From: Burkholderiales bacterium
GTDB lineage: Bacteria > Pseudomonadota > Gammaproteobacteria > Burkholderiales > Burkholderiaceae_C
Direction: 5' to 3'
NCBI GenBank assembly: GCA_028868305.1
Contig: JAGWUS010000004.1
Location: 1 to 64,000, forward strand
DNA: 64,000 nucleotides
Part shown: positions 1-64,000 of the stretch, piece after piece
Layout of the letters: every line of letters starts with the position of its first letter
How positions within the stretch are numbered: position 1 is the first letter of the stretch
Notes under the pieces: model-generated
Database searches by the model: none
What the model was told of the DNA's origin: nothing
What the model saw: only the letters and a program-made list of their open reading frames with translations
Program-made: the position numbers and the translations under genes

Positions 1-413
1 ACGCCATCTTCCTCGATATAAGCCTTGCCGCTACAGGTCGCAATGGCGGGATTGGCCTCCATGCGGTCCATCAGGATTTCAAAATACCGTGGGGGCAAGC
101 GCAGATCAAGATCCAGTTTGCACAAAAACTCGTAGTCATCCGGGTTCACTGCTTCATACCCCGTGTAGAAAGCATCAATCACTCCCGGCCCCACTGCGCG
201 GTGCCCACGGTCTTTGCGGGTCACGATCTGTATCCAGCTGTGGCGTGCCGCATATTCCGCAAGGATTTGCGGTGTGGCGTCAGTGGAACCGTCATCCACA
301 ATGACCCACTTGGCCGGCTGCACCGACTGCGCCACCACAGTATCCAGTGTCTGGCGCATGTAGTCCGCTTCGTTGCGGCAAGGAGATATGAGAAGGTAGC
401 TTTTGTTTTTCAT
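1..413 (-). CDS. Glycosyltransferase family 2 (3' part truncated by window edge)
   Basis: My reverse-strand reading gives MKNKSYLLISPCRNEADYMRQTLDTVVAQSVQPAKWVIVDDGSTDATPQILAEYA..., a GT2 N-terminus. The start overlaps the upstream gene's stop as ATGA. The track does not list it because it runs off the window. Confidence 0.85.
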   Translation of the reverse strand, partial: MKNKSYLLISPCRNEADYMRQTLDTVVAQSVQPAKWVIVDDGSTDATPQILAEYAARHSWIQIVTRKDRGHRAVGPGVIDAFYTGYEAVNPDDYEFLCKLDLDLRLPPRYFEILMDRMEANPAIATCSGKAYIEEDG

Positions 414-1435
414 TTGTGTTCGATGAGCCGCGAAGATCTTCCACGCAACCGTTCCTGCCTGTATTTGATTTGTCCCTGCAACTCTGGAAACTTGCCCAAG
501 ACGAGAAACAATGCCCGCCACCAATTCTGCCTTGGAGACGCGTTGCCACCAAGCGCCAGGCGGACGACCTGAAAAGGATAGGCCAAGGTCAACATGAGTG
601 TTAGAAGCGGAGACCAGAGCGCGGCGAAAGCAGCAGATACAGGAATTGCAAAAGCCCAGAACCAGGTGCTACGCGAGGCCCGCACGCCGCGGCGCTCAGG
701 GGCGATCTTGTCTACCACGGTCGCCTGAGCATCACTGTATCCAGAGCGCACAGCACGCAACCACCATTGACCAAAGCGATGCATATTGGCATCGTGCAAG
801 GCCATGTCGTCCGCAATGCGCCAGATCTTCCCGCCACGAGATCGCAAACGGGAGCAAAGTTCCGGCTCTTCGCCGCAGATCAGCGCGGAATTGAAGCCAC
901 CAACCCGCTCGAACGCACTGACTCGCATCATGGCGAGACCGCCGCACATCCTGGCTTCACCTGCCGGGGCATCCCACTCCAGATCACACAGCATGTTGTA
1001 GACACTAGCCTCCGGGTGCTTTTCACGCAGGCGCCCGGCTACCACCACAACTTCAGGGTGCTGATCCATAAATCTACTGGCCGCACCCAGCCATTCAGAA
1101 TGGACCTCACAGTCACCGTCAACAAATTGCACATACTGCAAAGCTGGGGCAACGTTTCGGAGTCTGTCAAAGCCGCCGTTGCGTGCACGCGCCGCGGTGA
1201 AGGGCGTGCGCATATCGAGTGCAACCACTTCCACACCCCGTTCCTGGGCCATGGCCACAGAGCCATCGGTGGAGCCGGAATCCACATACACGATCAGACA
1301 GGCACTCTCCTCCAATGACGCCAGACACCGCTTCAGGCGTTCGCCCTCGTTGCGACCAATGACCACGACACCAATGCACTGGGAACCAGAGTTTCTGGCG
1401 CTTGCTGTATTCTTGGTTACATCGGCTGCTGCCAC
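410..1435 (-). CDS. Glycosyltransferase family 2
   Basis: 341 aa ORF; VVVIGRNEGERLKRCLASL...VYVDSGSTDGS...FVDGDCEVHSEWL GT-A fold motifs. Confidence 0.88.
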   Translation of the reverse strand: MAAADVTKNTASARNSGSQCIGVVVIGRNEGERLKRCLASLEESACLIVYVDSGSTDGSVAMAQERGVEVVALDMRTPFTAARARNGGFDRLRNVAPALQYVQFVDGDCEVHSEWLGAASRFMDQHPEVVVVAGRLREKHPEASVYNMLCDLEWDAPAGEARMCGGLAMMRVSAFERVGGFNSALICGEEPELCSRLRSRGGKIWRIADDMALHDANMHRFGQWWLRAVRSGYSDAQATVVDKIAPERRGVRASRSTWFWAFAIPVSAAFAALWSPLLTLMLTLAYPFQVVRLALGGNASPRQNWWRALFLVLGKFPELQGQIKYRQERLRGRSSRLIEHK

Positions 1436-1546
1436 TAAAGATCCTCACTGTGCTGCGGTAACATGGGCTGCACCCATTGTATTCTTGGGCAGGTGTCTGC
1501 CCGTGGACGAATGGGGGCCGGCAGGTATTTGCCGTACTGGGAGTGA

Positions 1547-2497
1547 GTGATGAATTTACCGTTGCCGCGTGTCAGTGTATTGATGGCCGTGTTCAATACG
1601 GCGAGCTACCTGCAGGAAGCACTGACCAGCATCAGCGGTCAAAGTTTTGCAGATTTTGAGCTGATCGTTGTGGATGATGGCTCCAACGACGGCTCTACCC
1701 AGATTCTGCGGGCCTTTGCCGCTACGGAACCGCGAATGCGTTTGATCGTTCGCGAAAACCGGGGGCTGATCTCCACCCGCAACGAACTACTGCAAGCAGC
1801 CAATGGCGAACTGATCGCCTGGATGGACTCGGACGATTACTCTTCCACCAACCGCTTGGCCCTACAGGTGGCACGATTTGATGCCGAACCAGACTTGGTC
1901 TGCCTGGGCGGCTTTGCGCAGTGCATTGATCCCAATGGAGAGTATTTGAATGTAGAGCGGTATCCATTGGAGCACCAGGAAATTCTTGCAGAGCAGCAAA
2001 AGGGGGGGGCCATGCGGTTCCCGACCACCATGATGCGACGTGACGCGGCCCTGCGGGCCGGTGGGTTTCGGGAGCCATTCAGAATTGGCGAGGACTTCGA
2101 CTTGTTTCTGCGCTTGAGTGAGGCCGGGCAAATGGCAAATTTGCCGGGCGTGATCTATTTCTACCGCCAGCATTTGTCCAGCGTATGTTCCACCCTGGGG
2201 CCGCGTTGGACGATTTATCGTGACGCAATACTGGAACTTGCACAGGAACGCAAGACCTCAGGTTCGGACAAGCTACAGCGTGGTGAGGGACTGGATATTG
2301 CTGCAACGCCACTAATGAATATGCGGCCCTTTGAAGCGCGCACCTACCTTCGCTGGGCCAATGAAGCACTGCAAAATGGTAATACCTCACTTGCATGGAA
2401 ATACACCGTAGCCTCCCTGGCAAAGCAACCTATGTCCCGTGAAGGCTGGAAGACTGCAGCACGCTGTTTACTGCCGCAGCTGCGCAAACCGATGTGA
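1547..2497 (+). CDS. Glycosyltransferase family 2
   Basis: 316 aa; PRVSVLMAVFNTASYLQEALTSISGQSFADFELIVVDDGSNDGS motif. Confidence 0.9.
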   Translation: MMNLPLPRVSVLMAVFNTASYLQEALTSISGQSFADFELIVVDDGSNDGSTQILRAFAATEPRMRLIVRENRGLISTRNELLQAANGELIAWMDSDDYSSTNRLALQVARFDAEPDLVCLGGFAQCIDPNGEYLNVERYPLEHQEILAEQQKGGAMRFPTTMMRRDAALRAGGFREPFRIGEDFDLFLRLSEAGQMANLPGVIYFYRQHLSSVCSTLGPRWTIYRDAILELAQERKTSGSDKLQRGEGLDIAATPLMNMRPFEARTYLRWANEALQNGNTSLAWKYTVASLAKQPMSREGWKTAARCLLPQLRKPM

Positions 2498-3849
2498 ATG
2501 ACAGCTACCTGTATATGACCGCAAAAAGATCATCGCTTAAAAAATCATTTCTCACCGGGTCAGCATGGACACTATTCAGCGTTGGAGCGAGCCAGGCACT
2601 GCGACTAGGCAAAAGCCTGGTTTTATCCCACCTGCTGTTTCCGGAAGCTTATGGCCTTATGGCCATTGTGTGGGCCGTGTTGTATGCACTGGACTTGCTG
2701 TCTGACGTGGGCATAGCGCCTGCGATTGTACGAAGCGCGCGAGGGGATGACCCCCAGTTCCTGAATACCGCGTGGACTATGAAAACAATACGGGGGGGCG
2801 TGCTATTTCTGGTTGCGTGCGCTCTGGCCTACCCACTTTCGATTTTTTATAACCAGCCGAAATTAGCCTTGTTGATTCCCGTAGCAGGACTGACCACTCT
2901 GGTAGAGGGATTTGTTTCTACCAATATGTATAGCGCCCAGCGCAGCATGGTGTACAGCCGCAATACCTTATTGGAGTTGTCCAATGAGCTGGTGGGTCTG
3001 ACGGTGACTTTAATTTGGGCCTATGCCTCTCCCAGCGTCTGGGCACTGGTAGGCGGTGCTGTGATTGGCAGGTTTTACCATGTGGCTGCCAGCCACCTGA
3101 TTTTGCCGGGCATCCGCAATACATTTCTTTGGGATGCCAAAGCGTTTAACGAACTGCTGCATTTTGGAAAGTGGATTTTCTTCAGCAGTGTCATTTTTTT
3201 GCTATACGCACAGGGGGACCGCATGCTCCTTGGAAAGTACTTGGACGCCACCACCCTGGGTATCTATAGTATTGCAATCATGCTCACGGAAGCAGTAGGC
3301 GGAGTCATCGGCAAATTGAACGATACGGTGCTTTACCCGGCGCTCAGCCAGGTAGTAAACAGCGAGAGACACCGTCTGCGTGAAGTGCTCTACAAAGCAA
3401 GATTGGGTACAGATGCGTTGACCGTCATGCCCATCGCCATCTTGATGATGATTGGCAGCGAAGTAGTCCATGTGCTTTACGACTCGCGTTACCATGCTGC
3501 GGGCTGGATGCTGCAAATACTGTGTGTTCGACTGCTTATGTCGGCAATACTGTCCGGCAGTTCATCCTGCCTGTTTGCACTGGGACACTCGCGTTACTCG
3601 GTGATCCAGAATATTTGCCGCGCGGCATGGCTGTTCATTGGAATTCCAGTCTGCTGGCCAAAGTTTGGCATAGAGGGCGTAGTCTGGGTGGTTGCAACCA
3701 CTGAAGTACCAGTGCTGATTGTGCTTTGGTCCGGTTTGCTGAAGTACAAAATTCTGTCGCTTCGGCACGAGGCAAGGTCATTGGCGTTTGTTGCCGCCGG
3801 ATGTGCGATCGGATATGGACTGCTGCAGATTCCCATAGGCCGATCCTAA
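2494..3849 (+). CDS. Oligosaccharide flippase / Wzx-like lipopolysaccharide biosynthesis protein
   Basis: 451 aa polytopic membrane protein of the polysaccharide-transporter (MATE/MOP) type; start overlaps the preceding GT stop. Confidence 0.8.
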   Translation: MNDSYLYMTAKRSSLKKSFLTGSAWTLFSVGASQALRLGKSLVLSHLLFPEAYGLMAIVWAVLYALDLLSDVGIAPAIVRSARGDDPQFLNTAWTMKTIRGGVLFLVACALAYPLSIFYNQPKLALLIPVAGLTTLVEGFVSTNMYSAQRSMVYSRNTLLELSNELVGLTVTLIWAYASPSVWALVGGAVIGRFYHVAASHLILPGIRNTFLWDAKAFNELLHFGKWIFFSSVIFLLYAQGDRMLLGKYLDATTLGIYSIAIMLTEAVGGVIGKLNDTVLYPALSQVVNSERHRLREVLYKARLGTDALTVMPIAILMMIGSEVVHVLYDSRYHAAGWMLQILCVRLLMSAILSGSSSCLFALGHSRYSVIQNICRAAWLFIGIPVCWPKFGIEGVVWVVATTEVPVLIVLWSGLLKYKILSLRHEARSLAFVAAGCAIGYGLLQIPIGRS

Positions 3850-5274
3850 ACCCACGAGCAGATAGAAAACCTTGGGGAGCACACCATAGAAGCTACCTGT
3901 CGCCATGAAGAATGCCGTAGCCAGCATGGCAGCAAGCAAGCTGGCTCCCATTCGAGCCATGTCATCATCCTGAGGGATGGCGCGCCTTTGCTGTTTCCAC
4001 GATGACCACATGGCTAGCAGAAACGGCATGACAAATAGGAAAAGCCCGACAATTCCGTAAAGCATTGCAATCGATGCGTACACGTTGACCAGATCGATAA
4101 TGCCCTGGCCTTGTCTCAGTTGCTCCAGATTCCTGGTGAAGAAAGGATCGCCGAAAAGGGGGTTCTTTTGTATGAGTTCCCAGGACGACTGTGCAAGACG
4201 CTCGCGGTACTCCACGTTGAACGAGTCCACTGTTCCAACAAACGGTAGTTTCTCAATGACCTTGGGGCCAACTGGAGAAATCAAAACGAGCGCCGCAACC
4301 GGCACAGCGATCAGTGCGACTTTGACAAGACTCTTTACACCTTTGGGGCCGAGCAGCGTATAGACCACATACCCTAGTACGGCTCCGATCCATGGTGCGC
4401 GGGACATGGCAGCGAACAATCCCAGCCAGTAGCCCGACATACCGGCAATCCGTTTGTAAGGCTTAGGTTCCCGGTTGGCCACATACAACCATAAAGCAAA
4501 AGCAACGGAGAGGATAAACCCCAGCGCCAACGAATGCCCTGTAGAAACCTGCGCACGCAGAGCACCGTCCCGGAACAGATAGACTTCCGTCTCAATGCCC
4601 CACGCATCCGGCAAACCCCGGTAGAGCACCCATACCTTTTGCGATTCGAAAACAGCTAAAGGCACCATGATTGCGCACGCCAGGCAAAAAACGGCAAGAA
4701 CCTCTGCCAACTTGTGTTTGGTATTGCAGATGCGGCTCACCACATAGACCAACACGATGCAATCCAGGAAGAACAAAAACCCCCGACGAGCTGTATTGGT
4801 GATGTCTTCGTAAGGCATCAGAAAAATCAGTTGCAAGACTAGATAGGCCCACAAATACCGATCTATCCCCTTGTGTCGGCCAAGCGCTGTCTTGTCCTTG
4901 GCATGCATGAGCCTCCACGCAGTGGGAATCAACACCGCAAAGGCCAAGATCCTGTAGTTGCTGAGATCAAAGAATTTGTTGACAAAGACCGCTGGCAATT
5001 CCATGCTGACAGGCGGAATAACGTGTAGCAGCAGTACGTACAAGGCAACAGGATTTTCATCCTGACCCGCAGCCCAATACATGAGTGGCAGCGCGACTGC
5101 GACATAAATCCAGAAACTGGGACTGATGAACGCGGTTGTTGTAAGAGCAAGCCAGACATTGCGCCTGCGAAGGTAGTCCGCTCCGCTCATGAATCGCAGA
5201 CAAAGTGGTTTAGCGATGATGAACACGGCCATGGCCATGACCAGTACCACCAGTAGGGCCTTGAGATTGGTCAT
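3778..5274 (-). CDS. O-antigen ligase/polymerase-like membrane protein (Wzy/WaaL type)
   Basis: 498 aa, many TM segments, R-x-x-W-I-G-rich central region typical of O-antigen ligase domains; adjacent to the EPS export genes. Confidence 0.7.
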   Translation of the reverse strand: MTNLKALLVVLVMAMAVFIIAKPLCLRFMSGADYLRRRNVWLALTTTAFISPSFWIYVAVALPLMYWAAGQDENPVALYVLLLHVIPPVSMELPAVFVNKFFDLSNYRILAFAVLIPTAWRLMHAKDKTALGRHKGIDRYLWAYLVLQLIFLMPYEDITNTARRGFLFFLDCIVLVYVVSRICNTKHKLAEVLAVFCLACAIMVPLAVFESQKVWVLYRGLPDAWGIETEVYLFRDGALRAQVSTGHSLALGFILSVAFALWLYVANREPKPYKRIAGMSGYWLGLFAAMSRAPWIGAVLGYVVYTLLGPKGVKSLVKVALIAVPVAALVLISPVGPKVIEKLPFVGTVDSFNVEYRERLAQSSWELIQKNPLFGDPFFTRNLEQLRQGQGIIDLVNVYASIAMLYGIVGLFLFVMPFLLAMWSSWKQQRRAIPQDDDMARMGASLLAAMLATAFFMATGSFYGVLPKVFYLLVGLGSAYGNLQQSISDRTSGGNKRQ

Positions 5275-5307
5275 CAGTTATCCGAACCGCGCTGTGCCAG
5301 CGCCAGC

Positions 5308-6261
5308 CTATTCCGCAACGTCGATCAGAGGCGGATCGTTGAGCACGGAACCCACGATGTTGATCGACGATTGCTTGAGTTCAGATATGAGCTCGGTAAA
5401 CGATGACAACTTGGTCTCATTAGCACGGGCGACTGCAAGCGCGGCGCCTGCCTTGGCGGCCACAATCAACGCATCTGCACCCGCAGTCAGCGATGAGGTG
5501 TCGATGAAGACGATGTCATAACTTCTTCCAGCCCATTCAAACAGCTCCGACAGATTTTCGCGGTTCAATAGCTCCAGTGGGTTGGGCGGTATAGGCCCCG
5601 CTGGAAGCACTTGTAACTTAGGGATAAACGGAATTGTGTGCAAGGCACTGGCAACATCAGATCGGCCGGCCAGCAGACTGCTGAATCCTAACTGGTTATT
5701 CAATTGGAATAGAACATGCTGGCGCGGGGTGCGCATATCTGCATCGATCAGCAAAGTATTTGCGCCCATCTGGGCAAACACAATAGCGAGATTGGCTGCG
5801 AGATAACTGCCGCCCTCTGCCCGACCCGAACCCACCACCGCCAGCATCGCATACCCAATTGCTTGGTCAAACCAGCGCAATTTTAACTGGCTGCGAATGG
5901 AACGCAGTTGGTCAACCTCGTGGCTGAAGGGCATGTAGGCTGCCACCAACTCTGGATTAATGACCCGGCCGCTGCTCCGGGGCAAGTATGCGTACTCATA
6001 TTGGTAAGAAAGTGCGTAACGAATGTCACCCTCACTGATCAGGCCCAATTGAATGGCGGCCTCACCAAAGCGAATTTTCTTTTCGCGCTGGTATTCAATG
6101 ACCCGATAGGCATCGTCTTTGCTGATGACACCGGCATCCACCAAAATGGTGCCGATGGAGCGTTTGGTACTGTTTCGACTTGTGGGGCCATTGACATCGT
6201 CGTCAAGATCGATATCAAGTTCGCTGGGGAACAGAGAGGAATGGAAACGCTCTTCGCTCAT
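5308..6261 (-). CDS. epsG: EpsG-like chain-length-determinant tyrosine kinase (BY-kinase type)
   Basis: 317 aa; TLLIDADMRTPRQH (Walker A') and YDIVFIDT (Walker B); N-terminal repeats resembling MshEN; downstream of a Wzz-like gene. Confidence 0.8.
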   Translation of the reverse strand: MSEERFHSSLFPSELDIDLDDDVNGPTSRNSTKRSIGTILVDAGVISKDDAYRVIEYQREKKIRFGEAAIQLGLISEGDIRYALSYQYEYAYLPRSSGRVINPELVAAYMPFSHEVDQLRSIRSQLKLRWFDQAIGYAMLAVVGSGRAEGGSYLAANLAIVFAQMGANTLLIDADMRTPRQHVLFQLNNQLGFSSLLAGRSDVASALHTIPFIPKLQVLPAGPIPPNPLELLNRENLSELFEWAGRSYDIVFIDTSSLTAGADALIVAAKAGAALAVARANETKLSSFTELISELKQSSINIVGSVLNDPPLIDVAE

Positions 6262-7688
6262 GACAACCCCGCCAGGCGGCTAGCGGCCGCAATTTCTTTA
6301 CGCACTTTGCGCTTGGTAAAAAATTTCTTGAACAAAGCGAGACGCTCTGAAATCGAGTACTCATTGCCTCGCCGCTCGATTACACCCAATACTGGCACAT
6401 CATCAATCATGATGTCCTGCATCACGCGCACCTTGCGATTGAGCATTTCCAAACCTAGCGCAACTGCCATGGCCACTGCCAACGCGCCCAAAATAGTACC
6501 CGCCAGATACTTTGGAACATTGGGCTTTGCCGGCACTGTGGGTTCGACCGCCGGACTGAGAATTGAAACGTTGGCCTGGTCAGTCTGCTTTTCCAGATTG
6601 AGCTGGTTGCTGCGTTGCAACACAGAGTCGTAAATGCGCTTGGCGGCTTCTACGTCTTGGCTCAGCACGGCCAGATGATCACGCTGCGCCTTCAAAGATA
6701 GTACGCGCTCTTTTTGAGCAGCGATGACTGCACGCAACTCGCCCTCTCGCAGACCTGCAGTCGTTTTGGCCACCCCGGTACTGCCGGACACCCTGCTGAT
6801 TTCCTGAGCGAGTTGTTGTTTGAGTTCGGCGACCTGACCTTCAAGTTGAACGCGCTGCGGATGGTTGGGGCCCAGATTGACGCTAAGTTCAGTGAGCTTG
6901 TTCTCGGCGCGGTTTAAATCGGCGCGAAGCCCCTGGACCACCGGGCTGGCCTGCACGTCTGGTGACATCTCGCCTCCAGAGGTCTTCTGGCGACTGCTGA
7001 TGGCCATGTTTTCACCCTGAATGGCAACCAGTTGGGCCATGAGTGCATCCAGACGCTGACTCTCAACATCGGCCCGCTGATCGTTGCTGACGATGCCGTT
7101 TTTGCGTTGAAACTCGGAAAGCTTTTCTTGCGCAGACTCAACATTTTCACGCAGGGATTTGAGGCGGTCATCAAACCAGTCTGCATACTGACGCACCGGC
7201 TCCACACGCAAGTCAACGGTCAAGTCGAGGTAGGCTTGCGCGTAGCTATTCACCACAGCCGTTACGAACTTGGGGTCCGCGCCTTCATACGTCAATCGAA
7301 TGACATTGCTGCCACTCTGAGGCTCGGCGAGCAATCCTTTTCGCAGCATGGATGCGTAGTAGTTCTCCACAGGAACCTTGCCCTTGGTGGCCACATTCCA
7401 TTGCTCAACCAAGCTGGGTGTATCGGCAATACGCAGACGCTTCACAACACCAATAGCAACCCGTTCGCTCTGCAGAATGGCAATTTGAGTCGCCATGTAG
7501 TTGCCACCGGTCACTACAGCTCCCGCGATGGGGTCTGCACGCAGATCCACCAGCAGATCAGTGCTGGCTTGATAGGTTTTGGGGGTTGTCCAGGTATACG
7601 TGCCACCGGCCACGGTAATCAGCACAAAAACGAGGGCTGCGACATAGCGATGCGCAAAGAGAATAAGTAGTACCTGTTTAGGTGTCAT
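6258..7688 (-). CDS. epsF: Chain length determinant protein EpsF (Wzz family)
   Basis: 476 aa; N- and C-terminal TM with coiled-coil centre; PAVEPTVPAKPNVPKYLAGTILGALAV C-terminal Wzz motif. Confidence 0.85.
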   Translation of the reverse strand: MTPKQVLLILFAHRYVAALVFVLITVAGGTYTWTTPKTYQASTDLLVDLRADPIAGAVVTGGNYMATQIAILQSERVAIGVVKRLRIADTPSLVEQWNVATKGKVPVENYYASMLRKGLLAEPQSGSNVIRLTYEGADPKFVTAVVNSYAQAYLDLTVDLRVEPVRQYADWFDDRLKSLRENVESAQEKLSEFQRKNGIVSNDQRADVESQRLDALMAQLVAIQGENMAISSRQKTSGGEMSPDVQASPVVQGLRADLNRAENKLTELSVNLGPNHPQRVQLEGQVAELKQQLAQEISRVSGSTGVAKTTAGLREGELRAVIAAQKERVLSLKAQRDHLAVLSQDVEAAKRIYDSVLQRSNQLNLEKQTDQANVSILSPAVEPTVPAKPNVPKYLAGTILGALAVAMAVALGLEMLNRKVRVMQDIMIDDVPVLGVIERRGNEYSISERLALFKKFFTKRKVRKEIAAASRLAGLS

Positions 7689-7702
7689 GCTGCGGCGCTC
7701 GT

Positions 7703-8518
7703 TTAGAACAAGCTTTCACGGACAAAAATGACATCGTCCGGTTGGACAATGTCATTTAAATCAGGTGTCATTTCTTTGGCGCTGCCATCCGCAGCCTGAC
7801 GGTGCAGGCGCAAGCGCTTCTCCGTACCCCGGGCAGTGGGCCCTCCTGCCATGACCAAGGCCTGCATAAAGGTCATATTGCGCTCAAGTCGGTAAGACCC
7901 AGGGCGCTGCGCCTCACCGTACACATAGAAAACTGGCGCGCGGTGTACATAGACCACGTCACCACCGGCCATCAGAATGTCACCAGTGGACTTGCCCTCA
8001 AGATAGAGCGCCGCCACGTTGATTTCCTGACGCATGGGTTTGCCATTGCGCTGGCCGGTAACGATAACCGTGTCGGAACCGGTTGGTGAAATACCACCAG
8101 CAACTGCCAGTACATCGGACAGTCGGGTATTCGCATATTCAAGGGGCACCTGCCCTGGCCTACCTACGGCACCCAGTACCGAAACCTGTTTACGCCTAGC
8201 CTGCACCAAGGTGATGGTGACTTGCGGTTGCTGCATGAAACCACCCAATTTGAGTGCAGCCGCAATGACCCTCTCGGCATCTGGAATGTTTAACCCGGCC
8301 AATTTGGCAGAGCCGATCAAGGGATAGGTAATGGAACCACTCTCTTGAATACGCGTCTCCAACGTCAGATCAGGATTTTGAAACACCTGAACACGCACGG
8401 TATCACCCGCGCCCAGCTTGTCTTCAAACACTTTGTCCTGGGCTTGAACACTACTGATACCAGCAAGTACCCCCAACAGGCAAATTGCGAGAAATCGAAA
8501 AATGAGAGTCTTGTTCAT
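7703..8518 (-). CDS. epsE: Polysaccharide export protein EpsE (Wza-like, SLBB)
   Basis: 271 aa; signal peptide, LGAGDTVRVQVFQNPDLTLETRIQESGSITYPLIG, SLBB-type repeats. Confidence 0.88.
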   Translation of the reverse strand: MNKTLIFRFLAICLLGVLAGISSVQAQDKVFEDKLGAGDTVRVQVFQNPDLTLETRIQESGSITYPLIGSAKLAGLNIPDAERVIAAALKLGGFMQQPQVTITLVQARRKQVSVLGAVGRPGQVPLEYANTRLSDVLAVAGGISPTGSDTVIVTGQRNGKPMRQEINVAALYLEGKSTGDILMAGGDVVYVHRAPVFYVYGEAQRPGSYRLERNMTFMQALVMAGGPTARGTEKRLRLHRQAADGSAKEMTPDLNDIVQPDDVIFVRESLF

Positions 8519-9615
8519 TTGAGTCCCTTGATACCTTTTTCGAGGTTGACAGCATCGGGCGTGAAAACTTCTTGCCCCTTGCCGGATTGAGTCCGTGCCT
8601 CGGCACGGGCTTTGGCCCTTGCCTCTTGTTCCGCCTGACTGACCGCCCGCTCTTGCGCCTTTTGGGAAGCCAATGTATCGGCATCTGCCTTGGCTTTGGC
8701 CTTGGCTTGGGCTGCCGCTTCGGTTGCCGCCTTGGCATCAGCCTCGGCTTTCGCTTTGTAAGCGCCCTCACCACCCGCAAACTCACCAAAGTATTCAATT
8801 TTGGCCTTGGTCTTCATATCGACTTTGGCCAGCTTGACAGCTTCAGCGCCACGCTGATTGGACAAAAAGACCTTAATCGTGGGCAAAGCCTGCACCTCCG
8901 TCACGGGCTGTGCGCGTGACGCAACTACCTTGACGACAAGGTAGCCTTCTTTGCTTTCCACCAGGCCGATCTGGCCATCCTTGAATGCATGCAGTTTGGG
9001 AAGCACTTCCAGTGGCAGCTGCTCTGCAGGGCGGGTGCCGCCATTGACTGCGAATTCCACTTTTCGTTCTTTCAACCAGGCAACCATTTCCTCCATGCTC
9101 TTGACGGACGATGCGTGGGCACGAATTAAATCGATGCCTTCGACGTTCTTACCAATTGCGATTTCCTGCAAGTTGTAGATGCGGCGCTCGCCGAACAATG
9201 CGGGGTGCTCCGCATAGTAGGCCTTGGCCTCATCATCCGTGGGCTTGGGCTGGGCTGATGCGATCTGCTCCAGCGCTGCACGGGCCAAGATTTCACGTCG
9301 GGCAGCCTCAATCGCTGCAACGACCTCAGGGGTACGATCAAGCTTCTTACTCATGGCCAGATTGATGGCCAGTTGCTGGTCCACCAAGCCACCCAGAATG
9401 TCAGCCTTGGCTTGGGGTAAATTTTCGGGTGTGATTCCACGCGCCTTAGCCAACACTGCGTTGATTTGGTGAACAGAAATTTCCTCACCATCGACAGCAG
9501 CGACCACTTGGGTCGCTGTCTTTTCCTTTTTACCGCATGCAGTCGTCAATAGTGCAACTGCACACAGCACAGCAACATAAGCAAAGATACGCGGGTATTT
9601 GGATGATGGATGCAT
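8515..9615 (-). CDS. epsD: EpsD-type peptidyl-prolyl cis-trans isomerase lipoprotein
   Basis: 366 aa; LLTTACGKKEK lipobox, parvulin/SurA-like N-domain; C-terminal Ala/Lys-rich segment. Confidence 0.78.
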   Translation of the reverse strand: MHPSSKYPRIFAYVAVLCAVALLTTACGKKEKTATQVVAAVDGEEISVHQINAVLAKARGITPENLPQAKADILGGLVDQQLAINLAMSKKLDRTPEVVAAIEAARREILARAALEQIASAQPKPTDDEAKAYYAEHPALFGERRIYNLQEIAIGKNVEGIDLIRAHASSVKSMEEMVAWLKERKVEFAVNGGTRPAEQLPLEVLPKLHAFKDGQIGLVESKEGYLVVKVVASRAQPVTEVQALPTIKVFLSNQRGAEAVKLAKVDMKTKAKIEYFGEFAGGEGAYKAKAEADAKAATEAAAQAKAKAKADADTLASQKAQERAVSQAEQEARAKARAEARTQSGKGQEVFTPDAVNLEKGIKGLK

Positions 9616-9632
9616 ATTGCCTGCTAAAAATA

Positions 9633-10772
9633 CTAGAAAGTGAACACTGCAGACAAACCAGCGGTGTGAGCGATGAAATCTGTGTTGACGACGTTGGAAC
9701 TGCGGGAATTTTCCCCAATTGTCACAGCCAGCGTAGCCGCAGGGCGCGGTTGCCAGCTGAGTGACAAAGAAGTATCGCGCGTACGGTCCTGACGGGAAGC
9801 AGGGACACCGGTCGGGTTGCCTCGGTCATCACGCACTGCTTCACGGTATTGAAGCCGAAGGGATGTTTTGGTGGTGATTTGCCACGCCGGCGCCAGAGTA
9901 AAGGCATCGGTTTGGGTGTGCGTAGTACCCGCAGTTTGGTAACTAGCCAGGTCACGTTGCCAACCAGCGGAAACCGATACCCTGCCAGTGGCTCGCCATA
10001 CGAGTGTCAATGCCCCAGATGTTCCACTGAAGTCAAATTGGGGTACCACGCCAAAATGCTGCTCAAGATAGGCTATGTGGCCATTGACTGTGGAATTACC
10101 ACTAAGAACCCAAGCGACGGCCACATCATGGGTGGTGCTGGTGTAGTCATTGATGCTGGTGCCACTCGCCCTTTGCAGAGAATAGGCCAGTGAACTACCT
10201 GACCCCACAGAATAGCGTACCCCCCCGATGACGCCGGTCGAACGATTGTCCGACTGATTAGTCAATGCCTGCTCATTCGTGGAACTATTGTTTGCAACAC
10301 CCGCTGTGACCTGCCATGGGCCTCCCAACTCGAAAATTGCAGATAAAGCAGCGTTATCAGTGATGTTCTTGTTGCGAAGATTGGAGTTGAGGCTGTCGGC
10401 AGTTGCATTTAAGGATTCGGTGCGCACGGTGGACAGGCTGCCATGCAACTGGGGTGTGACACTCCAGAGCCATGCCGCGTTGTAGTTTTGCGCAACGAAG
10501 TCAAAATTTGTATAGGTCTGATGCTGTGTGCCAACCAAACTGGCATCGAACTCAAATCGCTGCAAACTATAGGGAACGGCGACGTTGACTCCGATAGTTT
10601 GTGATGTGATCCGCTCGGACACAGCTCCCACCGGCGCGCTAAAGAAGTTGTCATTATTGAGAATGCTAAGGTTGCCGCGCAACTTCACAACATCCTGCGA
10701 CTGCGCCCATACCCCGCACTCACCCGATGCAGCGAGCATTAACAAAAACCATTGGGCGCGGGCAAAGAACAT
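9633..10772 (-). CDS. epsL: EpsL-like outer-membrane beta-barrel protein
   Basis: 379 aa; alternating beta-strand pattern, ends ...HTAGLSAVFTF with terminal Phe; operon position. Confidence 0.7.
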   Translation of the reverse strand: MFFARAQWFLLMLAASGECGVWAQSQDVVKLRGNLSILNNDNFFSAPVGAVSERITSQTIGVNVAVPYSLQRFEFDASLVGTQHQTYTNFDFVAQNYNAAWLWSVTPQLHGSLSTVRTESLNATADSLNSNLRNKNITDNAALSAIFELGGPWQVTAGVANNSSTNEQALTNQSDNRSTGVIGGVRYSVGSGSSLAYSLQRASGTSINDYTSTTHDVAVAWVLSGNSTVNGHIAYLEQHFGVVPQFDFSGTSGALTLVWRATGRVSVSAGWQRDLASYQTAGTTHTQTDAFTLAPAWQITTKTSLRLQYREAVRDDRGNPTGVPASRQDRTRDTSLSLSWQPRPAATLAVTIGENSRSSNVVNTDFIAHTAGLSAVFTF

Positions 10773-10777
10773 GACGA

Positions 10778-11302
10778 TCAGACCGAGTTTTCCAGAATGC
10801 CTGGCAGCATCCTAAAGGTAGCATGGCGCAGCCTGGAAGTATTAAGTCGCAAGAGCATCAACATAAATTTATTCCCCAGCCGCGGATGTTCAGCAAGTAA
10901 GGCATTGAAGCTGTCTCGGGTCATCACGCCAAAGTCACTCGGTTCGGTCGTGACACAGCTGGCAAACCGCCGTTGCCCATCAATCAACGACATTTCGCCA
11001 ATCATCTCACCCGGCTTGAGCGCATGCACAACCTTTTCTTCGCCATCGTGTTTTTTGAGGATGACCGCTTGCCCTGTAACCAAAATGGCCAGGAAGTCGC
11101 CTTCATCACCCTCGCGCACCACGGTTGAATCCCGGGGAACACCGAAACACTCCAAGTATTCGCTCAACAGTGCCGTTTCCTGCCTGCTGAAGTCATCGAA
11201 CATGTGTTGAGGCTCCACCGCCTCGATAAACTCATTGACAAAACCACTGACAGTGCCAAGTGGTTCTGCGTCAGGCTGCAACTCAGCAAAATTTGATGTC
11301 AT
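10778..11302 (-). CDS. Stand-alone cyclic-nucleotide-binding domain protein
   Basis: 174 aa; VVREGDEGDFLAILVTGQAVI...PGEMIGEMSLIDGQRRFASC phosphate-binding-cassette-like segment; no HTH seen. Confidence 0.78.
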   Translation of the reverse strand: MTSNFAELQPDAEPLGTVSGFVNEFIEAVEPQHMFDDFSRQETALLSEYLECFGVPRDSTVVREGDEGDFLAILVTGQAVILKKHDGEEKVVHALKPGEMIGEMSLIDGQRRFASCVTTEPSDFGVMTRDSFNALLAEHPRLGNKFMLMLLRLNTSRLRHATFRMLPGILENSV

Positions 11303-11422
11303 GTAGATGCAGTCTCCAATTTTTGATCTTCACGGCTTTGCTGCTCTTTTTTAAACCCCTGGCAATTATGCATATTCAGTATTCAGTTCAACAATAGTCC
11401 GTTGGGGCTAATTGATACAAGT

Positions 11423-12835
11423 TCAGTAGGCTTGCTGGTCCTTCATAACCAGCCGGATGGTTCTGAAAATAATGTACAAATCGAGTCGCAAGGACCAGTT
11501 ACGCAAATAATCGAGGTCGAAATCGATACGGCCTTGCATCTTGTCAAGGGTATCCGTCTCTCCACGATAGCCGTTGACCTGGGCCCATCCGGTAATCCCT
11601 GGCTTGACTTTATGACGCACCATATAGCCTTTGATCAGCTTGCGGTACATTTCGTTGTGTGCTACGGCATGGGGGCGAGGGCCCACAATGCTCATGCGAC
11701 CCTGCAGCACGTTCACAAACTGCGGCAACTCATCAATGGAAGTTTTGCGCAGAAACGCCCCCAATGGCGTGATCCGGCGGTCGTTTTTGGTGGCCTGTTG
11801 AACGTTGGCACCATCTTCAGTAACCGTCATGGACCGGAATTTGTAAACCAGAATTTCCTTACCATCCAGCCCGTATCGACGCTGGCGGAAGATGATTGGC
11901 CCAGGTGATCCCAGTTTTACAGCGATGGCAACCGCCAACAAGATGGGAGAAATAAGTGCCAAGATGATAATTGATAAAACAATGTCACTCAGGCGTTTAA
12001 CAAAACCGTTGGACCCGGTAAATGGCGTCTCACACACAGAAATGACAGGCATACCACAGACAGCTCCGGTTCTCCCCTGAATCAGATCGGTAACGAACAT
12101 ATCCGGCACGAAGAATATGGATGCGGTCGTGTCCTTCAACTCATCGAGAATATGCAAAATGCGCGGCTGCGAGGCCATTGGTAGTGACAAATAGATAAGC
12201 TGGATATTCTTTTCACGCACGAATTTGGACAACTCGTCCAAACGTCCAATCATTCGGTAATCGCTGGATGCATCAAGCCGGTTTAGATCGCGGTCATCAA
12301 AAAAACCGGCGAGCTCAATGCGGGAATATGGAGTTTCACCCACCCGGCTCGCCAGCGCTACGCCCTGCTCGTTCATGCCAACAATAATGGCGCGCCGCGG
12401 AGGCCCTTGTAACTGAATGAGGTAAGGGGCTACACCCCTCAGCAGAAAGTGTGCACCCGCCTGGATGAACGGTGCCGCCACCATCCAGATGGCCATGGCC
12501 CGCCTGGAAAACTCGGACTGATAGCCTGTTGCATAACCCGTCAACGCCAGCAACCCAGCCGTCCAGATCCAGCTAACGAATATTTCACCTATGACCTGAA
12601 ATACCGGCATGCCAAGGCGCGGCGTACCGGGGAAGGTAATCGCAAAAAGCAGGACGGACAAGATGAGGTAGGGGGCCGGAAGATCGCCCTCGAAATAAAT
12701 GGCGACAGCCCAAAGTGAGAGAACCAGGACTATAGGCTCCAGCCCTGACTCTAAAGCACTTAGCAGATTGTCCTTCCCTAAGGGCGGTGCTGACTTCGAC
12801 TGCAGGGACAAACCGAGCTTCTTATCCTCACGCAT
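11423..12835 (-). CDS. Undecaprenyl-phosphate glucose phosphotransferase (WcaJ/EpsB-like)
   Basis: 470 aa; C-terminal bacterial sugar transferase motif KRLSDIVLS...FRQRRYGLDGKEILVYKFRSM...KTSIDELPQFVNVLQGRMSIVGPRPH. Confidence 0.9.
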   Translation of the reverse strand: MREDKKLGLSLQSKSAPPLGKDNLLSALESGLEPIVLVLSLWAVAIYFEGDLPAPYLILSVLLFAITFPGTPRLGMPVFQVIGEIFVSWIWTAGLLALTGYATGYQSEFSRRAMAIWMVAAPFIQAGAHFLLRGVAPYLIQLQGPPRRAIIVGMNEQGVALASRVGETPYSRIELAGFFDDRDLNRLDASSDYRMIGRLDELSKFVREKNIQLIYLSLPMASQPRILHILDELKDTTASIFFVPDMFVTDLIQGRTGAVCGMPVISVCETPFTGSNGFVKRLSDIVLSIIILALISPILLAVAIAVKLGSPGPIIFRQRRYGLDGKEILVYKFRSMTVTEDGANVQQATKNDRRITPLGAFLRKTSIDELPQFVNVLQGRMSIVGPRPHAVAHNEMYRKLIKGYMVRHKVKPGITGWAQVNGYRGETDTLDKMQGRIDFDLDYLRNWSLRLDLYIIFRTIRLVMKDQQAY

Positions 12836-13673
12836 TTTGCTTCAGGTTTTTCACGGCCGTCGTATTGCCGTAGACATTTTTGAAGGTAGCCACTGCCTGT
12901 GCGCGGTTGAAAACGTCAAGCTTCTTGAAGATGCGTTGCATGTGATTCTTGATTGTGAAAGAACTGACGTTGAGAATGCTACCAATCTCTCCGTTGGTTT
13001 TACCCATGGCCACCCACTTCATGATCTCTGCCTCGCGCTCGCTCAACACCTCGTTGTCACTGCAATCGCCCTCTGCCAATTCGCCGGCTTGGGCTGCCGG
13101 TTTTTCCGCATACTGGTTGGGCATAAGATCTACTTGCCGAAGAGCGGTGTCTATATAGGGAAGCAGGAATCTAATCGCATTGGCCTCATTCTTGCGTCGT
13201 TTGGGGTGCCTGCTAAAAAAGACATACAGGCAATCATGACGCCCCCGCTGGTCATTGATGCCGTGTACAAGCGAAGACTTCATATGCAGCATGGCGTCTG
13301 CAATCGGGCCACTGGAGGCCACCCCTTCCCAGGCGAAACCATCCTGCCCCACATTGAGTGAAAATGGGCGCCGGTCCTGGGCAATCCAGCGATTGAACAG
13401 CCCCGTAAGAAGCGGTGCAATGGACTCGGCCATAGCGTTTTCGGACCGTACACCCGGCATGGCGGACACCACGTCGTAATGGATCACCCGCAAGTGAAAG
13501 TCCCCCCATGCTGCAATGAGAATATCGTGTGGCAGGTATCCTTGCAGGTCACCCTGCAGCCAACGCATCAATTCAATATGACGACGCACTCCCAAGACTT
13601 CGTCAACCAACTTGCTAAAGCGGCTGAAATCCTCGGCGTTAGGAGCACTTTCGTCGCGGGTCAGCTTTAGCAT
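12828..13673 (-). CDS. epsA: LuxR-family transcriptional regulator (EpsA-like)
   Basis: 281 aa; C-terminal LuxR HTH LSEREAEIMKWVAMGKTNGEIGSILNVSSFTIKNHMQRIFKKLDVFNRAQAVA. Confidence 0.85.
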   Translation of the reverse strand: MLKLTRDESAPNAEDFSRFSKLVDEVLGVRRHIELMRWLQGDLQGYLPHDILIAAWGDFHLRVIHYDVVSAMPGVRSENAMAESIAPLLTGLFNRWIAQDRRPFSLNVGQDGFAWEGVASSGPIADAMLHMKSSLVHGINDQRGRHDCLYVFFSRHPKRRKNEANAIRFLLPYIDTALRQVDLMPNQYAEKPAAQAGELAEGDCSDNEVLSEREAEIMKWVAMGKTNGEIGSILNVSSFTIKNHMQRIFKKLDVFNRAQAVATFKNVYGNTTAVKNLKQNA

Positions 13674-13882
13674 GTAGTGGAAACACCTGTGTTATGGAAA
13701 CTTTTCTATCTTAACGATAAATAGTGACACCGCCATCCCCCATCTAGGGGAGCTAGCAGACAAATGTCACGAACACCGCCCGATAAAAAAGGGGGAAACT
13801 TAGCAAGCAGACTTTTTGCATGCGACGACGACGGCATCGTTGATCCGAAAACGCTATGCCGCCCAGACTCTGGGTTTTGGGA

Positions 13883-14890
13883 CTATGGATACCCCGTGGG
13901 GTTGGCACTCTGCCACCGCCAAGCGTCCTGACACATGGTTTCCAGCCCGCGTTCAGCCCGCCAGCCCAGCAGAGTGCGGGCAAGACTGGGGTCGGCGTAA
14001 CAGGATGCAATATCTCCAGCGCGGCGCGGCGCCACCTGATAGCGCACGGGGCAGCCACTGGCCCGCTCGAAGGCCCGCAACATGTTCAGCACACTGTAGC
14101 CCACCCCAGTCCCCAGATTGATCGCCACACATTGCGGACCTTGGGCCAGGTAGTCCAGTGCTTTCAAATGGCCGATCGCCAGATCGACCACATGGATATA
14201 GTCCCTCACGCCGGTGCCATCCGGGGTTGGGTAGTCGCCACCCCAGACATTGAGAAACTCGCGTCGACCTACCGCCACCTGCGCAACAAAGGGCAGCAGG
14301 TTATTGGGAATTCCCTGAGGATCTTCGCCAATCAAACCGCTGGCATGTGCACCAACCGGGTTGAAATAACGCAGGATTCCAATGCGCCAGGATGGGTCAC
14401 TCAGGTACAGATCCCGCAAGATACCTTCAATAACCAGCTTGGTCTGTCCATACGGGTTAGTCGCTGACAAGGGGTGGTTTTCAGGAATGGGGAGTTGCTG
14501 TGGTTCGCCATAAACGGTCGCAGAGGAGCTGAACACCAACGTCTTGACGTCACAAGCCTGCATGGCCTCCAGCAGACGCAGTGTGCCAGTGACGTTGTTG
14601 TCGTAGTACATCAGCGGTTTCTGCACCGATTCACCCACGGCCTTGAGGCCTGCAAAGTGCACCACGGAAGTCGCTTTGCTATCAGACAGGGCTTTGGTCA
14701 AGGCATCGCCATCGCGGATATCACCCTGCACCAGATTGACGTACTTGCCGCATATCCGTTGCACACGCGCAATGGATTCGCGGGAACTGTTCGAAAAATT
14801 GTCAAAAACCGTAACGTCGTTTCCTGCATCGAGCAACTCAACGCAGGTGTGCGAACCGATGTAACCCGCCCCACCTGTAACGAAAATCAT
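13883..14890 (-). CDS. galE: UDP-glucose 4-epimerase
   Basis: MIFVTGGAGYIGSHTCVELLDAGNDVTVFDNFSNSS; start placed at the internal ATG with upstream AAGGGTGG. Confidence 0.93.
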   Translation of the reverse strand: MIFVTGGAGYIGSHTCVELLDAGNDVTVFDNFSNSSRESIARVQRICGKYVNLVQGDIRDGDALTKALSDSKATSVVHFAGLKAVGESVQKPLMYYDNNVTGTLRLLEAMQACDVKTLVFSSSATVYGEPQQLPIPENHPLSATNPYGQTKLVIEGILRDLYLSDPSWRIGILRYFNPVGAHASGLIGEDPQGIPNNLLPFVAQVAVGRREFLNVWGGDYPTPDGTGVRDYIHVVDLAIGHLKALDYLAQGPQCVAINLGTGVGYSVLNMLRAFERASGCPVRYQVAPRRAGDIASCYADPSLARTLLGWRAERGLETMCQDAWRWQSANPTGYP

Positions 14891-15023
14891 GGTTTTACCA
14901 CCCTTATTTGCATCTATTGCGAGTTTAATCGCACGTCCTGCCATGGGAAGCGAGGATTTACTTTGAAGTCGCAATCAGCGATGATTTCCCCACCGGCCAC
15001 GCATCGTTTATGCTCTCAAATTC

Positions 15024-16757
15024 ATGGCATTCGTAGACCCGCTCGTATCTGACCCCGCTTCCGTTGCGTTACCCGGCATCGGCAGGGCATTGGTCGCGGC
15101 CGGCAAGCTTGGGCAAAGATCCGCTGAAGACTTGTATCGCAAGGCAGTTGCGAACAAATCCAGCTTTATTGCAGAACTGGTTGGTGGTGGCGCCGTATCC
15201 CCTGCCGATCTGGCGCATACGCTGTCAGTGGCCTTTGCGGCCCCCCTTATTGACCTCGAAGCCATAGACGCCCAACGCCTTCCCAAGGGGTTGCTGGACG
15301 GTAAGATTTGTCAGGAATACCGGCTGGTCGTTCTCAGCAAGCGAAATAACCGCCTGATGGTCGCGACGGCGGATCCCTCCGACCAGCGGGCGGCTGAAAG
15401 AATCAAGTTTGCAACCCAGATGGGGGTGGACTGGATCATTGCCGAATATGACAAACTGTCAAAATTGGTGGAAGCAACCGCCATTACCGCCACCGAAGCG
15501 ATGGAAGACATCATCGGTGGCGATTTTGAATTTGATGAAAACGCCGCTGAGGCCGCTTCCGAGACATCCCAGGCCAGCGCAGCAGAAGTGGAAGACGCAC
15601 CGGTGGTGCGTTTTTTGCACAAGATGCTGATGGATGCCTTCAGCATGCGGGCATCGGACCTGCACTTTGAACCTTACGAGCACTCCTACCGGGTGCGGTT
15701 CCGCATTGATGGGCAGTTGCGGGAGATTGCAAGTCCTCCGGTGGCCATTAAGGACAAGCTGGCGTCGCGGATTAAGGTGATTTCGCGGATGGACATCTCT
15801 GAAAAGCGCGTTCCCCAGGACGGCCGAATGAAGCTCAAGGTCGGTCCCGACCGGGCGATCGACTTCCGGGTCAGCACGCTGCCAACCCTATTCGGCGAAA
15901 AGATCGTCATCCGTATTCTGGATCCGAACAGTGCCAAGCTGGGCATCGACGCATTGGGTTACGACCCGGAAGAAAAAGAGCGTTTACTTAAGGCGATTGG
16001 GCGCCCCTACGGCATGATTCTGGTGACCGGACCCACTGGTTCCGGCAAGACCGTATCTTTGTATACCTGCCTGAATCTGCTGAACCAGCCCGGTGTCAAC
16101 ATTGCCACGGCTGAAGATCCTTCGGAAATCAATTTGCCTGGTGTGAACCAGGTCAATGTGAACGAGAAGGCCGGGCTGACCTTTGCGGCAGCACTCAAGT
16201 CCTTCCTGCGTCAGGATCCCGACATCATCATGGTCGGCGAAATACGGGATCTGGAAACCGCCGATATTGCCATTAAAGCATCCCAGACCGGACATCTGGT
16301 TTTGTCAACGCTGCACACCAATGATGCGCCAACAACGCTGACCCGCATGCGCAACATGGGCATTGCCCCCTTTAATATTGCCTCCAGCGTGATTCTGATT
16401 ACCGCACAGCGGCTGGCACGGCGCCTGTGTCTGAACTGCCGTGCGCCCATGGATATCCCAAGGGACGCTTTGCTGGATGCTGGCTTCAAGGAGTCCGATC
16501 TGGATGGCAGCTGGCGCCCCTACCGTGCAGTAGGATGCTCTATGTGCAACATGGGATACAAGGGCCGGGTAGGTATTTACCAGGTCATGCCAATCAGCGA
16601 GCCTATTCAGCAGATCATTCTGCGGGACGGTAGCGCGCTAGATATTGCGGCACAGGCTGAGTTGGAGGGAGTGCGCTCTTTACGACAATCCGGCCTGTTC
16701 AAGGTGAAACAGGGGCTGACTTCGCTGGAAGAAGTGCTGGCTGTGACTAACGATTAA
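15024..16757 (+). CDS. pilB: Type IV pilus assembly ATPase PilB
   Basis: 577 aa; GPTGSGKTVSLYTCLN Walker A, RQDPDIIMVGEIRD, tetracysteine CLNCRAP...CSMCNMGYKGR. Confidence 0.95.
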   Translation: MAFVDPLVSDPASVALPGIGRALVAAGKLGQRSAEDLYRKAVANKSSFIAELVGGGAVSPADLAHTLSVAFAAPLIDLEAIDAQRLPKGLLDGKICQEYRLVVLSKRNNRLMVATADPSDQRAAERIKFATQMGVDWIIAEYDKLSKLVEATAITATEAMEDIIGGDFEFDENAAEAASETSQASAAEVEDAPVVRFLHKMLMDAFSMRASDLHFEPYEHSYRVRFRIDGQLREIASPPVAIKDKLASRIKVISRMDISEKRVPQDGRMKLKVGPDRAIDFRVSTLPTLFGEKIVIRILDPNSAKLGIDALGYDPEEKERLLKAIGRPYGMILVTGPTGSGKTVSLYTCLNLLNQPGVNIATAEDPSEINLPGVNQVNVNEKAGLTFAAALKSFLRQDPDIIMVGEIRDLETADIAIKASQTGHLVLSTLHTNDAPTTLTRMRNMGIAPFNIASSVILITAQRLARRLCLNCRAPMDIPRDALLDAGFKESDLDGSWRPYRAVGCSMCNMGYKGRVGIYQVMPISEPIQQIILRDGSALDIAAQAELEGVRSLRQSGLFKVKQGLTSLEEVLAVTND

Positions 16758-16777
16758 AGCGCAACCCAAGGGACTCT

Positions 16778-17998
16778 ATGGCTACATCGGTGAAAGCTGC
16801 AGACAAAAAGGAAGCAGTCTTTGAATGGGAGGGTAAAGACCGCAACGGGAAACAGGTCCGTGGCGAGATTCGCGCTGCCGGCGAAAACCAGGTGAAGTCA
16901 ACCTTGCGCCGCCAAGGCGTGACGCCCACCAAGATCAAAAAGCGCCGCACGGGTTCTGGAAAGTCGATCAAGCCCAAGGACTTAGCCATTTTCACCCGCC
17001 AGCTCGCCACCATGATGAAGGCGGGGGTGCCACTGCTGCAGGCCTTTGATATTGTGGGTCGGGGTAATCCCAACCCCAGCGTGACCAAGCTGCTGAACGA
17101 TATCCGCTCGGATGTGGAAACCGGAACTTCTCTGAGCGCGGCGTTTCGCAAATACCCCATCTACTTTGACAACCTGTATTGCAACCTGGTCGAAGCTGGT
17201 GAAACCGCCGGTATTCTGGACCAGTTGCTGGAGCGGCTGGCGGTCTATATGGAGAAGACCGAGGCGATCAAGTCCAAGATTAAGTCGGCCCTGATGTACC
17301 CCATCTCGGTGCTGGTGGTGGCTTTTGTGGTGGTGGCGGTGATCATGATTTTCGTGATTCCGTCCTTCAAACAGGTGTTTACTTCATTTGGTGGCGAATT
17401 GCCGGCACCTACGCTGATGGTGATTGCCATGAGTGAGTTTTTTATCAGCTACTGGTATCTTATTTTTGGAGGTCTGGGGGGTGGCATCTACTTTTTTCTA
17501 CAGGCGTGGAAGCGCAATGAAAAAGTACAGGCCTTCATGGACCGCCTGATGCTCAAGCTGCCCATCTTCGGTGTGCTGGTCGACAAATCCTGTATTGCAC
17601 GCTGGACGCGTACCTTGTCCACCATGTTTGCTGCCGGTGTGCCATTGGTGGAGGCACTGGACTCGGTGGGTGGCGCTGCAGGCAATATTGTGTATTTCAA
17701 TGCGACCCAGAGGATTCAGCAGGAAGTCTCCACAGGTACGGCTTTGACGGCCGCCATGACCAATGCCAACCTGTTTCCATCGATGGTGCTACAGATGTGT
17801 GCCATTGGGGAAGAATCCGGCTCCATAGACCACATGCTGGGCAAGGCCGCCGATTTCTATGAGGCTGAGGTGGACGACATGGTGGCCGGCATCTCCAGCC
17901 TGATGGAGCCCATCATCATCGTGGTGCTGGGTACCATCATTGGCGGCATTGTCGTGGCCATGTACCTGCCCATCTTCAAACTGGGCCAAGTGGTTTGA
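16778..17998 (+). CDS. pilC: Type IV pilus inner-membrane platform protein PilC
   Basis: 406 aa; FTRQLATMMKAGVPLLQAFDIV and GVPLVEALDSVGGAAGN duplicated GspF domains. Confidence 0.95.
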   Translation: MATSVKAADKKEAVFEWEGKDRNGKQVRGEIRAAGENQVKSTLRRQGVTPTKIKKRRTGSGKSIKPKDLAIFTRQLATMMKAGVPLLQAFDIVGRGNPNPSVTKLLNDIRSDVETGTSLSAAFRKYPIYFDNLYCNLVEAGETAGILDQLLERLAVYMEKTEAIKSKIKSALMYPISVLVVAFVVVAVIMIFVIPSFKQVFTSFGGELPAPTLMVIAMSEFFISYWYLIFGGLGGGIYFFLQAWKRNEKVQAFMDRLMLKLPIFGVLVDKSCIARWTRTLSTMFAAGVPLVEALDSVGGAAGNIVYFNATQRIQQEVSTGTALTAAMTNANLFPSMVLQMCAIGEESGSIDHMLGKAADFYEAEVDDMVAGISSLMEPIIIVVLGTIIGGIVVAMYLPIFKLGQVV

Positions 17999-18843
17999 TG
18001 CTCTCCGGCGTGCAATGGCTGGACGCCAGCCTGATCGGCATTCTGGGCCTGCTGATTGGCAGTTTTCTCAATGTGGTGGTCTATCGGCTGCCAAAAATGA
18101 TGGAGCGACAGTGGGCGGCAGAATGCGCCGAACTCTCGGGTAAGGAACTGCCAGCGGCAGAACCCTTCAACCTGATGGTGCCACGTTCGCGCTGCCCGCA
18201 CTGCGGCCACCAAATTCAATGGTTTGAGAACATCCCGGTGTTCAGTTATCTGGCCCTGGGCGGAAAATGCTCCGCCTGCAAGGCAGGCATCAGCATCCGC
18301 TACCCTCTTGTAGAACTGGTTACGGGTGCATTGTTCTTCTTCTGCATCTGGCAGTGGGGTGCCACCATGACCGGTGCAGTCTGGTGCGTGTTTGCCGCCA
18401 CCGTCCTGACGCTGGCACTGATTGACTGGGACACCACACTGCTCCCCGACGATTTGACATTGCCCCTGCTATGGCTGGGCATGGTTGCTGCGGCACTGAA
18501 CTGGATTCCAGTGACGCTGAACTCCTCTCTGTGGGGCGCGGTAGCGGGTTATATGTCGCTCTGGCTGGTGTACTGGGGATTCAAGCTGGCCACGGGCAAA
18601 GAAGGCATGGGGTTTGGCGATTTCAAACTGTTTGCAGCCCTGGGCGCCTGGTTTGGCTGGCAGACGCTGATTCCCATGATTTTGATGGCCTCGGTCATCG
18701 GCGCCATCATTGGCATTGCCATGAAGTTCAACAGCCAGCTGCGGGAAGGTGGCTATGTGCCATTCGGCCCGTTTCTGGCGGGAGCGGGCCTTAGTGCCCT
18801 GATCTTTGGGCCTGCGGCACTGCGCCAGGCGGTTGGCCTCTGA
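17998..18843 (+). CDS. pilD: Prepilin leader peptidase / N-methyltransferase PilD
   Basis: CPHCGH/CSACKAG tetracysteine, IDWDTTLLPDDLTLPLLW, GMGFGDFKLFAALGAWFG catalytic motifs. Confidence 0.95.
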   Translation: MLSGVQWLDASLIGILGLLIGSFLNVVVYRLPKMMERQWAAECAELSGKELPAAEPFNLMVPRSRCPHCGHQIQWFENIPVFSYLALGGKCSACKAGISIRYPLVELVTGALFFFCIWQWGATMTGAVWCVFAATVLTLALIDWDTTLLPDDLTLPLLWLGMVAAALNWIPVTLNSSLWGAVAGYMSLWLVYWGFKLATGKEGMGFGDFKLFAALGAWFGWQTLIPMILMASVIGAIIGIAMKFNSQLREGGYVPFGPFLAGAGLSALIFGPAALRQAVGL

Positions 18844-18845
18844 CT

Positions 18846-19451
18846 GTGGCAACGCTGCGACTGGGCCTGACCGGCGGTATTGGCAGCGGCAAGAGTACCG
18901 TGGGGCGGATGCTGGTAGACCGCGGTGCCATTCTGATCGATGCGGACGCCCTATCGCGCGCCACGACTGCGGTCGGCGGCGCGGCTATTCCCCTGATTGA
19001 AAAAGCGTTTGGTGCAAACGCCATTGGGGCCGACGGCGCCCTGAACCGCGACGCCATGCGCACTCTGGTGTTCAACGACCCTGGCGCCAAGATGCGCCTG
19101 GAAAGCATCATCCATCCACTGGTAAGTCAGGAAATCGCAGCACAAGCGCAAGCTGCGGAAGACGCAAGTGCTGCGCTGATTGTGTTCGACATTCCACTGC
19201 TGGTGGAGTCAGGGCACTGGCGGCAGAGCCTGCACCGCGTGCTCGTGGTGGATTGCCAGGAATCCACCCAGGTGGCGCGGGTGGCTGCCCGCAACGGTCT
19301 TCCAGTTGCAGATGTCGAGAAGATCGTTTCGGCACAGGCACCACGCGCCAAGCGTCTGGCCGCGGCCGATGTGGTGCTCTACAACGATGGACTCTCCCTG
19401 GACCAACTGGCCCGCGAAACTGGCGAAATCGCCACCCGGTTCGGGCTATGA
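18846..19451 (+). CDS. coaE: Dephospho-CoA kinase (GTG start)
   Basis: LGLTGGIGSGKSTVGRMLVDRGA P-loop and DADALSRATTAVGG motif. Confidence 0.95.
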   Translation: MATLRLGLTGGIGSGKSTVGRMLVDRGAILIDADALSRATTAVGGAAIPLIEKAFGANAIGADGALNRDAMRTLVFNDPGAKMRLESIIHPLVSQEIAAQAQAAEDASAALIVFDIPLLVESGHWRQSLHRVLVVDCQESTQVARVAARNGLPVADVEKIVSAQAPRAKRLAAADVVLYNDGLSLDQLARETGEIATRFGL

Positions 19452-19473
19452 TTCGGGCACCGGAAATATCAGC

Positions 19474-20229
19474 GTGATCCTTTACGAATACCCCTTCAAC
19501 GAGCGCATTCGCACCTATTTGCGACTAGAGCACCTGTTCCTGCGTCTGGCCACACTGATGGCCCGTGCAGAGCCTCTGGATCACCACTTTGCATTGACCA
19601 CCATCTTTGAAGTGATGGACGTGGGGGCCCGCGCTGACCTGAAGTCAGACGTGCTCAAGGATCTGGAAAAACAGAAGCAGATACTCAACGGCTACCGTGG
19701 CAACCCCGCCATTGCCGAAGGGGTGCTGGACAAGGTGATCGATCAGTTGGAGAGTTGCTTCACGGCGCTCAATAGCCTGTCTGGAAAAGCCGGGCAGTCT
19801 TTGACCGAGAACGACTGGCTGATGAGCATTCGCAGCCGCGTTGGCATCCCGGGCGGCACCTGCGAGTTTGACTTGCCGGCCTACTATGCATGGCAACACC
19901 GCAGTGCAACCGCACGCCAGGAAGACTTGCACCGGTGGGCGTCCACACTGGCCCCCTTGGCTGAATCCATCCATTTGCTGCTGAAGATGCTGCGCGACTC
20001 CGGTGCGCCGCAAAAGGTTGTTGCGGTGGGGGGCCAGTTCCAGCAGAACCTGCCACAGGGTCGCACGTTCCAGCTCCTGCGTTTGTCCATCGACCCCGCG
20101 CTGCAACTGATCCCCGAAATCAGCGGCAACCGGCTGATGGTGTCCATCCGATTGATGCGCCACGATGCCGACGACCGATTGCACGCCGGCAGCGATGATG
20201 GGGCGTTTGAGTTGACCCTTTGCTCTTGA
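19474..20229 (+). CDS. zapD: Cell division protein ZapD (DUF1342), GTG start
   Basis: [23 protein letters not shown]-terminus; the longer track ORF starting at 19180 runs through the coaE region in another frame. Confidence 0.92.
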
Positions 20230-20243
20230 ACTGCAGGACAGGC

Positions 20244-20450
20244 GTGGAGTCAACTACCGTAAAAGTCAAAATTGTGCGCTGCCCCGCCTGCGGTGGCGAC
20301 AGCATCTTTGCCAGCAGCAATCTCTACCGGCCGTTTTGCTGTGAGCGCTGCAAAAACATGGACCTGGGTGCCTGGGCCAGCGAGTCATTTCGACTGCCTA
20401 CCGAAACACCACCCGACGACCAGCCCTACGGCGACGCACGGCTGCAATAG
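20244..20450 (+). CDS. yacG: DNA gyrase inhibitor YacG (start uncertain, GTG proposed)
   Basis: [39 protein letters not shown] zinc motif. Confidence 0.88.
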
Positions 20451-20520
20451 GAACAAAAAAAGACTGCAGCCCGCTAAGGACTTGTACAGTATGCGTCCGG
20501 CGAACCCGTCTTGACTGAGG

Positions 20521-21105
20521 CTAGCGCAGCTTTTTGATTCGCTTGTTTGCCAGGTTCATGTCAAACGCCGCGGGTTCGAAGGGGCCGCCATTCCAAGTCC
20601 AGTAGTCAGCGTATTCCGGGTGTGACTTATCAGCGATGGATTCCCTGAACATCTCATAGCCTGGGGGGCCACCAACATCCTCGGGCGGGCAAGCATTCTC
20701 ACCAGCGACGCACATAGCCCAGTTGTTCAACGCAGTGGCATCCTCAATACGTTCCACGATGATACGGTGCATCCAGTCGTCACCGAAGTCATACACGTAG
20801 CTGCATTCAAACCCCACGCCGCCCAACACATCGCGGATGGCGTAACGCTTTTCATCCAGCAGATTGGGATCCATGCCCCAATCATCCTGTTCCTGACTGC
20901 CATAGCGTTTACCTTCGATGTTGAAGGCGTGCAAATGGCTATTCGTCCAGCCCATGGACTCCTGGATGATGCGGTCGAGCTTTTTAAGCTTGACCGTCTC
21001 CGGCACCCACAACCGCCGCCAAACCAACGGCTCAACGTACAGCAGCTCGACGCGCAGGTGAAATATTCGGTTGGCAGACGTGGATGGATTCAGAGATGTA
21101 ACCAT
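20521..21105 (-). CDS. Plasmid pRiA4b ORF-3 family protein (IS66 passenger gene)
   Basis: 194 aa; IFHLRVELLYVEPLVWRRLWVPETVKLKKLDRIIQESMGWTNSHLHAF...YVYDFGDDWMHRI...CPPEDVGGPPGYE; lies inside the IS66 terminal repeats. Confidence 0.88.
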   Translation of the reverse strand: MVTSLNPSTSANRIFHLRVELLYVEPLVWRRLWVPETVKLKKLDRIIQESMGWTNSHLHAFNIEGKRYGSQEQDDWGMDPNLLDEKRYAIRDVLGGVGFECSYVYDFGDDWMHRIIVERIEDATALNNWAMCVAGENACPPEDVGGPPGYEMFRESIADKSHPEYADYWTWNGGPFEPAAFDMNLANKRIKKLR

Positions 21106-21139
21106 GGCCGCAAGCTTAGCAGCCGGTAGGCAATCCAGG

Positions 21140-22651
21140 CTATTGCAAAGCCCAACGGTGCGGCAGCAATTCCCCGATCTGGCTGGCCCGATGGGTTGGC
21201 AAGCGTGTCAGCACATCTCTCAGATAAGCATACGGGTCATGACCGTTCATGCGGGCCGACTGAATCAGGCTCATCACAGCAGCCGCACGCTGGCCGGCGC
21301 GCAGGCTCCCCGCAAACAACCAGTTGTTCCGACCAATGGCAATCGGGCGGATCTGGTTCTCAATCCAGTTGTTGTCCACGGGCAATTGCCCGTCATCGAC
21401 GAATCGGATGAGCGCCCCCCAACGTCTGAGGCTGTAGTCCAATGCTTTGGCTGTAGCCGAACTGGCTGGCACTTTCTGTCGTTGCAAGGTCATCCACTCA
21501 TGCAATGCATCCAGAACCGGCTTGGCTTTTTGCTGGCGGACTTCCTGGCGCTCTGTGGCATGGAGTTCCTTGACCTCGCGTTCAATCTCATAGACGCGGG
21601 CTAACTGTCCCAGTGCGATCTCGGCAAGCTGGCTTTTATTGGCTGTATGCAAATCGAAGAACTTGCGTCGCGCGTGCGCTAGGCAGCCGACTTCGGTCAC
21701 GCCGCTGGCGATCAGCGCCTTGTAGCCACTGAAGTCATCGCAGGTGAGGCTGCCCCTCCATTCCCCCAGGAACTTGCGCGCGTACTCCCCGGCTCGCGAT
21801 TCGCAGAAGTCGTAGACCACGGCCTTCATGTCTTCAAAGGCTCCAGGTGCGTAGGCCCACAGGTAGGCACGGTGAGTCTTGCCATCGCCTGGCTTGAGCA
21901 TCTGCACCGGTGTTTCATCCGCATGCAGCACTCGGCGTTGCAGTATTTCGGTTTTCAGGGCATCGACCAGCGGTTGCAGGCGAACTCCGCAAGTGCCGAC
22001 CCATTGCGCCAGGGTGGAGCGCGGGATGGTCACTCCCGCACGACCGAAGATGCTCTCCTGGCGGCACAGCGGTAGGTGGTCTGCGTACTTGGCTACCAGC
22101 ACCTGGGCCAGCAGTCCGGTGGTGGGGATGCCCTTGTCAATGACATGTGCTGGCACCGGTGCCTGCACCATGGTTTCGCACTGGCTGCAGGTCCACTTGC
22201 CACGGACATGGCGCTCCACGCTGAAGACGCCAGGAACGTAGTCCAGCTTTTCGGCCACGTCCTCTCCAATGCGTTTCATCTGGCAACCACACTGGCAGGT
22301 CGTGGAATCAGGTTCGTGACGGATCTCAAGGCGAGGCAGATTGGCCGGCAAGGGCTGGCGTTTGGCTTGTTGCTTTGTAGCGGGCGCCGGAGACTGCTTT
22401 GTATTGAGCGCGTCGATGGCGTCGGCCACAGCGGCCAGGTCGGTGTCAATCTCCTCTTCGAGCAGACTGCGCTGTTCGGTGTTGAAACGCTCGGACTGGG
22501 CCGCGAATTTCATGCGTTTGAGCAGCGCGTTCTCGTAGCTGAGCTTCTCCAGCAGTGCGCTCTGGTGGCGCAGCTGTCCCATCAGCCGTGCGGCCACTTC
22601 GCGCAGTTGCTCTGCGCTCAATTCATCCAGGGAATGCTGTTCCACCACCAT
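21140..22651 (-). CDS. IS66 family transposase TnpC
   Basis: HADETPVQMLKPGDGKTHRAYLWAYAPG, GYKALIASGVTEVGCLAHARRKF, DNNWIENQIRPIAIGRNNWLFAGS. Start trimmed from track position 22720 to an internal ATG. Confidence 0.95.
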   Translation of the reverse strand: MVVEQHSLDELSAEQLREVAARLMGQLRHQSALLEKLSYENALLKRMKFAAQSERFNTEQRSLLEEEIDTDLAAVADAIDALNTKQSPAPATKQQAKRQPLPANLPRLEIRHEPDSTTCQCGCQMKRIGEDVAEKLDYVPGVFSVERHVRGKWTCSQCETMVQAPVPAHVIDKGIPTTGLLAQVLVAKYADHLPLCRQESIFGRAGVTIPRSTLAQWVGTCGVRLQPLVDALKTEILQRRVLHADETPVQMLKPGDGKTHRAYLWAYAPGAFEDMKAVVYDFCESRAGEYARKFLGEWRGSLTCDDFSGYKALIASGVTEVGCLAHARRKFFDLHTANKSQLAEIALGQLARVYEIEREVKELHATERQEVRQQKAKPVLDALHEWMTLQRQKVPASSATAKALDYSLRRWGALIRFVDDGQLPVDNNWIENQIRPIAIGRNNWLFAGSLRAGQRAAAVMSLIQSARMNGHDPYAYLRDVLTRLPTHRASQIGELLPHRWALQ

Positions 22652-22732
22652 GGGCGTTACTGTGCCAGAGCCACGCGGCGCATGCCATTGGCACATCTCC
22701 CAATTGGCACGGGATGCCAATACCTACGACGA

Positions 22733-23065
22733 TCACACCACGGCAATGACACCGGCCTGGCCAACGCGTTGCCAGGGCAGGCCTAGCACCAAAGCATCGA
22801 GCTGGACCCGCTCCAGGCTGCAGTGGGTGTCGCAGTCAGAAGTCCAAACGAACTTGCCTTGATGTAGCCTGCGTGCCGCCAGCCAGATGCCGATTCCGTC
22901 GTGCACCAGGATCTTGAGCCGGTTGGCCCGCTTGTTGGCGAACACATAGGCGTGGTACGGATGGGCTGCACCAAAGACGGCGACCACGCGGGCCAGCGCC
23001 GAGTCGGTTCCGGCGCGCATGTCCAGTGGTGCTGTTGCCAGCCAGGCGGCGTCGATGCGGATCAA
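22733..23065 (-). CDS. IS66 family accessory protein TnpB
   Basis: 110 aa; GTDSALARVVAVFGAAHPYHAYVFANKRANRLKILVHDGIGIWLAARRLHQGKF. Confidence 0.93.
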   Translation of the reverse strand: MIRIDAAWLATAPLDMRAGTDSALARVVAVFGAAHPYHAYVFANKRANRLKILVHDGIGIWLAARRLHQGKFVWTSDCDTHCSLERVQLDALVLGLPWQRVGQAGVIAVV

Positions 23066-23484
23066 CGCAGCAACTCACGAAGCAATTGTGCGCATTGGGC
23101 CGCACCAGTGAGTGGCCAGCGCACGCTCACCGTTGCACCGCCACGTTGGATCTCAATGTGAATGGTCTCCGCGGTTGAAACCGTTTTACTAGATCCTGGC
23201 CTTTGCAGACTGTGGCCTGTGCTTGAACCGATCGGCACTTCAGCCTGCAGTTGCAGCGGTACAAATGCCGAGGCGGTTTGCTGAAGATTGATCAGCAGCT
23301 GACGCTGCCGTTCCTCTCGGATCCACCGGTGCACCATGTTCGGGTTGAGTCCATGGCTCAGAGCAACGCCGGCCAGGGAGGCTCCCGGCTGGCGGCATCG
23401 CTCCAGCACCGATGCCTTGAACTCCACGCTGTACTCGCGCCGCCGGGGGCGCTCCACTGTCGACACTTGATCCATAGTCTCCAC
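23062..23484 (-). CDS. IS66 family accessory protein TnpA (HTH)
   Basis: 140 aa; RRREYSVEFKASVLERCRQPGASLAGVALSHGLNPNMVHRWI helix-turn-helix; overlaps tnpB start. Confidence 0.9.
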   Translation of the reverse strand: METMDQVSTVERPRRREYSVEFKASVLERCRQPGASLAGVALSHGLNPNMVHRWIREERQRQLLINLQQTASAFVPLQLQAEVPIGSSTGHSLQRPGSSKTVSTAETIHIEIQRGGATVSVRWPLTGAAQCAQLLRELLR

Positions 23485-23511
23485 GATCTCCTTCGTGGGG
23501 ACGATGCCTGA

Positions 23512-24036
23512 TCACGGCGATCGATTCAATATGGGATTGCCGGACGCATACCTTGTACAGTCAGCTACAAAATATGTAGCACCCGTATGCAGCCGTTCCA
23601 GAGCAAACCAGTCCAGTACCGGTACAGTACCTGGTAAAACAGGGCTCACCTGCACCGGCAATTGTTCCCAGGCAAAACACTGGGCTTCCCGCATCTGCAG
23701 TTCACCCGACCAGTCAAACACCTTGCAGAAATGCAGACGCACCAGCGCATGGGGATAGTCGACCATTTCTGTCTTCCACGGCTCTGCGGCTCCAATGGTG
23801 ATGCCGAGTTCCTCTTCAAGCTCGCGGCGCAAGGCCTGCTCGACGGATTCCCCGGCTTCGAGCTTGCCACCTGGAAATTCCCAGTAGCCAGCGTAGGCTT
23901 TGCCAGCAGGACGGGATGTCAGCAGGAAAGCGCCATCGGGGCGCACCAGCACACCCACTGCAACGTCCACCGCTTTGCGCTGGGCCCCACCCACGCGCTC
24001 GGCATGGGCATCGGCCACAAGCGGCCTGGATGTCAT
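23512..24036 (-). CDS. mutT: NUDIX hydrolase MutT (8-oxo-dGTP diphosphatase); C-terminus encoded by the IS66 end
   Basis: GYWEFPGGKLEAGESVEQALRRELEEELGI Nudix box; start trimmed to the ATG overlapping the next gene's stop. Last codons lie within the IS66 right end. Confidence 0.9.
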   Translation of the reverse strand: MTSRPLVADAHAERVGGAQRKAVDVAVGVLVRPDGAFLLTSRPAGKAYAGYWEFPGGKLEAGESVEQALRRELEEELGITIGAAEPWKTEMVDYPHALVRLHFCKVFDWSGELQMREAQCFAWEQLPVQVSPVLPGTVPVLDWFALERLHTGATYFVADCTRYASGNPILNRSP

Positions 24037-24911
24037 GTGGAAGCTGCCTGGCGACCGGCGTAATCGCGGGCAAACTGCCAGGCAACCCGACCACTGCGCG
24101 AACCCCGCTCCAGTGCCCACACCAGTGCTTCAGGACGCGCCGCCGCGATCTGCTCGGCACTGACACCAAGAGAAGAGAGCCATTGCGCAACGATCTGCAG
24201 ATATTCCTCCTGGTTGAACGGGTAGAAGCTGACCCACAGGCCAAAACGCTCAGAAAGCGAAATTTTTTCTTCCACGCCCTCACCTGGGTGCACTTCGCCA
24301 TCGGCGGTGTGGGTATAGGTCAGGTTCTCCGACATGTACTCAGGCAGCAGATGGCGCCGGTTGCTGGTCGCATAAATCAGTACATTGGGCGTGGCTGCTG
24401 CGACAGAACCGTCAAGCACCGATTTGAGCGCCTTGTAGCCCGGTTCGCCATCGTCAAAGCTCAGGTCGTCACAGAACACAATAAACTTCTCGAACCGTTG
24501 CCCCACCAGTTCCACAATATCGGGCAGATCCATCAGATCGTCCTTGTCCACTTCAATCAGACGCAGGCCCTGTGACGCGTACGTGTGCAGACAGGCCCGG
24601 ATGAGCGATGACTTGCCGGTGCCCCGGGCACCCGTCAGCAGCACATTGTTCGCGGTCCGTCCGCTGACAAACTGGGCGGTGTTGCGCTGGATTTTTTCTT
24701 TTTGCTGGTCAATCTCTTTGAGATCATCCAGCGCCATGGCTCCAAGGTGGCGCACTGCAGAAATTACACCCTGTCCGCTGACGCGACGGCGATAACGAAA
24801 GGCAATGGAGGCATTCCAGTCGGGTTGCTCCAAGCCGTGGGGCAGGGACGCCTCCACCCGTGCCATGAAGGCTTCTGCACGCGACAGAAACTGCAGGAAA
24901 TGCTCGTTCAT
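24033..24911 (-). CDS. AAA ATPase, DUF815 family
   Basis: NVLLTGARGTGKSSLIRACLHTYASQGLRLIEVDKDDL; IVFCDDLSFDDGE. Confidence 0.88.
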   Translation of the reverse strand: MNEHFLQFLSRAEAFMARVEASLPHGLEQPDWNASIAFRYRRRVSGQGVISAVRHLGAMALDDLKEIDQQKEKIQRNTAQFVSGRTANNVLLTGARGTGKSSLIRACLHTYASQGLRLIEVDKDDLMDLPDIVELVGQRFEKFIVFCDDLSFDDGEPGYKALKSVLDGSVAAATPNVLIYATSNRRHLLPEYMSENLTYTHTADGEVHPGEGVEEKISLSERFGLWVSFYPFNQEEYLQIVAQWLSSLGVSAEQIAAARPEALVWALERGSRSGRVAWQFARDYAGRQAAST

Positions 24912-24925
24912 CGGTGGCGTGGCTC

Positions 24926-26155
24926 TTACGAGCGGTAGTCGGCGTTGATGGTGACGTACTCGTGGCTGAAGTCGCAGGTCCAAACGGTGTCGGATGCATT
25001 GCCACGGCCCAGGCCCACGCGCACGGTGATTTCACTTTGCTTCATCACACGCTGGCCATCCTCCTCACGGTAAGCCGGATTACGCCCACCGTGGGTCACC
25101 ACGTGCACCGCATCCAGATACAACTCAATGCCGGTTTGGTCCAGATCGTCTATGCCTGCATAGCCAACTGCCGCCAGAATGCGGCCCAGATTGGGGTCGC
25201 TCGCAAAAAAAGCTGTTTTTACCAGCGGTGAATGCGCAATCGCATAGGCCACTTTGCGGCATTCTTCTGCGGTACGCCCGCCCTCAACCTGCACCGTAAT
25301 GAATTTGGTGGCACCCTCGCCATCACGCACGATGGCCTGCGCTAGCTTGCGGGCCACGCCCAACATGGCCGCCTTGAGCGCCTGCCCATCCGTACTATCA
25401 AGCGACGTGATGGGCGTATTGCCCGCCTTGTTGGAGGCGATGACCACCAGTGAATCATTGGTGGAGGTATCACCATCCACCGTGACACGGTTGAAGGAGC
25501 CTTCGGCCAGTTCCAGCGAGAGCTGCTTCATGATGGACTGGCTCACGCAAGCGTCGGTCGCAATAAATCCCAGCATGGTGGCCATGTTGGGGCGGATCAT
25601 GCCGGCGCCTTTGCTGATGCCTGTGATGCTGATAGTCTTGCCACCCACCACGGCCTGCGCACCAAATGCCTTGGGCACCGTGTCGGTTGTCATGATGCCC
25701 TCGGCAGCACGCAACCAGTTGCCCGGCTGCGCATCGGCCAACGCACCATCCAGGCCCGCAATGATGCGCTCACTGGGCAGGGATTCCATGATCACGCCGG
25801 TGGAGAACGGCAGGATCTGCTCCACTGCGATATTGAGCTTGGCAGCCAGAGCTTCACAGGTGCTGCGCGCACGGGCCAGGCCATCGGCACCGGTACCTGC
25901 ATTGGCGTTGCCAGTGTTGATCAGCATGGCGCGCACACCCTGAGCGGCTGCCAGATGATCGCGGCAGAGTTGCACCGGAGCAGCGCAGAAACGGTTGCTG
26001 GTGAACACGCCAGACACGCTGGCACCCGCATCCATCAGCACTACCGTCACATCCTTGCGGCCCACCTTGCGCACACCGGCTTCGGTCACGCCGATACGCA
26101 CACCGGCAATGGGGTAAAGGGTTGCCACATCGGGCAGGGGAAGATTCACTGGCAT
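24926..26155 (-). CDS. argJ: Bifunctional glutamate N-acetyltransferase/amino-acid acetyltransferase
   Basis: 409 aa; [12 protein letters not shown], autoproteolysis-type context [15 protein letters not shown]. Confidence 0.95.
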
Positions 26156-26164
26156 GGCGTGGTC

Positions 26165-28918
26165 TCAGGAAAGTTTGCCGTGGCAGTGCTTGTATTTTCT
26201 GCCGCTTCCGCAGGGGCAGGGGTCATTGCGCCCCACGCGGGGAACGTCACTGGCACTGGCCTGCAACGTCGTACTGTCCACGGTAGTTTCGACCTCGCCG
26301 GTTTCGGTCGGCGCGCTGTAGGTCACGTTGGCAATGTGTTCTCCACGGGTTTCGAGTGCATCGGCGGCTTCGTTGAGTTGCTCGCTGGACTGGATCTTGA
26401 CCGTCATCAGCACCTTGGTGACGTCGTTCTTCACCGAGTCCAGCAACTGGCCGAAAAGCTCAAATGCTTCGCGCTTGTATTCCTGCTTGGGCTGTTTCTG
26501 GGCATAGCCGCGCAGGTGGATGCCCTGGCGCAGATAGTCCAGTGCGCTCAGGTGATCACGCCAGTGGCTGTCGATGCTCTGCAGCAGCACCATGCGCTCA
26601 AACTGGGTAAAGTGCTCGGAACCCACCTGTTCTACCTTGGCGTCGAAATAGGCGTTAGCCGCAGCGTTCACGGTGGTGAGCAGGTCCTCATCGGTAATGG
26701 CGCTGGCATCGCTCACCTGCTTTTGCAGTGGCAAGTCAAGCTGCCATTCTTCCGCCAGCACTTTTTGCAGTGCAGCGATGTCCCATTGCTCTTCAACCGA
26801 CTCGGCAGGCACGTATTGGCGTACCAGATCTTCAAAGCAGCCCTCACGCAGGGAGGCGATCTGCGCGCTGAGGTCCTGCGCGTCCAGAATGGCATTGCGC
26901 TGCTGGTAAATTACCTTGCGCTGGTCATTGGATACGTCATCGTATTCCAGCAGTTGCTTGCGCATGTCGAAGTTGCGGGCCTCCACCTTGCGCTGGGCGC
27001 TCTCGATGCTGCGGGTCACAATACCCGCCTCAATGGCTTCGCCATCGGGCATCTTCAGGCGATCCATGATGGACCTGACGCGGTCGCCGGCAAAGATGCG
27101 CATCAGCGCATCGTCCAGACTCAAATAGAAACGCGAGGAGCCAGGGTCTCCCTGGCGACCCGAACGACCGCGCAGTTGGTTGTCGATGCGGCGGGACTCA
27201 TGGCGCTCGGTGGCAATGATGCGCAAACCACCCAGTGACTTGACAAGCTCATGGTCCTTGACCCACTGGGCACGGAATTCCTCGATTTTTTGCTGCCTGG
27301 CCACGTCGTCCAGTGACTCATCGGTCTCAATGGCCTGGATGGGCTTCTCGATATTGCCACCGAGCACGATGTCGGTTCCACGCCCGGCCATATTGGTGGC
27401 AATGGTGATCATCTTGGCACGCCCTGCCTGGGCCACGATATCAGCTTCACGCGCGTGTTGCTTGGCATTGAGCACCTGGTGGGGCAACTTCTCTTTTTCC
27501 AGCAACTGCGCAATGATTTCAGAGTTTTCAATGGACGTAGTGCCCACCAGCACGGGTTGACCACGCTCGTAGCATTCACGGATATCCTTGATCGCAGCTT
27601 CGTACTTTTCACGTGTGGTCTTGTAAACACGGTCCAATTGGTCTTCCCGGCGGCTGATGCGGTTAGGAGGAATCACCACAGTCTCCAGACCGTAGATTTC
27701 CTGGAATTCGTAGGCTTCTGTATCCGCCGTACCGGTCATGCCCGCGAGCTTGCCGTAAAGGCGGAAGTAGTTCTGGAACGTGATGGAAGCCAGCGTCTGG
27801 TTCTCTGCCTGAATCTGTACACCCTCTTTCGCTTCCACAGCCTGGTGCAGACCATCGCTCCAGCGACGGCCTGTCATCAAACGACCGGTGAACTCGTCAA
27901 CGATTACGATCTCGCCTTGCTGCACCACATAGTGCTGGTCACGGTGGTATAGGTGATTGGCCCGTAGCGCTGCATACAGATGGTGCATCAGCGTTATGTT
28001 CGCCGGATCGTAGAGTGAGGAGCCCGCAGGAATCAGCCCCATCTCCGCGAAGATGGCTTCGGCACTCTCATGCCCCTGCTCGGTCAGAAAAACCTGGTGG
28101 CTCTTTTCGTCAAGCGTAAAGTCACCCGGCTTGGTTACGCCTTCGCCAGTGCGCGGATCCGCCTCGCCTTCCTGCTTGACGAGCTTGGGGATGGCTTTGT
28201 TGATGGCGATATAGAGGTCCGTGTGGTCCTCGGCCTGGCCGCTGATGATCAATGGGGTGCGGGCTTCATCGATCAGGATGGAATCCACTTCGTCGACGAT
28301 GGCGTAGTTCAGACCACGCTGTACCCGGTCTGCAACCTCATACACCATGTTGTCGCGCAGGTAGTCAAAACCGTATTCGTTGTTTGTGCCGTAAGTAATG
28401 TCTGCGCGGTATGCCGCCTGTTTTTCCTCGCGAGGTGCCTGGGGCATATTGATGCCCACAGTCAAACCCAGGAAGTTGTAAAGGCGCCCCATCCACTGGG
28501 CATCGCGGCTGGCCAGGTAGTCGTTGACCGTGACCACGTGCACGCCCTTGCCAGACAGGGCATTGAGATACACCGGCAAAGTGGCAGTGAGGGTTTTACC
28601 CTCTCCCGTACGCATTTCAGATATCTTGCCGTAGTGCAGCGACATGCCGCCGAGCAACTGCACATCAAAGTGGCGCATCTTCATGATCCGCTTGGAGCCC
28701 TCACGTACCACGGCAAACGCTTCTGGAAGCACCGAATCCAGCGGTTCACCCTTGCTGATACGGTCCTTGAACTCTTGCGTTTTGGCGCGCAATGCATCAT
28801 CACTCAACTGCTCAAACTGGGGCTCCAGGGCATTGATGCGCGATACAACTGAACGGTATTGCTTGAGCAGGCGGTCATTGCGACTGCCGAATATCTTGGT
28901 CAGAATGTTGATGGCCAT
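26165..28918 (-). CDS. secA: Preprotein translocase subunit SecA
   Basis: 917 aa; [40 protein letters not shown]-terminal [14 protein letters not shown]. Confidence 0.98.
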
Positions 28919-29061
28919 GCATGCGAGACTGGCCTGTCACCCGCCACGGGCTAACAGAGCAGCGCAGTCCTTATTTCTATTCAATGTGAAAGGGGAGTAT
29001 TCCGGAAAAAGGCAAGCCGCATACGCAACCAGCATTTCACCAGGTAACCAACCCGCTCATT

Positions 29062-30042
29062 TTAGCGTTGTGCGAGAGGTCTGGATGGCGTGATGGCGGA
29101 CCGCGCCCCGGCCTGCGCGAGCTGCGTACCCGGAAGGCTGCTTCCGGCATGGAGGAACTTCTGCGGATCCTGCGGGACTCCCTGAACCAACACCTCAAAA
29201 TGCAAGTGGGGTCCGGTCGAACGGCCCGTGGTTCCAACCTCGGCAATCTTCTGACCACGCTTGATCAGGTCACCCTTTTTTACAAACACCCGTGAAGCAT
29301 GGGCATATCGGGTAATGAGATCATTGCCATGGTCAATTTCGATCATGTTGCCGTACTGCGGGTGATATTCCTGCGCTACAACCACACCACCTGCGGCTGC
29401 AGTGATGGAGGTGCCTGTTTCGGCAGCGAAGTCCAGCCCCGTATGCAAAGCCGATGTACCCGTAACCGGGTCGATCCGCCAACCAAACGCAGAACCCAGA
29501 TTGGCGTTCTGGATCGGTAGTTGTGTTGGCACCATCATCTTTTTTATTTTCTGTTCAAACAGGCGGGATTCAATAACCGTCATCCAGTCGGCGCTCTGAT
29601 TGGCAACCAGATCCAACTCACCCAGGTTCGCCTGCAACTCTTCCAACGACAAATCCCGCCCGGCGACCAGCAGGCCACCCTGTCCCGGCTTGAGCTTGAT
29701 ATCGGCCGGATTGACGCCTGCCAGACCGGAAACACGCTCACCCAGAGACTCCAGTTGAAGCATCTTGGCCTGCATCTCGCCAAGCTTTTTCGCCATGACT
29801 TCAATATTTTCGCGCATGAAACGGTCGCGCTGCTCGAACTCGTCTTTGACGACCAAGCGCACCAGTGTACCGATCACGGGCCAGCCTTCACGGGCACCCT
29901 TGAGAAAAACCCAGTGGTACATGCCCAGGGAGATCAACATCAACGCCAGCGAAAGTGCGATCAGCGCCAGTACAAGCTTGGTGCCACTCAGGTGAACCGC
30001 ACGGCTTCTGGCCAGCCATGCATCCGTGATAATCAATTGCAT
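29062..30042 (-). CDS. M23 family metallopeptidase
   Basis: HTGLDFAAETGTSITAAAGGVV...GRSTGPHLHFEVLVQG. Confidence 0.93.
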   Translation of the reverse strand: MQLIITDAWLARSRAVHLSGTKLVLALIALSLALMLISLGMYHWVFLKGAREGWPVIGTLVRLVVKDEFEQRDRFMRENIEVMAKKLGEMQAKMLQLESLGERVSGLAGVNPADIKLKPGQGGLLVAGRDLSLEELQANLGELDLVANQSADWMTVIESRLFEQKIKKMMVPTQLPIQNANLGSAFGWRIDPVTGTSALHTGLDFAAETGTSITAAAGGVVVAQEYHPQYGNMIEIDHGNDLITRYAHASRVFVKKGDLIKRGQKIAEVGTTGRSTGPHLHFEVLVQGVPQDPQKFLHAGSSLPGTQLAQAGARSAITPSRPLAQR

Positions 30043-30068
30043 TTTTCAAATCTCATACTTGTCTAGTC

Positions 30069-30383
30069 ATGAACCGCCGGTCCCGCTCCATTACTGTCCT
30101 GCAGGCTACACAGGACTCGCCGTCACTGGCACGACTGGCAGAACTGGCAACCGATTCTTCCGCACGCCTGAAATCCATTCAGCCGCTCATCCCAGCTGCC
30201 TTGCGAAAAGCAATTCAGGCTGGACCCATTGAGGGCACCACGTGGTGCCTGATACTGGACAACAGCGCCGTCGCTGCCAAAGTCCGTCAGCTTTTGCCTG
30301 CTCTGGAGGCTCACCTGAGGTCCAGTGGATGGGAGGTTACCGCAATTCGCCTCAAGGTTCAAATTGCGCGGACTGGTTTCTGA
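30069..30383 (+). CDS. DUF721 / DciA-like protein
   Basis: 104 aa; LIPAALRKAIQAGPIEGTTWCLILDNSAVAAKVRQLLPALEAHLRSSGWEVTAIRLKVQ; divergent from the M23/secA genes. Confidence 0.7.
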   Translation: MNRRSRSITVLQATQDSPSLARLAELATDSSARLKSIQPLIPAALRKAIQAGPIEGTTWCLILDNSAVAAKVRQLLPALEAHLRSSGWEVTAIRLKVQIARTGF

Positions 30384-30395
30384 CGTAACAAAAAG

Positions 30396-30432
30396 CAAAA
30401 GCCTTCAAGGCGCGGGACCCGGAAGGCTTTTG
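30396..30432 (-). terminator. Intrinsic terminator-like hairpin downstream of tRNA-Thr
   Basis: CAAAAGCCTTC ... GAAGGCTTTTG 11-bp inverted repeat. Confidence 0.75.
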
Positions 30433-30440
30433 AGGTATTT

Positions 30441-30516
30441 TGGTGCCGCTTGTCGGATTCGAACTGACGACCTACCGCTTACAAGGCGGTTGCTCTACCA
30501 ACTGAGCTAAAGCGGC
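30441..30516 (-). tRNA. tRNA-Thr (anticodon TGT)
   Basis: Reverse strand GCCGCTTTAGCTCAGTTGGTAGAGCAACCGCCTTGTAAGCGGTAGGTCGTCAGTTCGAATCCGACAAGCGGCACCA; cloverleaf, anticodon loop CTTGTAA, encoded CCA. Confidence 0.96.
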
Positions 30517-30544
30517 ACGGGCTGCATTCTAACCTACGCTGCCA

Positions 30545-31015
30545 CTACTTCACCCGGGTGAGAGCAGGACGGGAACCACCACCAGGACGCGGACCATCCG
30601 GACCCTTGTCGTCCGGACTGGTGCTCACACTGATCAATGTAGCGGGTTCGCCCTCCGTGGCAGGTGCCTGTGCAGACGCTTCGCCGGAACTGGCCAGCAT
30701 GGGGAACGCCATGCCCTGCCCGTTTTCCCGTGCGTAAATGGCCAGCACCCGGTCAACTGGAACCAGAATGTCTCGCGCCACACCGCCAAATCGTCCCTTG
30801 AACTCGATGTACTCATTGCCCAGCTTCAACGCACTGGTGGCGTCGAAACTGATGTTGAGCACAATCTCGCCATCTTTCACGTACTCGTTGGGTACGCGCA
30901 CGGACTCATCCACCAGTACCGCAATGAAGGGCGTGAACCCGTTGTCGGTACACCATTCGTACAGGGCACGAATGAGGTACGGACGGGTGGAACTGGAATC
31001 GGTGGCGTCGATCAT
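30545..31015 (-). CDS. sspB: ClpXP protease specificity-enhancing factor SspB
   Basis: RPYLIRALYEWCTDNGFTPFIAVLVDESVRVPNEYVKDGEIVLNIS. Confidence 0.93.
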   Translation of the reverse strand: MIDATDSSSTRPYLIRALYEWCTDNGFTPFIAVLVDESVRVPNEYVKDGEIVLNISFDATSALKLGNEYIEFKGRFGGVARDILVPVDRVLAIYARENGQGMAFPMLASSGEASAQAPATEGEPATLISVSTSPDDKGPDGPRPGGGSRPALTRVK

Positions 31016-31031
31016 GGTGGCTACCAGCAGC

Positions 31032-31643
31032 TTACTTGCGCATCACTTTCTCGGAAGGCGTCAGCGCCTCAATGTATGCGGGGCGCGAGAAGATGCGTTC
31101 GGCGTACTTGAGCAGCGGCGCTGCATTCTTGCTGAGGTCAATGCCGTAGTAATCCAGACGCCACAACAAGGGAGCAATGGCCACATCCAGCATGGAAAAG
31201 TTGTCACCCAGCATGTACTTATTCTTCAGGAACACGGGCGCGAGTTGCGTCAGCCGATCACGGATGTGTGAACGTGCTTTTTCCAGTGCCTTCTCGTTGC
31301 CCTTGGAAGCACGGGCTTCCAGTGTGGAGACGTGAACGAATAATTCCTTCTCAAAATTGAGCAAGAACAGGCGCACACGTGCGCGATCCACCGGGTCGCC
31401 AGGCATCAGTTGTGGATGGGGAAAACGCTCATCAATATACTCATTGATGATGTTGGATTCGTACAGAATCAGATCACGCTCAACCAGGATAGGCACCTGG
31501 CCGTACGGATTCATCACGCTGATGTCTTCGGGTTTGTTGTATAGATCTACATCGCGAATTTCGAAGTCCATACCCTTCTCGAAAAGCACAAACCGGCAAC
31601 GGTGGGAAAAGGGGCAGGTCGTACCTGAATACAGCACCATCAT
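31032..31643 (-). CDS. sspA: Stringent starvation protein A (GST fold)
   Basis: GTTCPFSHRCRFVLFEKGMDFEIRDVDLYNKPEDISVMNPYGQVPILVERDLILYES. Confidence 0.92.
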   Translation of the reverse strand: MMVLYSGTTCPFSHRCRFVLFEKGMDFEIRDVDLYNKPEDISVMNPYGQVPILVERDLILYESNIINEYIDERFPHPQLMPGDPVDRARVRLFLLNFEKELFVHVSTLEARASKGNEKALEKARSHIRDRLTQLAPVFLKNKYMLGDNFSMLDVAIAPLLWRLDYYGIDLSKNAAPLLKYAERIFSRPAYIEALTPSEKVMRK

Positions 31644-31745
31644 GACAATAGACTCCTAAAAATTAAAAAGAGTGGGACGCTCCGGCGAACCCACTCTGAA
31701 CCCACCAGATGCCGCTCACGACGGCGACCCGATAGATATGGAAAG

Positions 31746-32504
31746 TTACTTGACGTCTTTCCAGAACGCTGCATTCAAACGCCATGTGAACAAGGTCATC
31801 ACACACAGGAACAGCAACACCCACACGCCCACGCGAACGCGGCTATTTTGCGCCGGCTCGCCCATCCATTGCAGGTAACTCACCAGATCACCCACTGCCT
31901 GGTCATACTGGGCAGGCGTCATGGTGCCAGGGGTCAACTGCTCCCAACCCTTGAACACATGCACTTCGTGGCCATGCTCCATGGTGGTTTCATATACGGG
32001 TGCCCGTTTGCCCTGCAATTCCCACAAAGCATGGGGCATACCGACGTTGGGAAACGCCAGGTTGTTCCAGCCGGTAGCGGTGGCCGGATCAGCATAGTAA
32101 GTACGCAGGTAGGTATAGAGGTAGTCACCACCAGAACCCTGGCCAGCAGCAGAACGCGATCGTGCAATCACCGTCAGATCGGGCGGGTTGGCACCGAACC
32201 ATTCCTTGGCCTGGCGGGGATCAATGGCCGCCTTCATGGTTTCACCCACTTTGTCGGTGGTGAACAAAAGGTTGTCCTTGATCTGCTGATCGGTCAAACC
32301 GATGTCTTTCAGGCGATTGAAGCGCATGAAAGCGGCGGAGTGGCAGTTCAGGCAGTAATTGACGAAGAGCTTGGCGCCGTTTTGCAGTGCTGCCAAGTCA
32401 TTGGTCTTGTTGGGAGCTTTATCCCAGGCGATACCGCCAGTATTGGCATGTGCACCCGCCACAAATCCCAGCGCAGCGATCAGGGTGATCAGTACTTTTT
32501 TCAT
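31746..32504 (-). CDS. petC: Cytochrome c1
   Basis: NYCLNCHSAAFMRFNRL haem site; signal peptide; start trimmed to MKKVLITLIAALGF. Confidence 0.94.
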   Translation of the reverse strand: MKKVLITLIAALGFVAGAHANTGGIAWDKAPNKTNDLAALQNGAKLFVNYCLNCHSAAFMRFNRLKDIGLTDQQIKDNLLFTTDKVGETMKAAIDPRQAKEWFGANPPDLTVIARSRSAAGQGSGGDYLYTYLRTYYADPATATGWNNLAFPNVGMPHALWELQGKRAPVYETTMEHGHEVHVFKGWEQLTPGTMTPAQYDQAVGDLVSYLQWMGEPAQNSRVRVGVWVLLFLCVMTLFTWRLNAAFWKDVK

Positions 32505-32520
32505 TCTCAATGTCTCCTGC

Positions 32521-33933
32521 TCAGTGGGCCACGAAGTTGACACGGGTTGGCACGGGCTTTGGCTCACCGATACGACTCCACCAGGGCATCAGCAGGAAAA
32601 ATCCGAAGTAAAACAGTGTTCCCACCTGAGAAACACGTTCGCCAACCGGTGATGGTGGCTGTGTACCGAGGTAGGCCAGAATCACGAAGTTGATCACGAA
32701 CACGGCATACAGGTATTTGTGCCAGTCAGGGCGATAGCGGATCGATTTGACCGGGCTGTAGTCCAGCCAGGGCAGGAAAAACAGAATCACTACGGCACCG
32801 CCCATGGCGACCACACCCCAGAACTTGGCATCGATCGACAGCATCATGGCGGTGACAACCACGGCCGCACCAACCAGGATGCCCTTGAAGATAGCGGGCA
32901 TCTTGAATTTGACAGCGCTGAACACGGCAGCACCGATCACGATGGCGATCAGGGCATACACCATTTCGGTCGTAATGGCACGCAACATCGAATAGAAGGG
33001 CGTGAAGTACCACACCGGTGCAATGTGCAACGGGGTCTTGAGCGGATCGGCCGGAATGAAGTTGTTGTATTCCAGGAAGTAACCACCGAATTCGGGCGCG
33101 AAGAAAATGATGGCAGTAAACACCATCAGGAAAACGCTGACACCAAAGATATCGTGTACGGTGTAGTAGGGGTGGAATGGAATGCCATCCAGGGGATGGC
33201 CCTGTGCATCACGAGGAGCATTGGGACCCTTGATCTCCACGCCGTCAGGGTTGTTGGAACCTACATCGTGCAGCGCCAGCAAGTGCGCAACGACCAGACC
33301 TAGCAGCACCAACGGTACAGCAATCACGTGGAAGCTGAAGAACCGGTTCAGGGTTGCATCACCCACCACATAGTCGCCACGGATCAGCAGCGCCAGATCA
33401 GGGCCGACAAACGGAATCGCAGCAAACAGGTTCACGATCACCTGGGCGCCCCAATAAGACATCTGGCCCCAGGGCAACAAATAGCCCATGAATGCTTCAG
33501 CCATCAGCGCCAGGAAAATCGCACAACCGAAGACCCACACCAATTCGCGTGGTTTGCGGTAACTACCGTAAATCAGGCCCCGGAACATGTGCAGATAGAC
33601 CACCACAAAGAACGCAGACGCACCAGTAGAGTGCATATAGCGAATCAGCCAGCCCCAGGGCACATCACGCATGATGTACTCAACAGAACCAAACGCCAGG
33701 TTTGCATCGGGCTTGTAATGCATCACCAGGAAGATGCCGGTAACGATCTGGATCACCAACACCAAAAGTGCCAGGGAGCCAAAGATGTACCAGAAATTGA
33801 AATTCTTCGGAGCGTAATACTCCGACATGTGCACCCGGTAGGCGTCAAATGCAGTGGGGAAGCGATTCTCAAACCAGTTGGTGAGCTTGGCGCCAGCCGA
33901 TGCGTTGGGGGAAATTTCCTTAAATTCAGCCAT
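32521..33933 (-). CDS. petB: Cytochrome b (bc1 complex)
   Basis: 470 aa; FNFWYIFGSLALLVLVIQIVTGIFLVMHYKPDANLAF. Confidence 0.96.
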   Translation of the reverse strand: MAEFKEISPNASAGAKLTNWFENRFPTAFDAYRVHMSEYYAPKNFNFWYIFGSLALLVLVIQIVTGIFLVMHYKPDANLAFGSVEYIMRDVPWGWLIRYMHSTGASAFFVVVYLHMFRGLIYGSYRKPRELVWVFGCAIFLALMAEAFMGYLLPWGQMSYWGAQVIVNLFAAIPFVGPDLALLIRGDYVVGDATLNRFFSFHVIAVPLVLLGLVVAHLLALHDVGSNNPDGVEIKGPNAPRDAQGHPLDGIPFHPYYTVHDIFGVSVFLMVFTAIIFFAPEFGGYFLEYNNFIPADPLKTPLHIAPVWYFTPFYSMLRAITTEMVYALIAIVIGAAVFSAVKFKMPAIFKGILVGAAVVVTAMMLSIDAKFWGVVAMGGAVVILFFLPWLDYSPVKSIRYRPDWHKYLYAVFVINFVILAYLGTQPPSPVGERVSQVGTLFYFGFFLLMPWWSRIGEPKPVPTRVNFVAH

Positions 33934-33956
33934 GTCGTTCTCCGTGCGCTTCTGGT

Positions 33957-34571
33957 TCAGGCTTTTTTGTCTTCACCGATCAGCAGTTTGCTGTCGGACA
34001 GGTACATGTGCGGCGGAACTTCCAGATTGTCTGGCGCGGGCTTGTTCTTGAACACGCGACCTGCCATGTCGAATGTGGATCCGTGGCAAGGGCACAGAAA
34101 GCCACCCTGCCAGTCGTCAGGCAAAGAGGCCTGCGGACCGGGCTGAAACTTGTCGGACGGCGAGCAGCCCAGGTGTGTGCAAATGCCAACGGCTACGAAG
34201 TACTCGGGCTTGATGGAGCGTGCTTCATTGCGCGCATAGACGGGCGTGAACTCGTCGGGTTTACGCTTGGACTCCGGATCGGCCAGCTGACTATTGTGCT
34301 TGCCCAAAGCAGCCAACTGCTCTGGAGTGCGGCGCACAATCCATACGGGCTTGCCGCGCCACTCAACTGTGATCTTTTCACCGGGCTTGATACCTGCAAT
34401 ATCGACTTCCACAGCGGCACCAGCGGCCTTGGCGCGCTCGGAGGGCTGAAAAGTGCTAACAAAGGGAATGGCGGTGGCAACACCACCGACTGCGCCGGCG
34501 CAGCCGGAGGCAATCAACCAAGTGCGCTTGCTGGAGTCGATCGGTTGGGTGCCGACAAGGGTTTCACTCAT
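33957..34571 (-). CDS. petA: Ubiquinol-cytochrome c reductase Rieske iron-sulfur subunit
   Basis: CTHLGCSPSDK...CPCHGSTFDMAGRVFKNKPAP Rieske motifs. Confidence 0.95.
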   Translation of the reverse strand: MSETLVGTQPIDSSKRTWLIASGCAGAVGGVATAIPFVSTFQPSERAKAAGAAVEVDIAGIKPGEKITVEWRGKPVWIVRRTPEQLAALGKHNSQLADPESKRKPDEFTPVYARNEARSIKPEYFVAVGICTHLGCSPSDKFQPGPQASLPDDWQGGFLCPCHGSTFDMAGRVFKNKPAPDNLEVPPHMYLSDSKLLIGEDKKA

Positions 34572-34723
34572 GAGAATCCTCAATGAACATCACTATGGGG
34601 GTAAGCAACGATTGTAGCTGACAGCCAAAGGGGGTTTCAATGTGGTGACGGCGCCGTGTATAGGAAACTCCATGAATTTTGTGGACAATGCCAAGGCGTC
34701 GAATAACTTTTTAAGGGGAAACA

Positions 34724-35152
34724 ATGGGAATGCTTCAGGAATTCAAGGAATTTGCCGTCAAGGGCAACGTCGTCGATCTGGCCGTGGGCGTGATCATCGG
34801 TGGCGCATTCGGCAAGATCGTGGACTCGGTAGTGGGTGACCTGATCATGCCGCTGGTGGGCGCTGTCATCGGGAAACTGGACTTTTCGAATTTGTATGTA
34901 GCCCTGGGCGCGGTACCTGCAGGAACCGAAAACACCCTAGTGGCCCTCAAGAAAGCCGGTGTTCCGGTGTTTGCCTACGGCAGTTTCATTACCGTGGCAG
35001 TCAATTTCGCCATTCTGGCCTTCATCATCTTTCTGATGATCAAACAAATCAATCGCCTGAAGAAGGAAGAGCCTGCCGCACCCGCTGCCGCACCGGTCAT
35101 CCCTGAAGACGTCGCACTGCTGCGCGAAATCCGAGACAGCCTCAAGAAATAG
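34724..35152 (+). CDS. mscL: Large-conductance mechanosensitive channel
   Basis: [45 protein letters not shown]. Confidence 0.97.
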
Positions 35153-35156
35153 AACC

Positions 35157-35233
35157 CCCACGCTGCGCCGCTACGCGGGTCGCTGCCCCCCGAGGGCGCT
35201 AACTCCCCTTGGGGCGGCCCGGCGGGGAGTCGC
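35157..35233. repeat. GC-rich dispersed-type repeat/hairpin between convergent mscL and pdxA
   Basis: CCCACGCTGCGCCGCTACGCGGGTCGCTGCCCCCCGAGGGCGCTAACTCCCCTTGGGGCGGCCCGGCGGGGAGT; inverted arms ACTCCCC 35202-35208 / GGGGAGT 35224-35230. Confidence 0.65.
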
Positions 35234-36281
35234 TCAAATTCCCCGCCATGCGGACTGCCTCCAACAGGCTGGACGCATCGGCAACACCAGTGCCCGCAAT
35301 GTCGAAGGCGGTACCGTGGTCCGGGCTGGTACGCACCATCGGCAAACCAAGGGTCACATTCACCCCCTTTTCCACCCCCAGGTACTTCACCGGAATCAAC
35401 CCCTGATCGTGGTACTGCGCTACCACCACGTCAAACTCGCCAGCATGACCGAGCGCATTGCGAGCCCGCATGAACACCGTGTCTGGCGCCCAGGGGCCTG
35501 AAACGTCGCAGCCCTGGGACCGGGCAGTCGCAATGGCTGGCCCAATTATCTCAATCTCTTCGCGACCAAACAGCCCTCCCTCCCCTGCATGCGGGTTGAG
35601 CCCCGCCACGGCAATGCGCGGCGCGCGGCCCAGTGCAGCTATCAAGGCCGCGTGCGCAATCAGAATGGTCTGCAGGACATTGTCAAAAGTAACGGCGGCC
35701 AGGGCGTCGCGCAGAGAAACATGGATGCTCACCAGTACCGTGCGCAACTCGTCATTGGCCAGCATCATGCGCACGGGCACCTCGCGCACCGCCTTGCCGA
35801 GATGCTCTGCGGCCGCTGCCTGCAGCATCTCGGTGTGGCCAGGAAACTGGTCATAGGGCGCACCAGCTGCCGACAGCGCCTCCTTGTGCAAGGGCGCCGT
35901 CACCAGTGCGGCAATCTCCTTGCGCAGCGCCGCCCGGGCGGCCCATTGAACACAGCGCCCGGCGAATTCCCCGGCGATCGCACTGGCCTGACCCATGGTG
36001 ACCGGCACCATGGCCGCACCAACCTGTAGCACCGGGATACAGTGCGGCGGCACGGTCAGAACCTGCGAGGGCTCCGAAATGACGGCTACCGGTAGTTGCG
36101 GCCGGCCCGGTCCGGCCAACATGGCTGCGGCCGTGCGCAGAGTCCGAACATCCCCCGCGACAAAACAGCCACGCATCAAGGCTGGCTCTTCGAGAAAACA
36201 CCTGGCAATAACTTCCGGACCAATGCCCGCGGCATCGCCCTGCGTGATGGCGATCAATGGCACGGATGAAATGGACGTCAT
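35199..36281 (-). CDS. pdxA: 4-hydroxythreonine-4-phosphate dehydrogenase
   Basis: ITQGDAAGIGPEVIARCF; PLHKEALSAAGAPYDQFPGHTEML. Confidence 0.95.
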   Translation of the reverse strand: MTSISSVPLIAITQGDAAGIGPEVIARCFLEEPALMRGCFVAGDVRTLRTAAAMLAGPGRPQLPVAVISEPSQVLTVPPHCIPVLQVGAAMVPVTMGQASAIAGEFAGRCVQWAARAALRKEIAALVTAPLHKEALSAAGAPYDQFPGHTEMLQAAAAEHLGKAVREVPVRMMLANDELRTVLVSIHVSLRDALAAVTFDNVLQTILIAHAALIAALGRAPRIAVAGLNPHAGEGGLFGREEIEIIGPAIATARSQGCDVSGPWAPDTVFMRARNALGHAGEFDVVVAQYHDQGLIPVKYLGVEKGVNVTLGLPMVRTSPDHGTAFDIAGTGVADASSLLEAVRMAGNLSDSPPGRPKGS

Positions 36282-36284
36282 GGC

Positions 36285-37055
36285 TCAGGCCGGGTTATCG
36301 ATGTCAATGAACACGTGCTCCAAGCCCAGTTGCTGCGCCACGTGCGCAGCCACCGCGGGTGCACCATAGCGTTCGCTGGCGTGGTGGCCGCAGGCCAGGT
36401 ATGCCACACCACACTCCCGCGCATAGTGGGCCTGGGGCTCGGAAATTTCGCCGGTGATGAAAGCATCGGCACCCGCAGCAATGGCCGCCTCAAAGTAGTC
36501 TTGGGCGCCGCCCGTGCACCATGCTATATTTTTTATAGCTCTTTGTGCACTATCCACGAGGGTCAAAGGCCTTTTTAGCTCATTTTCAATATGGCGGGCC
36601 AGTGTTTGGGCATCTGCAAAGGCGTCACCGTGGAGTCGCCCTCCCATCCATCCCAGCGACTGCTCTCCAATGCGCCCCGCCAGCCCTTCCAACGGGGCCA
36701 GGCCCAGCACCCGCCCGAACTGCGCGTTGTTTCCCAGGTCCGGATGGGCGTCCAGCGGCAGATGGTAGGCAAACAGGTTGATGTTGTGCTGCAGCAGCAA
36801 CGCCAGGCGCTCGCGCATCCAGCCCGTGATGCGGCCATCAAAGCCGCGCCAGAACAGGCCGTGGTGCACAAAAAGGGCGTCCGCCCGCGCGTCTATGGCC
36901 GCTTCAATCAGGGCACGGCTGGCAGTGACGCCCGAGACGATTTTCCGGATCTGGGCCCGCCCTTCCACCTGCACCCCGTTGTGACAATAGTCCTTGAATC
37001 GCTCAGGCTGCAGCAGAGTGTCAAAGGTGGCGAGAAGTAGCTGGCGGTCAGTCAT
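36285..37055 (-). CDS. Nif3-like dinuclear metal centre protein
   Basis: 256 aa; DALFVHHGLFWRG, LACGHHASERYG. Confidence 0.92.
   Translation of the reverse strand: MTDRQLLLATFDTLLQPERFKDYCHNGVQVEGRAQIRKIVSGVTASRALIEAAIDARADALFVHHGLFWRGFDGRITGWMRERLALLLQHNINLFAYHLPLDAHPDLGNNAQFGRVLGLAPLEGLAGRIGEQSLGWMGGRLHGDAFADAQTLARHIENELKRPLTLVDSAQRAIKNIAWCTGGAQDYFEAAIAAGADAFITGEISEPQAHYARECGVAYLACGHHASERYGAPAVAAHVAQQLGLEHVFIDIDNPA
36522..36584 (+). repeat. AT-rich palindromic dispersed repeat, copy within Nif3-like CDS
   Basis: TGCTATATTTTTTATAGCTCTTTGTGCACTATCCACGAGGGTCAAAGGCC; shared core GCTA(N)~9-11 TAGCT(N)CTTG with other copies. Confidence 0.7.
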
Positions 37056-37356
37056 GCGGGCAATTGTCGTTGACGCCGTACTGCGGCTGCAAACTGCTGT
37101 CGCACCCGCTGCCGGCCGATATCCAGCGCCGGGTCAGAAAACCCCAGGGACCATCCACTGCACCACAACGGTAGCGCTGACCCGATTCGCTCCAGTGCAA
37201 CGCCACGCAAGCACCACGGCGCTTGCGCGACAGCACCATGCCCAGCGGGCATGGCTCGACCAGGCAGCACAGCCCGCAGCCGTTGCAGGGTGCGCCCTCT
37301 GCCGGTTTGGGGGGTGCCCCGCGATGTATGTGAATGACCTGATGCTGCTGTGACAT
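37048..37356 (-). CDS. Small Cys-rich putative metal-binding protein (CxxCxxCC)
   Basis: 102 aa; APCNGCGLCCLVEPCPLGMVL; head-adjacent to the Nif3-like gene. Confidence 0.75.
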   Translation of the reverse strand: MSQQHQVIHIHRGAPPKPAEGAPCNGCGLCCLVEPCPLGMVLSRKRRGACVALHWSESGQRYRCGAVDGPWGFLTRRWISAGSGCDSSLQPQYGVNDNCPHD

Positions 37357-37443
37357 GGCAAAACTGCAATGTACCGTGCAAATCCCGTGTAAATGCCCCG
37401 TGTTAGTCTTGAGGAACGGCCACGCGCCCTACAATTTGTCACT

Positions 37444-38586
<1,143 letters not shown>

Positions 38587-38613
38587 TTGTCACGCCTTAA
38601 ATAAGCTTGACCA

Positions 38614-39405
38614 TCAGGCGCCAGACGTTGGCGCGTCCTCTGCTGGTGCCTGGGTGTGCTTGATAAACAGCTGGGCCGCCCAGATGCCGATCTCGTACAG
38701 AATGCACATGGGAATCGCCAGCGCCAGTTGTGACACCACGTCCGGCGGCGTCACGATGGCCGCAGCCACAAACGCCAGCACAATGAAATAGCTGCGAAAC
38801 GCCTTGAGCTTATCGATGCTGACAATGCCTATGCGCGCCAGAACAATCACCACAATGGGCACCTCAAATGCCAGACCGAAGGCGAGGAACATGGACATCA
38901 CGAAGTCCAGGTAGGCTTCAATGTCAGGTGCGGCCGTAATACTCTTGGGCGCGAAGCCCTGGATGAACTTGAAAACCTGCCCAAAGACAAAGAAATAACA
39001 GAATGCCACGCCCACAAAGAACAGTACGGTGCTGGAGATCACCAGGGGCAGCACCAACTTCTTTTCATGCGAATAGAGGCCAGGCGCCACAAACGCCCAC
39101 ACCTGCCACAGCACCACGGGCAACGCCAGCAGGAAAGCGGTCATCAGCAGAATCTTGAGCGGCACCAGGAATGGCGAAATCACCGAGGTGGCAATCAGCG
39201 TCGCGCCCTTGGGCAGCGAAGCCACCAGCGGGGCCGCCAGGATGTCGTACAGGGCAGCCGGGCCCGGAAACAGGGCGAGGATGGCGCCCGCAATGCCCAC
39301 GGCAACGGCGGCCTTGATCAGCCGATCGCGCAACTCCACCAGATGCTGCACAAAAGGCTGCTCGGTGCCAGCAAGTTCATCTGGCGGCGTGTTGTCTGTG
39401 GCCAT
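38614..39405 (-). CDS. tatC: Sec-independent translocase TatC
   Basis: EQPFVQHLVELRDRLIKAAVAVG; six-TM pattern. Confidence 0.95.
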   Translation of the reverse strand: MATDNTPPDELAGTEQPFVQHLVELRDRLIKAAVAVGIAGAILALFPGPAALYDILAAPLVASLPKGATLIATSVISPFLVPLKILLMTAFLLALPVVLWQVWAFVAPGLYSHEKKLVLPLVISSTVLFFVGVAFCYFFVFGQVFKFIQGFAPKSITAAPDIEAYLDFVMSMFLAFGLAFEVPIVVIVLARIGIVSIDKLKAFRSYFIVLAFVAAAIVTPPDVVSQLALAIPMCILYEIGIWAAQLFIKHTQAPAEDAPTSGA

Positions 39406-39426
39406 GAATGGTGAAAATCTCGTGTT

Positions 39427-39879
39427 CTAGCTGAGCCGTTGCGGGCGATAGCGCGCCACGCGGGCGGCCCCCGACAGGGCCTTGGTACGCACCCCGGCTC
39501 GGGCCTTGTACCAGTGGGGCATGGCACCTTGCTTGAGGCGCCAGTTCTTTTTGGGGTGCTTGTATTGGAGGACCTCAGGTTCCGAAGGCAGTGCAGCGGT
39601 CTGCGTTGCCTCAGCCCAGGATCTCTCGAAATCGCTGGCCTGCGTCTGAATGGAGCTTTCCACATCTTTTGCGGCGCTCTCCACCGAGTCGCGCATCTTC
39701 TTGAGTTCATCAAGCTCCATGGACCGGCTGACTTCGGCTTTCACGTCAGCCACATAGCGCTGCGCCTTGCCCAGCAGGGTGCCCACAGTACGTGCCACGC
39801 GCGGCAGCTTCTCCGGCCCGATGACGATCAACGCCACCGCTCCGATCAGCGCCATTTTCGATATGCCGAGGTCAATCAC
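39427..39879 (-). CDS. tatB: Sec-independent translocase TatB
   Basis: [43 protein letters not shown]. Confidence 0.94.
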
Positions 39880-39892
39880 GCAGGACTGTCAC

Positions 39893-40135
39893 TCAGTTTT
39901 TCTGCTTGGCTTCCACGTCGATCGTGGTCTTGTCAGCCGCAGAAGTATTGCTGGCCACCTGTGCAGGCGCCGCCGGCTTCTCTTCGGCCGTGGAGGAGCC
40001 CTCTTTCATGCCGTCCTTGAAGCCTTTGACAGCACCGCCAAGGTCGGAACCGATGTTCTTGAGCTTCTTGGTGCCGAACACCATGACCACGATCAGCAGA
40101 ACGATCAACCAATGCCAAATGGAAAATGAACCCAT
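39893..40135 (-). CDS. tatA: Sec-independent translocase TatA
   Basis: [43 protein letters not shown]. Confidence 0.95.
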
Positions 40136-40171
40136 GAATTACTCCTAACGAATGTTTTGTATTCTAGTGAC

Positions 40172-40546
40172 TCAGCCGCGCAGCCACGGACGAGAGCCGC
40201 CCATGACATGAAAATGCATATGGTGAATCTCCTGTCCGCCCTCTTTCCCGGTGTTGCTCACCAGTCTAAAGCCCCCTTCCGGGTAAGGGTTGCAGCCCTC
40301 CTGTGCAGCCAGCTTAGGCACCAAGGCCATCATGCGCCCCAGTAATCCCGCGTGCTCCGGACCCACATGGGCCATCGACACGATGTGGGATTTGGGAATG
40401 ATCAGAAAATGCACCGGCGCCCAGGGCGCGATGTCATGGAAGGCATAAAACTCCGCGTCTTCGTACACAGTTTTTGACGGGATCTCTTTGCTTGCGATCT
40501 TGCAAAACAGACAGTTTTCGTCGTGAACGTGGTTCTCGGCGTTCAT
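40172..40546 (-). CDS. HIT family (histidine triad) protein
   Basis: CLFCKIASKEIPSKTVYEDAEFYAFHDI...HMHFHVMGG; start trimmed to the ATG overlapping the next stop. Confidence 0.94.
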   Translation of the reverse strand: MNAENHVHDENCLFCKIASKEIPSKTVYEDAEFYAFHDIAPWAPVHFLIIPKSHIVSMAHVGPEHAGLLGRMMALVPKLAAQEGCNPYPEGGFRLVSNTGKEGGQEIHHMHFHVMGGSRPWLRG

Positions 40547-40950
40547 GCGGGAATCTCCATTTCCTGGCCCTTGTTCATGGCGATGAAACCGGTCGCGATC
40601 CGGTACAGGAACCATATCGAAATTGCCGTCCAGGCAATCCAGCCGGGAACCAGAATCAGCAGCCACAGGGGCGCAGTGACCAGGTACAGAGCTCCGGCCG
40701 TAATCACCGTACGGATGCGCCACCGGAAGTGCGATGCATGCCAGGTGCCTTCAGCATCACCACGCTTGACCATGTCCAGCACCAGTGCCACCAACAGCAG
40801 GGTGGGGCCCCACTGACCGCCCGGCACGATCGCGCTGACAGCCACAATCAGGTGCAGCACGTAGCTGATGGTTCCTATGGTGTTGAGCGACTGCAGCTTT
40901 TGCAACAGTTCAGGATCCTGCTCCACCGGTCTGGGGATTTCGTCACTCAT
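40543..40950 (-). CDS. DUF4870-like small integral membrane protein
   Basis: 135 aa with 3-4 predicted TM segments; located between HIT and hisE genes. Confidence 0.7.
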
Positions 40951-41327
40951 GTGGCTTCTCCTTCGCGCGCCAGCGCCTTGCGCAGGGCTTTTTCTTCAAT
41001 GCCACTGGTGCCCTCGCGGCGCTCCAACTCGGCAATCACATCCGCGGGGGTCAATCCGTAGTGGGCCAGGGCAATCATGCTGTGGAACCACAGGTCGGCC
41101 ACCTCGTAGACGATCTTGGTGGCGTCGCCGCCATGGTCGGCGTCCTTGGCGGCCATCACCACCTCAGTGGCTTCCTCGCCGATCTTCTTCAGGAAGGCGT
41201 CAGGCCCCTTGTGCAGCAGCCGGGCCACGTAGCTGGCCGCGGGGTCGCCACCGTTGGCGGCTTTGCGGCTTTCGATGACGGCAGCCAGTCGGGCCAGGGC
41301 GTCCTGGGAAGTCGTGTTTGCGCTCAT
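40947..41327 (-). CDS. hisE: Phosphoribosyl-ATP diphosphatase
   Basis: [56 protein letters not shown]. Confidence 0.95.
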
Positions 41328-41331
41328 GGTG

Positions 41332-41745
41332 TTATTTGTAGATGGATTCGGGGTCTTTCAAGACCGGGTCAACAGATTTCCACACGCCATTGTCCAGCAC
41401 ACTGAAGAAACAGCTGTGACGGCCGGTGTGGCAGGCAATACCGGGCTCGTGGCCTAACTGGGTGACCTTGAGCAGGATCACGTCGTTGTCGCAGTCCATG
41501 CGAATTTCGTGCACCTTTTGCACATGGCCGGACTCTTCGCCCTTGTACCAGAGCTTGTTGCGCGAGCGGCTGAAATATACCGCCTGCCCCAACTCCGCGG
41601 TCTTCTGCAGGGCTTCGCGGTTCATCCAGGCAAACATCAGCACATCGTTCGTGCCCTGCTCCTGTGCGATGACGGGTACCAGGCCCTTGGAATCCCAACG
41701 GATGTGTTTGAGCCAGCCAGCGGCTGGGGTTTGTGCAGATTCCAT
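41332..41745 (-). CDS. hisI: Phosphoribosyl-AMP cyclohydrolase
   Basis: [22 protein letters not shown]...[20 protein letters not shown]. Confidence 0.95.
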
Positions 41746-41746
41746 T

Positions 41747-41812
41747 TGCTACTCTTTTGATAGCTGCTTGCGCATATGTGACGGGGACCAGAACCCAATA
41801 TCGCTTAAATTC
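41747..41812 (+). repeat. AT-rich palindromic dispersed repeat, copy between hisI and hisF
   Basis: TTGCTACTCTTTTGATAGCTGCTTGCGCATATGTGACGGGGACC. Confidence 0.7.
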
Positions 41813-42584
41813 GGACCGGGATGCCGCGCTCGGCCATGCGCGCCTTGGCCTGACCCACAGTGTATTCGCCGTAATGGAAGATGCTGGCAGCCAGCACCGC
41901 GTCGGCGCCGCCCTGTTGCACACCATCGGCCAGATGGTCGAGGTTACCCACACCACCCGAGGCAATCACCGGCACGCTGATGGCGTCGGCCACCGCGCGG
42001 GTCAAGGCCAGGTCAAAACCGGACTTGGTGCCATCGCGGTCCATGCTGGTCAGCAGAATCTCACCCGCACCACGCCGCGCCATCTCGGTGGCCCAGGCCA
42101 CAGCGTCCAGACCGGTATTCTTGCGGCCGCCGTGGCTGTAGACATCCCAGCCTTCACCGCGGTTGAGCAGGTCTTCTCCATAGCGGCGCTTGGCATCAAT
42201 GGCCACCACGATGCACTGCGCACCGTATTTGTGCGATGCGTCTTCAATCACCTGCGGATTGGCCAGAGCGGCCGAGTTGAAGCTGGTCTTGTCGGCGCCG
42301 GCGTTGAGCAGGCGGCGCACATCTTCCACGGTGCGCACCCCGCCGCCCACGGTCAACGGAATGAACACCTGCGAGGCCACCGCTTCAATGATGTGCAAAA
42401 TCAAATCGCGTCCATCGCTGGTGGCGGTAATGTCCAGAAAGGTGAGTTCGTCCGCGCCCTGGTCGTTGTAGCGCGCAGCGATTTCCACCGGGTCACCGGC
42501 ATCGCGCAAATCGACAAAGTTGACGCCCTTGACCACGCGGCCACCGGTGACATCGAGGCAGGGGATGATTCGTTTGGCTAGCAT
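41805..42584 (-). CDS. hisF: Imidazole glycerol phosphate synthase subunit HisF
   Basis: [34 protein letters not shown]. Confidence 0.97.
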
Positions 42585-42634
42585 AGGGGGATTGTAGAAG
42601 GGAGGTCGGAGGTGTCGATGCGTGCATCGAGATC

Positions 42635-42901
42635 TCAATCGTCGTAATGTCCACGACACGCGATCACATCCAGATCAGCATCGTCGACGGCATACACCAG
42701 CCGATGTGTTTCATCGATGCGGCGTGACCAGTAGCCCGACAGATTACCCATTAGCGGCTCAGGTTTGCCGATGCCTGCAAAGGGGTCGCGCACTGCGGCT
42801 TCAATCAGGGTGTTGATGCGTCGCAAAGTCTTCTTGTCTTGCCCCTGCCAATAGAGGTAATCGCTCCATGCCGCAGGGGTAAAGCGAATACTACGCGCCA
42901 T
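42635..42901 (-). CDS. yoeB: YoeB/Txe-family mRNA interferase toxin
   Basis: 88 aa; [86 protein letters not shown]. Confidence 0.93.
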
Positions 42902-42916
42902 CTTTGGACAGGCCAG

Positions 42917-43171
42917 TCAGGCCTCTGCCAACTTACGACGGACAGCCTTACCCGCCTTGTGCTGTGTGATGGACTTGGCCAGGTGTGCCGCATTGGCCGG
43001 TGTACCCAGCAAGTGCATGGTTTCCATCAAGCTTTGGTAGTGTTCCAGTGACATAACGACCGCATCGGCACCATCTCGGCGGCTGATTACCGTCACATCG
43101 GCATCATCATGCACGCGGTCCAGCACAGTTTTCAGCGCACTACGGGCTTCGGAATAAGTGACGACTTTCAT
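42917..43171 (-). CDS. yefM: YefM/Phd-family antitoxin
   Basis: MKVVTYSEARSALKTVLDRVHDDADVTVISRRDGADAVVMSLEHYQSLMETMHLL; immediately upstream of yoeB. Confidence 0.92.
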   Translation of the reverse strand: MKVVTYSEARSALKTVLDRVHDDADVTVISRRDGADAVVMSLEHYQSLMETMHLLGTPANAAHLAKSITQHKAGKAVRRKLAEA

Positions 43172-43188
43172 CCAGCGCTCCTCCAAAC

Positions 43189-43196
43189 TTGTACAA
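43189..43196. promoter_or_regulatory. Candidate YefM operator palindrome TTGTACAA
   Basis: Perfect 8-bp palindrome containing TGTACA, 18 bp upstream of the yefM start; E. coli YefM operators have TGTACA cores. Confidence 0.55.
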
Positions 43197-43241
43197 AATA
43201 TGGTGCAAGTATAGACGATGCCTGCCTCGGCTGCGGAAGGG

Positions 43242-43982
43242 TTAGCCGTTCAATTCATCCGCGCGCTCTTGCGCCTTCTGGAAATCCAGGTCACCGCTGT
43301 AAATGGCGCGTCCGCAGATCACACCTTCCACGCCCTCATCTTCCACAGCGCACAGGGCTTCAATGTCGGCCATGTTGGACAAACCACCGGAGGCGATGAC
43401 AGGGATGGTCAGGGCCTGGGCCAACTTCACGGTGGCGTCGATGTTGATGCCGCTCAGCATGCCGTCGCGGCCGATGTCGGTGTAGATGATGGACTCCACA
43501 CCGTAGTCTTCAAACTTCTTACCCAGATCGATCACGTCGTGGCGGGTGAGCTTGCTCCAGCCGTCGGTCGCGACCTTGCCGTCGCGGGCGTCCAGGCCCA
43601 CGATGATGTGGCCGCCAAACGCGGTGCAGGCGTCCTGCAGGAAGCCGGGGTTTTTGACCGCAGCCGTGCCAATGATGACGTAGCGCAGGCCCGCATCAAG
43701 GTAGCGCTCGATGGTGTCGAGGTCGCGGATACCGCCGCCGAGCTGCACATCCACTTCACTACCGACGTTTTTGAGAATCTTGCGAATGGCCATCTCGTTC
43801 TTGGGATGCCCTGCAAAAGCACCGTTCAGGTCCACCAGATGCAGACGCCGTGCGCCCTTGTCCACCCAGCTGCGGGCCATGACATCGGGCTCTTCGCCGA
43901 ATGTGGTGGATTGGTCCATATCGCCTTGTTTGAGGCGTACGCAGTGGCCGTCTTTGAGGTCAATCGCAGGAATTAAAAGCAT
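43242..43982 (-). CDS. hisA: HisA phosphoribosylformimino-AICAR ribotide isomerase
   Basis: [32 protein letters not shown]. Confidence 0.97.
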
Positions 43983-44050
43983 GGTGCTTCAGTGGTGGAA
44001 CAAGAAAAGGAAAGGAATGCGGAACCAGGAATGTGCGCAGCAAATGGGAG

Positions 44051-44692
44051 TCAGGGATTCCAGTGGAGGAAGTTCCGGTAGAGGGCCAGGCCGTGTTCTG
44101 CGCTTTTTTCGGGGTGAAACTGGGTAGCGAAAATGTTATCACGCGCAATGGCTGCGGTAAAACGCTGGCCGTAGTCCGTTTCGCCGACGGTGTGGCGCTC
44201 ATCCGACGGTTGGGCGTAATAGCTGTGCACAAAGTAGAAGTAGCTACCGTCCGGGACTTCCCCCCAAACCGGGTGGTTATTGGTCCACACCTGGTTCCAG
44301 CCCATCTGCGGCACTTTGTAACGGCTGCCATCGGGCTGGTGCTGGCCGGCCAGATCGAACTTGACTACCTCTCCAGGAATCAGGCCCAGGCAAGGGGTGT
44401 CCTGCTCCTGGCTGTGGTCCAGCAGCATCTGCATACCTACGCACACGCCCATCAAAGGCTTGTTGGCGGCGGCATGCATGACAGCATCTAACATGCCCGA
44501 ATCGTGCAGTTCGCGCATGCAGTCGCGCATGGCACCTTGCCCCGGCAACACCACGCGTTCGGCATCCATCACTTCCTGGGGGGTGCGTGCCCATACGACG
44601 TCGACACCGGCATCGGCTGCCACATGCATCACGGCCTGGGTGACCGAGCGCAGGTTGCCCATGCCGTAGTCCACCACTGCGACTTTTTTCAC
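44051..44692 (-). CDS. hisH: Imidazole glycerol phosphate synthase subunit HisH
   Basis: [40 protein letters not shown]. Confidence 0.97.
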
Positions 44693-45321
44693 TACAGGGA
44701 ACCCTTGGTGGAAGGGATGGTGCCCAGTGCGCGCGGGTCCAGTTCCAGGGCCGAGCGCAGCGCGCGGGCAAAGGCCTTGAACACCGTCTCGGCCTGGTGG
44801 TGGGCGTTTTCGCCCTTGAGGTTGTCGATGTGCAGCGTCACAAACGCATGGTTCACAAAGCCCTGGAAGAACTCATGCACCAGCTGGGTGTCGAGGTTGC
44901 CGATCATGCCGGCCTTGAAAGGCACATCCATCACCAGCCCGGGGCGGCCCGAGAAGTCGATCACCACGCGGCTCAAGGCCTCGTCCAGCGGCACATAGGC
45001 GTGGCCATAGCGGCGGATACCTTTTTTGTCGCCCACGGCCTGGTGAAAGGCCTGGCCCAGGGTGATGCCGACGTCTTCCACCGTGTGGTGGCCGTCAATG
45101 TGCAGGTCACCGTCGGCCTCGATATCGAGGTCGATCATGCCGTGGCGGGCAATCTGGTCGAGCATGTGGTCAAAGAAGCCAATGCCGGTAGACAGGCGCG
45201 ACTGGCCGGTGCCGTCGAGGTTGACCTTGACGCGAATGCGCGTCTCGGCCGTTTTGCGGTTCACCTCGGCAATGCGTGGCGTCACGATCACAGGCACTTC
45301 AGTCAAGGGGTAATTCGTCAT
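44692..45321 (-). CDS. hisB: Imidazoleglycerol-phosphate dehydratase
   Basis: [42 protein letters not shown]. Confidence 0.97.
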
Positions 45322-46484
45322 AGCGATTCTTTCAAAGCGGTGAGCAACTGCAGGTTTTCATCGGCGGTGCCGACCGTCAGGCGCAGGCAGTTGGCCAGCA
45401 ATGGATGCATTTTAGAAACGTTCTTGACCAGAACACCGCGCGCCTTGAGGCCATCGAACACTTTTTGTGCACGTTCTCCTTCACCCAGGATACGGATGAG
45501 GATCATGTTGGCATCACTGTCCCAGGCCTTCACACCGTCCATGGTTCGCAAAACTATCAAAAGCATAGCACGCTGTGCAAGCACATCCTGGGCTTGGGCC
45601 GCAAACACATCCTGATGCGCCAATGCAAACAGCGCGCACTCGTAGTTCAGCACGCTGATGTTATAGGGCGGGCGCACCTTGTCGACCTGGGCGATGAGCG
45701 CTGCAGAGCCCATCATGTAGCCCAAGCGCACACCAGCCAGGCCAAATTTGCTCATGGTGCGCATCAGCAGCACATGGGCGTTTTGCGCCGGGTTGGCGCG
45801 GATCACGTCGAAATACGTGCGGCTGGAAAACGGCTGGTAGGCCTCGTCAATCACCACCAGGCTGCCCGCAGCGGCCCCGGCTGCCACCACCCGGGCCATG
45901 TCGGCCTCGTCCCAAAGGTTGGCGGTGGGGTTGTTGGGGTAAGCCAGGTAGATGATCGCGGGCTGGCGCTCGGTAATCGCCTGGACCATGGCGGGCACAT
46001 CCAGCGCGAAGTCGGCGGTGAGTGGCACACCACAGAAGTCCAGCCCCTGCAGTTGCGCGCTCATGGCGTACATCACGAACCCTGGCACAGGTGCCAGGAT
46101 CACCGGTTTGGGAGTACCAGGCTGTGCAGGCACATCGCAGGCCATGGCCAGCAGCGAGATGATCTCGTCCGAGCCATTGCCCAGCATGATGTCAAAGCCC
46201 CCGGGCATGCCAGCATGGGCAGCCAGTGCACGGCGCAGGTCGTTCACACGGCCGTCGGGGTAGCGGTTCAATGCCAGCGCACCCAGGCGCTTGCCCAATG
46301 CCTCCTGCAGTTCGGGCGGCAGGCGGTGCGGGTTCTCCATGGCGTCGAGCTTGACCATGCCTTTGGAATCCTGAATGGCGTAGGCGTGCATGGACTGCAC
46401 GTCCTGGCGGATGCGGCGCTGGATCAGTGCCTGAACAGCGCTATCGTTAGCGGCAGGGGTGGTGGTATGGGTGGCTTGGGTCAT
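45318..46484 (-). CDS. hisC: Histidinol-phosphate aminotransferase
   Basis: [44 protein letters not shown]. Confidence 0.95.
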
Positions 46485-46502
46485 GGTGGCTTCTTGGAAA
46501 AA

Positions 46503-46967
46503 CTAGTCAACCAGCGCCAGTTCGGCGGGGGTCGTTTCAAGCGGATGGAGGACGGTGACGCCATCGATCTGCTGCAGATGCGGCAGGTCCAGCGACAACA
46601 CATGGCTGGCGCCACTTTGTGCAGCCGCCGCCACGATGAGTGCATCCCAGTACGGCAAGCCAAAACGGGCCTCCACACCCCAGGCGGTTTCCACTGTCTG
46701 GTGGTCAATCTGCCAGGGCTGCCAGAGCTGGTAGCGGCGCAGCTTGGCGCGTGCATCGCCCTGCGGCATGCCAAAGTGCTGCGTGGCACTGACGTAATAG
46801 GCATTGAGCACCTGCGTGCTGATCCGCCCGGCACGGCGTTGCCACAGAGCGTGCAGCCAGCCGCGGATGCGGGTTTGGCGGTCTGCATCGAACGCATCAT
46901 CGGCTGCCAGCAGTACGTTGGTGTCGACAAAAACCATGGCCCCTGCGGCCGGCAATGCACTAGCCAT
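46503..46967 (-). CDS. PIN-domain toxin (VapC-like)
   Basis: 154 aa; VFVDTNVLLAADD, YWDALIVAAAAQSGASHVLSLDL conserved acidic PIN motifs. Confidence 0.85.
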   Translation of the reverse strand: MASALPAAGAMVFVDTNVLLAADDAFDADRQTRIRGWLHALWQRRAGRISTQVLNAYYVSATQHFGMPQGDARAKLRRYQLWQPWQIDHQTVETAWGVEARFGLPYWDALIVAAAAQSGASHVLSLDLPHLQQIDGVTVLHPLETTPAELALVD

Positions 46968-47184
46968 TCAGGACCTCCCGCTGCGGGTAGGGCTTGCCAC
47001 CGGAGCTGAACGACGAAGTGTCCGCCACCCAGTCGCGCTGTGCACGGGCGTAGGCGTCATCGTGCTGCATCTTGTCGGTGAGCATCTCACCCACCAGCCG
47101 CGACACACTGGTGTTGCGCCGGGCCGCCTCAATGCGCACCCACTCCAGGGTGGCGTCTTCCACGGTGATGGTGACATTTTTCAT
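46960..47184 (-). CDS. Ribbon-helix-helix antitoxin (CopG-like)
   Basis: 74 aa; MKNVTITVEDATLEWVRIEAARRNTSVSRLVGEML; stop overlaps the PIN gene start. Confidence 0.82.
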   Translation of the reverse strand: MKNVTITVEDATLEWVRIEAARRNTSVSRLVGEMLTDKMQHDDAYARAQRDWVADTSSFSSGGKPYPQREVLNG

Positions 47185-47196
47185 CCCACAAATATT

Positions 47197-47227
47197 ACAC
47201 GAATTTCGTGTTACACGAATTTCGTGT
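47197..47227. promoter_or_regulatory. Two tandem 15-bp palindromes, candidate antitoxin operator
   Basis: ACACGAATTTCGTGT (47197-47211), spacer t, ACACGAATTTCGTGT (47213-47227), starting 13 bp upstream of the RHH antitoxin start. Confidence 0.75.
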
Positions 47228-47246
47228 TTTTATGAACGAAAAAATT

Positions 47247-47315
47247 TGCTACTGAATCAATAGCTGCTTGTGTAAGCGCTTCGCGGGCTTAGGGCACTTT
47301 TATCTCACAACTGCG
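47247..47315 (+). repeat. AT-rich palindromic dispersed repeat copy
   Basis: TTGCTACTGAATCAATAGCTGCTTGTGTAAGCGCTTCGCGGGCTTAGGGC. Confidence 0.65.
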
Positions 47316-47401
47316 TTACCACTGCCACGCCATACGTCAGGTTCAATCTTCAGGCAACTCGCTGCGCAGCCGGCGCGCGCTTGTCGCCAGGATCCTGGTT
47401 G

Positions 47402-47779
47402 CTATTGACAGGGATATACCGAGGCCAGCGCGTTGGTAAGCACCAATTGCACCGACATGTCCGCTTCATACACGCCCTCATTGCGCTTGAGTTCGGTGTC
47501 AAACAGGCTGCGGGCCATGCTGGGTTGCAGACGGCGGCCGCTAAGGCAGATGCTGGGCTTGGCACCGTTGCGCACATCCTGCGCCTGGGCTTCCAGCGCG
47601 CCTTCCATCACACCGACCAGGTAGTAGTTGATGTAGTTGGCACCCTGTCGGGTGTCGGATTTTTCCAGGGCGCGCAATTCGCGCAATGTCATGGCGTAGG
47701 CAGGTGCGCACCACAGCACACCCAGGAACACGCCAATAGCCGCAAGCTGAAACGCAGTGGATTGTTGGGTTCTGGGCAT
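47402..47779 (-). CDS. Secreted protein, possibly Rap1a/Tai-like
   Basis: MPRTQQSTAFQLAAIGVFLGVLWCAPAYA signal peptide, then INYYLVGVMEGALEAQ...ICLSGRRLQPSMARSLFDTELKRNEGVYEADMSVQLVLTNALASVYPCQ. Family assignment is by pattern only. Confidence 0.6.
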   Translation of the reverse strand: MPRTQQSTAFQLAAIGVFLGVLWCAPAYAMTLRELRALEKSDTRQGANYINYYLVGVMEGALEAQAQDVRNGAKPSICLSGRRLQPSMARSLFDTELKRNEGVYEADMSVQLVLTNALASVYPCQ

Positions 47780-47786
47780 ATTGAAT

Positions 47787-48968
47787 CTATTCTGCCAGCG
47801 CCAAATCACGCCAGGCAACAACATCGACGCTACTTCGGTTGGCACTCACGTCGCCGCCGTACAGCAGAGCATTGCGCGTTTGTTGACCTAAGTGGCGCTG
47901 CACTACAGCCAAAGCCGAAAACCAGCTCTGCGAGAGCGTTTGGCCGGACTTCACTTCCACAAGAGTAATGCCACCGTCTTGCTCCAGTAAAAAATCCACC
48001 TCATTGCCAATGTTGTCGCGCCAAAAATAGAGTGGCTGAGCGTTGCCTCTGACGGCGCGCCACTTCAGCGCTTCCGTGGCCACCCATGTCTCAAACAGCG
48101 CTCCCCGCGCATAGTGGGTCTGCATATCGCGCTCGGACGTAATCCCCAGCAGCCAGGCACAAAGCCCGGTGTCCAGAAAATAGAGCTTGGGTGTTTTTAC
48201 CAATCGCTTGCCGAAATTGCGGTGGTATGGCACTATGCGCTTGACGATAAAACTGGCTTCCAGCAGATTGACCCAGGCATTGGCTGTGGGCTGCGAAATG
48301 CCACAGTCATTGGCAAGACCGTTGAGATTGAGCAGCTGACCAGTGCGAGCCGCGCACAAGCGCATGAAGCGCTGAAAAATCCCCAGGTCGTGCACCGCCG
48401 ACAAACTGCGCACATCCCGCTCCAGATAACTGGCCACGTAGCTGGCGTAAAAACGCTGTGGATCGAGTCCACGCGCATACACCGCCGGGTAACCGCCCTT
48501 CAAAAGATAACCGTCAAGCGAAGCTGGTGCGACATTGGCGTCCACGAGTTCCTTCAGCCGCAAGGGGTGCATGTCGAGCAACGATGCACGGCCAGCCAGA
48601 CTTTGTGTCACTCCAGCCAACAAGGAAAACTGCTGCGAGCCCGATAAAACATATTGGCCCATCCGACCACTGTGATCGACTGCCGTCTGGATATAAGAAA
48701 AAAGCTGCGGCACATGCTGCGCCTCGTCAATGATGAGTGGGGCCGGATAGCGCTTGAGAAAAGCACGCGGATCGGATTGTGCGAATTCACGCATATCCAG
48801 GTCTTCCAGCGAGACCATTCTCCAGTGCGCAAGTGCCTGCCGCAGCAAAGTGGACTTACCCACTTGCCGCGCGCCCGTCACCACCACCACCGGATACTGT
48901 TGCAGAGATTGCAAAAGCAGCGACGTCAGGCTGCGATGGTAGGTTGCTTGGGTTGCTGGATCCGGCAT
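47787..48968 (-). CDS. AAA ATPase with DUF4143-type C-terminal domain
   Basis: 393 aa; VVVVTGARQVGKSTLLRQAL, LIIDEAQHVPQLFSYIQTAVD, YVLSGSQQFSLLAGVTQSLAGR, C-terminal NEVDFLLEQDGGITLVEVKSGQT. Confidence 0.9.
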   Translation of the reverse strand: MPDPATQATYHRSLTSLLLQSLQQYPVVVVTGARQVGKSTLLRQALAHWRMVSLEDLDMREFAQSDPRAFLKRYPAPLIIDEAQHVPQLFSYIQTAVDHSGRMGQYVLSGSQQFSLLAGVTQSLAGRASLLDMHPLRLKELVDANVAPASLDGYLLKGGYPAVYARGLDPQRFYASYVASYLERDVRSLSAVHDLGIFQRFMRLCAARTGQLLNLNGLANDCGISQPTANAWVNLLEASFIVKRIVPYHRNFGKRLVKTPKLYFLDTGLCAWLLGITSERDMQTHYARGALFETWVATEALKWRAVRGNAQPLYFWRDNIGNEVDFLLEQDGGITLVEVKSGQTLSQSWFSALAVVQRHLGQQTRNALLYGGDVSANRSSVDVVAWRDLALAE

Positions 48969-49013
48969 TTTGCTATTTTAATATTCAATCTTGAAATAGC
49001 AAATTTGAATAAA
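48969..49013. promoter_or_regulatory. Overlapping inverted repeats upstream of the DUF4143-type ATPase gene
   Basis: TTTGCTATTT (48969-48978) / AAATAGCAAA (48994-49003); also TATTCAA (48982-48988) / TTGAATA (49005-49011). Confidence 0.6.
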
Positions 49014-50336
49014 CTACTGTTCGTGCAGCCGCATTTCCGCTGCACGGGCGTGGGCTTGCAGGCCTTCACCGTGCGCCAGCACCGAGGCGATTTGCCCCAG
49101 GGCCTGCGCACCCTGCTCGCTCACCTCGATCAGGCTGCTGCGCTTCTGGAAGTCGTACACGCCCAGCGGGCTGCTGAAGCGCGCGGTACCACTGGTGGGT
49201 AGCACGTGGTTGGGGCCGGCACAGTAGTCACCCAGGCTCTCGGACGTATAGGCGCCAAGGAAGATGGCGCCGGCGTGTTTGAGCAGCGGTTCCCACTTGT
49301 GGGGGTCGTTACTGGACACTTCCAGGTGCTCGGGCGCGATGCGGTTGCTGATCTCACAGGCTTCTTCCATGCTGCGCGTGTGAATCAGCGCGCCACGGCC
49401 AGTCAGGCTTTTGGCGATGATTTCGGCACGCGGCATGTCGTTCAACAGACGGTTGATGCTCTCCTGCACCTGGTCAATGTAGGCCGCATCGGGGCACAGC
49501 AGAATGCTCTGCGCCAGTTCGTCGTGCTCGGCCTGGCTGAACAGGTCCATCGCCACCCAATCGGGCGGTGTGCTGCCATCGGCCAGCACCAGAATTTCGC
49601 TGGGGCCGGCAATCATGTCGATGCCCACGGTGCCAAACACGCGGCGCTTGGCGGCAGCCACATAGGCGTTGCCGGGGCCGGTGATTTTGTGCACGGCCGG
49701 AATGCTCTGCGTGCCATAGGCCAGTGCGGCCACGGCTTGTGCACCGCCTATAGTGAAGGCGCGGGTCACGCCGGCCACGTAGGCAGCCGCCAGCACCAGT
49801 GCATTTTTTTCACCTTTTGGAGTGGGTACCACCATGATGATCTCGCCCACACCGGCCACATGCGCGGGAATGGCGTTCATCAGCACGCTGCTCGGATACG
49901 CCGCCTTGCCGCCAGGCACGTAGATGCCCACGCGGTCCAACGGGGTGACTTTCTGACCCAGCAAAGTGCCGTCTTCGTCGCGGTAGCTCCAGCTCTCGCC
50001 CGAGGCCTTTTTCTGAGCTTCGTGGTAACTGCGTACGCGTTTGGCGGCGGCCTCGAGGGCGGTGCGTTGCTGCGCAGGAATGCTGTCAAACGCAGCCTTG
50101 AGTTCGGCCTGGGTTAGCTCCAGCGCCTGCATGTCGGGCACGGTCAGGCCGTCGAAGCGGGCGGTGTACTCCAGCACGGCGGCATCACCACGCTGCTGCA
50201 CATCGGCCAGGATGTCGGCCACGCGCTGCTCGATGGCCGCATCGGTATCGGCAGACCAATGCAGACGCGCATTGAACTGGGCATCAAACTGGGCGTCAGC
50301 CGTTGAAAGACGAGCGGGAGCAGCTATAAAATTCAT
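49014..50336 (-). CDS. hisD: Histidinol dehydrogenase
   Basis: [53 protein letters not shown]. Confidence 0.97.
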
Positions 50337-50345
50337 AGCAATTTT
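50319..50345 (-). repeat. AT-rich palindromic dispersed repeat, short copy overlapping the hisD start
   Basis: Minus strand TTGCTATGAATTTTATAGCTGCT; the hisD ATG is inside the palindrome. Confidence 0.55.
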
Positions 50346-50353
50346 AAATCAAG

Positions 50354-51004
50354 TTACTTACCCACCGCGCCCGCGAAGGCATCGATGATCTTGCGAATCG
50401 ACTCCTGCTTGAGTTTGAGCGCAGCCTGGTTGACCACCAGCCGCGAGCTGATGTCCATGATGCGCTCCACCTCGACCAGGTGGTTGGCCTTGAGCGTGTT
50501 GCCGGTGGACACCAGATCCACGATGGCATCGGCCATGCCCACAAGCGGCGCCAGCTCCATGCTGCCGTAGAGCTTGATCAAGTCCACGTGCACGCCCTTG
50601 CTGGCGAAAAACTCGCGCGCAATGGCCACATATTTGGTCGCCACGGTCAGGCGTGAGCCCTGCTTGACGGCCGACGCATAGTCAAAGTCGGCACGCACGG
50701 CCACGCTGATGCGGCATTTGGCGATTTGCAAATCCAGCGGCTGGTACAGCCCCTGGCTGCCGTGCTCCAGCAGTGTGTCCTTGCCGGTGATGCCCAGATC
50801 GGCACCGCCGTACTGCACGTAAGTGGGCACATCGGTGGCGCGCACCACAAGCACACGGACGTTGGGCTGGTTGGTATCCAGAATCAGCTTGCGCGATTTT
50901 TCGGGATCGTCCAGCACCTCAATGCCTGCAGCTTTGAGCAGCGGGATGGTTTCTTCAAAAATCCGGCCTTTGGACAGGGCGAGTGTGATCATGTCGGTAC
51001 TCAT
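50354..51004 (-). CDS. hisG: ATP phosphoribosyltransferase (short form)
   Basis: [38 protein letters not shown]-type motif. Confidence 0.96.
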
Positions 51005-52281
51005 TTAATACGCTCTATGTCTGCACCAATGCCACGCAGTTTGGCTTCCATCTGGTCGTAGCCACGGTCCAGGTGATAGATGCGGTCCACAATGGTTTCA
51101 CCATCGGCTACCAAGCCGGCAATCACCAGACTTGCCGAAGCGCGCAGGTCGGTGGCCATCACGGTGGCGCCCGAGAGTTTGGGCACTCCTTCTATTACCG
51201 ACACCTTTCCGTCGATCTGGATATGCGCACCCAGACGCACCAGTTCGTTGACGTGCATGAAGCGGTTTTCGAAAATCGTCTCTGTCACCTTGCTGGTCCC
51301 CTGCGCAATGCAGTTGAGCGCCATGAACTGCGCCTGCATGTCGGTGGGGAAACCGGGGTACTCGGTGGTACGAAAAGTTTGCGCCTTGAGGTACTTGTAG
51401 GCAGGCTCTTTGGCCTGAATCCGGATGCCCCCGTCCACCACTGTCACCGTCACACCGGCGTCACGCAGCTTGTCGATCACTGCATCCAGGTGATCGGCGC
51501 GGCCGTGCTTGAGCACCACTTCGCCACCCGTAGCAGCCACCGCGCACAAAAAGGTACCGGTCTCAATGCGGTCCGCCACCACCTGGTGGGTGCAGCCATG
51601 CAACTGCTCCACGCCCTGGATGCGAATGCGGCTGGTGCCGTGGCCTTCAATCCTGGCGCCCATCTTGATCAGCATTTCGGCCAGATCGGGAATCTCGGGC
51701 TCCTGTGCGGCGTTTTCCAGAATGGTCTCGCCTTCGGCCAGGGCCGCTGCCATCAAAAAGTTTTCGGTGCCGGTGACCGTCACCATGTCGGTGGCGATAC
51801 GCGCACCCTTGAGTCGTGTGCGACCTTGTGGCAACTTGGCGATCATGTAGCCGTGCTCGACGTTAATCTCGGCACCCATGGCGGTCAGGCCCTTGAGGTG
51901 CTGGTCTACAGGACGTGAACCTATGGCGCAACCGCCCGGCAAAGACACCGTCGCGTGGCCGAAACGGGCCAGCAAAGGGCCCAGCGCCAGCACCGAGGCC
52001 CGCATGGTCTTGACCAACTCATACGGCGCTTCGGCCTTGATTGGATCGGCCGCATGGAATGTGATGCCGCCGCGCTCGCCGTGGGTCTCCGTTTTCACAC
52101 CCATGTTGTCGAGCAGGCGGCGCATGGTGGCCACATCCTGCAGACGTGGCACGTTGAGCAGGTGCACCGGCTCACTGGAGAGCAGCGTGGCGCACATCTC
52201 CGGCAGGGCCGCGTTTTTGGCGCCGGAAATCAGCACCTCGCCGTTGAGCCGGCAACCGCCGCGAATCAGTAATTTGTCCAT
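51001..52281 (-). CDS. murA: UDP-N-acetylglucosamine 1-carboxyvinyltransferase
   Basis: [58 protein letters not shown]. Confidence 0.97.
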
Positions 52282-52313
52282 GGATGCGTTTTCTGCAGGT
52301 GCTTATGCGCTCT

Positions 52314-52556
52314 TTATGCGCTCTGCTTGGCCCATTCGGCAGGGGTAAAAGTTTTCATCGACAGGGCGTGCACTTCATCGGTGTACATGCGGCTGCCCAG
52401 CGTGGCGTAGACCTGCTGGTGGCGCTGGATGGGGCGCTTGCCTTCAAAGGCGGCAGACACGATGGTGGCATACCAGTGGCGTCCATCGCCTTCGAGCTGG
52501 CAGACGTCGCAGGGCAGGCCTGCGGAAATAAGTTGCTGGAGTTGTTCTGCGGTCAT
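52314..52556 (-). CDS. BolA/IbaG family protein
   Basis: 80 aa; CQLEGDGRHWYATIVSAAFEGKRPIQRHQQVYATLGSRMYTDEVHALSMKTFTP. Confidence 0.9.
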   Translation of the reverse strand: MTAEQLQQLISAGLPCDVCQLEGDGRHWYATIVSAAFEGKRPIQRHQQVYATLGSRMYTDEVHALSMKTFTPAEWAKQSA

Positions 52557-52569
52557 GCAAATTCAAAGG

Positions 52570-53325
52570 TTAGCTGCGGATCTTGTAGCCGATGCGCAGA
52601 AGATAAATGGCCAAGGCCGAAGAAACTGCCAGGGCAAGACCGACAACGCCCAGACTCAGCCAGGGAGATGCGTCGCTGACACCAAAGAAGCCATGGCGAA
52701 ATCCGTCGATCATGTAGAAAAACGGATTGAGATGGCTCATGCGTTGCCAGAATTCTGGCAAGGACCCGATGGAATAGAAAACGCCACTCAGAAACGTCAT
52801 CGGCATGATGATGAAATTCTGGAAAGCAGCCAACTGGTCAAACTTCTCGGCCCACAAACCAGCGATCAGGCCCAGAGTGCCCAGCAAGGCAGCGCCCAGA
52901 ATGGCAAATACAAGAATCCACCATGGCGCAACAAACGACAGATGGGTGAACCATGCGGTCACGAGAAACACACCGCCACCCACTACCAGACCACGTGCAA
53001 TTGACGAACCCACATAGGCCACAAACCAGTGCCAGTGCGACAGGGGTGTGAGCAACAGGAAGACCATATTGCCCATGATCTTGCTCTGGATGATGGACGA
53101 GGAACTGTTGGCAAACGCGTTCTGCAAAATGCTCATCATCACCAGCCCCGGCACGAGGAACGCGGTGTAGCTGATGCTGTCATACACCTTGACGTGGTCT
53201 TCCAGCACATGGCCAAAAATCATGAGGTACAACACGGCGGTCAGCACCGGCGCAGCCACCGTCTGAAAGCTCACCTTCCAGAAGCGCAGCACTTCCTTGT
53301 ACAGCAGCATTTGCCAGCCGGTCAT
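52570..53325 (-). CDS. ABC-2 type transporter permease
   Basis: 251 aa, six-TM pattern; FLVPGLVMMSILQNAFANSSSSI; QLAAFQNFIIMPMTFLSGVFYSIGSLP. Confidence 0.9.
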   Translation of the reverse strand: MTGWQMLLYKEVLRFWKVSFQTVAAPVLTAVLYLMIFGHVLEDHVKVYDSISYTAFLVPGLVMMSILQNAFANSSSSIIQSKIMGNMVFLLLTPLSHWHWFVAYVGSSIARGLVVGGGVFLVTAWFTHLSFVAPWWILVFAILGAALLGTLGLIAGLWAEKFDQLAAFQNFIIMPMTFLSGVFYSIGSLPEFWQRMSHLNPFFYMIDGFRHGFFGVSDASPWLSLGVVGLALAVSSALAIYLLRIGYKIRS

Positions 53326-54275
53326 GATGCACTGGCCCCCACGATGCTCGCCTCTTCTGCGCGTGCCGTGTGCATCACATCCAAAAACACGTCTTCAAGG
53401 TCCGCCTTGCGAATTTCAACGTCGTCCACCGTCACTCCCGCCTCGCGCACAGCGGCCAGGTATTGCTCGATCTCCAGCGCGTTATGCGCCGGCAGTTGCA
53501 CGATGCGCCCGGTAATGCGTGCGCGCGCGGCCAGCGCTTGCGGCAAGGTGTCTGCCGTCTTGAAACGCAGCACGTTGCTGCTTGCGGCCTTGAGCAGATC
53601 GCTGGTTTTGTCCAGCGCCACAATACGCCCCGTCTTGAGCATGGCAAGGCGGCCGCACAGGGCTTCCGCCTCTTCGAGGTAATGTGTGGTCAGCAACACG
53701 GTGTGGCCCTGCTTGTTGAGCTTGGCAATGAATTGCCACAGGGTCTGGCGCAACTCCACGTCCACGCCTGCGGTAGGTTCGTCCAGCACAATGACGGGCG
53801 GCTTGTGCACCAGCGCCTGCGCCACCAGCACGCGGCGTTTCATGCCGCCCGAGAGCTGGCGCATATTGGCATTGGCCTTGTCGGTCAGCCCCAGGCTATC
53901 GAGCAGTTCATCAATCCACGCATCGTTGTGCTTGATACCGAAGTAACCCGACTGAAAGCGCAGCGCTTCGCGTACGTTGAAGAAGGGGTCGAACACCAGT
54001 TCCTGCGGCACGACACCCAGCTTGCGACGCGCCTGGGCATAGTCGGTCTGCACATCACTTCCCAGCACGGTCACGCGGCCGCTGGTGGCACGTGTGAGGC
54101 CAGCCAGTATGCTAATCATGGTGGTTTTGCCAGCGCCGTTGGGCCCGAGCAGGCCAAAAAACTCCCCCTCCGCCACGTCAAGACTGACGTTGTCGAGCGC
54201 AAGAAACGTGGAGCCCTGGGGTCCACGCGGAGACGGATAGGCTTTGGAAACAGATTGGAAGGAGATGGCAGACAT
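53322..54275 (-). CDS. ABC transporter ATP-binding protein
   Basis: LLGPNGAGKTTMISILAGL, LSGGMKRRVLVAQALVHKPPVIVLDEPTAGVD. Confidence 0.94.
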   Translation of the reverse strand: MSAISFQSVSKAYPSPRGPQGSTFLALDNVSLDVAEGEFFGLLGPNGAGKTTMISILAGLTRATSGRVTVLGSDVQTDYAQARRKLGVVPQELVFDPFFNVREALRFQSGYFGIKHNDAWIDELLDSLGLTDKANANMRQLSGGMKRRVLVAQALVHKPPVIVLDEPTAGVDVELRQTLWQFIAKLNKQGHTVLLTTHYLEEAEALCGRLAMLKTGRIVALDKTSDLLKAASSNVLRFKTADTLPQALAARARITGRIVQLPAHNALEIEQYLAAVREAGVTVDDVEIRKADLEDVFLDVMHTARAEEASIVGASAS

Positions 54276-54303
54276 GGGAGCCTACCATTTTACGCGGTGC
54301 CGC

Positions 54304-54573
54304 TCAGGTGCTTGGCAACAGCTTCTCAATCCCATACAGGGCAGCCAGTTCGCGCAGGCGGTCAGGCAGGCCCTTCACCACAAACTGCTTGCCAGCCCGG
54401 GCACATTCCCGGCGGAATTCCAGCAAAACGGCCAGTGCCGAAGAGTCAAAACTGCGCAACAGGGCAGCGTCCACCACCACCTGGGCAGCAGATTCGTGCC
54501 TGAGCCCGGTGGTGAGTGTATTCAGGCACGCCGTGGCATGCGCATGGGTCAGGGTGTCGGGCAGGCTCAGCAC
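54304..54573 (-). CDS. mlaB: STAS-domain protein MlaB-like (GTG start proposed)
   Basis: VVVDAALLRSFDSSALAVLLEFRRECARAGKQFVVKGLPDRLRELAALYGIEKLL; proposed start overlaps mlaC stop. Confidence 0.8.
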   Translation of the reverse strand: MLSLPDTLTHAHATACLNTLTTGLRHESAAQVVVDAALLRSFDSSALAVLLEFRRECARAGKQFVVKGLPDRLRELAALYGIEKLLPST

Positions 54574-54574
54574 A

Positions 54575-55207
54575 TCAGCCTTTCTTGCTATTGGCCTTGT
54601 TACGTTCCGACAGCGAGACAATCAGGCCGTCGATGCCCTTGGCATTGATTTCCTGGGCAAACTGGCTCTTGTAGGTTTCCACCAGCCAGACCCCCAGCAC
54701 GTTCAGGTTATAGATACGCCAGCCAGTGCCCATGCCAGGGGTCTTTTCGAGACGGTAATCCAGTTGGATCGGGTCACCCACCCCCCTAATTTCCGTACGC
54801 ACTAGCACCTCTTTGTCGTCAGGACTGGAGCGCATAGGCTTCATGGCAATGGTCTGGGTGGACACCTGCGCCAGAGCGCCGGCATAGGTGCGCACCAGCA
54901 GGATTTTGAACTCTTCCTGCAGGCGTTTTTGCTGTTCGGCCGTGGCCTGACGCCATGCGGGGCCTACTGCTGACGCGGTCATCCGCTGGAAATTCACACT
55001 GGGCATGATGCGCTCGTCCACCAGTGCCACCAGCTTGTTCATGTCGCCGGAACGCAAGGCTTTATCGGACTTAATGGTGTCAAGCACATCCACCGACAGC
55101 CGCTTGATCATGACGTCAGGCGCCTCATCCTCGGCCATGGCTGCGCCGCTCAGACCCCCTGCCAACAACAGGGCAAATCCCAAAGTGCGAAGAAATTGTC
55201 GTTTCAT
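54575..55207 (-). CDS. mlaC: Phospholipid-binding protein MlaC
   Basis: 210 aa; signal peptide; ERIMPSVNFQRMTASAVGPAWRQATAEQQKRLQEEFKILLVRTYAGAL. Confidence 0.93.
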   Translation of the reverse strand: MKRQFLRTLGFALLLAGGLSGAAMAEDEAPDVMIKRLSVDVLDTIKSDKALRSGDMNKLVALVDERIMPSVNFQRMTASAVGPAWRQATAEQQKRLQEEFKILLVRTYAGALAQVSTQTIAMKPMRSSPDDKEVLVRTEIRGVGDPIQLDYRLEKTPGMGTGWRIYNLNVLGVWLVETYKSQFAQEINAKGIDGLIVSLSERNKANSKKG

Positions 55208-55276
55208 AAATGCTTTGTTCTCCAGAAACTGCTCCGATTATCTTCCGCAGATGTAAACCGTGTGCAAAGACTGCGC

Positions 55277-56014
55277 TTATCTGGCTTCCGCGCCGGGGTC
55301 AATATTTTCGTCCGGCGGATTGCCGTCATAGACACGGTTGCGCTGACGCTGCAGGTAGGAGTCCCGCATAAAGCTGTACTTGTCCAGCGCAGCCCCTTCC
55401 ACCACGTCACCGGCTCGCAGATACTGGGCTCGCAAATCGACAACATTGATCACAGTAAGTCCTGTGCGGGTACCCTCATCCGAAATGTGATTGACCAAGT
55501 TGCCCTGCTGGTCCAGGGGCAGCGCCACCACCTCGCGCAGCGTGTAGGGCCCCAGCAACGGAAGAACAACATACGGACCCGGCGACACCCCCCAACGCCC
55601 CAGCGTTAAACCAAAGTCAGACGTACGACGCTCGATATTAAGGTCACTGGCAACGTCGACCAGCCCCCCCAATCCGAAGGTAGTATTGATCATGACGCGC
55701 CCTAAGCTGTCGCCCATGTCCTGGCCACGCCCCTGCAGCGCATTGTTGAACACCGACCACACGTCAGTCAGGTTGCCGAAAAAATTGCCGACCCCGACGC
55801 GAAACCACTGTGGGGTGATGTCCCGATATGCTGTCGCCACGGGCTTGACAACCGCCCGGTCCACTGCGTCATTGAAACCAAACACACCCCGGTTAAATGA
55901 TTCCAGCGGATCGCGCGGATCAGGATTGGCAACCGTTGCACAGGCTTGCAGCAAGAACAGGCTGAGCAAAATAGTCAGCCGGACACATTGCGCGCCTGCG
56001 TTTTGCAATGTCAT
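55277..56014 (-). CDS. mlaA: VacJ/MlaA family lipoprotein
   Basis: LLQACATV lipobox; DPLESFNRGVFGFNDAVDRAVVKPVATAYRDITPQWFRVGVGNFFGNL. Confidence 0.95.
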   Translation of the reverse strand: MTLQNAGAQCVRLTILLSLFLLQACATVANPDPRDPLESFNRGVFGFNDAVDRAVVKPVATAYRDITPQWFRVGVGNFFGNLTDVWSVFNNALQGRGQDMGDSLGRVMINTTFGLGGLVDVASDLNIERRTSDFGLTLGRWGVSPGPYVVLPLLGPYTLREVVALPLDQQGNLVNHISDEGTRTGLTVINVVDLRAQYLRAGDVVEGAALDKYSFMRDSYLQRQRNRVYDGNPPDENIDPGAEAR

Positions 56015-56490
56015 TTCTTATTCCCTGCCGATCCCTCGGCTGCCTTGCTGTAGAGGAATTGGCTGATCAGGTTTTCCAATACAACTGCAGACTGTGTGGC
56101 GGTAATGGCGTCACCAGCCGCCAGATTGGTGGCTTCTGCACCGGCTTCAATACCAATGTACTGTTCACCCAGCAAACCACTGGTCAGAATCTTGAGGGAA
56201 CTGTCCTTCGGAAAGGCGTAACGTTTTTCCATCGCCAGCGTGACGCGAGCCTGAAAAGTCTTGTCATCAAAGGCGATGGCATCCACACGGCCCACCACGA
56301 CACCGCCGCTGCGTACGGCCGCCTTCGGCTTGAGGCCACCTACATTCTCAAATTTGGCGGTGATCACATAGGTACTCTGAAAGCTCAGGCTCAGCAAATT
56401 GGCAGACTGCAAAGCCAGGAACAGGATGGCCATTGCCCCGATGATTACAAAGATACCAACCCATACGTCATTTTTTGAGCGTTGCACCAC
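56011..56490 (-). CDS. mlaD: Outer membrane lipid asymmetry protein MlaD (MCE domain)
   Basis: DVWVGIFVIIGAMAILFLAL; FENVGGLKPKAAVRSGGVVVGRVDAI. Confidence 0.95.
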   Translation of the reverse strand: MVQRSKNDVWVGIFVIIGAMAILFLALQSANLLSLSFQSTYVITAKFENVGGLKPKAAVRSGGVVVGRVDAIAFDDKTFQARVTLAMEKRYAFPKDSSLKILTSGLLGEQYIGIEAGAEATNLAAGDAITATQSAVVLENLISQFLYSKAAEGSAGNKK

Positions 56491-56496
56491 ACCCTC

Positions 56497-57279
56497 CTAA
56501 ATAGTAAACATCATTGCGGTCAAGATGAAATCCAGACCCAGAACCGACAGCGAAGCCATTACCACCGTACGGGTGGTGGCGCTGGCAACCCCCTCAGGAG
56601 TGGGTTGCGCTTCAAAACCCTGCAGCAGAGCAATAAATGTCACGGTGAAGCCAAACACCACGCTTTTGATAACGCCATTGCCCACGTCAGCCCAGACATC
56701 AACACCACCCTGAATCTGACTCCAGAACGAACCAGCATCCACTCCGATCATCAGTACGCCAACCACCCAACCACCGATCACCCCCATGGCGCTGAATACG
56801 GCCGCCAGCAGAGGCATGGCAATCACCCCGGCCCAGAAACGGGGCGCCAGAACGCGCTGGACGGGGTCAACGGCCATCATCTCCATCACGCTGATCTGCT
56901 CCCCAGCTTTCATCAGTCCAATCTCCGCAGTCAGCGACGTGCCCGCCCGGCCAGCAAACAGCAAGGCCGTAACGACGGGACCCAACTCACGCACCAGGCT
57001 CAAAGTCACCAGCAAGCCCAATGCCTCGGACGATCCATAGCGCTGCAAGGTGTAATAACCTTGCAGTCCAAACACAAAACCCACAAACAGGCCCGACACG
57101 GCAATGATGGCCAGTGAATAGTTGCCCAGGAAATGGATCTGGTCACGGATCAGGCCAAAACGCCTGAATGCCGGGCCAGCAGAAGCCAGCAGCCGCAAAA
57201 ACAGGCGTGCACCATAACCCACATCGGCCAGTTTTCTGCGGGTGGCGAACCCGATATTGGAGGGTTGGTACCAACTCAT
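56497..57279 (-). CDS. mlaE: Lipid asymmetry maintenance ABC permease MlaE
   Basis: LVRELGPVVTALLFAGRAGTSLTAEIGLMKAGEQISVMEMMAVDPVQRVLAPRFWA. Confidence 0.95.
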   Translation of the reverse strand: MSWYQPSNIGFATRRKLADVGYGARLFLRLLASAGPAFRRFGLIRDQIHFLGNYSLAIIAVSGLFVGFVFGLQGYYTLQRYGSSEALGLLVTLSLVRELGPVVTALLFAGRAGTSLTAEIGLMKAGEQISVMEMMAVDPVQRVLAPRFWAGVIAMPLLAAVFSAMGVIGGWVVGVLMIGVDAGSFWSQIQGGVDVWADVGNGVIKSVVFGFTVTFIALLQGFEAQPTPEGVASATTRTVVMASLSVLGLDFILTAMMFTI

Positions 57280-58118
57280 GCTGCGGCTCCTGGGCTGACC
57301 GATGGGGACGCCGCGCCCACACCAAAATCATCTTCAACGGAAACACCGGGGTAGTGAAACCGTACCGGACCATCCGGCAGGGCGTGCACATATTGGTAGA
57401 CCAGCGGATCCGCACTTTTGCGCACCTCTTCCGGCGTTCCCTGGGCAGCAATTTTTCCGTTAGCCAGAATGATCACGTGGTCGGAGATGGAAAATGTCTC
57501 CTCCAACTCGTGCGAAACGAACACACTGGTCAGCCCCATGGAATCATTGAGGTGACGAATCAGGTTCGCAGCAGTCCCCAGGGAAATGGGATCCAGACCC
57601 GAGAAGGGCTCGTCATACATGACGAGTTCCGGATCCAGCGCAATGGCACGCGCCAGGGCGATACGGCGGGCCATACCACCGGACAGATCGCTGGGCATCA
57701 GATCGCGGGCACCACGCAATCCCACCGCATTGAGCTTCATCAGCACGATGTCACGCACCAACGCTTCGGGCAGGTCGGTGTGCTCATGCAGCGGGAAGGC
57801 CACGTTTTCATACACGCTGAGATCGGCAAACAGGGCACCGAACTGAAACAGCATGCCCATGCGACGCCGCGCAGCGTACAACTGGCGCTGGTCCATGCGC
57901 GTGACATCCTGCCCGTCAAACAGCATCTCACCCGACTGGGCGCGATTCTGGCCACCTATCAGCCGCAGGATGGTGGTCTTGCCACCGCCCGAGGCGCCCA
58001 TCAATGCCGTGACCTTGCCGCGGGGAATGCGCAAGGATACATCGTCCAGAATGACACGTTCACCGTACCCGAAGGTCAGGTTGCGCAGTTCGACAAGGGA
58101 GGAGGTGTTTGATTCCAT
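57276..58118 (-). CDS. mlaF: ABC transporter ATP-binding protein MlaF (start uncertain)
   Basis: LMGASGGGKTTILRLIGGQ; LSGGMARRIALARAIALDPELVMYDEPFSGLDPI. The track ORF starts at 58154. Confidence 0.94.
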   Translation of the reverse strand: MESNTSSLVELRNLTFGYGERVILDDVSLRIPRGKVTALMGASGGGKTTILRLIGGQNRAQSGEMLFDGQDVTRMDQRQLYAARRRMGMLFQFGALFADLSVYENVAFPLHEHTDLPEALVRDIVLMKLNAVGLRGARDLMPSDLSGGMARRIALARAIALDPELVMYDEPFSGLDPISLGTAANLIRHLNDSMGLTSVFVSHELEETFSISDHVIILANGKIAAQGTPEEVRKSADPLVYQYVHALPDGPVRFHYPGVSVEDDFGVGAASPSVSPGAAA

Positions 58119-58122
58119 AAAA

Positions 58123-58148
58123 AGCAAAAGCCGGGTTTGTTCCGGCTT
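58123..58148 (-). terminator. Intrinsic terminator downstream of gltD
   Basis: Minus strand AAGCCGGAACAAACCCGGCTTTTGCTTTTTA: 7-bp stem followed by a T-rich tract. Confidence 0.7.
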
Positions 58149-58190
58149 CTGCATGATAAGGGATAGATGGAAACCCTTATTCAGGTTGAC

Positions 58191-59657
58191 TTATCGAGGC
58201 AGGTTGCTAGCACCCATCAGGAACTCGTCCACAGAGCGTGCAGCCTGACGGCCTTCGCGGATCGCCCACACCACCAGACTCTGGCCTCGACGCATATCGC
58301 CCGCAGCAAACACCTTGGCCACATTGGTGGCATAGCCACCGGTGAACTCGGTTGATGCCCTGGCGTTGCCGCGCGCATCCTTGTCCACGCCAAAGCCTTC
58401 CAGAATGGTTGCTACGGGATTCACAAAGCCCATGGCCAGCAATACCAAATCCGCCTTGTATTCCTTTTCGGTACCGGCAACTTCCACCAGCTTGCCGTCC
58501 TTGAATTCGACATGTACGGTCTTCAGGCCGGTGACCTTGCCGTTCTTGCCAATGAATTCCTTGGTGGAGATGGCAAATTCGCGGGTACAGCCTTCGTCGT
58601 GGCTGGAACTGGTGCGCAGCTTCAGCGGCCAGTAGGGCCAGACCAGGGGCTTGTCTTCCTGCTCGGGAGGCTGGGGCATCACCTCGAACTGGGTCACACT
58701 CACGGCACCATGGCGGTTGCTGGTGCCCACGCAGTCGGAACCGGTGTCGCCACCACCAATGACAATGACGTGCTTGCCATCGGCACGCAACTGGTTCTTG
58801 AGCTTGTCACCCGCGTTGACCTTGTTCTGCTGGGGCAAAAACTCCATGGCGAAGTGAATTCCGTCCAGGTCCCGGCCCGGCATTGGCAAGTCGCGCGACT
58901 GCTCGGAGCCACCGGTCAGCAGCACAGCATCAAAATCCTTTTGCAGCTGCGCCGGCGTAATGCTTTCCTTGGCCCAGTTGGTGACTTTGGAGTCCTTGGG
59001 CAACTCGCCGACCATCACACCCGTGCGGATAGTGACGCCTTCGGCCTTGAGCTGTTCGGCACGGCGGTCGATGTGCGATTTTTCCATCTTGAAGTCAGGA
59101 ATGCCGTAGCGCAACAGGCCACCGATGCGGTCGTTTTTCTCGAACAAGGTCACATCATGGCCAGCGCGGGCCAGTTGCTGGGCCGCTGCCATGCCGGCAG
59201 GGCCGGAGCCCACCACCGCAACCTTTTTGCCCGTCTTAACCTTCGCTGGCTGAGGCTGCACCCAGCCCTGTGCCCAGGCTTTGTCAATGATGGCGTGCTC
59301 AATGGACTTGATGCCCACGGCATCGCCGTTGAAGTTCACCACACAGGCAGCTTCACAGGGTGCCGGGCAGATGCGGCCGGTGAACTCGGGGAAGTTGTTG
59401 GTGCTGTGCAGTACCTCAATCGCAGCCTTCCAGTCGCCCTGGTACACCAGGTCGTTGAAATCCGGAATGATGTTGTTGACCGGGCAACCGTTGTTGCAAA
59501 AAGGAGTGCCGCAATCCATGCAACGCGCTGCCTGCTTGCTGGCCTGCGCATCGTCCAGCCCAACCACAAACTCTTTGTAGTGCTTCAGACGCTCGGTGAC
59601 GGGCTTGTAGCCTTCTTCGATGCGTTCAAACTCCATGAAGCCAGTGACTTTTCCCAT
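58191..59657 (-). CDS. gltD: Glutamate synthase small subunit
   Basis: [56 protein letters not shown]. Confidence 0.96.
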
Positions 59658-59691
59658 GATATTTGTCCTTGTACGTTAGATCCGGCTGGCG

Positions 59692-64000
<4,309 letters not shown>

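Follow-up and report, generated by a model that had tools for sequence, protein, structure and literature searches.

IS66 elements that carry a passenger gene downstream of the transposase gene are named tIS66 in the literature, an example being ISPa75, which carries fosZ (PMC12888890). In ISPa75 and other tIS66 elements, the passenger is located downstream of the DDE transposase gene and inside the terminal repeats, as in the element described here; the fosZ passenger, however, is not a PF07929 gene but a resistance gene for which a separate promoter is predicted (PMC12888890). Among the other close systems, ISPre3, an IS66 element of plasmid pCAR1, shows the same tnpA-tnpB-tnpC-PF07929 order, strand, slot before the left end, and 8-bp target-site duplication, but its tnpC belongs to another clade (clade I), its passenger is about 44% identical to the present one, and its tnpC and passenger are separated by 3 nt rather than 34. 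The nearest annotated relatives with the same type of passenger are plasmid elements of Piscinibacter gummiphilus (L083) and Comamonas antarctica (L084), with passengers 52% identical and tnpC 66% and 81% identical, respectively, to those of the present element, and differing from it in a 4-bp overlap between the passenger start and the tnpC stop. No paper joining IS66 with pRiA4b ORF-3 passengers was found in the literature searched. The tIS66 category itself is already described, and the element reported here is a further example of it, not a new system.

The window, that is, the whole stretch of 64,000 nucleotides analyzed (Burkholderiales bacterium, contig JAGWUS010000004.1), contains a complete IS66-family element of 3,063 bp at 20489-23551, composed of tnpA, tnpB, tnpC, and a PF07929 gene, with the following features.

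20481..20488, no strand: target-site duplication, left copy CTTGTACA, 8 bp identical at both ends
20489..20514, plus strand: IRL, the terminal inverted repeat on the passenger side (left), 26 nt, with 85% complementarity to the right repeat
20521..21105, minus strand: passenger gene, 194 aa, PF07929 (PRiA4_ORF3; MM3350-like fold), from Pfam (202 bits), phmmer, and AlphaFold/Foldseek
21140..22720, minus strand: tnpC, IS66 DDE transposase (PF03050, E = 3e-103; PF13817, PF13005, PF13007; NF033517)
22733..23065, minus strand: tnpB (PF05717, E = 5e-26; NF033819)
23062..23484, minus strand: tnpA, overlapping tnpB by 4 bp (NF047595, 93 bits against a cut-off of 74)
23526..23551, minus strand: IRR, the terminal inverted repeat on the tnpA side (right), 26-bp inverted-repeat match
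23552..23559, no strand: target-site duplication, right copy CTTGTACA, within the 3' end of a NUDIX/mutT gene

The boundaries are well defined. The 26-bp terminal inverted repeats are of the GTAA/T..CGTCCGG type and are flanked by a perfect 8-bp duplication that is absent from the preliminary description of this locus. TnpC contains the zinc-finger, leucine-zipper, and C-terminal modules, with all four of its Pfam matches above cut-off, and an internal ATG at 22652 provides an alternative start; tnpA and tnpB lie upstream of tnpC, and their NF047595 and NF033819/PF05717 matches also exceed the cut-offs. Ends, transposase modules, and gene order are all those of the IS66 family, and the presence between tnpC and the terminal repeat of a non-transposase gene that is missing in related elements places the element among tIS66. 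The passenger shares the minus strand with tnpC, tnpB, and tnpA, and its ATG is located 34 nt past the tnpC stop. The preliminary description had placed the 194-aa gene between the left repeat and tnpC in the orientation of tnpABC, which the open reading frame and the PF07929 and IS66 matches confirm, and had put its stop about 32 bp from the end of the element, the measured distance being 32 bp. Its view of the gene as cargo, not a chromosomal gene, also holds, the gene lying inside a bounded element with a target-site duplication.

The element is inserted in the last codons of the NUDIX/mutT gene (window 23512-24120), which is convergent with yacG. Across the joined flanks, corresponding to the empty site, this gene ends in ...DCTSP*, whereas in the window it ends in ...DCTRYASGNPILNRSP*, which is element-derived, with the tail RYASGNPILNRSP in place of SP. 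All nine sister genomes checked lack the element and have mutT next to yacG. The genome carrying the element (94 contigs) contains a single, intact copy of it and a single PF07929 gene, that of the element, and neither a second nor an empty copy was found in these contigs. The empty site in the sister genomes implies past transposition. A phage origin was rejected, with only short matches seen, in two phage records. Composition was likewise rejected as a mark of recent capture of the passenger, since neither the GC content (54.7% for the passenger vs. 60.2% for tnpC) nor GC3 (68 vs. 70) is distinctive.

The passenger matches PF07929 over its full length (residues 14-184 on profile positions 2-172 of 173) with 202.3 bits against a gathering score of 26.6 (E = 6e-60). 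The usual annotation of the family is only "plasmid pRiA4b ORF-3", and some members are labelled "TnpR" (transposon resolvase). With phmmer, the passenger was matched to MM3350 of Methanosarcina mazei (PDB 2i1s; E = 3e-29), an uncharacterized protein of the same family and fold. The AlphaFold model (pLDDT 91) is predicted to share this MM3350-like fold (Foldseek E = 3e-17, TM 0.77-0.85), and MM3350 was the sole convincing match of the predicted model in the PDB; two further fold matches were weak and to giant-virus proteins of unknown function. Conserved positions in the alignment are W53, H57, YxYDFGDDWxH 103-113, PPED 140-143, and GG 145-146, with H57, D106, D109, H113, and E142 the most strongly conserved, although the invariance of the YDFGDDWM motif is overstated, since peptides including it were used to gather the alignment. 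PF07929 is the sole domain: no serine or tyrosine recombinase domain or fold is present, no DNA-binding motif was recognized, profile, defence, and fold searches matched no enzyme, recombinase, phage, or defence family, and no PADLOC anti-phage model matched at E <= 0.01.

Comparison with related elements showed that the region between tnpC and the left end is a variable slot. The distance from tnpC to the end is 33-55 bp in passenger-less relatives with target duplications and 615-704 bp in elements with the passenger, and in close relatives of the element the slot is empty or holds other genes. The element whose tnpC was the closest in the order-wide search (G107, 79% identical; L139, 543-3907) is flanked by the 8-bp duplication GGTTGATG and contains a Crp/Fnr-type regulator (cNMP_binding and HTH_Crp_2) in the slot, and the slot of an Azospira element holds a 102-aa open reading frame on the reverse strand. 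Because empty relatives transpose, the passenger is not needed for transposition, and the gene is rejected as an essential component, since it is missing from related elements whose ends are of the same kind. As separate observations, cadR and a cation transporter gene lie directly 3' of a related IS66 tnpC on a Comamonas aquatica plasmid (L255, 4074-5649), as does a chemoreceptor gene in ISPsy43 (L253, 4299-6335); both are putative cargo.

A linked locus was defined as one in which PF07929 and an IS66 tnpC lie no more than 600 bp apart, counted over all loci fetched. At all 28 distinct linked loci, PF07929 follows tnpC at its 3' side, on the strand of tnpC, and the position of the passenger ATG ranges from a 4-bp overlap with the tnpC stop to about 57 nt beyond it; the count also included three other geometries, which are neighbouring nested copies. 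The recurrence survey suggested in the preliminary description thus found the gene at the same position and in the same orientation throughout. The tnpA-tnpB-tnpC-PF07929 arrangement with intact ends and target duplications occurs in at least four further elements, namely those of Piscinibacter gummiphilus (L083), Stutzerimonas stutzeri (L087), pCAR1 (ISPre3, L088), and G358 (L174), and the contigs L171 and L158 start and stop at most 1 bp from the ends of the element. Furthermore, 203 plasmid records cover at least 80% of a joined tnpC-passenger query, and within the host's family 8 of the 15 loci retrieved with the passenger protein are IS66-linked. In the wider sampling of class and phylum, PF07929 genes mostly lie apart from any IS66 transposase, so that the link is a property of part of the family; stand-alone chromosomal homologues are common. 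The genomes sampled throughout are draft assemblies, in which several copies of an element may be collapsed into one. In a Pseudomonas veronii plasmid (L245, 4581-6213), the PF07929 gene carried by an IS66 element is directly followed by genes for a response regulator and a histidine kinase, possibly further, putative cargo.

This pattern bears on whether a chromosomal PF07929 gene was captured once, by this copy only, and is a functionless hitch-hiker. Incidental capture was to be indicated, according to the preliminary description, by copies with the same ends lacking the gene together with no recurrence of the pairing; gene-free relatives with ends of this kind do exist, but the pairing does recur. 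A single copy in the genome and the lack of the gene in some close relatives are what a hitch-hiker would give. Incidental capture is nevertheless rejected on the wide recurrence at one position and in one orientation, and the existence of an IS66-specific passenger clade and the substitution pattern of the gene also argue against it, leaving this explanation highly improbable. The dN/dS of the passenger is 0.06-0.08 relative to the passenger of a Rhodoferax relative, which is 89% identical and whose tnpC is reduced to its last 54 codons. As judged from codon substitutions, the passenger is under purifying selection, and, the comparison being with a copy beside a tnpC stub, this selection apparently extends beyond the life of the element. 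Selection is not universal, since broken passenger copies occur elsewhere (L177, L241).

Gene trees revealed both co-inheritance and exchange. On the tnpC tree, the passenger was gained or lost at least 7-8 times. On the passenger tree, one group (support 95/95) takes in almost every IS66-linked gene, with two subclades that match the two tnpC clades; the linked passengers of L011 and L232 are placed elsewhere and seem to be separate associations with IS66. The comparison of passenger and tnpC phylogenies that had been proposed gave a divided answer: the two are congruent in clade I (distance correlation r = 0.88) and swapped within the clade of the window element (r = 0.48). In the latter, L083 and L084 have the most similar passengers (78%) but not the most similar tnpC (67%); the L083-L084 grouping is rejected by the tnpC data (p-AU 4e-5), and the passenger data reject the placement of L084, seen with tnpC, among the set of the window element (p-AU 8e-4), these p-values being somewhat optimistic because the groups were picked after the trees were seen. 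The tests did not reject the pairing of the window element with L170/L171, the linked relatives nearest to it (p 0.35). The conflict thus points to at least one module swap between elements in this clade, so that the phylogenies, taken as reconstructed, show clade-level co-inheritance of passenger and tnpC along with swapping. The IS66-linked passenger clade includes seven members without an IS66 transposase next to them, showing that the gene can live alone, and no flanking terminal repeats that would make these members transposase-less mobile units were seen. One stand-alone member of the clade (L202, 1-3579) lies between Fic-like and Vsr-like open reading frames, assigned by eye, with no transposase nearby.

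The slot contents and the selection on the gene would suit a cargo that gives the host a selectable trait, with which the element spreads, comparable to the fosZ, cadR, and chemoreceptor passengers. Host-acting genes occupy the slot in relatives (Crp/Fnr in G107, fosZ in ISPa75), with cadR (L255) and the chemoreceptor gene (L253) as putative cases directly 3' of tnpC; purifying selection persists even beside a tnpC stub, and stand-alone chromosomal homologues abound. However, no defence, phage, or enzyme family is matched by the protein, and host benefit does not account for the recurrence of one family with three transposase types. Cargo of benefit to the host is a real possibility to which we give slightly less than an even chance.

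The PF07929 family also occurs with other transposases. In a Deinococcus peraridilitoris plasmid (L092, 4406-6787), a PF07929 gene likewise lies within a transposon beside a DDE transposase gene, but the transposase is of the unrelated ISL3 type, the two genes are convergent, and the unit is bounded by 40-bp perfect inverted repeats; no target duplication was seen at this copy. A comparable arrangement is that of tnpR in IS1096. In a Shigella flexneri IncX plasmid (L266, 4043-6725), PF07929, a serine resolvase, and the ISKra4-type transposase of ISKpn19 lie in a row beside qnrS1, and this PF07929 variant is also found in many enterobacterial resistance plasmids. The ISL3 and ISKra4 associations are a lead toward a transposon-accessory role.

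Such a role would make the PF07929 protein a true accessory modulating the frequency, target choice, or resolution of IS66 transposition, and likewise that of other transposons. The three unrelated transposase families (IS66, ISL3, and ISKra4/ISKpn19), the tight co-inheritance with tnpC in clade I, and passenger starts near-coupled to the tnpC stop favour modulation of transposition, whereas many transposing relatives lack PF07929 or carry unrelated genes, the passenger is swapped in the clade of the window element, an IS66 transposase is missing beside most of the PF07929 genes sampled in the class and phylum, and the protein, with MM3350 as its sole fold match, has no recognized recombinase or DNA-binding motif. 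We regard this reading as rather doubtful. A broader proposal is that PF07929 proteins serve DNA transposons in general, as an accessory factor that influences transposition or what results from it, is used by three or more unrelated families of transposase, and is traded as a module from one element to another; this appears unlikely.

The explanation we prefer, and consider very probable, is that the element is a tIS66 with PF07929 as an optional, selected passenger that is expressed with the transposase genes and acts in trans. TnpA, TnpB, and TnpC would move the whole 3,063-bp unit, carrying the PF07929 gene along in the variable slot that separates the tnpC stop from the left inverted repeat. 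Because a crude consensus scan of the element found no sigma-70-like promoter, the transposase transcript probably also serves for expression of the passenger, through read-through or near-coupled translation; no obvious ribosome-binding site precedes the passenger start in the window, 34 nt from the tnpC stop. PF07929 genes would keep being inherited with IS66 elements or be re-acquired, and the MM3350-fold protein is most likely an optional accessory in trans, to the benefit of the element or the host.

Overall, members of one protein family are found in the same slot in many IS66 elements; in one clade they are co-inherited with the transposase, and in another they have been swapped. This pattern, which includes two other transposase families, turns the role of PF07929 into a testable question, namely whether the protein is a transposon helper or host-benefit cargo.
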